From: Capniomyces stellatus
Lineage: Eukaryota > Kickxellomycota > Harpellomycetes > Harpellales > Legeriomycetaceae
NCBI GenBank assembly: GCA_001661515.1
Contig: LUVW01000051.1
Span: forward strand, 1 to 48,063
Direction of reading: 5' to 3'
Length of the DNA: 48,063 bases
The translations under genes and the position numbers were made by a program. Below the pieces are notes generated by a model. It saw nothing but the letters and a program-made list of their open reading frames with translations, was not told the DNA's origin and ran no database searches. Of this stretch, positions 1 through 48,063 are shown one piece after another. The stretch's first letter is position 1. Every line of letters begins with the position of its first letter.

Positions 1-606
1 TTCTTCTCTCTTTATTTTTACGGTCACGTCTGATTTTGCATCTCAGCGCCTTTTGAATTTTTCCAATTTCCTCTCTGGTGAAATGTAACTCTTCATTGTT
101 AATTAGAGAGACTCTGTGTCCCCAACTCTTGTTTCTTTTTTTTATTTTCTTTACTCTGTGTTCGGTAATATTATAATGGCTATAGAAGTTGATGTACTTT
201 TTTACTGTTTTCTAATATAGTTTTGGTACATTGAGTTCTAGTATTGCTTTGTTGTTTTGTTTTGTGTGGGGTCCTGGGATTGTTTTCCAAAATATTCTTT
301 TTTCTCGTCTCCATACTTATTTTATCTTTAGTTTTTTTTATTAAAATCTTACTTTGCATTTACATTTGCTTTTGCTTTTGCTTTTGCTTTTGCTTTTGCT
401 TTTGCTTTTGCTTTTGCTTTTGCTTTTGCTTTTTTAAAAAGAAAAAGAATTTTTAGAGCCATATTATGGAAATAAATGGTTGTGACTTGTGAGGTTGGGA
501 GAGGGGGAGGGGGGTCACCTTTCATGTCTTTGTCTGAAAAATCATCTTCCGAACTGCTGTCATTGGCAACTCTAATTCTAGCAGCTTTGGACTTGTGTCG
601 TAGCAT
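1..606 (-). CDS. Unknown basic/acidic protein, 5' part of gene cut by window edge
   Basis: Two exons can be joined on the minus strand. Exon 1 (606 to 519) begins with ATG and encodes about 29 residues with an acidic Ser/Asp/Glu stretch (DSSSEDDFSDKD). It ends AAAG|GTGACC, a weak donor. Exon 2 starts after an AG at 205-206 and is in phase, giving a join of the form MK-VKKYINF. It then stays open to base 1 with a strongly basic, charged sequence containing a SWGHRVSLINNEEL segment. The intron holds a long CTTTTG repeat. I do not recognise the family. The protein is truncated by the window, so its length and C-terminus are unknown. The coding call rests on the open frame, amino-acid composition and matching splice phase. 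Confidence 0.4.
361..432. repeat. (CTTTTG)n hexanucleotide repeat, about 12 units
   Basis: Near-perfect tandem hexanucleotide. It lies inside the inferred intron of the minus-strand gene at the left edge. Read through, it would give poly-(KA) on the minus strand or poly-(CF) on the plus strand. Confidence 0.95.
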
Positions 607-849
607 AAACGTATGACCGAGTTAGGTAATTTTTTTAATATATTTATTATTTACAAACATTGGTTTATTTAGTATAAGTTTCTGGTTTTTAAGCAATTGT
701 ATGCGTATGGATTGGGTTTTTTTCCCATAGTCGAGATTTTTTTAAACTCAATTCTACACGCACATTTGAATTTTTTTACAATATTTTACATCGTTTAGTT
801 TAGTTTAATTTAATTTAGTCAAGATTTTATAGTATTTAAATTGTTTCGT

Positions 850-891
850 CTTGGATCGGATCATTCAAAAAATGATGAGATTCGATCCAAG
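850..891. repeat. Inverted repeat with GATCGAAT-type arms (copy 1)
   Basis: The left arm CTTGGATCGGATCATT pairs with the right arm ending GATTCGATCCAAG across a short A-rich loop, giving a hairpin of about 42 nt. It lies in a non-coding stretch between the left-edge gene and MBF1. It shares its GATCGAA core with the inverted repeat at 961-998. Confidence 0.8.
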
Positions 892-960
892 CGAGTGCAA
901 TAGTTTAACTATAGATCTAAAGAATGTTTAAAGAATGTTTATTGAATGAATAATAACATT

Positions 961-998
961 GATCGAATTGGTGTTATCAAGTTACACCCGATTCGATC
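961..998. repeat. Inverted repeat with GATCGAAT-type arms (copy 2)
   Basis: GATCGAATTGGTGT pairs with ACACCCGATTCGATC (one or two mismatches or G:U pairs) around a 9-nt loop. Its core sequence is related to the hairpin 70 bp upstream. Confidence 0.8.
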
Positions 999-1199
999 AT
1001 TTAAATACTTTATCAATGAAGATAAAGCATATACAAAAAATGTAATGTTAATAATGTATAAAATAGAATATAAATAAATTAAGATAATAAATGTATTATG
1101 TAAAGTATGGAGTTTGATAGCTTAAAAGATAGCTGGAAGCTAGATGCATACTCTGGGGAAGTATCAAGGTGGTAGCTGCTGTATTGAAGGTGTTCTAAA

Positions 1200-1366
1200 T
1201 ATAGCAGTGTATTTATTTATACATTTGCTATAAATGTTATGGTTCTATATTTGGTATATTTATCAATAGACCAAGTTGGTAATTATAGCATTAGCTTATA
1301 GTTAGCAACTTGATCTATATTTAATAAATGTACTAAATATAGAATCGTAACAGCTACTTGTATCAT
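1200..1366. repeat. Long imperfect palindrome, MITE-like, with a small nested hairpin
   Basis: Bases 1236-1289 pair with 1294-1351 in inverted orientation (left arm GTTATGGTTCTATATTTGG, right arm ending AATATAGAATCGTAAC), about 85 percent complementary by eye. Weaker pairing extends outward to about 1219 and 1366. A second small hairpin (TATAGCAGTGTAT with ATACATTTGCTATA) occupies 1200-1232. No ORF lies inside. A non-autonomous inverted-repeat element or a structured transcript end would both fit. No clear target-site duplication was seen. Confidence 0.7.
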
Positions 1367-2188
1367 AGTGTGTGTATGCATGCATATATACTCTGTTTGC
1401 AAGTCCGAAATTTCAATTTTAACTTCAATTTTATTTCAAAACCTTAAAAATTTTCACTATTTTTATCTACAACCAAGAGTATTGATTTATAAAATCTATT
1501 ATATGTTTTTAAACTTCTACAAAATAAAGTGCGAATGTGGCCATAAATGGCCTACCACCAATCGTTTTCGGGACCTTTGGTCCCTCAAACAGTCTACAAT
1601 TAATGTTGTTGTAATAATGTGGATATGAAATTGAATTGTATTGAAAACAGTAGCTTTGATATCAGTAAAGGTAAAAAAATAAATTAAAATACATTTTTAT
1701 TACTTTATTTTTATGACTTTCTTTATAGCGTTTTAATACGTCAGTGTTCCTTGTCCTTTTATTGCTTATTGGCAATATTTTGTATTGAACTTGTGCTGTT
1801 TATTATTATTTATTTTTTTGCTCTTAACGAATTCATTATTACAAATTTTCAACCTCAGCCGATTCGCTTGTTTATTGAAACTCATTGAAGTTACTAATTA
1901 ACCTTTTTTTTAAAAAGTCCAATTAGGATTTTTTTAGCATTCTTGGCTTTGGGCCAATTAAAAATACACATTGAAAACTCAAATGATGCATTTTAAAATG
2001 ATTATTCTAGAAGGTTCTTGTCCTCAGTAATTTTATTTATTTGGGGTTTGAATCTAATTAATATTATGCACCTCACTTTCAAAGTAACTTGACCTACATT
2101 TGTGTTTATTTTTGAATCAACTTTCAGTTTATTTCTGCTTTTTAGGCAATCGAGAATTTTAAAATAAAGTACTATACTAATAAATAAA

Positions 2189-2979
2189 ATGAGTTCAGCC
2201 GGATGGGATGATGTTACAGTATTGAAGAGGAGTGCTAATAGAGCCAAGGTTACAAAGAACGAATCCGATATTAATGCAGCAAAGAGAGCAGGACTGGCTG
2301 TAGCTTCAGATCGCAAAAGTAAGTTAACTTCATCGCTTTCTTTTTTATATATACTTTTTTTTTCATTTAGGGTTGGGAATAAAGTTTATTGATCATGGTG
2401 TATGCCCTGGCTGTAATTCCTCAGTCTTTTATCTCAGAATTTAACAAGCGGGTGAAAATATTATTTTGTTAATTAATAGCATCTGCTGCTAACAGATCCA
2501 ATCACGTCGACTCTGATCATCAGAGAATTGCTAAACTAGATCGTGAAGATTTGGTTGCGCCACCACCTAAAGTGGACCTTAGTGTTGGTAGGGCCATCCA
2601 ACAAACTCGTATGGAGAAGGGATTGACACAAAAGGAATTGGGCGTAAAGATCAACGAAAAACAGACTATTATTAATGATTACGAGGCAGGGAGAGGTAAT
2701 ATTGAATGTTTTTATTATTATTATTCTTTCATTTCTACTTTTTTCACTTTTTCTCCCACTGCTGATTTAGCAATTGTCTAGTCATCTAGCACTATAATGG
2801 GAGTTAAAATGCTACGCTTGGTGCTTATAGCTTTATCTGCTTATTTATCACCATACTAAATATAAATTGTATGTTTAATAGCGATTCCCAATCAACAAAT
2901 CTTGGGAAAGTTGGAAAGAGTTTTGGGAGTTAAGCTTCGTGGAAAAAATATCGGCGGACCACTTCATCCTCCAAAATAA
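2189..2979 (+). CDS. MBF1: Multiprotein-bridging factor 1, three exons
   Basis: Transcriptional coactivator of the MBF1/EDF1 family, known to bridge TBP and bZIP activators and, in yeast, to act at collided ribosomes to prevent frameshifting. Exons are 2189-2318, 2480-2695 and 2882-2979, with donors GTAAGT and GTAATA and TAG acceptors. They join in phase to 147 residues, the usual length. The N-terminus [14 protein letters not shown] is the family signature. The second half is the Cro/C1-type helix-turn-helix ([20 protein letters not shown], then [20 protein letters not shown]). The conserved C-terminal tail [17 protein letters not shown] is complete. The ATG is the first in frame and gives the family N-terminus. 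Nothing is unusual in the protein. Confidence 0.96.
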
Positions 2980-3824
2980 TAAATCCATATCTCAACGGCA
3001 ATTATTTGCCCATTACCTCTAAACGATTCCCTTAGTCGAAATACGAAAGAAAAGAAGTGGGGGAACTTATATTTAGTTCTATGTTCACTATTACTTTATT
3101 ACGAGGGCAGATTTTATTTTTTACTATTGACGTCCTCACTGTTTTTGCTTTGATAAAAAGCTTAATAAATTACATAACCAAACTTTAATTATGGTTTTAT
3201 GCTAGCGTGTTTGTTACTTTGGCCGCTTAATTTACAGTTGCACACCAGCATTGCAAGTATTTTTTACTAATTCGGTAAATGATATTGATAAACTCTGGTT
3301 TTACTTCCGTGTAGTAAATCAGAACTCTGACACGAGTTGCATGAATGGCAGATACTGTAGCAAGACAGACTTGTTTAAACCTTTCCTATAATATTGCTAC
3401 CACCGATTTAATGTTGTGATTATAGCCACTTTTATAGACCAAGATTTGTCATGTCGTGCTAGTGTTGATATTTTTTATCGAGTGCTTTACTCCTTAATGA
3501 GTGTCGTGGTAAAAGTCTACATAGTGCTTCTTTAACCTATGCTGTGTTCAAGTTCGCACTTTGGTCTTTTTTTTTATGTGAAAATATGCTGTTATTTCAG
3601 TTGTGAAAAATAAAATAAATAATAAACAATACAGATCGAGTATTGTAACTAGTGGTAAATTCGTATGTATTATTTTTACTTTTACTTTTGCTTTATTTGA
3701 GAAGGGACTTTATTTGAGAAATGACTAAGCATGTTAAAGTAAAGGTCCGGTATACCAAGCACCGTTGGACTATATTACACACTATCTCAAAAACTAATTA
3801 GTATGGTTGACTGTAAAATAAATT
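2980..3824. other. Intergenic, convergent MBF1 / RhoGAP ends
   Basis: The 3' ends of MBF1 (+) and the RhoGAP gene (-) face each other across about 850 bp. I see no coding segment, RNA gene or notable repeat. Confidence 0.5.
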
Positions 3825-5483
3825 TTAACTATAAAAAAATGACGCGAGCTCGGGACCAGTTAAAAACTTCTCCAGTCCATAAACATCGTTTTTTACCAAA
3901 TTGTGTGATACGGGCTTAGGATATACGGTCTGGGTACTAGAGTCGCTGTAACTAGGTATTTCGCATTTGGAACTGTTTGTGCTCTTGTTGTATACTTTAG
4001 TGCCAATTAGACTAGAGCTCTGTGTTTTAAAAATTTCCGAGTCTTCGGAAATAGAACTTCCAACTCTTGGTCTGGCTGCGGACTTTAAACCCTTGCTATC
4101 ATCTAAAAGGTTCAGTTTTAGATTCAAAACTAAAAACACTATCACTGACTTGCATTTTATGTATTCTTTGGGCTCCATGGCATGCTGGTGGTGAAGCATC
4201 AACGATGGTTGGAATATTGATGCCAAGTTATCTTCGTCCATCAAGGTTTTAGATACTATCTTAGGCTTACTGAACTCTTTCAGTATATAGAGTACATATA
4301 TTAACACATGTAAAGATGGCTTTGGCAGATTGTTGTGGATCAATTTGTAGAACATCAGCGACTTGGAGCTATCGCTTATGTCTTGGTCTATAAAATTACA
4401 ATTCGCACGTGTAGCAATGTTAGAACCTGCAATTTGTTAATTGCAATTTTGTGTTGTGTGGTTTTGGTAAAAACAAAACCAAACCGAATAGTGATGAAAA
4501 TATTACCATATACATCAACAAAATCATGATAAAATTTGTACGGGATTATTGGCTCGGATAGGCTGTTCAGTGACCTTCGCATCACAGTCGCAGCGTCATG
4601 GACCGTATATCCGCTCCAGTCTACGCTTCTGCAGTACTTGTTTGATTTTTCGAACAACGCCTGCAGCTCTCGTACCCGTCTGATGGATCCATTCACTCTA
4701 AATATCCCCTCGGTGTTTTTTCCTAAGTTTCAAGTCTCTATACATCAGTAATTGAACCAACCTCATAAAGCAATGATTAAAACAGAGAAAATATACATTG
4801 AACAGTTACCATTCTCAATTAAAAATTGGCCACACTTTGCAATTATGAACGGGACATTGTATTCTTCAGCACTGTTGATGTATCTACCCACACAGACTCC
4901 GTTTTTTTGAACCAAATCAAAAAGGTTTGCCCTTTCGTTGGCCTTTAATGTACCACACCCTATAATTCATTTAGAATTAGCAAGTATGAATACGGTTTAG
5001 AATGACAGTTTATCTAAAGCACTCAACTTTTTTTTTCAAAACGTCAGGTATAAATACAAGTATCGGGTTTTTCTTGGCTACATAGTTTAATGTATATTAG
5101 TTATATGCCAACAGCTTCTTACTCGAAACTCGGCCGAATATGCCATAGTTGACCGCCTTGAGCTTTTTTGTGATTTTAACTAGTCCGCTTTGCCGCTTCC
5201 TATCCAATTGTTGAAATAGTAGGTCGTTTTCATTGTGGCTGATGTGGGTTAGACTCTTGGTTCTTGCCATGTTTGTACTTTTGTTGTAGTTTTTATACAA
5301 CTTTGCCAAGGTCCCGTTTTCTGGGCACTGGCTATCTAATGCATTAGACTTTTTAAAAAGCACAGTGTTTCTTTTTGGCGACTTGGCGCTTTTGTACCGA
5401 TTTAGTCCAATACTAAATCCAGGTTTATTGAGGCTGTTTGTACTATTTGACAAGTAAATCTCTTCACTGCCAGCATTGATCAT
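3825..5483 (-). CDS. Sac7/Bag7-like Rho GTPase-activating protein, about 450 aa, five exons
   Basis: GTPase-activating protein for a Rho GTPase (the yeast homologue Sac7 acts on Rho1 in actin and cell-wall signalling). Exons, 5' to 3': 5483-5123, 5077-about 5024, 4959-4810, 4722-4507 and 4387-3825. The RhoGAP domain covers the last four. It shows the pre-domain IPxVLKKKV segment (VFGVPL-like in relatives), PFIIAKCGQFL, the arginine finger in NTEGIFRVNGSIRRVRELQ, SVDWSGYTVHDAATVMRRSL, LSEPIIPYKFYHDF and DNLASIFQPSL with the conserved Asn. The GYTVHDAA/EPIIP wording is typical of the Sac7 subgroup. The N-terminal 120 residues are Ser/Lys-rich and the C-terminal 100 residues are disordered. The first intron is only 45 nt, with an ACTAAT branch site. 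The junction near 5024-4960 does not phase with a GT donor: a GC donor at about 5017 would fit, or there is a sequence error. The ATG at 5483 is the first in frame after a possible AG acceptor, so a further 5' exon is possible. Confidence 0.88.
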
Positions 5484-5872
5484 ACTGAAATAATAGACAA
5501 TTTTTAGCTCGAATACTGTGTGTATGCTTATTTGCGTGTGTATTGATGTGACTCTTTGTAAGTTGGTTAGGTAAAAAAAAAATAGTTGAAGATATATTTC
5601 CAAACTGTGCTATGTGGAATGCAGTCGGGGGTTATATTATAAAGTAAAAATAAATTCTCTTTAAAATACAAACATATTTTAAAGCCATTGAAACCTCTAT
5701 GTTGTTTGTTGGTGTCTATTCTAGAGAACTTGTAACCTAAACTTTTACATCGAATATTTTGTAGCCATTGTTTTCTGACTTTTATTTTCTGACTTTTTGT
5801 TTCCTTTCTTTTGTTTTCGGTCTTTTGTTCTGTTTTGTCTTTTGCACTTTTATTTTTAAACTGAATTAGTGA

Positions 5873-5952
5873 ATGAATGATGGTGAGACGGAAATATTAA
5901 CAAAAGTTGACCCGCTGTTGCATTTCAATATTCGCATTAATTTGTATAAAAA
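5873..5952 (+). CDS. Candidate first exon of an unrecognised plus-strand gene
   Basis: An ATG opens 26 codons of protein-like sequence (begins MNDGETEILTKVDP and ends INLYKK) and reaches a good donor, AA|GTGAGTG. Further coding-like plus-strand pieces occur at about 6099-6165 (NEALICDKYASKRK) and 6425-6485 (IGNKDAIGIWCMSNK, before GTAAAT). I could not join them in phase. Treat this as a hint that a short multi-exon gene lies between 5.9 and 6.6 kb. Confidence 0.22.
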
Positions 5953-6900
5953 GTGAGTGTATGTTGCTATAATAAACCAAGAAGCGAGAAAGCACATAAG
6001 CTAAATATATACATAAAGATCTAGTACGATATCGATTTGATGTGGGTTTAAAACCAAGCTAATAAAGTACACAGTACTCTGGATTAATACATTTACCAGA
6101 ATGAAGCACTAATCTGCGACAAATACGCTAGCAAAAGAAAAACAATGCGAACTTTGCGTGATTGTGTGTACATGTAAAAACAAAATATGTTTTAGATAGA
6201 ACACTGTCGAATAACATAAAAAGGGAATCTTAACCTTCAAGTATTAGATGAATAATGGAGAAATTAGGATGACGAAGAGTAATAAACGCCCTTTGATACA
6301 ACATTATATAAACCAACAATAAAGCGCTAGTATTTTTGGCCCAGAACCCTACACTGCAAAACAAGTGTTAAATAAAACCAACCCAGTAACTTTTCTTCTT
6401 GCACAAAAAGACAAAAAAAAAAGTGAGTAAGGTTAAAGCTATTGGCAATAAAGATGCTATCGGTATCTGGTGTATGAGTAACAAGGTAAATAGCCAAGGG
6501 GAACAAATGCATAAATTAACTTGGTATTGGGTTTGTAGTAGCCGAAAAGCTGATGACGTGGGAAGAGAGGAGTCTGTAAAAATTGGTAGTAGTGGTAGGC
6601 GATAGCGAATGTAGACCACAACCATGCCAATGTGACATAGTAAAATGAAAGCTAGACCGAGTCAATGCCAGTTATTACGCTGTTACTTGCAATGATGTAT
6701 GTGTAGTCCTTTTTAAATATATGGTAATATGGTAAGCATTGGTCGATGTAAAGTGTATTTGTACAAAATCAATCTAAAATGATTGTTAAAGAGAACAACA
6801 AAAACCAAGACTATTAGAAGGGAGGGAAAGGGCAAATTAAATACTATAATAATACTGAAAGAAATATAAATGTATAAAATGAGGGTTTAATATAAGAAAA

Positions 6901-6921
6901 AAAAAAAAAAAAAAAAAANNG

Positions 6922-6952
<31 letters not shown>
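6901..6952. other. Assembly gap in poly-A
   Basis: Two N at 6919-6920 are flanked by long A runs plus GGGGT. This is a scaffold join across a homopolymer, so the true length and sequence here are uncertain. Confidence 0.95.
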
Positions 6953-7023
6953 GACGTGGGGGAGGATAGTGGAGAAATGCAGCAGAAAGGTTTACCCTTC
7001 TAGATACATATATCTATAAGACA

Positions 7024-8952
7024 TTAAATTCTAACCCAAGTGCGCTTTCTAGCAAACTTGTTGAATGTTGGAGAAGAATCAGGAAAGTTCCAAAAGTAGT
7101 CGTAGTAGACCCAGCCCTCTTTGTCGGGAGAGCAGGTAGAGGAAGAGTAGCAGATTTTGTATTGAAGGTAGTTGTAGTTAGAGCCAGTAGAAGGGTCAGA
7201 GCCGGTAGAAGAGGTCTTGTTTAGTAGGAAGTTTTGGCAGTCGATTTTGCCAGTAAGGTCAGAAAACTTTGGGGGATCGTTGTGGGTAAGACGAGAGCTC
7301 CACCCAATGCCAAAACGGTAGCGCTGGTGTTCAATGATGAGCTGAGGGCACTCGGTATCGCCAGGGCAAGGCTGGGGAGTTGGAGAGTTGGAGATAGGGG
7401 GATTCTGGGAGATAACAGGGGAGCCAGAGAGTTTGGGGCTGCTGATAGCCTTCAAAGTGTTGAACAGAATAGAGCGTTTTTTGATCATGGGATTAGAGCT
7501 GATCGCAGACCCCGAGGGACTCAGAGTGCTGGGTGAGGCAGTGGTATGGGTGTGGGAGTGGGAGCGCGGAACTGGAGAGTGTGAGCGGATGGATGTGGGG
7601 GCAGTTCTGGGCTCAACTGAGGTAGCAGATCTACAGTCGTTACTCATATGGGCCTTACTGGCCAGCACATCGTTGATGAAAGCCTTGGCGGTGACTAACT
7701 CATTCTGGTCGACGCCAAGACCATCAGGGTCTGATGGCAGGTTGTTGGTTGAGTGGCCAAGAGCCAACGGTCTGGTCCGAAGCAGCATTCTGGTGACTGC
7801 AAACCGGCACATAAACCGCAAAAATGCAGATCTCACCACCTCTAAATAGGCCCCAACATAGTGCCGCACTTCTGGCATAAAAACAACCCCAAACGCCCGG
7901 ATTCCTGGACATGTCCCCAGAAGCGTCCCCAGTCCCCCGAGCCACACCATCATCCACAGCGGAATGTAGTACAAAGCCACCATCATGCCCACCATTGCCC
8001 CAAATGTCTGCCCCAGAATAGCCTCTGTTCTCTGCGGGTCTGACCAGTCAATCTGCCTCAGAAATTCGGTTATCGACTCGTGTGCTGCCAGGTAATGGCC
8101 TGTCACGTTCTGGTTGAACCGCAGGTTGGCCTTGAGGTCGCTCGACGACTCCGTCCTGAACATCATTGATTGGTACACCAGTTTGTGCATCCCCGCCAGC
8201 ACGCTCATGCTCGACACTGAGTCTACACTCTCTCGCTGCTGCGCCTTGCCCTCCTTGCCGCCTTTTAGCCCGCTAACTTCCTCTACCCCCTTATTACTTT
8301 TGCTTTTTTCTGCCAACATCAGCAGCGACTCGTCAATCACCAGCTCCGCGTTTATTACGTCGCTGCTGGCCGGCCTCAAAGGTCTGTGTTCGTGCTGCTG
8401 GTTTGTACCCACTGTCCTTTTGCTTTTTCCATTCAGCATGTACAACGAGTATCCAATAATCAATATCATTGGCGTAATAAACACCAAGTATGGCCTGAAA
8501 CCTACATTTGTTTTATTTCATTCTCTTGTTGTTTATATTCTCTCTATTTATACATTTGTTTATATCCCATCTATCTACACTTGTCAGATTGCTCGTCTCC
8601 TTACAGTATATCGTCCATATCAACATCCCGATTGTCGTATTCTTTGGTTTCTTCCAGAATATTATATCCAATACCATCTTTTCAAACACCGCCAATGGCC
8701 CTGACTTCTCAATAAAGCCGCTAAAGTTCTTTGGCATTGCCGATACAAACGATATCTCTGGACACGCCTTCAGCCGCATTCTCTCGTTCACCTTGTACTG
8801 CCTAATCGTTTCATTTTTAAAATCTCGATCCAATCTCTTTAAAAACACCTGCTTCTCGCCATACTCCTCTATCAACGTTACACATTTTCATTTTTACATT
8901 AGCTTTTTAGCCGTGCGCTATACTATACCTCAATATGCAACAAGTCGGTCAT
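7024..8952 (-). CDS. DysF-domain integral peroxisomal membrane peroxin (Pex24/Pex28-32 family), 587 aa
   Basis: Fungal peroxins of this family sit in peroxisomal or ER membranes and regulate peroxisome number, size and contact sites. Exons: 8952-8929 (eight codons, MTDLLHIE), 8866-8605 and 8501-7024; the frame is continuous across both joins (24+262+1478 nt). Features in order: an amphipathic N-terminus; a helical hairpin at about residues 80-115 (IGMLIWTIYCFRPYLVFITP); a low-complexity loop; a second hydrophobic pair (FGAMVGMMVALYYIPLWMMV, GGLGTLLG) at about 210-245; a Ser/Pro-rich linker; then a split DysF domain at the C-terminus. The DysF N-part is RFGIGWSSRLTHNDPPKFSD and the C-part is EGWVYYDYFWNFPDS followed by FARKRTWVR. 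The Trp/Arg signature of DysF is intact. Which Pex paralogue it is cannot be told by eye. The 5' UTR contains an AATAACAGT repeat. Confidence 0.88.
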
Positions 8953-8954
8953 AT

Positions 8955-9018
8955 TTATAATAACAATAACAGTAATAACAGTAATAACAGTAATAACAGT
9001 AATAACAGTAATAATAAA
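8955..9018. repeat. (AATAACAGT)n nine-base tandem repeat
   Basis: About six to seven units just upstream of the peroxin start codon, hence in its promoter or 5' UTR, and only about 25 bp from the stop codon of the C1-domain gene. Confidence 0.92.
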
Positions 9019-9043
9019 ACAAGTAGAAAAAACTTGTCTTGTG

Positions 9044-9472
9044 CTAATATTCTGATAAAGTCAAACCCTTACTGCTTGTTTCTAGCGCTTCTAATAGCTC
9101 CGCTTCTATAGTTTGCTCCACTTTAATGCACGGCGATCTGACCTTTTCTTTACAAACACTGTGTGCCACATATCCGCAATCTATCCCATTTTATTTTATT
9201 GCTTTTTTTTACTTTGCTTTTTGCTCTACTTTTTTTGCTTTCTCTAATACTGCTAAAACATCAAGCAAAAATTCTTTGACTAATCTCTAACGCTCTAAAT
9301 CATACTAATAAAAAAAAAACACTAAATCCCATTGTTTTTCTTTACCTTTGCATAATAATCCCTGCTGATTCAAGCCCCATAGCAACCCGGTACACGAATT
9401 GCAGTATGTTAGCGTTTTAAATGTTGCAACATGAAACTCGTGGCTGCTTTTGCTTACCATAATTTTCGACAT
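9044..9472 (-). CDS. Very small C1-domain (phorbol-ester/DAG-type zinc finger) protein or C-terminal exons of one
   Basis: Two exons, 9472-9346 and 9180-9044, join in phase (AAAG|GTAAAG to TAG|AT) into 87 residues ending TAG. They make a complete C1 zinc finger: HEFHVATFKTLTYCNSC, then GLLWGLNQQGLLCKDCG, then YVAHSVCKEKVRSPC. This has the family spacing H-x12-C-x2-C-xn-C-x2-C-x4-H-x2-C-x7-C and the hallmark LWGLxxQGxxC. C1 domains bind diacylglycerol or act as protein-docking modules. In-frame ATG codons at 9472 and 9460 precede the finger, and an in-frame TGA lies just upstream, so a stand-alone mini-protein is possible. Coding-like pieces further 5' (9480-9900, for example QYFEEQNRVKTLEKKSRYLK) could instead be upstream exons of a larger signalling protein. 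Domain call is firm; gene extent is uncertain. Confidence 0.72.
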
Positions 9473-10224
9473 TCATAAGTTTGCTCAAACTCTTTGGCTT
9501 TCCTTGAATAAAATTAGTACTGGAAAATAAATTTTGTACTTTTGTATTTCTTCAAATAACGTGATTTCTTTTCAAGAGTTTTGACTCTATTTTGCTCTTC
9601 AAAATATTGTCCTTTTTGGCAACAACAAGTAATTTCGTCAATCTGAACTATCTATATTGTTAACTGTATTCTTTTAATTACCAAATATACCACTCTTTAT
9701 CTTTGTTTCAAGTCTCGCTTATAGCCTTTGCTACTTTTTTTGCTCTTTATTTTTTTTACCTACTCCAAATTTTCGGCCTCAACTCCTTGGTCAATAAAAT
9801 TCAATTAGTTTAGTTGCTTATTTTTACTGTATCTTTGCTTTATAGCTCGTAACTCTAACTTTTGATCACATTGTCCTCCCTGAACAGCAAATAATGTTCA
9901 TTTATAAAAATGTTTAGAGCACTCTAAAATAACAGAATAATGTTGGGAAAAGCATAAAATTAGATTTATACAACTGCTTCAATTGGTTATGTAATTGATC
10001 GCTTGATTCCGTTTTATTGCTATTTCTTTCATGGCAAATAAATACCATTTATTATTGGCCAACATGCTGATTCGATTATACTACACCTACAAATTGACTG
10101 TGCTGATTTATTACCGGATCGGCAGAGGCCAACCAACTATCATTTCCGAGATAATTTCTTGATTTCTTAATCTATTAAAACGTGTGAAATTAGTACCATC
10201 TCTCCATTATCTGCTCCCAATACT
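9473..10224. other. Region with unassembled minus-strand coding-like pieces
   Basis: On the minus strand several short open stretches have a charged, helix-forming composition: about 9620-9530 (QYFEEQNRVKTLEKKSRYLK), about 9530-9465 (IQGKPKSLSKLMNVENYG) and about 9890-9810 (QCDQKLELRAIKQRYSKNK). Splice phases could not be reconciled. They may be 5' exons of the C1-domain gene. Confidence 0.3.
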
Positions 10225-10324
10225 TACTACAACAAACTACAACAAACTACAACAAACTACAACAAACTACAACAAACTACAACAAACTACAACAAACTAC
10301 AACAAACTACAACAAACTACAACA
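10225..10324. repeat. (ACAACAAACT)n ten-base tandem repeat, about 10 units
   Basis: Nearly perfect copies of a CAA-rich decamer. One of the few repeats in the window whose unit is not a multiple of three. Confidence 0.96.
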
Positions 10325-10517
10325 TCACTCATAAACAAGGGTAGGTAGATTTACTTGAACCCAAACAATAAATCAGAATAAAATACGGCTACATATAGGT
10401 ACATAATACAACGATTCCAGTTAGAACAGCAAACAAGAACAAAGAAAGCATGTGGTTGAATATTTACAAATAAAAAAGCAAGAGCAATAAACACTTAGTG
10501 TACATTTATACAAGTTA
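10325..10517. other. Short intergenic stretch
   Basis: Nothing recognisable; probable 3' flank of the membrane-protein gene that ends at 10518. Confidence 0.4.
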
Positions 10518-11367
10518 CTACTGCTCAATTTCTATTAAATGGTGTTGTATCAATGCGTAGACGATATATTTTTTTGGCACAAGCAAGATGCATCTTGCAG
10601 GCAAAAATTGTAAAAAGAAAATATAAACCAGGGCTGTCTTGGTAACAAGTTCATGTAAATAACAGGTAAAGGTACGGCTTTTGTTGTCAGTTCTTGTGAA
10701 TCCCATACACATCAATATTCTCAATAAACAAGAAAGCACACAATGATTACCAAAACATAGCTATAAGGCCGACACCAACGTATTTTGTCTCTCGACAAAT
10801 TACTTACAAATAATCTGACACAAACATCAGGTATATCTCTGCATTTTTGTTGCGGACGCGTTCAGATCTCCAATTTAATGCCTTTGAGGTATGTATTTGG
10901 CGGAGTTTGCCCTGATAAAAACACCCCTATTTGTGTATTTATACTATTTATTGAGATTGCTGGGGGGGGGGGGGGGGNNNNNNNTGGGGGGGGGGGGGAG
11001 GTACTTTTTTATCTATTGGATTATTTACTTTTCAAAGTGAATTTGTTTTTGGTTATACACAATAAATGAACACTGGTGTCGATTGGTTTTTTTTTAAACC
11101 TCAAACTGTTGGCGAACTTAATATCTGTCATCAACACTTTGGGTTTATAGGTTTCATGTCAGTTTTGCTTTACACATGATCACAAATACAATGCATACGC
11201 TGTCACTGAGACCCAGTTGCAGGTTTTTAAGAACAATCAAAATTTTATAAAATACTATAATGTGATGGCAACCAACGATATATAATGGCAAAAGGAATAA
11301 TAATGCCAGTGATGACGATAACATGTTTTTGTGTAAGTAACATACTCTGGTGACCGAATTGTGACTG
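10518..11367 (-). CDS. Multi-span membrane protein of unknown family, interrupted by a gap
   Basis: Three minus-strand exons are visible. 11367-11176 is open with two hydrophobic helices (MLSSSLALLFLLPLYIVGCH, then a GLSDSVCIVFVIM segment) and a donor CAT|GTGTAAAG. 10911-10808 follows a CAG acceptor, is hydrophilic (KALNWRSERVRNKNAEIYLM) and ends TT|GTAAGT. 10719-10518 joins it exactly in phase and encodes a further hydrophobic region (VTKTALVYIFFLQFLPARCI) and the C-terminus (ALIQHHLIEIEQ, TAG). Between the first and second pieces lies the poly-G/N gap, so exons may be missing. The helix-loop-helix order at the N-side is compatible with a seven-helix receptor, but no family signature is visible. 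Only the last junction is well supported. Confidence 0.42.
10961..10999. other. Assembly gap in poly-G
   Basis: Seven N at 10978-10984 sit between two G runs. A homopolymer collapse or scaffold join inside a likely gene. Confidence 0.95.
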
Positions 11368-11385
11368 CTAAATAAAAATTAAATA

Positions 11386-11463
11386 AGTGGTTTTATTCAA
11401 GTAAAAAAAAAAAAAAAAAAAAAAAAATTTAANTGTTTTATTCAAGTAAAAAAAAAAAAAAAA
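11386..11463. other. Probable assembly artefact: duplicated contig end
   Basis: The phrase GTTTTATTCAAGTAAAA followed by poly-A occurs twice, at 11390 and again at 11435, separated by poly-A, TTTAA and a single N at 11433. This looks like two contig ends with an unmerged overlap rather than a real tandem duplication. Confidence 0.8.
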
Positions 11464-11985
11464 GACCAAGAATTTCAATATAAAGAACAAAAAACCAAGA
11501 TTTAATATGATCTTAGCTTATTTAAACATTAGTCGCTCCTGTGTTTAAACTTTAATTGCTTCAGCAACATTAAACTCAAAAAAAGGAAGCACATTGTGGC
11601 ATTTTAAAACAAAGCTAGACTTTGCAAATTCATCCAATGGGTAATGGGCATCGCAAAAAGATATATCACGATTATAATAAATGACCCTATTGAATGTTAG
11701 CTTGATTAGATTTTGTTTTAGCATTGTTTAGCTGCTGAATTTTATAACCTATAGGCGGAATATCTAATTTACAAACGAGATATTTGATTTACAAACAAAA
11801 CACTAGGTTTACTTGCTTTGAAAACCAAGAACAAGCCGCAACCTTTTTAGTTTCTTTAGAATATAGTTATAAATAGGTACTACTCTACTTTTGATTTCAT
11901 TTCCAACACTCGGTTTATTTTTATTCGCCTATTTAAAGGATACTTGAAATTGCTAGAGAAATCGGAACAACATAATAGATTCGAA

Positions 11986-13619
11986 ATGTCGCTGGGAAGC
12001 ATACCAAAGGCCGAGGAATTTATAAAAGCAGCGAAAAAAGCGTAAATTAGAACTACAGCAAAGATTCTAGTGGGAATAAAATTGCTGGCTGAATTGGAAA
12101 CGGAATTGAATTGAGATTGTAGATGCTTTTGCTCATAAGCAAAACGTAAAGTCAAATAGAGTTAATTCAAGATGAATTTGGTATAATATAGGAGCAAAAG
12201 CAGCTGGTTCTCCAAACCTGAATGGGAGCTTGCAGGGCAGTACTATGACAAAGCAGGTAATATTAAAAGATGTTCGACAATTTTGTAGTGTCCTGTTTGT
12301 GTGTGTTGAAAAGAAGAGGGTAAAAAAAAGCGAGAGAGTTTAATAGGAGAATTTGGATTTATTTTGATTTATTTGTCTGTTCTTTTTTTGATAAGGGATG
12401 GCGTATAAAGTGGCAGGTCAGCACAACAATGCGATAGATAGTTATATTAAAGCGGCCGATGCGTATAATAAGGTGTCATTGTAAGTTCTAGGAAATTGGT
12501 GTAAAGCATTATTATCAAAAAAATAAAATAAGTATGTGCATAGTAAAAGCAGTATAAAAACAAAGTAAATGATTGTAAATTACAGCTTATACTTTGCGGC
12601 AAAAGCAAACGAATCCGCAGGGCAGATTGCAGAGAAGAAATGCAACGATTTGGTATTTGCGATTGAGCAATATCAAAAGGCCTCAGACTTGTATTTGGCA
12701 ATTGGGAATATGCCTGATAGAGCAGCCGAACTTATGGCATTGGCAGGAAAGTAAGTACTGGAAAGCAATTTGAAAATAAAAGTAGACGGCAGAAAACAGA
12801 AAACAGAAACCAACAACAACAACAACGAGGTTGGCTGTAATATGTTGCTAATTAAATTCAATCAACCTAAAAATGATGTAGGCTATGCGAGGATGTGGAC
12901 GCTGAAAAGGCTATACAGCTCCATTTAAACGCATTGTCAATCTACGAAACTGAAAACCGAGGCAGGTTTGGAATCTCGGAGTTCAAACACACGGCTGGGT
13001 TCCTGGGGAAACGGAAAATGTATAGGGAGTCGGTTGAGGTGATGCAAAGGTTATCGGCTCAATGCGTCCAATTGAACAACAGGTTGGAGCTGAACCGCTC
13101 AAACCTAACTATTATTGTTTTGTTTTTGGCGTTAGGCGACGAAATTGAAGCCTCTAAACAGCTTGAAGTGTTTGCCACAAACTCCAACTTTCTTCGATCA
13201 AGCGAGATGGAGGCCGCAGATAAGTTATTGGCTGCATTTAAAGATTATGACCAAGAGCTGTTGGCCCAGGCTCTCCAGGACCAAACCTTCAACGACCTGG
13301 ACAGTACTGTAAGTGTATAGAATTATACTGCATCATTAAACATGCTTTATTGTTTTTTTTTTTGTTTTTTTTTCCATCCTTAAACTCACTGCGTACTTGA
13401 ATTGCTTTTTTTTACTCCTGCTTTTGCGACATTTAGTTTAGAAACATGGCGCGCTCTTTGACTGTTCCTGGAGGGAAAATCCCAAAGTCACATCAGGACC
13501 GTAACCTTGTTCCAAACAGCAATACCTTTTCTTCAAATGACAAAGAATCTGCTGGATTTACCAGCTTGCACCATCCTTCTCAAATCGAAGAGGATGACGA
13601 TGATGACGGGTTATTGTAG
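11986..13619 (+). CDS. NAPG: Gamma-SNAP (soluble NSF attachment protein), six exons, 326 aa
   Basis: SNAPs recruit the ATPase NSF/Sec18 to cis-SNARE complexes for disassembly after membrane fusion. Exons: 11986-12041, 12192-12256, 12396-12480, 12586-12750, 12882-13308 and 13437-13619; all joins are in phase (981 nt). Exon 3 uses an AAG acceptor. The product is the TPR-like alpha-solenoid: KPEWELAGQYYDKAG, NNAIDSYIKAADAY, ANESAGQIAEKK, AIEQYQKASDLYL, MPDRAAELMALAGK, VDAEKAIQLHLNALSIYE. It ends with FRNMARSLTVPGGKIPK and an acidic tail DDDDDGLL. The ARSLTVPGG block near the C-terminus and the VDxEKAIQL block mark gamma- rather than alpha/beta-SNAP. The terminal Leu-Leu-type end expected for stimulating NSF is present. 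Budding yeast has only the alpha-type Sec17. Confidence 0.92.
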
Positions 13620-14418
13620 ACGTTTTTGTATTCTTTATCTTTCTTTCATTTTGCTTTAGAGTGTTTAATTAGGTGTACTTCTATACCCCTGTCTTTGTTT
13701 TAATACTGGTACAGACGCCTCCTGATTTACTCCTGGTTCAGGAACTTTTTTTTTATGTCCACATTTTTCTTATTCTATCCTCCATCGATCTTTACTACAA
13801 GTCAATAATAAAATTGGCCTAACATAAACAATATCATTGCATATTTGAATCAATAGTACTATAGGTTTTATTGGACCGAATCATGCCGATCCTTTTGGTT
13901 AATTTCCAGATCGGCCAAAGGATTTACATTTTGTTCTTAAACTATAACTCTGTGATGACTCTTTTCTGGGTTTATTCTTTTTTTCCTTCTTGGAGATAAT
14001 CCATTTGGATCTTTTTAACGTAGTTACATAGCGCCACTCATTTTAGGCCAAAAGTGGGATTATTGCCGAGTAGTTGGAAATCAAAAAATAAGGCACAATT
14101 TGATCATCAGATTGAACTCAATACACGGAACCACGAGCTTTTGATGATGTAGAATGTATTGCGACTGTGCCTGAGTAAAATCGGCTTAGTATCGAAAATA
14201 AAAAAAATACAATAATAGTATGTAGAAGAAAAAAGGGCAAGAAGAAAACAAGCGGTACACTGTAGCCAACTGACTTATCCCTTTACTTGACTTTGACTTT
14301 GACTTTGACTTTGATTTTGACTTTATGGCTCTGGATAGTCAAAAAAAATTATCCAATTATACTTTATCAATCTACTTATTTGCACTTTCTGTTGTTTAAA
14401 AGCTGTACATGACTTTTT
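13620..14418. other. Intergenic, gamma-SNAP 3' flank
   Basis: No coding segment defended. A weak hairpin (ATCCTTTTGG with CCAAAGGAT) lies at about 13890-13925 and a GACTTT repeat at 14287-14325. Confidence 0.45.
14287..14325. repeat. (GACTTT)n hexanucleotide repeat
   Basis: Six units with one T substitution, in intergenic sequence. Confidence 0.9.
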
Positions 14419-14956
14419 TTAAATAAAAAAGGCAATACAAAGCACACATAAAACCAACAAGTCTTGTGACGGGTGGTTATAGTTGTGTACAATCGCTTGT
14501 GGTATTTTGAAAAACTCTAGCATGTCGCCATATAGTTCAGGAATATTAAAATTTTCAATTGTGCGACAATTCTCGAAATAACTTTTTTGCTTCAACAAAC
14601 AGTTCTAAATTCGCGATTACACAAAATGAGATTGAATGAAAATGCTGCTATTATTTCGATTAAAAAAAGTAAATGCTACTATTTAATTTCTAATCTTTAA
14701 TTTTATTTTCTGCTTTTTTACTTTGACAGTTTTTTTGTAATAGTGTCACAAATTTATTCTATACCATAATTAGTTGCCTTTACTTGGAAAAGCAAACATC
14801 TAAACAATGGCATACACTGGTGTTATTCTATAGTGACATATATACAGGATATAACACGACGAGGTTCAATAGTTTCGACAATGATGCGTGGTGCTTGAAC
14901 ATCCTTTCATCGTTGCAATTATAGCCATTGCAGCTTATTATTATCATAACAATAGC
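14419..14956 (-). CDS. Unknown small protein with hydrophobic C-terminus, last two exons
   Basis: The minus-strand last exon 14604-14419 follows a TTTAG acceptor and is open for 61 codons to TAA. It includes KQKSYFENCRTIENFNIPEL, GDMLEFFKIPQAIVHNYNHP and a hydrophobic tail LLVLCVLCIAFFI. The exon upstream, 14956-14846 (SCNGYNCNDERMFKHH, LLNLVVLYP), ends at a GTATAT donor and joins it in phase 0. An ATG at 14947 would give a 95-residue protein. If it is not the start, more exons lie 5'. The end resembles a tail anchor or a last transmembrane helix. No family was recognised. Confidence 0.42.
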
Positions 14957-16470
14957 TTAAGATATACAACTTTGTTTTCAGAACTGAAGTTGGCTATTCA
15001 GCCGAGATTCTATTGAGAAGCTATTAGAATGAAACATAGTAAGCAAGCGAATCAAAAACAGGCCTTTGTAAAATCAATAAAAATAAAATAGCACTTTGAG
15101 CTTTAAAATTGCCCTCTTTGAATCTCAATAATAATACATGGCTTCCCAGTTTATATAATTTATGGCTACTAATTACGTTAAATGGTGGGACTAGAGAATG
15201 TGTTAAGGTTGGGTGATTCATATATCATTATGCTATTGGCAGGAGGCATATCGATAGTAAAACAAAAGCCAAAACAAAAATGTTGATTGATTAATAGCGT
15301 GATTCTACTAGTAAAGCTGAAATTAATTCTACAGAACTTCTGAGCTTTTTTCGAGAATTTTTTTCGCTTGAAAATACAAAAGCCGAAAATAATTTTATTA
15401 AAGTGTTTAGATTGAGTGAATACAATCGTAGGGCATTAGTAAGATTGTAAGACCAGTATCTAAAAAACGAAAATATTTTAACAATAAAAAAAAAGCAAAG
15501 GCATTATTGCTTAAAATAAAAGAAATAATAATAGCTAATGGACACACATCATGATTACAAATAATGACTAGGATGTAAAAATAAATTATTTGTAATTCGT
15601 GACTCAAAAGGACTTTGAGCTTCAAGGTGCCATGTTTCGAAAAGCTGCAACACTATTACAAACTATGTGTCTTTGTACTAGCCAGATGAAAGAAATAAAG
15701 CAAAAAAAAACTTGTAGTTTATCAATAAACCAGAAAAAACAGTCGAGAATGAAATAAGCAAATGGCATTCTAGACAGCTAACAAAGCAATACCTAGCTAC
15801 CAAAGAAAACGCTTTAAAAGGGTGTAGAAGCTACCAAATCGAGTAAAGTTATGAAAGTGAATGGGAATTTGATAAACAAATGATTGATCGAAGGGATGTT
15901 GGCTAATAGAGTCATTTATCATATCAAAATGACACAGTGCTTTATAGTATTTTTATGGTATTGTTTGATATTGTATGTTTTGTAGTGTTGGTTCTGTTGC
16001 TGATAAACCACATAAATAAAATAAATAATAAACAAATGATCAATTTCTATCAATTAATTTATTCATGTAGTTTAATGGCAACAGTCAGCATAACATAACA
16101 TCGTAAAACATACAATAAGCATATATATAGTGTAAAACAATATTGTATAAACCTGAGCTTTAAATTACATAATGTTCGTGCTAAAAGTTACAAAAAAAAC
16201 AAAAAAAAAACAAAGGATAAGAACACGCATATACACGTCAAAAATAAATGCGATTAGCAGAAACTGCACATGAAAACATCGACTTTTTTTTTTTATAATT
16301 CGTAAACGTCGTTTTTTGGACGTCAATCTGGCTTCTAACTAGTGTTTTTTTTGTTTACGGTTTTATAGTACGAAAATACTTGTTTTTCAAAATGAACAAT
16401 AAGCAAGATATGCTTTGTTTATTTTATAGAAAAAATACAGGGCAAGTTTAAACTTTTTTTTATTGAGATC
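14957..16470. other. Intergenic region, nothing recognised
   Basis: About 1.5 kb of AT-rich sequence. The open frames at 15024-15221 and 15407-15625 (minus) have no start, splice or compositional support. Confidence 0.4.
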
Positions 16471-17643
16471 TTAAACTAGATTTTTGGTGCTATCAGAAGT
16501 GTCATAAAGTTTATAGGTGTTCTCGGGGTCATTAAAGAGACCAAATATACTGGGGGGGTACTGCCGCTGGCTTTGGATATTTTCTAGCGTCATGTGCTGC
16601 TTGAAGTTTTTGTTTTTTTTGCCAATAGTTAGTCCCAGAGCATCGCAGAACCGATTTAGTTTAGACTTTGTCTTTTTTGACGAGCTGTTGGAAATAGTGT
16701 TGATGTTTGAGTCATTGTAAGTTAGGTGGCTATTTTGGTTGTCAAACTCTTTAAAGTCGGTCCTACTGCTTGCGTTGGTTTTGTAGTTGGCAGACAGACT
16801 CAGCGATGTTTTGCTCAACGTCTTTTCCGACTTGTTGCTTTTGTAAAAGGCGTCAAAGTAGCCTCTGTACATATGTTCGCCTATTCGGGTCTTAAATTTG
16901 CTTAATGTATTGTATTTTCGACCCGCCGCTTTCTTATCATATACCTTGATGGTGTCACAGGTAAAGAAGCTGTCTTCGTTGGACTCTGTACTTAGTTTTT
17001 TTGCCTTCAACGACTTGATGTAGTCCAGGCCATCTGTAGTAGAGCAGTCCGAAATAATGGATTTGGAGCATGAATTTCGCGCCAAGGAACTGCTAATTGA
17101 CTCGTCGCTGGATAGCGAGGATAGCTTCCGTGCTAGCCTTTTGTAATTCATCCTACTACTGGCTCTGGTGTGCGGCACTCCACAATCCAAACTTCCCAGC
17201 TGAACGCAGCTTTTCGCCTCCAAATTACTATACATTTGTTTTTTTTTGCTGGCATTGTTATGTTTGAGCATGTGTTCTGTGTTTATCTCGTCGCTAAAGT
17301 ATAGCAGAACTTGCGGCATGTCTCCTATTGGTGGCCCTGACACCGATCTCTGGCTGCCAGTGACTGTTTTTGCCGAGCTGGAAATAGATAGCGACGTGCC
17401 AATGTTGCTGTATGACTTTTTGCTTGATAGCTTCCTACTCTTTTCACTTCCTTGTCGACTGAGATAATCAAGCACCATTGGCTCATCATATGGGCTGGGC
17501 AACGCTAGAGTATACGGATTTCTCGTCACCAATTTCACAGTTTCGCAAAATATACACTTGCATACCACGTGGCAGCTACAGCTGCAGTTTGGGTTCTCTA
17601 GACAGCATACACCGCCCCACCCACGACACTTTTTGCATCCCAT
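16471..17643 (-). CDS. Unknown Ser/Lys-rich protein with a cysteine-rich N-terminal knuckle, 390 aa
   Basis: Single uninterrupted frame from ATG (17643) to TAG (16471). Ten cysteines and one histidine fall in the first 33 residues (MGCKKCRGWGGVCC, then NCSCSCHVVCKCIFC). This would suit one or more zinc sites or a disulfide knot. The start MGC is also the context seen in N-myristoylated, palmitoylated proteins, so membrane anchoring is conceivable. The remaining 350 residues are low in hydrophobics, rich in Ser, Lys and Asn, with no transmembrane helix and no repeat (KLSSLSSDESISSSLA, TKSKLNRFCDALGLTIGKKN). Disorder is likely. There is no homology I can name. Start choice is the first ATG, immediately followed by the Cys cluster. 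Confidence 0.72.
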   Translation of the reverse strand: MGCKKCRGWGGVCCLENPNCSCSCHVVCKCIFCETVKLVTRNPYTLALPSPYDEPMVLDYLSRQGSEKSRKLSSKKSYSNIGTSLSISSSAKTVTGSQRSVSGPPIGDMPQVLLYFSDEINTEHMLKHNNASKKKQMYSNLEAKSCVQLGSLDCGVPHTRASSRMNYKRLARKLSSLSSDESISSSLARNSCSKSIISDCSTTDGLDYIKSLKAKKLSTESNEDSFFTCDTIKVYDKKAAGRKYNTLSKFKTRIGEHMYRGYFDAFYKSNKSEKTLSKTSLSLSANYKTNASSRTDFKEFDNQNSHLTYNDSNINTISNSSSKKTKSKLNRFCDALGLTIGKKNKNFKQHMTLENIQSQRQYPPSIFGLFNDPENTYKLYDTSDSTKNLV

Positions 17644-18178
17644 TTTTTATTTGTGCGATCCCTATCCCGAACTATTGTTTCTAAAGTATATGACCTTTGT
17701 ACACTAGACCTGTCAGTGTTTGAATTTGTGCAGCACCTCTTTTAGAACTCTAACTGCAAACAGAACACGACTACAAAACTATCTTTAAGCTTGTACTAGA
17801 ATGTAATCTAATCTAGTATAAATACAACTCTAATTATGAATATGAATACAAATATGAGAGCAAATATTATGAATGCAAATTTACTTTATAAAGCTTAAAT
17901 TTGAATGTATACTATGCAATATCTAAGAGATTTCTGGTTCTTATGGAAAAAGAAAAACAAAAAACTTTGGTCTAATTGTGGATTATTAATACTATTCATT
18001 TCATTTTTCTTCTTTCAGTCAACAAACGGACAAATACAAATACAAATACAGATACAAATACAAATACAAACACACATACACATACACATACACTTTGCTG
18101 AAAGAGCTAAAACCCAAATGTATTAGTTGAAATTAACGCATGTCTATGGCAAATACATTTATTTAGCCAGATTTAAGC
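17644..18178. other. Intergenic with hexanucleotide tract
   Basis: No coding segment supported. The open frame at 17905-18126 (plus) is mostly repeat translation. Confidence 0.45.
18016..18092. repeat. (ACAAAT)n passing into (ACACAT)n
   Basis: Compound hexanucleotide repeat, about 12 units in all, plus strand orientation. Confidence 0.93.
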
Positions 18179-18490
18179 CTACTCGAGCCAAAGTCGCACT
18201 TTGATGGTTTTGGAGAACGAGTCTTCTGCTTCTTTTAAACATTATCCACCCAATTTACAAATTGCTCGAATTAACGGCTTTGATTCCCATTGAATTTCGA
18301 TTTTCCAAGAACCCCACCAATCTCCAACCAACCTTACGTTTTAATGAACCTATTTTACAACTTTTATTAAAATCAATTTTTCTGTGCCTGATACTGCTTT
18401 ACTTTCAAGTAGTACTGGTCTAATTTGTTTGTCTAATTTGCTCTTTTTTCTCTTCTCTCTTTCACAGCTTCTCTCTTCCTTTTTTCAATA
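18179..18490 (-). CDS. C-terminal exons of an unrecognised minus-strand gene
   Basis: Three coding-like segments are seen. About 18487-18365 is highly charged, then regular (KKSKLDKQIRPVLLESKAVS, then TEKLILIK). About 18355-18265 contains RKVGWRLVGFLENRNSMGIK and ends before a GTAAAT donor. 18235-18179 contains KEAEDSFSKTIKVRLWLE and ends with TAG. Splice phases between them are not all consistent, so the exact model is open. Confidence 0.33.
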
Positions 18491-18744
18491 CTGGCCTAAT
18501 TTAGTTTTTTGTGAAACCAAAAATATTTATAATACCTACCTATTGCCAAAGCAACACCAAAACCAATTTGCAATGTTATTACGTCTTATTTATCATTAGT
18601 GTCGCTTTTGTTATCAATTAAAAGCGGTTTGGCGTTTTCGATTTACATTGGCTTTAATTATGTTTCCAGTTTTAAATCCTCTTTTTTTTCTTCTTTTCTT
18701 TACCCATTTGTCTTGAATCCACCTGTTTTATTTTATGCTCTTTC

Positions 18745-19240
18745 TCGATTTTGCAAATCCTTTGATTGCTGATTGTTTTTCGCTGTCACTCTGGCGATTG
18801 TACGTTACACACATGAAAATATCCTTTCCCCTCTCTACTACTATAACTGCATTAGTATGGAAAACTTGCTCTACAAATCAAAGCGCTCGCCCCCCGCTTG
18901 AAGTATGAACGGGAAAGAAATAATATAAAAAAAAAGTTGCGTGCAAAAAGTTACATACAACGATTGCAATAGTTGCAATAATAACAATATCAAAACTTGC
19001 TTGATTTCTAACGTTGAAAATCATAAAAGTCAAAATAATAAAAGTATCCTGAGTCCGGTTTATTTGACTATACTTCAATCCATCTTCATCCTGAATTCCG
19101 CGCCTCAATCATTTTTGCTATATGTGCTTTGATTCCCAGGCCCGCTTTTGTTTCATTGTTTGTTGGACATTTAGCTTTGTCCAGGCATCTGAACCACGCA
19201 CCGCATATATAGGCTGCTAACAACAATGTCATAGCGGGTT
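18745..19240 (-). CDS. Exons of a probable membrane protein (may belong with 19736-20488)
   Basis: Minus-strand open pieces: 19230-19110 begins MTLLLAAYICGAWFRCLDKA and continues hydrophilic. 19130-18965 holds INRTQDTFIILTFMIFN and SFDIVIIATIAIV, ending at a strong GTATGT donor. 18880-18747 follows a TTTGTAG acceptor, is open and hydrophilic (TNAVIVVERGKDIFMCVTYN, SDSEKQSAIKGFAKSRKSIK) and ends with TAA. If collinear with the exons at 19.7-20.5 kb these would be helices 5-7 and a cytoplasmic tail of a seven-helix receptor. The first two pieces overlap in different frames, so a junction or a sequence error is unresolved. Confidence 0.3.
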
Positions 19241-19735
19241 TTCTCTCTTAGTTCTACTAGAACCTCACTTTACTTTTAAACATGACTGAACAGGTCTACT
19301 TTTGACTAAGGATATACTTCACTTTAAACAAACACTATTGGGTATAGCAGGTCACCGTTTTTGCATTACAATTAGTAAAAATATGATTTCGATAAAACTG
19401 AATTGGCTATAACTAATGCTTCTTTGATGGGTTTTCAGCTTTACTTTCAAATTTAGATCAAGCCTTGTGAGTGAATTGTTTCTTTTTTTTGATTTAATAA
19501 TCTCGACCTGTACAAAAATTGGCTAAAAGTATCGGCTTGCTGCACTATTTCAGCAGCTATGCTTTACCGCTAAAATTAAATTAGTAATTGGTGCGCAACC
19601 TTTGCTCATCTAACACAAACACAAACAAGAAAATAGATCAATTTCAAGTCCTTTAATTTATCTCACTTGAAGCCAATTCCAGTAGTTTTTTTTAAAAAAA
19701 ATCCATTTACTTAACAATATCAATAAAAGGCTTAC

Positions 19736-20488
19736 CAATGAGTACAACCAAAAGCACTTGAATCTATCACTTGAATTATAACATAACACCTCCGGATCTT
19801 GATGCTCAAATTTCGCCAGACACCACTAGTAAGAGCAGTTGGCATTAAACACTAAAGATTGAAGGAAAGAAAAAAAATCGATGGTGCTGGAACTTTACAA
19901 AAATGACACTTGGAGTTTGTGGTATAACTTTACCAGTGCTAAAGTTTTGGGATTGTACGTTCAACTTACAAACAAAACCGTGGCGAAAGTGGACATGTAT
20001 GCGTAAAGCACAATAGCACACACGATAAAGCCTACGTACAAGTGGGCTACTTGAAAAGCAAAATTTTTAGTTATATTGCTGGCATTTAGGGCTTTAGTCT
20101 TGGTTTAACTTTAACTTTTTTTTTTAGCTTTTTTTAGTTTTAGTTTTAGTTTTAGTTTTAGTTTTAGTTTTAGCTTTAACTTTAACTTTAACTTTAACTT
20201 TAACTTTAACTTTAACTTTTTTTTTAGCTTTTTTTTCTAGCCTTTCTTTGTAAATTAGTTTATATTTTAGATTTGGCACTATATTTCTCTTAAATAAAAA
20301 ATGTAAACAATCGAGTGTTCTAGAAATAGAAGTATTAATCCAACTTGGCTATTTGTAGTTACTAGCTGGTACACCATTTTTGTACCAATACATTCCCAGC
20401 CCACGTCATAATATCTCGGGCCATCAGCAGCATATACGCAGTAAAAGCTAATGAGAAAATAATACGCTATCCAGGCATGCAAGAGTTA
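19736..20488 (-). CDS. Possible seven-helix receptor, helix 3 to helix 5 region
   Basis: Three exons join in phase on the minus strand. 20488-20386 is a hydrophobic helix (MHAWIAYYFLISFYCVYAAD) then RYYDVGWECI, ending G|GTACAA. About 20049-19970 holds HLYVGFIVCAIVLYAYMSTF and ends at GTAAGT. 19825-19736 begins at the codon WC, has a hydrophilic Cys-containing loop (WCLAKFEHQDPEVLCYNSSD) then RFKCFWLYSL, and ends at GTAAGC. The order helix, basic/Tyr-rich loop with GW, helix, then WC-loop and RFxxFWLY is what cAMP-receptor/Frizzled-like family receptors show between helices 3 and 5. The first two and last helices were not located with confidence. This is inference from pattern, not homology search. 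Confidence 0.35.
20100..20262. repeat. (TTTAGT)n then (TTTAAC)n hexanucleotide arrays
   Basis: About seven TTTAGT-type units followed by about nine TTTAAC-type units, flanked by poly-T. It would lie in an intron of the putative receptor gene. It is not the fungal telomere repeat TTAGGG. Confidence 0.92.
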
Positions 20489-22393
20489 CTGTTTCTACTC
20501 GTACCTGTGCCTGTACAAAATTTAAACATTAGTGACCTGGGTAAAGTAGCTTTCGTTCATCTACTCTTTAATTATTTGTTTATTCTATTACACCTCTTAA
20601 TTTGTTGATTGAATCACTTTTTTAATATATCTAATCTGGGTAATTCCAGCAAAGTTAACAAAAAAGTGATCTATTCGATTTCAAAATAATAACCAAGATG
20701 CAACAATCATGATTTAGTGATCCAGTAGTATAGGTCCCTTTTTTTGAACTAGTTCAGACGCTTTACTAAGAATGTTCTGTTTGCAGTTGGTGAAATCAAT
20801 AACTCGATGGTGCCACTTCCAAATCCAGCTTACCTAATAATAACAAACTACTGAAAGTCAAACTTTTTGATTTCAATTTTTTTTTTGTAATCAACTAAGC
20901 TTTTTGAACAGACTTATAGTTGATAAAGTTAGAACTCAAACTTGCCAGATTTGTTATTTGCCTTGTAATTGCCAAACAATAGTTTTTAAATGTTTATTTT
21001 GTATGCTTGAACAAATGTCATTTAGGAAATTACGCAACGAAGCTTTAAAGCCAATTTCAATAGAGCACCAATATTCTCGCATTTAAAAAATTAAAAAGTT
21101 AAAATATCAGTCAATTGACAAAAATAATATCAATAATAGTCTACTTTTAGCTTTTCAATATAACCTGATACGGAATCAAACCTTAATTTGCTATCGTTTT
21201 CAATCAACTCCGGTTACTGAATTATCGAAGATTCAAACTTCCGCTTTTCCTTATCGTACTTGGATGGGTCGATAGTTAATAAAATGGAATGGGGTTTGGG
21301 CCAAAGTGAAATCGAATGATGTATTTCCGTGCTTACTCGTCATCATACGATAATGTACTGTAATTATTGTTGTCAACAAGTAAACGCAATTAAGATAGCT
21401 GCATCAAGTGGAATGGTATGAATTGGAGCTTTGGACATGTTTGGTTGTTGGTGGTAGGATGTGTTGAAACGTCCTTTAAACCACCACATAATTATGTATT
21501 TTAAGTGATGGCAGATGATGACATTGTACCATAGAGCCATAGAGCCATAGAGCCATAGAGCCATAGAGCCATAGGGTCGTAAGTCAAAAGAAATTTTGGG
21601 TCTATTTTTTTTGGGTTGATTTTTTTGGGTCTATTTTTATGAAGGAATTCATTATTGATGCAAAAAAATTATAGCTCGGGTTATTCAAGTTGTAACTTAT
21701 TTTGTAATTTTCCAGTGAAATTTTTTATAATGGAGCATTTTCTTTGCTGAAAAGACAGACTTGTCTCCAGAAATTCACGAAATCAAAAAAGAACGTCAGC
21801 TTCATTAAAATCGGCCTATATCATTACAAGCCCCAGGCGTATCACCTAAACAAAGCATATATCCAGCTGTACCCACAGCCATTGATTTGTCCAATAGTCA
21901 GTGTTCCTTAGACCAAGCTACCAAAAACTCATTTTCTAGTATCACAGTTAATTACAAAAGTACAATTGCTAGTATTTATCCGCCGAGGTTCATTCATTCT
22001 TCAACCAGTCTGAAAACAAAAAACTGCGGCGTTGTTAAGATCAAAAGTTGTACGTTTTTTAAAAAACGACAGTTCCGTTTCTAAAGCACGCACACTATCC
22101 TTTATCGTTTTAATGGTTGATTTCTTTCTTGTCTGTATATCGTTTACATCTTGGTATTATTATTAATTAAAAAAATACCATCATTTATAAACAAACATAC
22201 AAAAAGAAACATAGGCTAAAGAAAAAGGTAAACTAAACAAGAAAACATTCAGAAAATAAATAAATAAACTATTTAACATTATTTTGTAAAGACGAGTTAT
22301 GTTTTTTTTTCATTCTTTAAATATTTTTTTTAAGGCGAGTAGTCTGGTCGCACATCTCTGAAAAGCAAACAGCTCTAGTAAATCGGTTATAAA
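20489..22393. other. Poorly resolved region between receptor-like exons and RING gene
   Basis: Upstream exons of the putative receptor are expected here but none could be joined. An open stretch near 20850-20780 on the minus strand (GFGSGTIELLISPTANRTFL) precedes GTAAAG and looks protein-like. The plus-strand frame at 21887-22084 has no support. An octamer repeat lies at 21528-21577. Confidence 0.3.
21528..21577. repeat. (CATAGAGC)6 octanucleotide repeat
   Basis: Six near-perfect eight-base units, followed by T-rich TTTTTTGGGT repeats at 21595-21635. Confidence 0.9.
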
Positions 22394-23883
22394 TCAAACT
22401 GCCCTTGAAGAGGGCGAGGGTTGGTTAACTTTAATCGATCTATTTCGAGATGAGAACTTTGGTCTTTCGAATGAAACCGTTCTTAGCGGAACGCTTGTTT
22501 TTTTACTGGTGCTACCGACAAACGTGCTAACGGCACCACTATATATTCTGTTGAGATAGTATCTCATACCAAACTCCTTTTCACTGTTATTATTGTCTAT
22601 CAACGAGATTTCGTCAAAATTTTCATACTCGTGTTCATCAGAGCGGTTTAGCAATATTCTGGTGTCGAATTTGCACATAGGGCAAAGCGCCGATTGCTTC
22701 AACAGCCAAGGATCAATGCAGTCGGTATGGAAGCTGTGGCCACAGGGGAGCTTCCTAACTCTTGTACCAACGACAAAATCATCAATGCAAACAGAACACA
22801 TCGACATCCCCTTCATATTTCTAATCATACTCTGGTCACCCGGGCTCTGTTTGCTTGATGTAGGGCTGAACAAAAGGTTTGGCGCTGAACCATTTCTTGC
22901 GGTTAGTCTCGATATGTCCTCAGCTGTCAAAGTGTGTGACTCCATGCTCTTGATAACTGAGCCAGGAAGCGTTCTTTTCTTTTTTGGATTTGAGAATGGC
23001 GAGCCTCTGCTTGAATAATCGCCATTTCTGCTTCTCTGTCTTTTTTTGAAGTATAAAAAGACTATAGATACAAAGAAAGCAAAAGCATCGGTTTAGTATA
23101 AAAAAATAAATAAGGTACAGACCTTTATATGCACGCCAAACAGAGTAGGTTTACGTATATAGTTGTAATTGGTGGATCAATCTCAGTCCTAGAAATTATA
23201 TAGATTTAGTTTATCGGCAGTAGTATTTAAATATACTTACATGTAAATAGAATAGCCGCACTCAATATGATAAACATGACTATCATTGCATTTTTCCAAG
23301 CACCTGACGCAACATTAGCTCCGGGTATCAAGGAAACGAACATAGCTTTTTTGCGTTCTGTGCTGGGTTTGAAGTTGTTTTCTAGATCCAGCTCTGACAC
23401 CTGGCTGCTTAAAAACGACCCGGCCTTAGAATCAACTATATAAACCGGGATGGGAAATTCTATGCCGTTTAGCTCTTCTTGAGATTTTTTCTTGAACTCT
23501 TGATGATCCGGTGAGTTGTTGAAGAGAATAATCCCTTTTGACTCGTCAAGTATTGCCTGCTGAACAATGCTTTTAATGCTGCAGCTGCCAATGGTTGCTA
23601 ATGCTACTCTAATATAGTTGTTACCGAAGTAGCTTTCATCGTGTACTGTTGGAATGCAATCGAACGAATCCCCGATTTTATACAAGACGCCTTTGGTTGT
23701 TTCCTTAAAGTTGCTACTGGGCTTAGAAACAAGGCTTACGTGGTTGTTTGCAGCGTCATATATAACTGAGCTCTCAACCGATATCACAACGTCATTTTCT
23801 ATTTCTACAACATCCTTGCGAATTTGGTCTTGTGATAGACATTCGTATAGGAATGCTGAAATTACAATTGATATAAATCTCAT
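22394..23883 (-). CDS. PA-TM-RING E3 ubiquitin ligase (RNF13/GRAIL-type), 436 aa
   Basis: Membrane-bound ubiquitin ligase of the endosomal/vacuolar system; relatives use a lumenal PA domain and a cytosolic RING. Exons 23883-23241 and 23061-22394 join in phase (ACAT|GTAAGT to TATAG|TC), and the join falls inside the transmembrane helix. Order: signal peptide (MRFISIVISAFLYECLS); PA domain about 40-160 (YIRVALATIGSC, KGIILFNNSPD, FPIPVYIVDSKAG); transmembrane helix about 205-225 (MIVMFIILSAAILFTFFLYF) with a basic stop KKRQRSR; RING-H2 about 300-345 with all ligands (CSVC, CGHSFHTDC, CPMC) and the Pro-Trp of the E2-binding face (DPWLL); basic tail. The start at 23883 gives a better signal peptide than the ATG at 23907. 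Confidence 0.9.
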
Positions 23884-25878
23884 TTGATTGCTATTAATTA
23901 GATACAAGTATTATTTGGTTGTTGGTTTTGTCAAGAAGGAAAGAAAAGAGTTTCATTAAACAACGTCTAAATCAAAATGTTTATATTACAGTTGATATAT
24001 AGCTAAATCTGCTAGCCATAAAGGTTATTAAATAACAATAAAAGCAATCATCATTACTAAACAAGACATATATTCCATTAAATTTGTTGTGGATTTTGGA
24101 AATAAAGCATGTCATTTAAGACTAACATGTAAAACCACGGACTCGTATTTACCATCATAAAATATCAAATAATAAAAATATAAATAAAAGTATAAATATA
24201 AAGGTAAAAATAAAATAAAGGTATATATAGCCCCACATTGTTTAGCATACTCGTTGTCTTTATATTAGTTTAAAACTGCTCTAAAGCAAATCGAGAAAAT
24301 AAATCAAACCAATTACTTTTCAAACCGGAACCTAATAAATCCAATCAAATGGCAATGCACTCTCCGCAAATTTTGAGAGCCATACCTCCAACAACCCAGA
24401 ACAAGATAATCGACATAGAAAACCATGCTTATTTGAGTTTGAAATTCTGAAGTAAAACACTCACACACACTTGTCTAATAGAATGTGAAACTAATAATTT
24501 ATTATTAGTCGGGTTGGAGGCTCAACTACTAATTGTTGATTTGCGTCCAAAAACCACATTCACACCCTTATCCCCTCACAAAACCCATACTGTGTTTTGC
24601 ACTAATAAAATAAAGTACAAATTGTCCAGTAGCTAGATCCTGCGTAAACCAAACACTTTTCTCTTTACCCAACTTTCCACCATGGCGACAGGTGAATTCT
24701 TGTGAACATTAGCAAATTGATAAAACAAACCATGCCAGTATTCAAAAAACGCCATGTCTAGCCTTTTAAATGCTGTGTAAATACGTACTTTTAAGCCATA
24801 TTATACCAACTTTGGGTTTAACTTGGTCTTGTATTACCATTGTCTTTGTAAACAGACACGATGTATCTGTCTGCACACAATTCCAACCTTTTTATAAATA
24901 CAAGTGTAGGTATAAATAGACTAGTATGGTAAAAGTCAGAAATCTAAAATGTAACGTTGTGCTAATGCATTGCAGGTACTATTCATTATTCGGCCCAAAA
25001 TATAATTCAAATGCGAACTAAGCTTTTTTGAACTGACTCATATCGGGTACAAAAGTATAAATTCAACATAAAAAGAAGCTCGATTTTACTTTGTGGAACC
25101 AGGATATATTAGTTCTGTTATTTAAAACACTTTATCCAGATACAAAACTGTGAATTGATCTTAAAATAACAATAGCCTTAATAATAATAAGGACAATACT
25201 AATAAAGCCACGGATTACAAGTTGGCCCAAGAAACGGAATATTACTTGTTTATATGCTCTCTCGTTTGCTTATTCTATATTGAAAATACCGCTTAATGGT
25301 CAAAATAATTTTCAATCGAATTTATTCAACACACATTTGTACTTTATAAGAGCATAAAAAAAGGATGACTGAATTTCAATAAAAAAAAACACTACGAAAA
25401 AATCTGCGAGTATTTTGGGGCTAAAGTGTTTGAAATTGAGATACATCAAATAATCCAAATCACAAAAACAAACCAAATAAACATTTATAACATTTGACGG
25501 TAATTTGTAAGTAAACAGATCAAGTGCATTTCAGTTCAATTCTTCAGAAAATACACCGTACTTATATTTCTAAAAGATTATGTTTTAATAACAAAGCATT
25601 AAAAAGCAAATGCGAGGAAGAGGAGGATGAAGAGGAGAGGAGAGGTTTTGCAGTTTTGTGGGAATGGTTTAGATTTAAAAGCAGTGGGTTTAAGTAGCCC
25701 ACATAAAAATACTCATTGACTTTCCAATAGTCGCTTTTTGCTAATAAAACAACAGCATTCTTAGAAAAAGGAATCCCAGCATACTTTCTAGAACCATAGC
25801 TCTTTAATTGGTCTTTTACAATCTTGAAATGTACGCCTATATTGAATATGTAAGAGCTTAGCTGGTATTAAAGAAAGA
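23884..25878. other. Intergenic, about 2 kb
   Basis: Shared upstream region of the RING gene (-) and the decayed ankyrin gene (+). A 57-codon plus-strand open stretch at about 24270-24449 (MAMHSPQILRAIPPTTQNKI) lacks clear splice sites and is left unassigned. A purine run AGAGGAGGATGAAGAGGAGA lies at 25620. Confidence 0.4.
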
Positions 25879-28214
25879 ATGAAAACAAGTTTAAATGAAC
25901 TGTCTAATTATATCCTGTCAAAAATATTTGCGCTTGGTCAAACACCAAGCATACCAACGGCACCCAAGGCGTTATACCACGCTTGAAACGAGTTTGGCAC
26001 AATCAGACAGTTTTTCAGGCTGTTTACTACAAATTCGGACTGTGATGGAGATGACTTGCCGAGGTTTTGAGAGGAGCTTTTTGATAGGATATCCTAGAGT
26101 TACTAGAAATGAGAGCCTAATTGTCGAGGCTTTGGTAAATTGAAAAAAAAAATCGGATTTGCCCGTGTTCTGAGGCTAGCCAGGACTCATAGCCAGGATA
26201 GAATAAGACATAGGCTACTGGGAGTGTACTTTGTTTTAGACTCCAACAAGGAGGACGTTGTGTTTTTAAATTCAGCCTTGACAGAGGATAAAATTTTGGG
26301 TATTGATGCTGAGGACAATTTTGGAAATGAGAAAGTAGGCAGATGTTCCTCTGATCAGGATAGTGCAATCTCTGTTTCAATTAGGTATCACAAAATTTCG
26401 GATATAAAATTAGGCGACAAGTTTATTAGGCTGTTATATACCTTAAAAAACAGCAACTTTAAAGTAGAATTTGCCCCAAGTTCGTATTCTGATGCACTTC
26501 TACAGAGAGGTTATGACTACACCTTAAGAAGATTTTACATCGATGATCGTATCAAGAATATAGTTTATACCAACGACTTTACCGGTATAGATAAAGCCAA
26601 AGTACACATACCCATCAATGAATGTGGCGTATTGTTTGGCAATGAAGTGTCTGTAAGAGACATGCAACTACCAAGTAGTAAAATATACGCAATAAATATG
26701 GCGAAGACAGTTTGTTGCATCTGTCTTTGAAATAATCTGAAGAGCTTGAAGAGCGTTGTGAGACTGGAGTATAAATTTGACATGGCGTATCTAGAAATCA
26801 GTGAATTTTACAATTGTATGTTGTATTACGACATAAGATCCTTTTTAAACACAGAAAAAAACAAGTACAAACAACGTACTCGCCTTTTACGTTTTTATGC
26901 ATGAGCCAGACAAAAAAGTGATTAGCTATCCTTTTGGATACGACTTTTTTGAAACATAAAAAGAGATGCTATTTGATTTGGCGTGTCAGCTCAATGGCGG
27001 CAGAATAGTTAAAGCCGTTTTTAAAACGATTTTCAAGGCCCGACAGATTGCTAAGTCTGTTTTACAAGACGCTGGTTTAGTCAAGAGTGGATCGGGTTTT
27101 GGGACTGAAAATATGCGTGAGTCTGTAACCGCTACCAGGCTGAGAACACTAGTAGATGGTATAGTGATACTAAGCAATGACCTTTATTTAGATATTGTCA
27201 ACAGAGTTCAGCAAAACGATAAAAGTATATCAAAGCTGCTGATAAAGTTTGGGATAGACCAAGTGAGTTTGGAGATAGAGTCAAACATCACGGACCCTGA
27301 GATAAATAGCAAAGATGGATATAGCGACTTGGTGGTTCGTGACGCAGAACTCTAGAAAGTATAGAACTTGGCGATTTCTACAAGCCGCACAAGTCCAATT
27401 ATGTGAAGAGTCTACGAGTTTTACTCAAGAGTGAGATTGATTTGAAGGAGTTTCCAAGCAGAGTGGTTGGTAAGGCCTGTGAAAAAATTAGCACTGAAAT
27501 GAAGAAATTGCAGGTTAAGAATAATCCCGAATTGAAGGACGCAGGGTTCAGTGGGCTCGATCAGGCCTCTCGAAATAGTAATGTTGAGATGGTTGAATTT
27601 CTGATTAATAGCGGCGCGGTTATGAAATGTCTAGATTGTGAGCTGTACGTGGAGATAGTCAAAAAAGCAAAACTGTGTTGAAGTTATTAGCCTCGATATA
27701 GAAGGCGGAACCGGGTTTAATAGAGTTGTTATTTGGGGCGTCAGATATGCTTGCAAACTCAACAACATTGAACCGGCTTGTTTGCTAATTGAAAGGGGAG
27801 CATGTTTAGACGAATCTCCCTACAACAAAGAAAATTTCGCATGTAAAGCCAACAATCTGGAGATTGTTAAGCTGTTAGCTGAAAATGGCACAATGCTAGA
27901 CAGACCCGACTACAACGAGATCAATGAAACATGCGAAAACAATAACACCGAATCATTTGAGTTTTTTACTCGACTGTGGCGCAAAATACGAACCCCAAAA
28001 ATATGTCAGAATCAACCAAGCTGTCTGCAAAAATAATCTTTGTCTTTTAGAACTGTTGCTTAAAAACGGCGAGGTGTTGAAAAATATCTTCTACAACTGT
28101 GTAAATGTTGCCCTGAATTTTAAAAACTTTGATATGGTCAGCTTGCTGATCAAGTATATGCCCAACTTGAGTTTTAATGATTGCAAGTCTTTACTCAACT
28201 TTACTTATACCTGA
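25879..28214 (+). pseudogene. Decayed ankyrin-repeat protein gene
   Basis: From an ATG at 25879 one can follow a single protein through broken frames. In-frame stops are TGA at 25984, 26068 and 26728 and TAA at 26957. Frame changes occur near 26142 (in an A run), 26880, 27350, 27680 and 27960. The N-terminus (LNELSNYILSKIFALGQTP) resembles an F-box-like LxxEILxxIF start. The middle is helical and unrecognised. The last third has ankyrin-like units (ASRNSNVEMVEFLINSGAVM, CKANNLEIVKLLAENGTMLD, HLSFLLDCGAKYEPQ, NLCLLELLLKNGEVL). Three or more stops and several frameshifts over 2.3 kb exceed likely sequencing error. The reading-frame order is still fully collinear, so decay is fairly recent. The parent family in this organism is unknown. 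Confidence 0.75.
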
Positions 28215-28254
28215 TTGTTTACTTTACTTTATTCTAGCTATAATTTAGTTTAAT

Positions 28255-28328
28255 ATAGCTATAATTCCAATCCTAGTTCCAATCCTAGTTCCAGTCCTAG
28301 TTCTAATTCTAGTTATAGTAATATATTA
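28255..28328. repeat. Degenerate 12-base repeat, TTCCAATCCTAG type
   Basis: About six diverged units, flanked by CTATAATT repeats, between the converging ankyrin pseudogene and the trypsin-fold gene. Confidence 0.75.
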
Positions 28329-28433
28329 TAGAAATAATCACTAGCTAAAAAATTCATCAGTGCAATTCAAATAGTCTCTACTTATGAATTAAATCAGAGT
28401 ATACGTGTATATCTATGCTTTGGCTGCTTATGC

Positions 28434-29198
28434 TCACATGACCAATTGGCTTTCGCCGAGACCAGTTATGGCTTTAATCCAATCGACATAGCTATAGGCA
28501 CGAGTAAAGTAAGTCGCACTGTTTTTATATCCGCATGCCGTGTGATCAAAGTGAGAGTTGTTTAAAGACTTGGCAAAGCTTGAAATTCCCAGCAGAACCT
28601 TTTCACTTCCAGCAGATGCATATATTGGCACACCTGACTCTGGAATACATTGTGTTTTATTGTGACCACTGGCCATACACATCAGCTCTTGAGTGTCGTT
28701 TTCTGTGTAATGCGGATATATCATTTTGCAGACAGGGTCAGCTGGAGTAAAGGCCTGCATCTTGGATATCTTTGTTGGCTTAATGTCCTGTATTCCTATA
28801 GGCTCTTTTAGCACCACCAAAGCAACATTGTTTTCAACTTTTATTCCGCGCCTGTAGTTGTGGTGTTTTACAACTTTAGATACAGCCAGTCGGCCCAGGT
28901 TGCTATCTGTAGCCAAGGGTTTGTCTAAAGCTAGATAAATCTGATCCGAAGCTATACTCTTGCTGCCTTCTTCTAAACAGCTTGCTGATGTTAAGAATAC
29001 ATTATATGATATCAAAGCTCCTGCGCATATAGATTGCGAGTCGTTTGTGAAGTGCACGTTTAAGCCGTAGGCGCCAGTAAAGTTGGCTATGGGCGTTACA
29101 CCGTCTCTTTTAAAATAGGTATGCTCAGCATTCTTGCCGTTTATATTGGCAGTGTATTTAAACACCATTCCTAAAGTCAAGTAGTATAGGTTAAACAT
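28434..29198 (-). CDS. Trypsin-fold (S1) protein with broken catalytic triad
   Basis: 254 codons, intact from ATG to TAA. S1 landmarks are recognisable: ICAGALISYNVFLTSASC around the Cys42-Cys58 bridge, NNVALVVLKEPI at the Asp102 strand, MCMASG and CIPESGVPIYA at the Ser195 site, and a C-terminal helix YVDWIKAI. The catalytic residues are altered. The TAAHC histidine is replaced (TSASC), the DIAL aspartate is replaced (NNVAL), and GDSGGP has become PESGVP, so only the serine is kept and the oxyanion glycines are lost. The pairs of cysteines are retained, implying a folded secreted protein. No clear signal peptide is visible at the present start (MFNLYYLTLGMVF is short), so an upstream exon or a weak signal is possible. 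A catalytically inactive pseudoprotease is inferred. Confidence 0.82.
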   Translation of the reverse strand: MFNLYYLTLGMVFKYTANINGKNAEHTYFKRDGVTPIANFTGAYGLNVHFTNDSQSICAGALISYNVFLTSASCLEEGSKSIASDQIYLALDKPLATDSNLGRLAVSKVVKHHNYRRGIKVENNVALVVLKEPIGIQDIKPTKISKMQAFTPADPVCKMIYPHYTENDTQELMCMASGHNKTQCIPESGVPIYASAGSEKVLLGISSFAKSLNNSHFDHTACGYKNSATYFTRAYSYVDWIKAITGLGESQLVM

Positions 29199-30080
29199 CT
29201 TGTATGAATATATGCTGGCATATCCGAGTTGATCAACGTCTATCCAAAATTAAAATATTGGATTAGCAAATGTTAGCTTTACAGCTCTATCAGGTTATAT
29301 ATAAGAAAATGATGAGTATCTAGAACGCGATAAAACATAAAAATTTGTGTTAAGCAAATGTAAGAAAGCTATAATTCTTCACTTGTGTAGTTTTCATTAT
29401 AACCATATATAGCATCAGAGTATTGTCAATATATTGCTAATATCCAACTTGTGTGCCATTATTTAGCGCTTGGTAAGTGTGTTTTTCTTCACATGGAATA
29501 AAAATAGTAGTAATGAATTATAATTTGCTCTTAATTCAGAACTGGCTCTCGATTGATTTTGAAGTTTTATTGTTTAGTCTAAAAGTTCAATCAATTGGAC
29601 CAAAAGCCATTAACAGTTTTCGATCCATTTAAAAGCCCAAATTCAATTTCAACAAAAAAAAAGAACACCGATTCATATAAAATCAGTATTATTCCCATCT
29701 TCCTTCAGCCTGTACAAAGTTTTGTTTATGTTTGGACACATTATTTATTATACGTTGTATATTGTTTGTATTTGTATTTGTATTTGTATTTGCGTTTATA
29801 TTTGTATTTATATTTGCGTTTGTATTTATATTTATATTTGCGTTTGTATTTGTATTTATGTTTGTATTTAAAAACGGCTATGGAGTTACACTACTGGGAT
29901 TGTCGGTCTCTGATAACAAGCCTTATTTACGCTCAAGAATGCACTAAATAGCAATAATTTCCCAAATATAATGCTCCCAGACAAACCTAACTCTACTAAG
30001 ACCGTGCCACAGCGACGTAAAAGTCACAGATAAAAATTACTAGATGGGCTGTTTGTATATATAATCTCTTGACATTTTAA
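29199..30080. other. Intergenic with TTTGTA-type repeat
   Basis: No coding segment supported; the open frames at 29595-29951 are repeat translation. Confidence 0.5.
29762..29870. repeat. (TTTGTA/TTTATA/TTTGCG)n hexanucleotide repeat, about 18 units
   Basis: Interspersed variants with higher-order pattern: TTTGCG recurs every three to six units, suggesting an expanded compound unit. Confidence 0.92.
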
Positions 30081-30251
30081 AACAGAAAAAGGTTTATTGA
30101 TAAACATGCGACACCATTCTTTACTGTCATCCAAACAGACTTGGCTATTGCGCAGACCGTAAATGAATGTAAACTGTCTGCAAGCGATTTTTTTATTATG
30201 GAATTTGCGACATTGGCAAATTTATTAGGTGTTGAGTTACAACTAGTTTGA
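30081..30251 (+). CDS. Isolated coding-like exon
   Basis: Open for 56 codons to TGA with ordinary protein composition (KHATPFFTVIQTDLAIAQTV, ECKLSASDFFIMEFATLANL). It is preceded by TTTTAAAACAG. It could be an exon of the plus-strand gene that ends at 31447 or a relic. No family recognised. Confidence 0.3.
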   Translation, partial: NRKRFIDKHATPFFTVIQTDLAIAQTVNECKLSASDFFIMEFATLANLLGVELQLV

Positions 30252-30474
30252 CGCTATTTGAAAAATACCCGTTTTGATCAGGGTTGCTTTTACTAACGAC
30301 TGAAGCGGTTTTCTAAACGTAGCTGTGGATATAAATCGAAACAGACACTTCAGCCTAGCACATCAACACAAGCAAAATAGTTTTCGTGTACGTATTTTTA
30401 TGTGGTAAAAACAATAGAGAACGTTTGTTGCTGTTCATACATCCCCAAGTGATTACCGCGTTGTTAATATTTGT

Positions 30475-31447
30475 GTGATCTGTGCAATGCGAGCAAGATT
30501 AAAAGAGGCTATGAAAGGTTGCTTACACGTTACCAATGAATGTTTCCGATATATCGCAAAGTGGTGCATTCACAAAAAAACATTGGCTAAAAGTAAAGAA
30601 AACGCCGCCTTTTTTTGTTTCACTTTTTCTAGCCTTCTTGACTTGCTCTTACTATTTGATTTTATTGCTATTTAGTAAACTCGTCTTTTGTATTTGAAAC
30701 CATTTATTTAGCTGAGGTATTATGCTGTTTGCATTGTGGCACAGAAAGAAAGAAATCCACTCGACTACGCTAAAAATTTGGTTAGTGCAAGTGGTTCCAA
30801 GTGGCTTATAAATGCCCACCTATTTGCTTATTAAGGTTTTTATAAAAATTGCCGTCTAAAAAAACGCTGTTCAGCAATACCATTCGTTCAAGCAGCTGAG
30901 AATTACCAACCAAGTTATTACTACATTGATTTTTTTTAGCTTCGAGTTAGAAGATATGAAAAAGCGGTTTCTGAATCCTTGACTTTACAAACCGCACAAT
31001 AAAATAGCTAAATAGGAAGGAGAAATAAAAAATAAAAAATAAATCTCCAGAACATAACTGGTCATTTTTGGAAGTAAATGAATAAAATTAATGATTTTGG
31101 GATAAATTGCATTTGAAGTAACGTAAAACGAGTTTGTAACACCATCTTTAGTTTTTTCCTAAAAGTAACAAAGATTGGAAGGTCAAGTAGCAGAAAGACT
31201 TTGTTGAAAGAAGTTGATTGATTATTTTTTAGCGTTAGCAACAGGATTGAGAGCAATTTATTTACCTAAATTAGTTTTGTGCAATCATCTCATCGAGGCC
31301 GTTAGTGATGGCAAACTATTTGTAAAGAAAACAATATATTGCGCTACTTATTGTTGGTTAGCGTTTTTAAATCCAATCTCACTGAATTTGCTCAGATTTA
31401 GCAAAATATGCTCAACATCAAGTGGTGAGAGATTGCGTTCACAATAA
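30475..31447 (+). CDS. Unrecognised plus-strand gene, last exon 31233-31447
   Basis: A last exon begins after an excellent acceptor (ATTATTTTTTAG) at 31233 and runs 71 codons to TAA: LATGLRAIYLPKLVLCNHLI, SDGKLFVKKTIYCATYCWLA, LRFSKICSTSSGERLRSQ. Candidate upstream pieces are 30481-30600 (RARLKEAMKGCLHVTNECFR) and 31160-31222 (TKIGRSSSRKTLLKEVD). These were not joined. Function unknown. Confidence 0.32.
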
Positions 31448-31697
31448 CTTGAACAGATTAGTATAAATCCAAAACAAACTTTGATTTGATCAACATGAAA
31501 GAGAAAAAAAAAGGAGAATCATAAAAGGATGGAGAAAAAAAATGTCGATGAAGGAAGAAAAGAGCTTGATAAAGTAAAAAAAAAAAGTAGAGGCGTATTA
31601 ATACGCTTGTTCATGGCTTTTCGGAGACCCAGGTTTCATTTCGATACAACCTTTTAGACCTAGAATCTTCAAACTAATATAACAGGGGGAAAAAAAA
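31448..31697. promoter_or_regulatory. Upstream region of the acid phosphatase gene
   Basis: 250 bp, purine-rich near the start codon (GGGGGAAAAAAAAATG). No defined element recognised. Confidence 0.3.
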
Positions 31698-33083
31698 ATG
31701 TTGAAACTGTCAAAAACATACTTCATTCTGTCAACATACCTCTCGCTAGCTACCAAGTCAGCTTTGGCGCCGTTGAACAAGGTCACCGATGTCAACTCGC
31801 CATACTTCCATTGTCAGGCTGATTTCCCAAATACCGAAACGTACAAGCCATTAGCCGATAGCAGTTTGGTATTTACGCAGATTGTAATGAGGCATGGTGA
31901 TAGAGCTCCTAACTCGCACATACCAAATGACAATGTTGTCTGGGACGTGTGTGATGATATTGTTTACCAACCAAAGTACCAATCAGGCGCAAGTGGTGCT
32001 TTGTTTAAAGTGGAAACAACTTTCCCAGACCCTAGAGTAGTAAACCACACAGAGCACTTTTGGGCAGGAAACTGCGAGACAGTGCAGGTAACAAAGAAGG
32101 GTAAGATACAAATGCAGACTTTAGGTAACGAAATTAGAAAGATCTACGTGGACCAACTCAAGTTCCTTGATAAGGACTTGCTAGATGAAAATGTTGTCAA
32201 GATGAGAGCGAGCACGTTCTTGAGGGCACAGGTGTCAGCGGAGAACTTTATGATCGGCTTGTATCCACCAGACGAGTGCAATGTCAATGCGACAGTTTCC
32301 ATGACGCACTACCCCTTGGACACCGATTTTTTTTTTGCAAATGGGTTGGTGTGTCCAAGAATTGACCAGATAAGGCCGCTGATTAGAACCACGGAAGGGT
32401 TCCAGAGCTACTTCAACAGCTCGTATAGCGACATGGTTAGGTTAAATAAGATTTTCAAACTCAGCCCTCGTTCATTCGCTAATTCCACAATCACTCACTA
32501 CAAATTTGCAGACGCAATAATTCCCTTATTGTGCCACAACAAGCCATTGAGATGCGATTCAAACAATAATTGTATAACGCTTGAAGATGCCACAATAGCG
32601 TACAAGGGGGCAGTTTTTGAACATGCATACAACAAGAGACTAAACCCATATTCAAAGGAGATTTCTAGACTCGGAGTCACACCTTTTATAAACGAACTAA
32701 TGATTGAGATCCAAAAGAGTATTGACTTTGACATCGAAAAGCTATCCGGTAGTACCAGCTCCGCAACTCCACCACGCCTCAGTGTATATTCAGGTCACGA
32801 CGATACACTTAATGGAATCATGGGGTTGTTTGAAGCTTTGGACACATCGGTCTACTTCCCACCATACGCATCAAGCATTTTGTTTGAGGTATGGAGAAAC
32901 AACACTGAGAAAAAATACTACATCAGAGTCTTGTATAACGGCAAGGTGCTTGAGCTAGAGAAGCACGAAGCAACCAACAACACCTGGTGCGACCTTTCCA
33001 AGTGCGAATGGTCAAACTATAGTGGCTACCTGAAGAGCCTCTTTCCAAAAAATACCTACGAGGAGTGCAAACTTAAGGCGTGA
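31698..33083 (+). CDS. Secreted histidine acid phosphatase (histidine phosphatase superfamily, branch 2), 461 aa
   Basis: Hydrolyses phosphomonoesters (acid phosphatase/phytase class) through a phosphohistidine. Single exon, ATG to TGA. A signal peptide (MLKLSKTYFILSTYLSLATK) is followed by the active-site motif VMRHGDRAPNSHIP at about residue 65, with nucleophilic His and both Arg. The C-terminal proton donor motif is YSGHDDTLNGIMGLFEAL at about 370. Several NxS/T sequons and paired cysteines (CNVNATV, CDSNNNCITL) fit a secreted, glycosylated enzyme. Length matches the prostatic/lysosomal-type acid phosphatases and fungal homologues. Substrate preference cannot be read from sequence. The gene lies downstream of an unrelated exon set and is not clustered with phosphate transport genes. 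Confidence 0.93.
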   Translation: MLKLSKTYFILSTYLSLATKSALAPLNKVTDVNSPYFHCQADFPNTETYKPLADSSLVFTQIVMRHGDRAPNSHIPNDNVVWDVCDDIVYQPKYQSGASGALFKVETTFPDPRVVNHTEHFWAGNCETVQVTKKGKIQMQTLGNEIRKIYVDQLKFLDKDLLDENVVKMRASTFLRAQVSAENFMIGLYPPDECNVNATVSMTHYPLDTDFFFANGLVCPRIDQIRPLIRTTEGFQSYFNSSYSDMVRLNKIFKLSPRSFANSTITHYKFADAIIPLLCHNKPLRCDSNNNCITLEDATIAYKGAVFEHAYNKRLNPYSKEISRLGVTPFINELMIEIQKSIDFDIEKLSGSTSSATPPRLSVYSGHDDTLNGIMGLFEALDTSVYFPPYASSILFEVWRNNTEKKYYIRVLYNGKVLELEKHEATNNTWCDLSKCEWSNYSGYLKSLFPKNTYEECKLKA

Positions 33084-34635
33084 CCTATCTTCTTGATTTA
33101 AATACAGTTTTGACTTGATTATAGTCTTGGCCCCAGTTTTGTTTTATTCTATTTACTTTGATTAATACAAACTAATATAAACCACACGGTATCATTTATT
33201 CTCTCTCTTTAATTCCCAGTTTAATATGTATATTTTTTTGTTGTAAGATACCTTGGTATTTTTGGCATCTTTTGGTATTGTTTCAAGTTTATTATTATTT
33301 TTTTTTGTGTTGAGTCTGTAACAGGATTTTAACCTTGTGCCCTTAGCTCACTTGTCTTTAACTGTAAATATCCTGGTGGGCTACCAAGTAGACAGGGCCT
33401 ATTCGAAAATGATCAATATCAATATCGACATGAGATACTTTTCGTTATTTCAAAGAAGATGGCATGAGTCAGCAAGCCCTGTACTCAATTTGGTTAGTGA
33501 TACGAGGTATGTATGTAAAAATAGAACTTATTAAATGACAAATGTGAATTATTTTTTTAATTTATCTTCCTTGCAAGTGCGAGAACCACTTTAAGTTTAT
33601 TAGCCGAGTTTATTTAACCTTCTATCACGCTATATTTAATACAAGTTAAAGATGATTTCTTAACTTGACTTTGCCGATTTTTATAATTTTTTTTAATGAT
33701 TTTGTCAAAGGACGCAGGATAGGCAGTCAAGTGTGATGTTATTTACAAATTAGTGCTGACTGTGAGAGGATTAATTTTCATAAATAAAACCAAAGTTGGT
33801 GTATCAATTAGTCAAGTAAAATATGTAAAACACGTTGGGAGGTTAGAGGGTAATGCGGTCGGGTATGTTGATTTGGTTCAAGACGGTAAAGATTTCAAAA
33901 TAGCTGACGGTGACATAATTCGAACGAAATGTAAAGGTACATTAGCTAAAATAAATTTTGGCCAATGGTAGGTCTGTGATAATTAGCCCATTTATACCAT
34001 ACCAATTGTTTTAGAGGAGGTGGATGGTTAAATATAAACTAATTGATTTTAGAGTAACTTTTTCACAGTTTATAAATGGGAAAAACACCAAAATAGTATA
34101 AATTGATTCACTTGATTTTTTTCAGCTTGAATTGTGGATTGGTTTTCTTGGCTTTGATTATAAAAACATTAATAATTATGGACTAGCTAACAGTTAATTG
34201 ATTAATGGATCTGATTCAGTTTTCCAGTGAGCGTGAGTGGGGAAGGTTTGGAAAAAATATTATTTAAAGCCTTGTTGTTATTGCTGCTACTCTCCTGCTA
34301 AAGACGTGCTTGCAAGACTGTATTTTCTATTTACAACGGCTTTTTTATTTTATTTTTTCACGGCTTTCTCTTTATTATATTTTTTTTACAACCAACTTTT
34401 TTTTTTTTTACAACTTTCACTTTATATATATATATTTATCTTTGTTTTATCTTTGTTTTAGCCAAAAAAAAAAAACTCGCCAAAATTTTTACCAAGAGCA
34501 TTCTCACTTTTGAACCTCAAAGAACCCACTTTAGTTCTAATAGCTTTAATTGATAAATAAACATCCTTCCATAATAGCATCATACATTAATACCGGCTAC
34601 GAGTCAAACTACATACATTATATATCCATTACCTT
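33084..34635. other. Mostly intergenic; one unassigned open frame
   Basis: Two plus-strand stretches look mildly protein-like: 33349-33510 (LSLTVNILVGYQVDRAYSKM) and 33753-33971 (VGVSISQVKYVKHVGRLEGN, DLVQDGKDFKIADGDIIRTK, 72 codons from ATG to stop). The second could be a small gene or a relic; no domain recognised. The remainder is T-rich. Confidence 0.3.
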
Positions 34636-35153
34636 TCACGAATTCACCATTACATTATCCGATTGTACGCCATCGACTTTCTTATTGCTACGGTGGGAAA
34701 AATCTGTGCAACTCAAAGTTTCTTTAGCTTCGAGTAACGTGTGTAAACCAGAGCCTGTGGATATATTTCTTTTCTTTTCAAACGATAGCCAGGACTTTTG
34801 CAAAAAGTCATATTCTAGCCTCAAGTCTTGGCACTAAATGCACATAAAAGTTTGCTCAAAATAGCACACCACACTGTACACAGCCAAGTGCGTTTTAGTA
34901 ATCGATATCCGAACAACTGCAGGAGGGCTAAAATTTAAATAATCCTCAATTCGCGCACTTTTTTTTATATTAATTTTGGCCAGTAAACCACAGAATAGCA
35001 TGAAGCAGGAATTAAATGAAGCAGAATAGCAAATACCAGCCCACATACAATTTATTGAAACGTATAGCAGAATAGAGATATATAGGGAGGAGGGGGGATA
35101 TGTAGGATAAGATTTGAAGATACCCGAAACAGACTAAAGTAGCGATAGGCCAT
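34636..35153 (-). CDS. Possible small minus-strand gene of unknown function
   Basis: A minus-strand frame is open over 35046-34636 except for one TAG at 34836-34834. A short intron (GTGTACAGT...GCATTTAG, about 50 nt) would remove that stop in phase, giving RIEDYLNFSPPAVVRISITK THLA joined to CQDLRLEYDFLQKSWLSFEK. The C-terminus is Ser/Asn-rich. An ATG at 35153 (MAYRYFSLFR, then GTATCT) is a candidate first exon, but its phase does not match. It would lie head to head with the plus-strand gene starting at 35155, so one of the two starts is probably wrong. Confidence 0.33.
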
Positions 35154-35154
35154 A

Positions 35155-38100
35155 ATGACGAGCTCTAAATTAAAGCAAGAAAGGGTGTGTGTACTCGCAC
35201 TTCTTGAAATAAAAAAGCTGATAGCTTTGATGATATATTGCGGGAAAAAGAATATAAAGAAGGCAAAAGTGATAAAGAAAAATGTACTAAGTGGCAGGAG
35301 CGACAATATGGGTGTAGCAGGCAAAAGATTTAATTATAAGAAGAGTCTAGAGCTAGAGATAGATGAAATGAAGATAAGAAGAATAATGGACTACTACCAG
35401 GGGAGGGACAAAAGCGGTATCCATACACCAAGCAGTGGGTACTTTAGGCCAGCCCGACTAAGTGGTGTGCAGTTTAAGCCTACTTTATCGAAATCAATAG
35501 TTAGTTTTAGTACGATTGATGTAAATGACAGCACAAACGTAGAGAGAAATATAGCTAAAAAAAAGACAATAGAGTACCTTAAAAAACTAGAAAAAAAGAA
35601 AAGGAGCGAAAATAGGTGGAGGAATAAAGACAACAGTAAGAATAGAGCTAGAGATGAGGCTAACAGCATCAACGAGTGGCATCAGCATCGGATACATGAG
35701 ATACCAGCAAGGAGCTATATAGTTGATGGGAACTGGGGCAAATCACAACAAGAAGCGCCAGTGGTAAGTTTAAAATTCCTTAGTTGGTGGATGGGATATA
35801 TGAATGGAGATGTTGTATATTTATGTAAAAGTATAGCCTGGATATCATAAAATACGAGGCGGAAAGAAATGAATATAATGGGTAAAAAGTAAAATTAAGG
35901 GGATGTTGTGGTGATGAATAGAGCGGTAGGAAAGAGTATAAAGGGTACGTGGGCGGTAGTACAAGCAAAAAAGTAACAGAAAGGCCGATTAGGGTAGTTA
36001 ATTTGGGTAGTAAACAGAAAGCGAGCAGAACAAATACACTTTATTTAATCAGAGAGGACAGTTTAAAAAAGAAAAAAGAATTTGAAATCAGAATGAAAAC
36101 AAAAACGAAAACGAAAACAAAAACGAAAACGAAAGCAAACAATGATACGAGTCTGGATGCAAGAGCCAAGAGTAACAGTGCAGAAAAAACACCGGATGTT
36201 CACAAAAATTCTTATTTATTTGAGGGCGAACTTGGGGTTAGATACAATATGATGCCGTTGAAGAAAAACTTTCGGCTGAGATCGGGTACAAATGCCAGAA
36301 AAATAGAAGCGAATCCAAATTTAAAAGGCGAGATAGTGTATAATTTGTCAGAAACAACAGCAAGCAGCATAAACGATTCCAAGGAAATAGGTAAGCTGTG
36401 TGAGGTGAGGAGGAGAAGAGAAAAGGAATAAGGAGTGATGATATTATTCGTTAAACTAAGAATTGGACAGATTAAGGATGGCCAAATAACGCGGTAAAAT
36501 GGATTGGTGATTAAGTAGAGGGTTTTTGATAACTTTTAGAAAACAAGGTATACAGATCTGGTTCAGGCAGGGCAAACAAGGAGGGCGGCGATCTGGTAGC
36601 TCAGGAAAACAGCTCAAGCGGAAGTGGAAGTGGAAGTGGAAGTGGAAGTGGGAGTATTAATAAAGCCACAAAGAAGAAAAAAGTCCAAGTTGGAGGGGCA
36701 CCAACGGTCAAAAAAAAGGGCAAAGGGCAGATTTTTATAGATACAAAGGCAAAAACCCTGGCAGATTTGGAACACGAAAACACAAGCCATACAGCAGATG
36801 TAAATAAAGACTTGAGCATCGACCTGAATGATCTTCTTTTAAGTCCAAAAGGATTTGTTTATTACCATGAAAAGTTAGAGCCAGTAAAAAACAGTCCAGG
36901 TACTGACACGGATTCAGAGACTAAAGCAGCAGACGGAGCTGTGCTGTCCAAAATGGTAAGTTTCACAAAGGAAAGTGTAGGGGGACAAACACAAATAGTT
37001 AAAGATTTCTACCAGGGATTGTCAGGTAAATTTTGCAAAATTATAGATGTTGATTGGGTAAAAAAAATGGAATTTGGGTTTTATAAATTCGGAGATAAAT
37101 CAAGCCGCATAATTGGTACAGTACAGTACAACAAAGTACGATATGGTACAATATGATACAGTACAATTAGGCCAATTACATCGACTTATTGGATGATATT
37201 TCAAGAGTAAATAAAAACAAAAATAGCGCTTACAATAAGTAACAATTAAATAAAGCAAACTCTTCTCACTGCGCTTATTCACTTGTAGATCTGTTTAACA
37301 TGCAGAGACAGGTACTGGAGCTGTTTGCAAGTATCAGACCTGATGTTGGACAGGCCCAAAAGCAAAGAGGAAGCGAGATGTTTTTTAGCAGTCTGGGGGA
37401 TAAAGAGCCAAGCGTTTATGAGGAAAAATTGTGGGAGCTGTGGCGAAACGTTGAGGCGTTTTTGGTGTTTTGCAGAAACAAGGACGAAAGTTACCAAGAG
37501 TTTGTGTATCGACCGAGTGTGTGCTTTGTAGACATTAACCAGCAGAACTGTTATGTCGAGTCGCTTTGGCGGCTGGTTCTTGTGTGGTCGATTCACAGAT
37601 GTATAAACAGGGGTGGGCTGGAAAAGATGGTCTTTATTAGCCACAAGTCCCGCTACTCGGCCAGCTCAAAAGACGTTTACTCTTCCAGCCCAGTTGGAAA
37701 GAAAAAATCTAATGAGTCCAGTTCCGGCAGAACCCGCCGTTTTGGGAGTCTTGCGGGCGGTGGTTTGAGTCCAAGCTCCAAGTCGTCAGAAAGCGGAAAT
37801 GGGGGCACTGATTTGCTCAACGTGACTGTATTTGAGATTTCTACTTGGACCAATCATCTGCTCTTATCAGAGTACGCCATTAACGGAAGTTCGCCGTACA
37901 ACTCGGAGAAGTACAGCTTTAACAACAGGCCAAACTATTCAGCCAAGCATCAAAGCCCCAACTCGAATCCAAACCCCATAATCAATCCCAATCCCAATGC
38001 CTATTCAAACTTCAAACCCAAGCCTAAACTCAAACCTAAACTCAAATCCAGACCGGATTCAACAGGTTCCAGAGGTTTTGTGCATAGGACCAATAGCACA

Positions 38101-38307
38101 CGATCCACTGATTTACCTTCCTACGTCTCAAAGTTTCTAGACATCCAAGTCAAGTCCCAGTCTATTTTGGACAAGGCTTGTCTGCCTTACTCCCTTTTTA
38201 ACTTTGTAACCACCATTGAGGATATTGTTCAGCTTACCGAAATATCCAATACGCTGGTCAGTATCTCCAACAAGTACTACACAATTGTAAAGTCTCAGAA
38301 CACCTAA
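35155..38307 (+). CDS. Unknown 851-aa protein, four exons
   Basis: Exons 35155-35763, 35922-36390, 36567-37025 and 37289-38307 join in phase throughout (2556 nt). The donors are GTAAGT, GTAAGC and GTAAAT. The N-third is basic with a coiled-coil-like KKKTIEYLKKLEKKKRSENR, preceded by SGYFRPARLSGVQFKPTLSK and followed by IHEIPARSYIVDGNWGKS. The middle has low-complexity KTKTKT (36095-36135) and SGSGSG (36613-36657) tracts. The C-third is the most ordered: DLFNMQRQVLELFASIRPDV, YEEKLWELWRNVEAFLVFCR, FVYRPSVCFVDINQQNCYVE, SLWRLVLVWSIHRC, then a Ser/Asn/Lys/Pro-rich insert and LDKACLPYSLFNFVTTIEDI. No signal peptide or transmembrane helix. A nuclear or scaffold protein would fit, but I do not recognise the family. 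A start at the ATG at 35308 with an upstream intron is an alternative. Confidence 0.68.
36095..36141 (+). repeat. (AAAACG)n coding repeat, KT dipeptides
   Basis: Hexanucleotide expansion in exon 2 of the 851-residue gene. Confidence 0.9.
36613..36657 (+). repeat. (GGAAGT)n coding repeat, GS dipeptides
   Basis: Hexanucleotide expansion in exon 3 of the 851-residue gene. Confidence 0.9.
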
Positions 38308-39974
38308 TGTTTATCCGCACCTTCCCCCCCTTTTTTTTTTCTATTCTTTTTTTTTCTCTTTCCCTCTTTTCTTTTTTCTACTCTCCTACTATCTCATACA
38401 TGTACATAATTTTCTTTGTTTTGTCCTTACTCCATGTAATTTTGATACTATATATACTTACTCCTCCTTTAATCCGTCTATACACGGCTCCTTCCAATTA
38501 CCCCAGTAAAGGCAAGGCCACCTTTACATTCTACTTGAACATGCTGCTAATATTGCTTCTCCACTTCAAACATAACAATCAATTAACCGTTCTGATCTAT
38601 ACATTTACCACTATTTTCTTTTTTTTCTTTCTTTTACTGGTACTTTTATTTTTTCCTTTACTACTTCTTTTTAATACATCCAACTAATAGATTGATCAGG
38701 CTAGTATTGATCATATTTCAATACATAAAACCATACTCTCGATATTTGGATTTTTCACATTGATTTGTATTAACGCTTGTATTAGATCATTTACAGATCA
38801 ATTCTACATATATTAACCTTGAGCGCTATTATTGATGTTGATATTACCCATAATTAGGCTGAACAACCACTATTTTTTTTATTTTTATTTGCTTTTTTTC
38901 TATTTCTTTAAGAAAATCAAATAAGTGAATTAATGTCGTATATCTGCGCGCTTTTTTAAAGCGCAAAATTGCAAATTTATATAGTAAAATTGTGGAGTTG
39001 CAAAATTTGGTATTAATTGCGCTTATTGCTTTAATTAGCTTTAATATCTTGCCCATGAGTGTTTTTCATTAAATCTAGCAAAATCAATTAATTAGCTTGT
39101 AATTTTTCTAGATTTAATCACAAGTGCCATACTTAATTAATATCAGTTAATAAACTAGAGAAAATGAATAGATAATACAACAGTATGTATGATCTAGGGT
39201 TAGAAAAAAAAAATTAACGTATATAGTTAGCGGATCAGTTATTATTAGGCCAGCGAGTAAATCAACAAAATCAACCATACTCTAATAGCTATTTTTAAAA
39301 TATATAGGTTAATCTCAATGTTGAGTCAATACAGATTAGATATCAGTTCTACCAGAGCTCGACTTCAACATTTGTATCCGGGAGTTTAAATAAGCCTGGG
39401 CATGCCGCACTCTCTATAAAATCTTGTAATAAAATCTGTGTATTTTTTTCCCCATCCCCTCCAATTACATATATATACATAAGTTTGTTTATACTTTACC
39501 TGTTTCAATTAAATAGAACTGATTTAAGCTTTTTACAGAAAAAAAAAAACCACCGTTCATTATAACCTTACAAATATAGTTAGAAAAGACAATAACATAT
39601 ATCCAAATACATTTCATCAAACTTTAGACATAGTGGTGTGCAATACATAGATCTACCCACTGCATCATATTATTTATATTTCGTTAGAAAAAAAGGAGGA
39701 ATGATAGCTGGGTGTTTATATTTTTGAGAAATATATACATACAGTTGAGTTTAGAGTTTCGCTTTTGAGTTTTTGAAAGCTATCGCAACAAGAGAACTGC
39801 CAGTACTAGTCTGTGTTGGTATTCAGAGGCAAAGCCAGGAATTAGATAGAGTTTTACTCAAAACACAAAAGGTCTTGGTTAAACACTGGTCTATTGGAAG
39901 AATAATCTGAACATTTTCAGTTGTAACTAAACCAATAGAAACAAGTACCACAGTAAAACTAATATACAGGAAGA
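38308..39974. other. Intergenic, pyrimidine-rich then plain
   Basis: Starts with long C/T tracts just after the stop codon (38320-38395). No coding segment, RNA gene or repeat recognised in the rest. The last 250 bp are the bHLH gene's upstream region. Confidence 0.5.
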
Positions 39975-41465
39975 ATGGACAGAAATTTCGATGATGGAAG
40001 CGAGTTTATCAATTTTGATCAAATGATGGAAAGTGAATATAACATGGCCCAATCTGGCTCAGACAAGGAGAGTCAAGGTCCACCAAAGAAGAAGAGACTA
40101 AATCACAACGAAATGGAAAGAAAGAGAAGATACAACCAGAAAAAAGTGCTTTTTGAACTCCGGGACTCTATACCAACATTGCAGTTTTCCAAGCCATCAA
40201 CAGTGCTGATAATGCAAAAGGCAAAGGACCACATAACCAATCTCTCAACAAATGTAAACGAGCTAGAGAACGAGATCAATACGCTTAGAAGGGAGTTGGC
40301 GCTGCTGGGGAAAGTAGTGCCAAGCTACAGCCAGCTAAAGAATGCCATGCCAGCAAAAATACAAATTCAGCCAATCAATGCATCAAGCAACAGTTCATAC
40401 ATGTACAGAAAGATAAAACAGTTGAACTGCAAGAAAAAGTCTCCAGCAAAGAACGATAGACCAGAAAACGCAGAATTGAAGAGCAAGGTGTTGGGGAGTG
40501 GAGGGTTTGAAGAAGGTGTGGCAGGCAGGGAGGCTGAGAGTAGTACAAAGAGCGGATTTGATGGTATCATATCACCAGAGATTCAAAAGTTGCTTGAGAT
40601 GAATTTTGAAGCGCCAAATATGGTAGGCAGCCAAGCAGGCAATATTGATGCAGCCAAGAACAAGATTGGAATAAGGAATAGCGTTGGAGGGATGTATAAC
40701 GAGGGGTTGGGCGAGTTTGGAGGGAACTGCACAGCGGTTACCAAACTAAACTCTGAGATATTTTTATGCGAGTCGGGCAGTTCGTTTTTGAGCAGAAATA
40801 GAGGTAGAGAGGGGATGGGCGAGATGGGGCTGAGCCAGAGCGCAAATGGAGCGGAGCCGACACAAAATATGTTAAACCGGGCAAACAGTAACAACCTGAT
40901 TAGAAGCCACGATATGATGCATAGTCAAAGCATGGTTGAAAACGAGACAAAGTTTAAAAGACAGAGGATGTTGATGGAAGACAGTTTGGATTTTTTGGGT
41001 GATGGTCGCGGATTGGAAAAGGTAGGATTTGAGTGTGGTGCTGAAGGGATGGACAAGGTGGGTGGGGGTGGACAGGCTGGGTACAGAAACATAGGTTTGA
41101 TTCCACAGCTGAATAATGGCATGTATTTAACGGCATCGGTGATAAACAATAACATGTCGTATATGGGAGGTGATGTGGCGTTGGGTGACTTTGAAACCAA
41201 GTCGGTGGAGATGAAAAGAGAGGGGGCAGGATCAGACCTTGGGCCAGCAGCAAGAAGAGGAGCAGTTGGGCTGAGTGAAGGCATGTCTATGTTCAATCCA
41301 GACCTGAAGATCCAGATGGATTTCCCAATGATATACGACGAACAGATGTTGACGCAGGCAATTGAACAGAACAACCGGATGCAAAGTTTTTTAAACCAAA
41401 AGGCCAAGAACGACCTTGGATTTGGAGAACTGTTGAATTATAACACCAACTCTGGGCTGTTTTAA
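39975..41465 (+). CDS. Myc/Max-like bHLH transcription factor, 496 aa
   Basis: Single exon. An acidic N-terminus is followed by a bHLH domain at about residues 38-95: basic region KKKRLNHNEMERKRRYNQKK, helix 1 VLFELRDSIPTL, loop with SKPSTV, helix 2 LIMQKAKDHITNLSTNVNEL. The helix runs on as a short heptad segment (ENEINTLRRELALLGK). The basic region carries His, Glu and Arg at the spacing H-x3-E-x3-R, which in known bHLH proteins specifies CACGTG E-boxes (group B). The loop-helix 2 start, KPSTVLIMQKAKDHI, resembles Myc. The remaining 370 residues are Gly/Asn/Met-rich with no domain seen, probably regulatory. The target genes are unknown. Confidence 0.86.
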   Translation: MDRNFDDGSEFINFDQMMESEYNMAQSGSDKESQGPPKKKRLNHNEMERKRRYNQKKVLFELRDSIPTLQFSKPSTVLIMQKAKDHITNLSTNVNELENEINTLRRELALLGKVVPSYSQLKNAMPAKIQIQPINASSNSSYMYRKIKQLNCKKKSPAKNDRPENAELKSKVLGSGGFEEGVAGREAESSTKSGFDGIISPEIQKLLEMNFEAPNMVGSQAGNIDAAKNKIGIRNSVGGMYNEGLGEFGGNCTAVTKLNSEIFLCESGSSFLSRNRGREGMGEMGLSQSANGAEPTQNMLNRANSNNLIRSHDMMHSQSMVENETKFKRQRMLMEDSLDFLGDGRGLEKVGFECGAEGMDKVGGGGQAGYRNIGLIPQLNNGMYLTASVINNNMSYMGGDVALGDFETKSVEMKREGAGSDLGPAARRGAVGLSEGMSMFNPDLKIQMDFPMIYDEQMLTQAIEQNNRMQSFLNQKAKNDLGFGELLNYNTNSGLF

Positions 41466-42453
41466 CTTTTGGGGGGGTTCTTTTATCCTTAACACCTTTT
41501 CCATTGTTACCTTTCTTCCTTTTCCTTCTATTCAAGAGGGGTGGGGAAGTGACTTTAAAGTGGCATACCATGTACTTGTATTATTGCATATCTACGTTGA
41601 TGGAGTTGGAACAAGAACACGTATTGGCTTCTTAGTTTTATACCTTTTTTTTTCATACCATCTTTCATAGTATTTTTTTTTCATTCTTCCATATTGATTC
41701 ATGTTTGGGTTATAATTATATTTTAGCTTTTTCTTTATTTTTTTCTCCTTCTCCCCACGCTGTTTAGTTTAATAAACAAAATTTAAAAAAGCATGGGATT
41801 TATAGAGTGAAAAATTTGTGGTGCTAGTATATTAGCGAGTTGGTTGAGAGTATTAAAGCTAATGGATTGGTAAGGATTAGGGCTAGTGACTTTTAAAGGG
41901 ATAAAAAGTTCCAAATAAGAAATGAAGGGAAATATTGGTGAAACAAATATCGACCAATGGCTGTGGAAAGAAAAGAAAAGGAAAATAGTGGTTGAAGGTC
42001 TTGTAGAATCTGAGAAATGTGTAGCACAAATATTTTAATAGAACTTGAAACAGAAATGGAGACAGACTTTACTTATTTAATTATTTGAGGATGTTGTCTA
42101 TTTGATTTGTGTAATCAAGTTCAAATTCCAGAGAGGCGAAGCGAATAAAGAGAAAGCAAAAGAGAAAAAAAAACAAGAGAAAAATTAGTTGGGGAAAAGA
42201 AACCAAGAATTTGTTTCAAACGTACTAAGGCCAAAGGGAGTTTAAAAACACAGAACCACAAGTTTGGGCAAGTAACTGGCAATCGTTTTTAAAAAAAAAG
42301 ATACGGGAGAACGGGTTGAAAAAGGAAGTATTGGAAGCACCAGCGTATTTATAAGGGTAAAAGTAAACGAAATAAACAAAGAGAATAGCGACAAGAGAAG
42401 AGGGGAGAGAGAAGAACACGGGTATAAGATTGCGGGAAAAAAAAAGCAAGAAA
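41466..42453. other. Intergenic between bHLH and KICS2-like genes
   Basis: A T-rich 3' flank then a purine-rich (A/G) upstream region reaching to the KICS2-like start. No ORF supported on either strand. Confidence 0.5.
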
Positions 42454-45400
42454 ATGAGTACAAAGACATGGCCACTGGACTTGATAAAAGACTTTTCGAC
42501 AAATCTGGGGCGCCATGATTTTACAGGAGCCAACAAAACAGCCTCGTTGGTAATGCAGGCAAGTGTAGAAGCAAATAAAGAGGAGAATTAGAAAGATAAT
42601 GTGTTTTTATTTGCCCAAAGAAATGGTGGGGTTAATGTAGAATGAAAATAGGGGAAGGAGGATAGAAATATAACGATAGGGTAAATGTTAATAGAGCCAT
42701 CCGTCGTTAGGGGGGTTAATGTTGAGACTAGTAAATGCAGAAACGAATTACTGTGGGTTTTTTTTCTTGACGCCTTGGAATTTACTCCAGCCAAATGTAA
42801 ATGGAATGATAATGGAGGCGATACGAATAAAGATAATGTGAATGTTGATAATGTGAATGTTGATAATGTGAATGTTGATAATGTGAATGTTGATAATGTG
42901 AATGTTGATAACATAAATGTGGAAGGTATAAATAAAGATAATGTGAATGTAGATAATATAAATGGAGAAATAAATATGGATAGTAATAGAAGGAATGCGA
43001 AATGTAATGTAATGAGAAAATAGGGGATATACAAGGTGTATAAGGGGGTGATGCAATCGATATATACGATACTGGAGGAGGTGAAGGATGAAATGCAGTT
43101 TTTGGCACAGGGTAAAGGGCAGTTGGAGATTGAGGGGATGCGAGGTATGGGGAAAAGCAATGAGGCGATAGTGGCAGGGGAGAGAACAAAGAGAAAGAAG
43201 TTGCTGATAATGCACAATTACTTGCAGTTTCTGGTGGGGTATATAGAGATACGGGAGGGGTTGGTGAGAGTGTACCACGAGATAGCGACAACAACACCAA
43301 TATTGGATTTCAAGAAGCTGCTGGGAATGATGAAGGAGAACACAAAGCTGCTGGTGGACACTTACAGGAGTAAGTACTGGAGGGTATTGTGGAGATTGCT
43401 GGGGGGAGAGCTTGAGGTGTTGACGCGGATATTGAGGCTTAGTAAGTACATAATAGAGCTGAACTATGTGGGGGCAGGATTGGAGGCGATAGCAGCAAAG
43501 AATGACTTGCAAGTGTGGAGGATGGACACAGAAGTGGCAAACAGCGATGAAGAAGAGAAAGAGAGTAAAAGTAATAGTAAAAGTAATAGTAAAAGTAATA
43601 GTAAAAGTAATAGTAAAAGTAAAAGAACGAGTAATAGTAAAAGTAAAAGTAAAGATAAATTAAAAGAAAAGAAAAGAGAAAATATTAAAGAAAGAAATTA
43701 TGACGATGAAACGAATAATAAAGAAATTAGTAAAAGTAGTGATGGAAAATTAAGTGAGGTTGAGGATAAAGGGGATGAAAAGAAAAAGGTTCGATTTTCC
43801 CGAGATGCGGCTGGAGAAAAAGAAGGGGAATTAATAAGGGCAGAAAAGGCAGAAAAGGCAGAAAAGGCAGAAAAGGCAGAAAAGACAGAAAAGACAGAGA
43901 CATTATCATCAAAAGCAACAAATTTGTTTGGGGGGTGGCTGGTAAATTCGGTACAAAGTCTGTGGAAACGGAATGAAGTGGAGGAGAGCAGCAGTGAACT
44001 GATGATGATGCAGACGCCAAGCCAGCATAACAGGATATTTCCGTTTCTGCAGAGGTGGTATGAAAGTTTGGTGATAAAAAGTATGATATACTTTGAGGGT
44101 CAATTATTGGCGTTTTCAAGCGCCTTGGCAACAACACATACTTACAGCTCTGCAGATATATACAGAGTGGCGGAAGAGTGTGGGTACAGCAGAATGAAGT
44201 ACTCAACAGGGCTACTAAGGATATGGAAGAGCATCCCAAGCGACAGAAATTATTTTGAAATGGTCAAAACAACTTGTGAGGCTGTTGGTGCTATTTGCAT
44301 AGCCCTGATTTACGAGCCTGGAAACGATCTTTTGTTTTATCCCGCTGGAAATAACGCATTTAAGGCTAATTACCCTAAAAATATGTTCAAAGTTGCTGGC
44401 TGTGCAGTTCTGAGTTACTACAATGAAAATATGCTTGACGATTCCCCATTTAATTCCGAATCTGAATCTGAATCTGAATCTGAATCTGAATCTGAATCTG
44501 AATCTGAATCTAAATCTGAATCTAAATCTAAATCTATATCTAAATCTAAATCTAAATCTAAATCTAAATCTAAATCTGAATCTAAATTTGATTCTGAATT
44601 TGATTCTGAATCTGATTCTGAATCTGAATCCGAGTCTGAATCCAGTTCCAGTTCCAGTTCCGAGTACAGTCTTGATTCTGGTTCAGTTAAAAGTCAGAGT
44701 GATGGTGGTGCGGTTGGCAAATTGAATGCTTTGGATTTTGAATCAGCCAAAGCAGTCAGGAAACACAATTCAAGCTTTCCCAACTCTTTGGTCGAGTCAG
44801 ATAAAAACGACAATAGTATTTTAAGCTCCATTAGTACCACAAAACCTATCAAAGAAGATATTAGAAAATCAACCAAATCCAAATCTAAATCCAAATCGAA
44901 TACTAAAAAGACTACCAAAAGCAGTTCAAGTAATAGAATGAAAATAGGTAGAGTTCATGAATACTCGGATATTCATCAACCAAAACCTGTAAAACCAGGC
45001 CATGTCCAGCACAGGAATAAAAGCTCAACAGACAGTGTAGTTGGTAATGCAGCCAGTAACAAGAGCAGAAGCTCAGGTAAAAACGAAAAGAGTGTTGATT
45101 GGTTTAGACAAAGCTATCTGCCCGATATTTTAGGCGCAATGATGGAGATGCAGGAGGAGCTTGACGAGGAGTTGGGGGTGATGGTCAATAACAGGTTCAA
45201 CAAGCGCATAGTGACACCAAACTACGTTCCCATATCCAAAACCAATACGGGGTCAAGTGCAGTTGATGGCAGATCCAATGATAATTTAACCTCAAACTTC
45301 AATTATCACACCAACAGCGACAGCAGCAACAATTACAGCAGCAACAAAACCAAGCAAGCAAACTCAACAATCAAGCCATTAGCCAATCCAGAGGCTTCAA

Positions 45401-47208
45401 TGAATTATCACCCATCAACAGCAAACATCCCAAATGGAAATCAACCCGAAAACCAATCCCAATTTGGAAATGAAGTTAGAAATGAAAATAACCATGAAAA
45501 TGAGAACCAAAACGAAAACATTTCGAGTCTGTACAACATTTACTCGCAAAAGCCGCACCTCAGACAAAGAAAAGCAGCTACGCAAGAGGAAAAATCAGCG
45601 TCATACACAAACTTGGTTCAACTAGGTTCACCAAAGAACAACCCCAAGAACACTGCGATTTACAAAGACAGCAATAGCGTGTCAAGAGACAAGGGCAGTA
45701 ATTATTTATTGTCGTCGAATCAAAACAGCAACGAAAAGCATGCTAAAAAGACCGGAATGCTCAAGGGGTATAGCAAGCTATTTAACAAGAGTAAAACCTT
45801 GAAAGAAGAGGATCAGTTTGAAACCGATGATGTCAATTTAAACGCTGATTTAAACACCAATTTGAATTTAAATTTAAATACTAATTCCAACTTAAATACC
45901 AATTCCAATGATAATCATGGTGGCAATCATGGTGATAAATTCGGTGGTAAATCCACGAATACAACTAAAAGTAACAAAAACAATAAAACCGAATTGACAA
46001 GCAGCCTTTTGGATAGCAATGCTAGTGGAGTTGGCATAGATGTTGATAGTGATTCGGTTGGCGCAAGAAACGAAAGAGAAGGCAAAGGTGGAGATTGGAA
46101 GGGAATTACAGGATATTTTAGCAAATTGACAAGCCTCAAATCAACACCACCAACAACGACAACGACACCAACGGGGTCACCGATGATGGCACCAAACACC
46201 AAACGATTGTCAAATATGGAAGTTGTGAATGGTGGTAATAGTAATGGTAGTGCAGTAGTGGGGCCGGAAGCCAAGCCTGTGAACATAGGAGATATTGTTG
46301 TGGATTATGTAGGAAATGTGATAACAAGCAGGCTTATTGGGATAAACAGGAGCGAATCAAACGCCAGCATGAATTCAAATGCACGGAGCGAGAGTGTGGG
46401 AGTAGGAAGTAGAAGCCAGCAAAAGCCAAAAGCGAGTATTCACCCTAACCAGTATTTAAAGGCGAAACAGAGCCAAAACATCAACAATAGTGCGAATTTA
46501 AGTGTAAATCATGGTAGTGGAGTGTCAAGTAAAGAAAAGGTAGCCAATTTTAAAAGAAACATAAACAAGTCGCCATTAGTAGTGACAAAGAAGGCAAGCA
46601 ATATAGTGTACTTGATGAGTCGAGTTGAGTATCCAAACTTTACGCTGGTTGCTGTGGCCAACAGAGACAGGATCAAGACAGGACCAAGAAGCAGAAATGG
46701 TGGTGGTAGCGCTGAAAAGGTCCGGAATGACAGGAGTGGTAGGAGTAGCAGGAGTGGTAGGAGTGATGAGGCTGGTGGAGGCAAGGGGATGAGTAAGGGG
46801 ATGGGCAAGAGGAGCAGCGAGGCAAGTGTAGCAGAGCATGGCAGTGTAAGCAGTTTGGGCGGTTTGAGCGGTTTAAAAGGGGTTGGTGGGAAGGAAAGAT
46901 CGGTTAAACTGAGCAACAGTAATAGTTACTTTAGTTTGAACAGTGCAAACAGTAGTAGCAGCAACGTCAACTTTGGAGTTGGTACTGGAGTTGGAGTTGG
47001 TAAAAGTGATTTGGTTGGAGGTGAGCTGGTTGGAGAGAGTGGTGTAAAGGGAAGTGATGCGGGTATGGGTGGTGGTGGTGGCGGTGGTGGCGGTTTGGAT
47101 GGTGATGCGGATATTGATTATGGAATGGATGGGGTTGGCAAGCAGTGGATGGAATTGGTTGATTTGGTTAGAGGTGCCAAACTGTGGAATGATTTGAACA
47201 GCAATTAA
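42454..47208 (+). CDS. KICS2: KICS2 (C12orf66)-like KICSTOR subunit, greatly enlarged by low-complexity inserts
   Basis: In animals KICSTOR (KPTN, ITFG2, C12orf66/KICS2, SZT2) tethers GATOR1 to the lysosome so that TORC1 senses amino-acid lack. Exon 1 is 42454-42549 ([20 protein letters not shown]) and matches the family start (FFSHLG-type). A middle exon lies within 42685-43000 ([18 protein letters not shown], equivalent to the WLSLLAALAHLA region). The main exon 43024-47208 is open for 1394 codons. Family landmarks in order: [100 protein letters not shown]; at the C-side [20 protein letters not shown] and [17 protein letters not shown]. Inserts of Ser/Lys, Glu/Lys/Ala, Ser/Glu, Asn and Gly triple the usual 445-residue length. 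The borders of the middle exon are uncertain. The homology call is from remembered landmarks only. Confidence 0.72.
42833..42923 (+). repeat. 15-base tandem repeat coding VNVDN
   Basis: Five to six units of GTGAATGTTGATAAT in the middle exon of the KICS2-like gene. Every unit offers a weak GTGAAT/GTTGAT donor, which makes the exon end ambiguous. Confidence 0.9.
43559..43660 (+). repeat. (AGTAAAAGTAAT)n coding repeat, SK/SN
   Basis: A 12-base unit and its 6-base sub-unit, in the main exon of the KICS2-like gene. Confidence 0.9.
43836..43903 (+). repeat. (GCAGAAAAG)n coding repeat, AEK
   Basis: Seven nine-base units changing to ACAGAAAAG at the end; predicted to form a single alpha-helix-like charged stretch. 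Confidence 0.9.
44452..44667 (+). repeat. (TCTGAA/TCTAAA)n coding repeat, SE then SK
   Basis: About 35 hexanucleotide units. One base change separates acidic SE blocks from basic SK blocks, so the tract alternates acidic, basic, acidic. Confidence 0.95.
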
Positions 47209-47984
47209 TAGATTCCTTATACTTTATTTGTTATATATGTTATATTTGTTATTTAATTATTAATTAATTGTGCTATATTAACTCAGTATTTATTTCCTTG
47301 CATTTATACATTTCAGACCATTAATATAAATATTAAATGCTTTGTTTTGGAGATATGTCTGAGGGTGAGGAAATTAAAAGAGTGGGTTGTGTGTACGGGG
47401 GGGGGGGGGCAAGGTCGATTTGGTACAAGAAGGGCGTACCATAAAGGCAAGGTTAAAAAATAAAGGAATTCAAAAGGTTGAGAGAGTTGGACGGGGGAAA
47501 CTTTGAGAGTAATTACGACTTTTGGGTATTGGTAATGTAGTGATGAATTGAAAATTTTTAATTGGTTGGTATTGAATATATATATATTTTTTTACTATTG
47601 AATACAAGAAATTTTTTTTATTTTTATTTAATTTTTTTATTTCTTTAGTCTTTGTAATTTCCAGATCGAACATGAAAATAATTTTTTACAATTTGGAAAT
47701 TCAAAATCAAATTCAAAAGAGAATTAACAAATTAATTTGGAAAAAAAAAAAAAAGGTGAAAAACTCGAAGGAATAGAATTTTTTTTTTCCCTTAAATATA
47801 AAGAGCAAAAAAAAAAGCAAGAGAATAAAAAATTAAAAAAAAAACATTAAAGTGGGATAGATCAGTTTAACAAGGATATATATAAATAAAAAAGAAGAGT
47901 TGATAAAACAAGAGAAGAATAAAGGGATACTAGCAAGAACAAAGACAAGACAAGAGAATAGAATAGAATAGATATATAGAAACA
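47209..47984. other. Intergenic, 3' flank of KICS2-like gene and upstream of next gene
   Basis: Contains a G12 run at 47399 and several poly-A/poly-T runs. Purine-rich from 47790 on, as upstream of other genes here. No coding segment. Confidence 0.5.
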
Positions 47985-47997
47985 ATGGTTCCAAAGA
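47985..47997 (+). CDS. Probable first coding exon of the next gene (partial)
   Basis: ACAATGG start context, then ATG GTT CCA AAG A followed at once by a consensus donor GTAAGTAG. This gives MVPK plus one base. Very short first exons also occur in the peroxin gene of this window (eight codons). The rest of the gene is outside. Confidence 0.4.
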
Positions 47998-48063
47998 GTA
48001 AGTAGAGTAGTAAAGGTATAAAGAGATGGATTAAAAAAGAAATGAATAAAAAAAAAAAAAAAA

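Follow-up and report, generated by a model that had tools for sequence, protein, structure and literature searches.

The interval 42454-47208 on the forward strand of the 48,063-nucleotide window analysed here most probably encodes a Harpellales orthologue of KICS2 (C12orf66), stretched by low-complexity inserts and working as it does in animals; we put the probability of this reading at about 0.82. KICSTOR is an animal-type growth-brake complex that is missing from baker's yeast. The sequence support for KICS2 is real but modest: a reading frame is present, KICS2-like blocks stand in order along it, and ITFG2, a probable SZT2, GATOR1 and Rag-family genes occur in the same genome. KICS2 would hold SZT2 and, with ITFG2, build a KICSTOR-type scaffold; this would place GATOR1 (DEPDC5-NPRL2-NPRL3) on the vacuole, where it would turn off the Rag GTPases, and hence TORC1, under amino acid scarcity. 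The inserts are presumably tolerated rather than functional. The host had been taken for a fungus, correctly so, since its RPB2 matches those of Smittium and Furculomyces at 84-85% and places it in Harpellales.

Gene layout and reading frame

The main coding frame, a stop-to-stop frame of 1394 codons plus stop, occupies 43024-47208 (+), the stop codon ending at 47208. Upstream lies a probable first exon of 32 residues (42454-42549, +), open from its ATG and ending at GTAATG, with alternative donors possible up to 42563 and a frame stop at 42589. The motif DFSTNLG in this exon resembles LETFFSHLG of KICS2 by eye, not significantly. The region between the two (42550-43023, +) carries splice-like sites and stops. 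The TAG at 43021-43023, just 5' of the main frame, is usable as a 3' splice site, and a single GT-AG intron from 42550 to 43023 (GTAATG...AATAG) would preserve the frame. Alternatively, a second exon may start from about 42741 and run into a 15-base tandem repeat (42832-42957). All words quoted in the original prediction are indeed in frame on the + strand (ATG 42454 with 19 residues, 43060-43092, 44044-44085, 46606-46668 and 47146-47205). They do not lie in one continuous reading frame: stops interrupt the first-exon frame within 42589-42684 and again at 43021-43023, and at least one intron is therefore needed.

A low-complexity insert of SNSK and EKA tandem repeats (repeats of 6, 12, 24 and 9 bases) is found inside the KICS2-like core at 43564-43898 (+). 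A second, long and probably disordered insert (44458-46563, +) also contains tandem repeats; judged by eye, it is composed of a SESE/KSKS tract (44458-44642) followed by Asn/Ser-rich sequence.

Profile evidence for KICS2 identity

In a search covering 24,736 Pfam families, the 540-residue core, joined after removal of the inserts, listed PF09404 as its sole family (12.1 bits, E 0.078). The same family alone was listed for a 353-residue join (13.2 bits, E 0.034) and for a 236-residue join (10.8 bits, E 0.18). The KICS2 identity originally proposed is likely, but all PF09404 scores (10.8-13.2 bits) fall short of the 22 bits that Pfam sets as curated cut-off; human KICS2, the positive control, reached 861 bits. 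No Pfam family was listed for the second piece, for the tail block or for the join without the helical piece, and none at E 0.1 for the uncut frame with its inserts kept. A 470-residue piece that retained its insert listed four other families, of low-complexity type, PF09404 being absent.

Aligned by HHalign to 30 vertebrate KICS2 sequences, the core scored 32.4, above 389 of 389 controls. The control maxima were 25.0 (60 RPB2 tiles), 21.6 (29 SZT2-frame tiles), 26.6 (150 shuffles of the core, the top control) and 26.0 (150 shuffles of the core's later pieces). A vertebrate KICS2 HMM scored the core at 10.3 bits, against a best of 3.8 among 1000 shuffles, and a 357-residue join at 9.2 bits, one of 5000 shuffles being as good. 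The profile behind these comparisons is narrow and vertebrate-only, because the named sequences among the best 120 of 237 matches to human KICS2, from which its 30 members were drawn, were all vertebrates.

The uncut frame reached an insignificant 3.9 bits with the vertebrate HMM (rank 2 among 1288 frames), and an automatic low-complexity (entropy) mask, which loses a third of the best block, led to -0.2 bits; the masked frame outscored all 34 natural control tiles and was itself outscored by several of 2000 shuffles, the best of them at 8.3. In a chain test allowing free inserts, the whole frame was no better than 16 chunks of other genome frames, and the shuffles that did as well numbered 44, 5, 3 and 11 of 200 at four settings. 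With the insert kept, MAFFT aligned the middle to KICS2 and not the FLQRWYES piece. The joined cores containing the helical piece fitted KICS2 better than they fitted any other family and better than expected by chance; this held neither for the uncut frame nor after the automatic mask.

Could the locus, then, encode a rapidly evolving helical protein that carries low-complexity tracts and is unrelated to KICS2, its likeness being due to chance and to the selection of pieces, in the original prediction and here? The scores under the Pfam cut-off, the want of anything significant with inserts kept and the failure of the automatic mask speak for such a protein, and the pieces were selected after the resemblance was seen; one stretch (YFEM, see below) also aligned off place. 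We nevertheless consider this explanation unlikely, given that every HHalign control scored below the core, that several blocks are correctly ordered, that the core lists no other family and that the genome has ITFG2, a probable SZT2 and DEPDC5.

KICS2-like blocks along the frame

Pieces were scored singly against the vertebrate KICS2 HMM, with 2000 shuffles each, and the resulting statistics are optimistic because the pieces were picked after the resemblance had been seen. On this scale, the helical KICS2-like core (43033-43554, +) was equalled by none of the 2000 shuffles; alone, it gave PF09404 at 11.9 bits (E 0.089). For the second piece (FLQRWYES; 43906-44442, +; profile 246-278), in which the helix-strand order of KICS2 is seen by eye, 25 of 2000 shuffles were as good. 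The C-terminal strand block (PNFTLVAV; 46564-46689, +; profile 391-409), which resembles KICS2 TYFLTRPEPHFTIVII, was equalled by 2 of 2000 and scored 24.1 with HHalign at profile 397-411. For each of the three pieces the best alignment falls where collinearity with KICS2 predicts it (189-227, 246-278 and 391-409).

Judged from the sequence, the decisive block is 43408-43518, whose 37 residues correspond to KICS2 profile 190-226 and are the top ungapped match in an unselected scan across the whole frame; the FLQRWYES and PNFTLVAV blocks are ordered but weak. Among the best 15 matches of that scan, FLQRWYES ranked 4th, PNFTLVAV 7th and LFGG 13th, all collinear, and the other 11 were off the diagonal. 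The third-best match, the YFEM stretch (20 residues, within 43906-44442), fits profile 33-54 better than its expected place. The tail block was not significant when the whole tail was scanned (28.6 versus a mean of 33.1 for 60 tail shuffles).

The shuffles as good against the KICS2 HMM numbered 599 of 2000 for the first exon, 389 of 2000 for the possible second exon and 377 of 2000 for the first 60 residues of the main frame, which include IYTIL; none of these is significant. A possible C-terminal KICS2 helix (47113-47205, +) is suggested by position and appearance only, and neither it nor the piece 45091-45246 had a reported match to the vertebrate HMM. Landmarks had been claimed in order along the whole of KICS2. 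This is borne out in part: the helical middle, FLQRWYES and PNFTLVAV are collinear, the N-terminus, IYTIL and the C-terminal helix are not significant, and the YFEM stretch aligns off place.

The frame shares with KICS2/C12orf66 (PF09404; human KICSTOR subunit 2; PDB 9v6e, 9o5a, 2gnx) the order of its blocks, namely a helical region with an ELEVL...LQxW segment, then a helix, then a PxFTxV strand, and the presence of partner genes in the genome. It differs from KICS2 in its predicted length of about 1430-1500 residues as opposed to 445, in an identity of about 20%, in a score under the Pfam cut-off and in terminal landmarks, N- and C-terminal, that are not significant.

Homologue and structure searches

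Neither PF09404 nor human KICS2, used as queries across the whole genome, picked up anything, this locus included. Searched against proteins, the joined core had no relative at E 1 in a set of 7995 candidates sharing most words; candidate lengths were 0.55-1.75 of the query, so that distant or longer relatives could be missed, and the empty search does not show that the gene is absent from Smittium or Furculomyces. The PDB yielded nothing at E 10 for the helical piece, for the second piece or for the 353-residue join, and two unrelated chains for the whole frame. Single-sequence models had a pLDDT of 53.5 (helical piece) and 39.4 (second piece), the latter, at this low confidence, showing helices and then three strands. 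Submission of the helical-piece model (pLDDT 53.5) to Foldseek produced no match at E 0.001 and no KICS2 in the best 50 of 433.

KICSTOR, GATOR1 and Rag partners in the same genome

ITFG2 is encoded in the genome (E 4.9e-22), and the reverse check returned only two PDB sequences at E 0.01, both ITFG2. SZT2 is probable: two pieces match it in collinear order, at E 5.4e-4 and E 0.157, and its reverse check returned three PDB sequences at E 0.01, all SZT2 (7.9e-4 to 0.0038). KPTN was not found with the human KPTN query, which was run without a positive control. The partner check that accompanied the original prediction came out clear for ITFG2 and probable for SZT2, KPTN not being found. All three GATOR1 subunits are present (DEPDC5, E 1.6e-89; NPRL2, 1.5e-25; NPRL3, 1.1e-23), as are Rag-family GTPases (E 6.6e-24). 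These partners raise the odds of KICS2 identity. An FG-GAP match (L025) was rejected as KPTN; by eye it resembles a secreted ITFG1/TIP-type protein.

Very long open frames also contain ITFG2, SZT2 and DEPDC5, which retain recognisable domains, so such frames are usual in this genome. This bears on whether the locus descends from KICS2 but is now decaying or has taken on another role, its KICS2 fold broken by repeat growth. An insert within the core, conservation as weak as 21% identity over 202 columns, and an entropy mask that retains only 326 of 1394 residues would fit such a fate; 1394 codons are still open, however, although repeat growth readily shifts frames, and with the partners likewise in very long frames we hold decay to be highly improbable. 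It is also very unlikely, in our estimate, that the Harpellales KICSTOR-GATOR1 (KICS2, ITFG2, SZT2, DEPDC5) has been jointly swollen by disordered inserts, without KPTN, so as to tether GATOR1 to the vacuole via flexible, possibly condensate-forming scaffolds, unlike the compact animal complex.

KICSTOR in early-diverging fungi

With the locus read as a KICS2 orthologue, an insect-gut fungus, of an order described as depleted of many conserved genes, would join the fungi that retain an animal-type TORC1 brake. The locus also suggests why such genes get missed: inserts drive a probable subunit under profile cut-offs, and surveys of missing KICSTOR subunits in Kickxellomycota or similar lineages may therefore undercount.

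That KICSTOR is older than the animal-fungus split and was lost in Dikarya, as had been proposed for this gene, is a reasonable inference that agrees with the text of Barua, Plecha and Muszewska 2025 (PMC11836306) and is therefore not new. In that text KICSTOR is reported in non-Dikarya fungi, in contrast to a 2017 statement that fungi have none, and Kickxellomycota are named among the phyla without one or more KICSTOR subunits; the main text, supplements apart, contains no occurrence of Harpellales or Smittium. What is added here is a harpellid case with hugely enlarged KICSTOR and DEPDC5 frames. As in the non-Dikarya fungi of the PMC11836306 text, an early-diverging fungus here has KICSTOR genes together with those for GATOR1 and Rag; compared with that text, a single harpellid genome shows three of the four KICSTOR subunits (KICS2 and SZT2 being probable), and their frames are very long.

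KICS2-like gene and Pfam evidence

The gene at 42454–47208 is very probably (about 0.8) the KICS2 (C12orf66) orthologue of a harpellid fungus, carrying low-complexity inserts. Its main coding frame, open from stop to stop, comprises 1394 codons on the + strand, from 43024 to the stop at 47206–47208. An upstream ATG at 42454 lies in the same frame, separated from it by in-frame stops that fall within 42589–42684 and at 43021–43023. A single GT-AG intron, 42550–43023, would join the ATG exon to the main frame in phase and give a 1426-residue protein. There may also be a second exon, starting near 42741, for which no supporting match to the vertebrate KICS2 HMM was seen. Within the main frame complex stretches alternate with low-complexity tracts, several of which are tandem repeats with units of 6, 9, 12, 15, 18 or 24 bases.

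No Pfam family matched the uncut main frame at E 0.1, and the complex stretches were therefore joined into a core of 540 residues. The sole family listed for this core was PF09404 (C12orf66_like; 12.1 bits, E 0.078), which also matched the two main pieces when these were fused (13.2 bits, E 0.034) and the N-terminal-half join (10.8 bits, E 0.18); no Pfam family was listed for a join lacking the helical piece (43033–43554). The PF09404 cut-off is 22 bits, human KICS2 as positive control scoring 861, so that the joins are non-members by Pfam's rule. The helical piece alone matched PF09404 (E 0.089) and a viral family (E 0.16), both weakly. A piece retaining its insert returned four other families, with Cwf_Cwc_15 (E 0.007) at the top, which we take for low-complexity matches.

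Profile comparisons

HHalign comparison of the core with an alignment of 30 vertebrate KICS2 sequences gave a score of 32.4 (E 0.0021, at a probability of only 13%), core residues 188–303 aligning to profile positions 193–280. Shuffled cores reached 22.8 (best of 100) and 26.6 (best of 150), the reversed core 15.5, shuffled later pieces 26.0 (best of 150), 60 tiles of RPB2 25.0 and 29 tiles of the SZT2 frame from the same genome 21.6. The profile comparison originally proposed as a check gives partial support: the core scores above all of these controls, and its PF09404 match stays below the cut-off. Without its helical piece the core scored only 18.7, aligned at the correct place (249–280).

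The vertebrate KICS2 HMM scored 10.3 bits against the core (best of 1000 shuffles, 3.8) and 9.2 bits against a 357-residue join (equalled or bettered by 1 of 5000 shuffles). Taken piecewise, shuffles did as well in 0 of 2000 cases for the helical piece, 25 of 2000 for the FLQRWYES piece (43906–44442) and 2 of 2000 for the FTLVAV piece (46564–46689), all three collinear; nothing was found for either upstream piece, the first 60 residues of the main frame (with IYTIL), 45091–45246 or the C-terminal helix. An unselected scan of the frame ranked 43408–43518 first among the best 15 matches, with FLQRWYES fourth, PNFTLVAV seventh and LFGG thirteenth, all collinear. The remaining 11 were off the diagonal, several within low-complexity tracts; among them was the third-ranked YFEM stretch, expected near profile position 300. 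Landmarks had been claimed in order along the whole protein; the middle, FLQRWYES and FTLVAV are collinear, the N-terminus, IYTIL and C-terminal helix are not significant, and the YFEM stretch fits best out of place.

BLASTP comparison with human KICS2 gave 25 bits over 202 columns (21% identity). A chain test over the whole frame, an automatic low-complexity mask and a tail-only scan came out against KICS2, and genome-wide searches with PF09404 and human KICS2 missed the locus itself. Structure prediction with inserts removed, proposed originally as a check, brought little: AlphaFold models built without relatives were poor (pLDDT 53.5 and 39.4), and a search with one of them returned no KICS2 among the best 50 of 433 rows.

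Lineage and partner genes

RPB2, taken from the window's own assembly of 24.51 Mb in 59 contigs, served as lineage marker. Among the best 120 of 6412 matches, its identity was 85% with Furculomyces boomerangus, Smittium simulii and S. megazygosporum, 84% with S. culicis and about 76% with Coemansia. These identities place the window in a harpellid fungus (Kickxellomycotina), confirming the fungal origin first supposed. The window has a GC content of 35.9%; published Harpellales genomes have 26–37% and sizes of 25–102 Mb (PMC5954228).

ITFG2 is clear in the same assembly, as two collinear pieces within one 2794-codon frame (contig C57, 282781–291162; PF15907, E 4.9e-22); both sequences matched in a reverse search of the PDB at E 0.01 were ITFG2. 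An 8232-codon frame (C57, 946096–970791) is, from its sequence matches, the probable SZT2: it holds two collinear pieces (E 5.4e-4 and 0.157), and the three sequences listed in the reverse search were all SZT2 (E 7.9e-4 to 0.0038), no single stretch passing alone in that search. DEPDC5 (4889 codons; contig C14, 10308–24974), NPRL2, NPRL3 and Rag-family GTPases are also present. Of the three subunits originally proposed for this search, only KPTN was not found in the assembly, in a search run without a positive control that leaves its absence unproven. The partner genes make a KICS2 gene likely in the same genome, and are among the chief grounds for our confidence in the KICS2 reading.

In animal KICSTOR, KICS2 pairs with SZT2 and ITFG2 with KPTN (Barua et al., 2025; PMC11836306); by analogy, the same arrangement may exist at the fungal vacuole. 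That article was the one directly relevant paper found on KICSTOR in fungi, and by reporting KICSTOR in fungi outside Dikarya it had already published the main point of the original prediction. Among the papers listed on KICSTOR or SZT2 in fungi, none dealt with KICSTOR in Harpellales; the supplementary tables of Barua et al. may include this order.

The SZT2, ITFG2 and DEPDC5 frames far exceed the human lengths (SZT2 3432 and ITFG2 447, by PDB chains), and an entropy mask retained only 2617, 649 and 1206 residues, respectively; the RPB2 frame, unlike these, is of normal length (1242). NPRL3, a GATOR1 subunit, lies about 30 kb from the probable SZT2 (C57, 913994–970791), with ITFG2 on the same contig, which may be chance. 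An FG-GAP protein on contig C30 (227405–227581) resembles, by eye, secreted ITFG1/TIP.

Other frames in the window

Directly upstream of the KICS2-like gene is a helix-loop-helix DNA-binding frame (39963–41465; PF00010, E 9.3e-10). A histidine phosphatase frame (31683–33083; PF00328, E 1e-29) has a start that is signal-peptide-like by eye, and a trypsin-like serine protease is encoded on the − strand (28434–29249; PF00089, E 2.1e-11), the organism being an insect-gut fungus.
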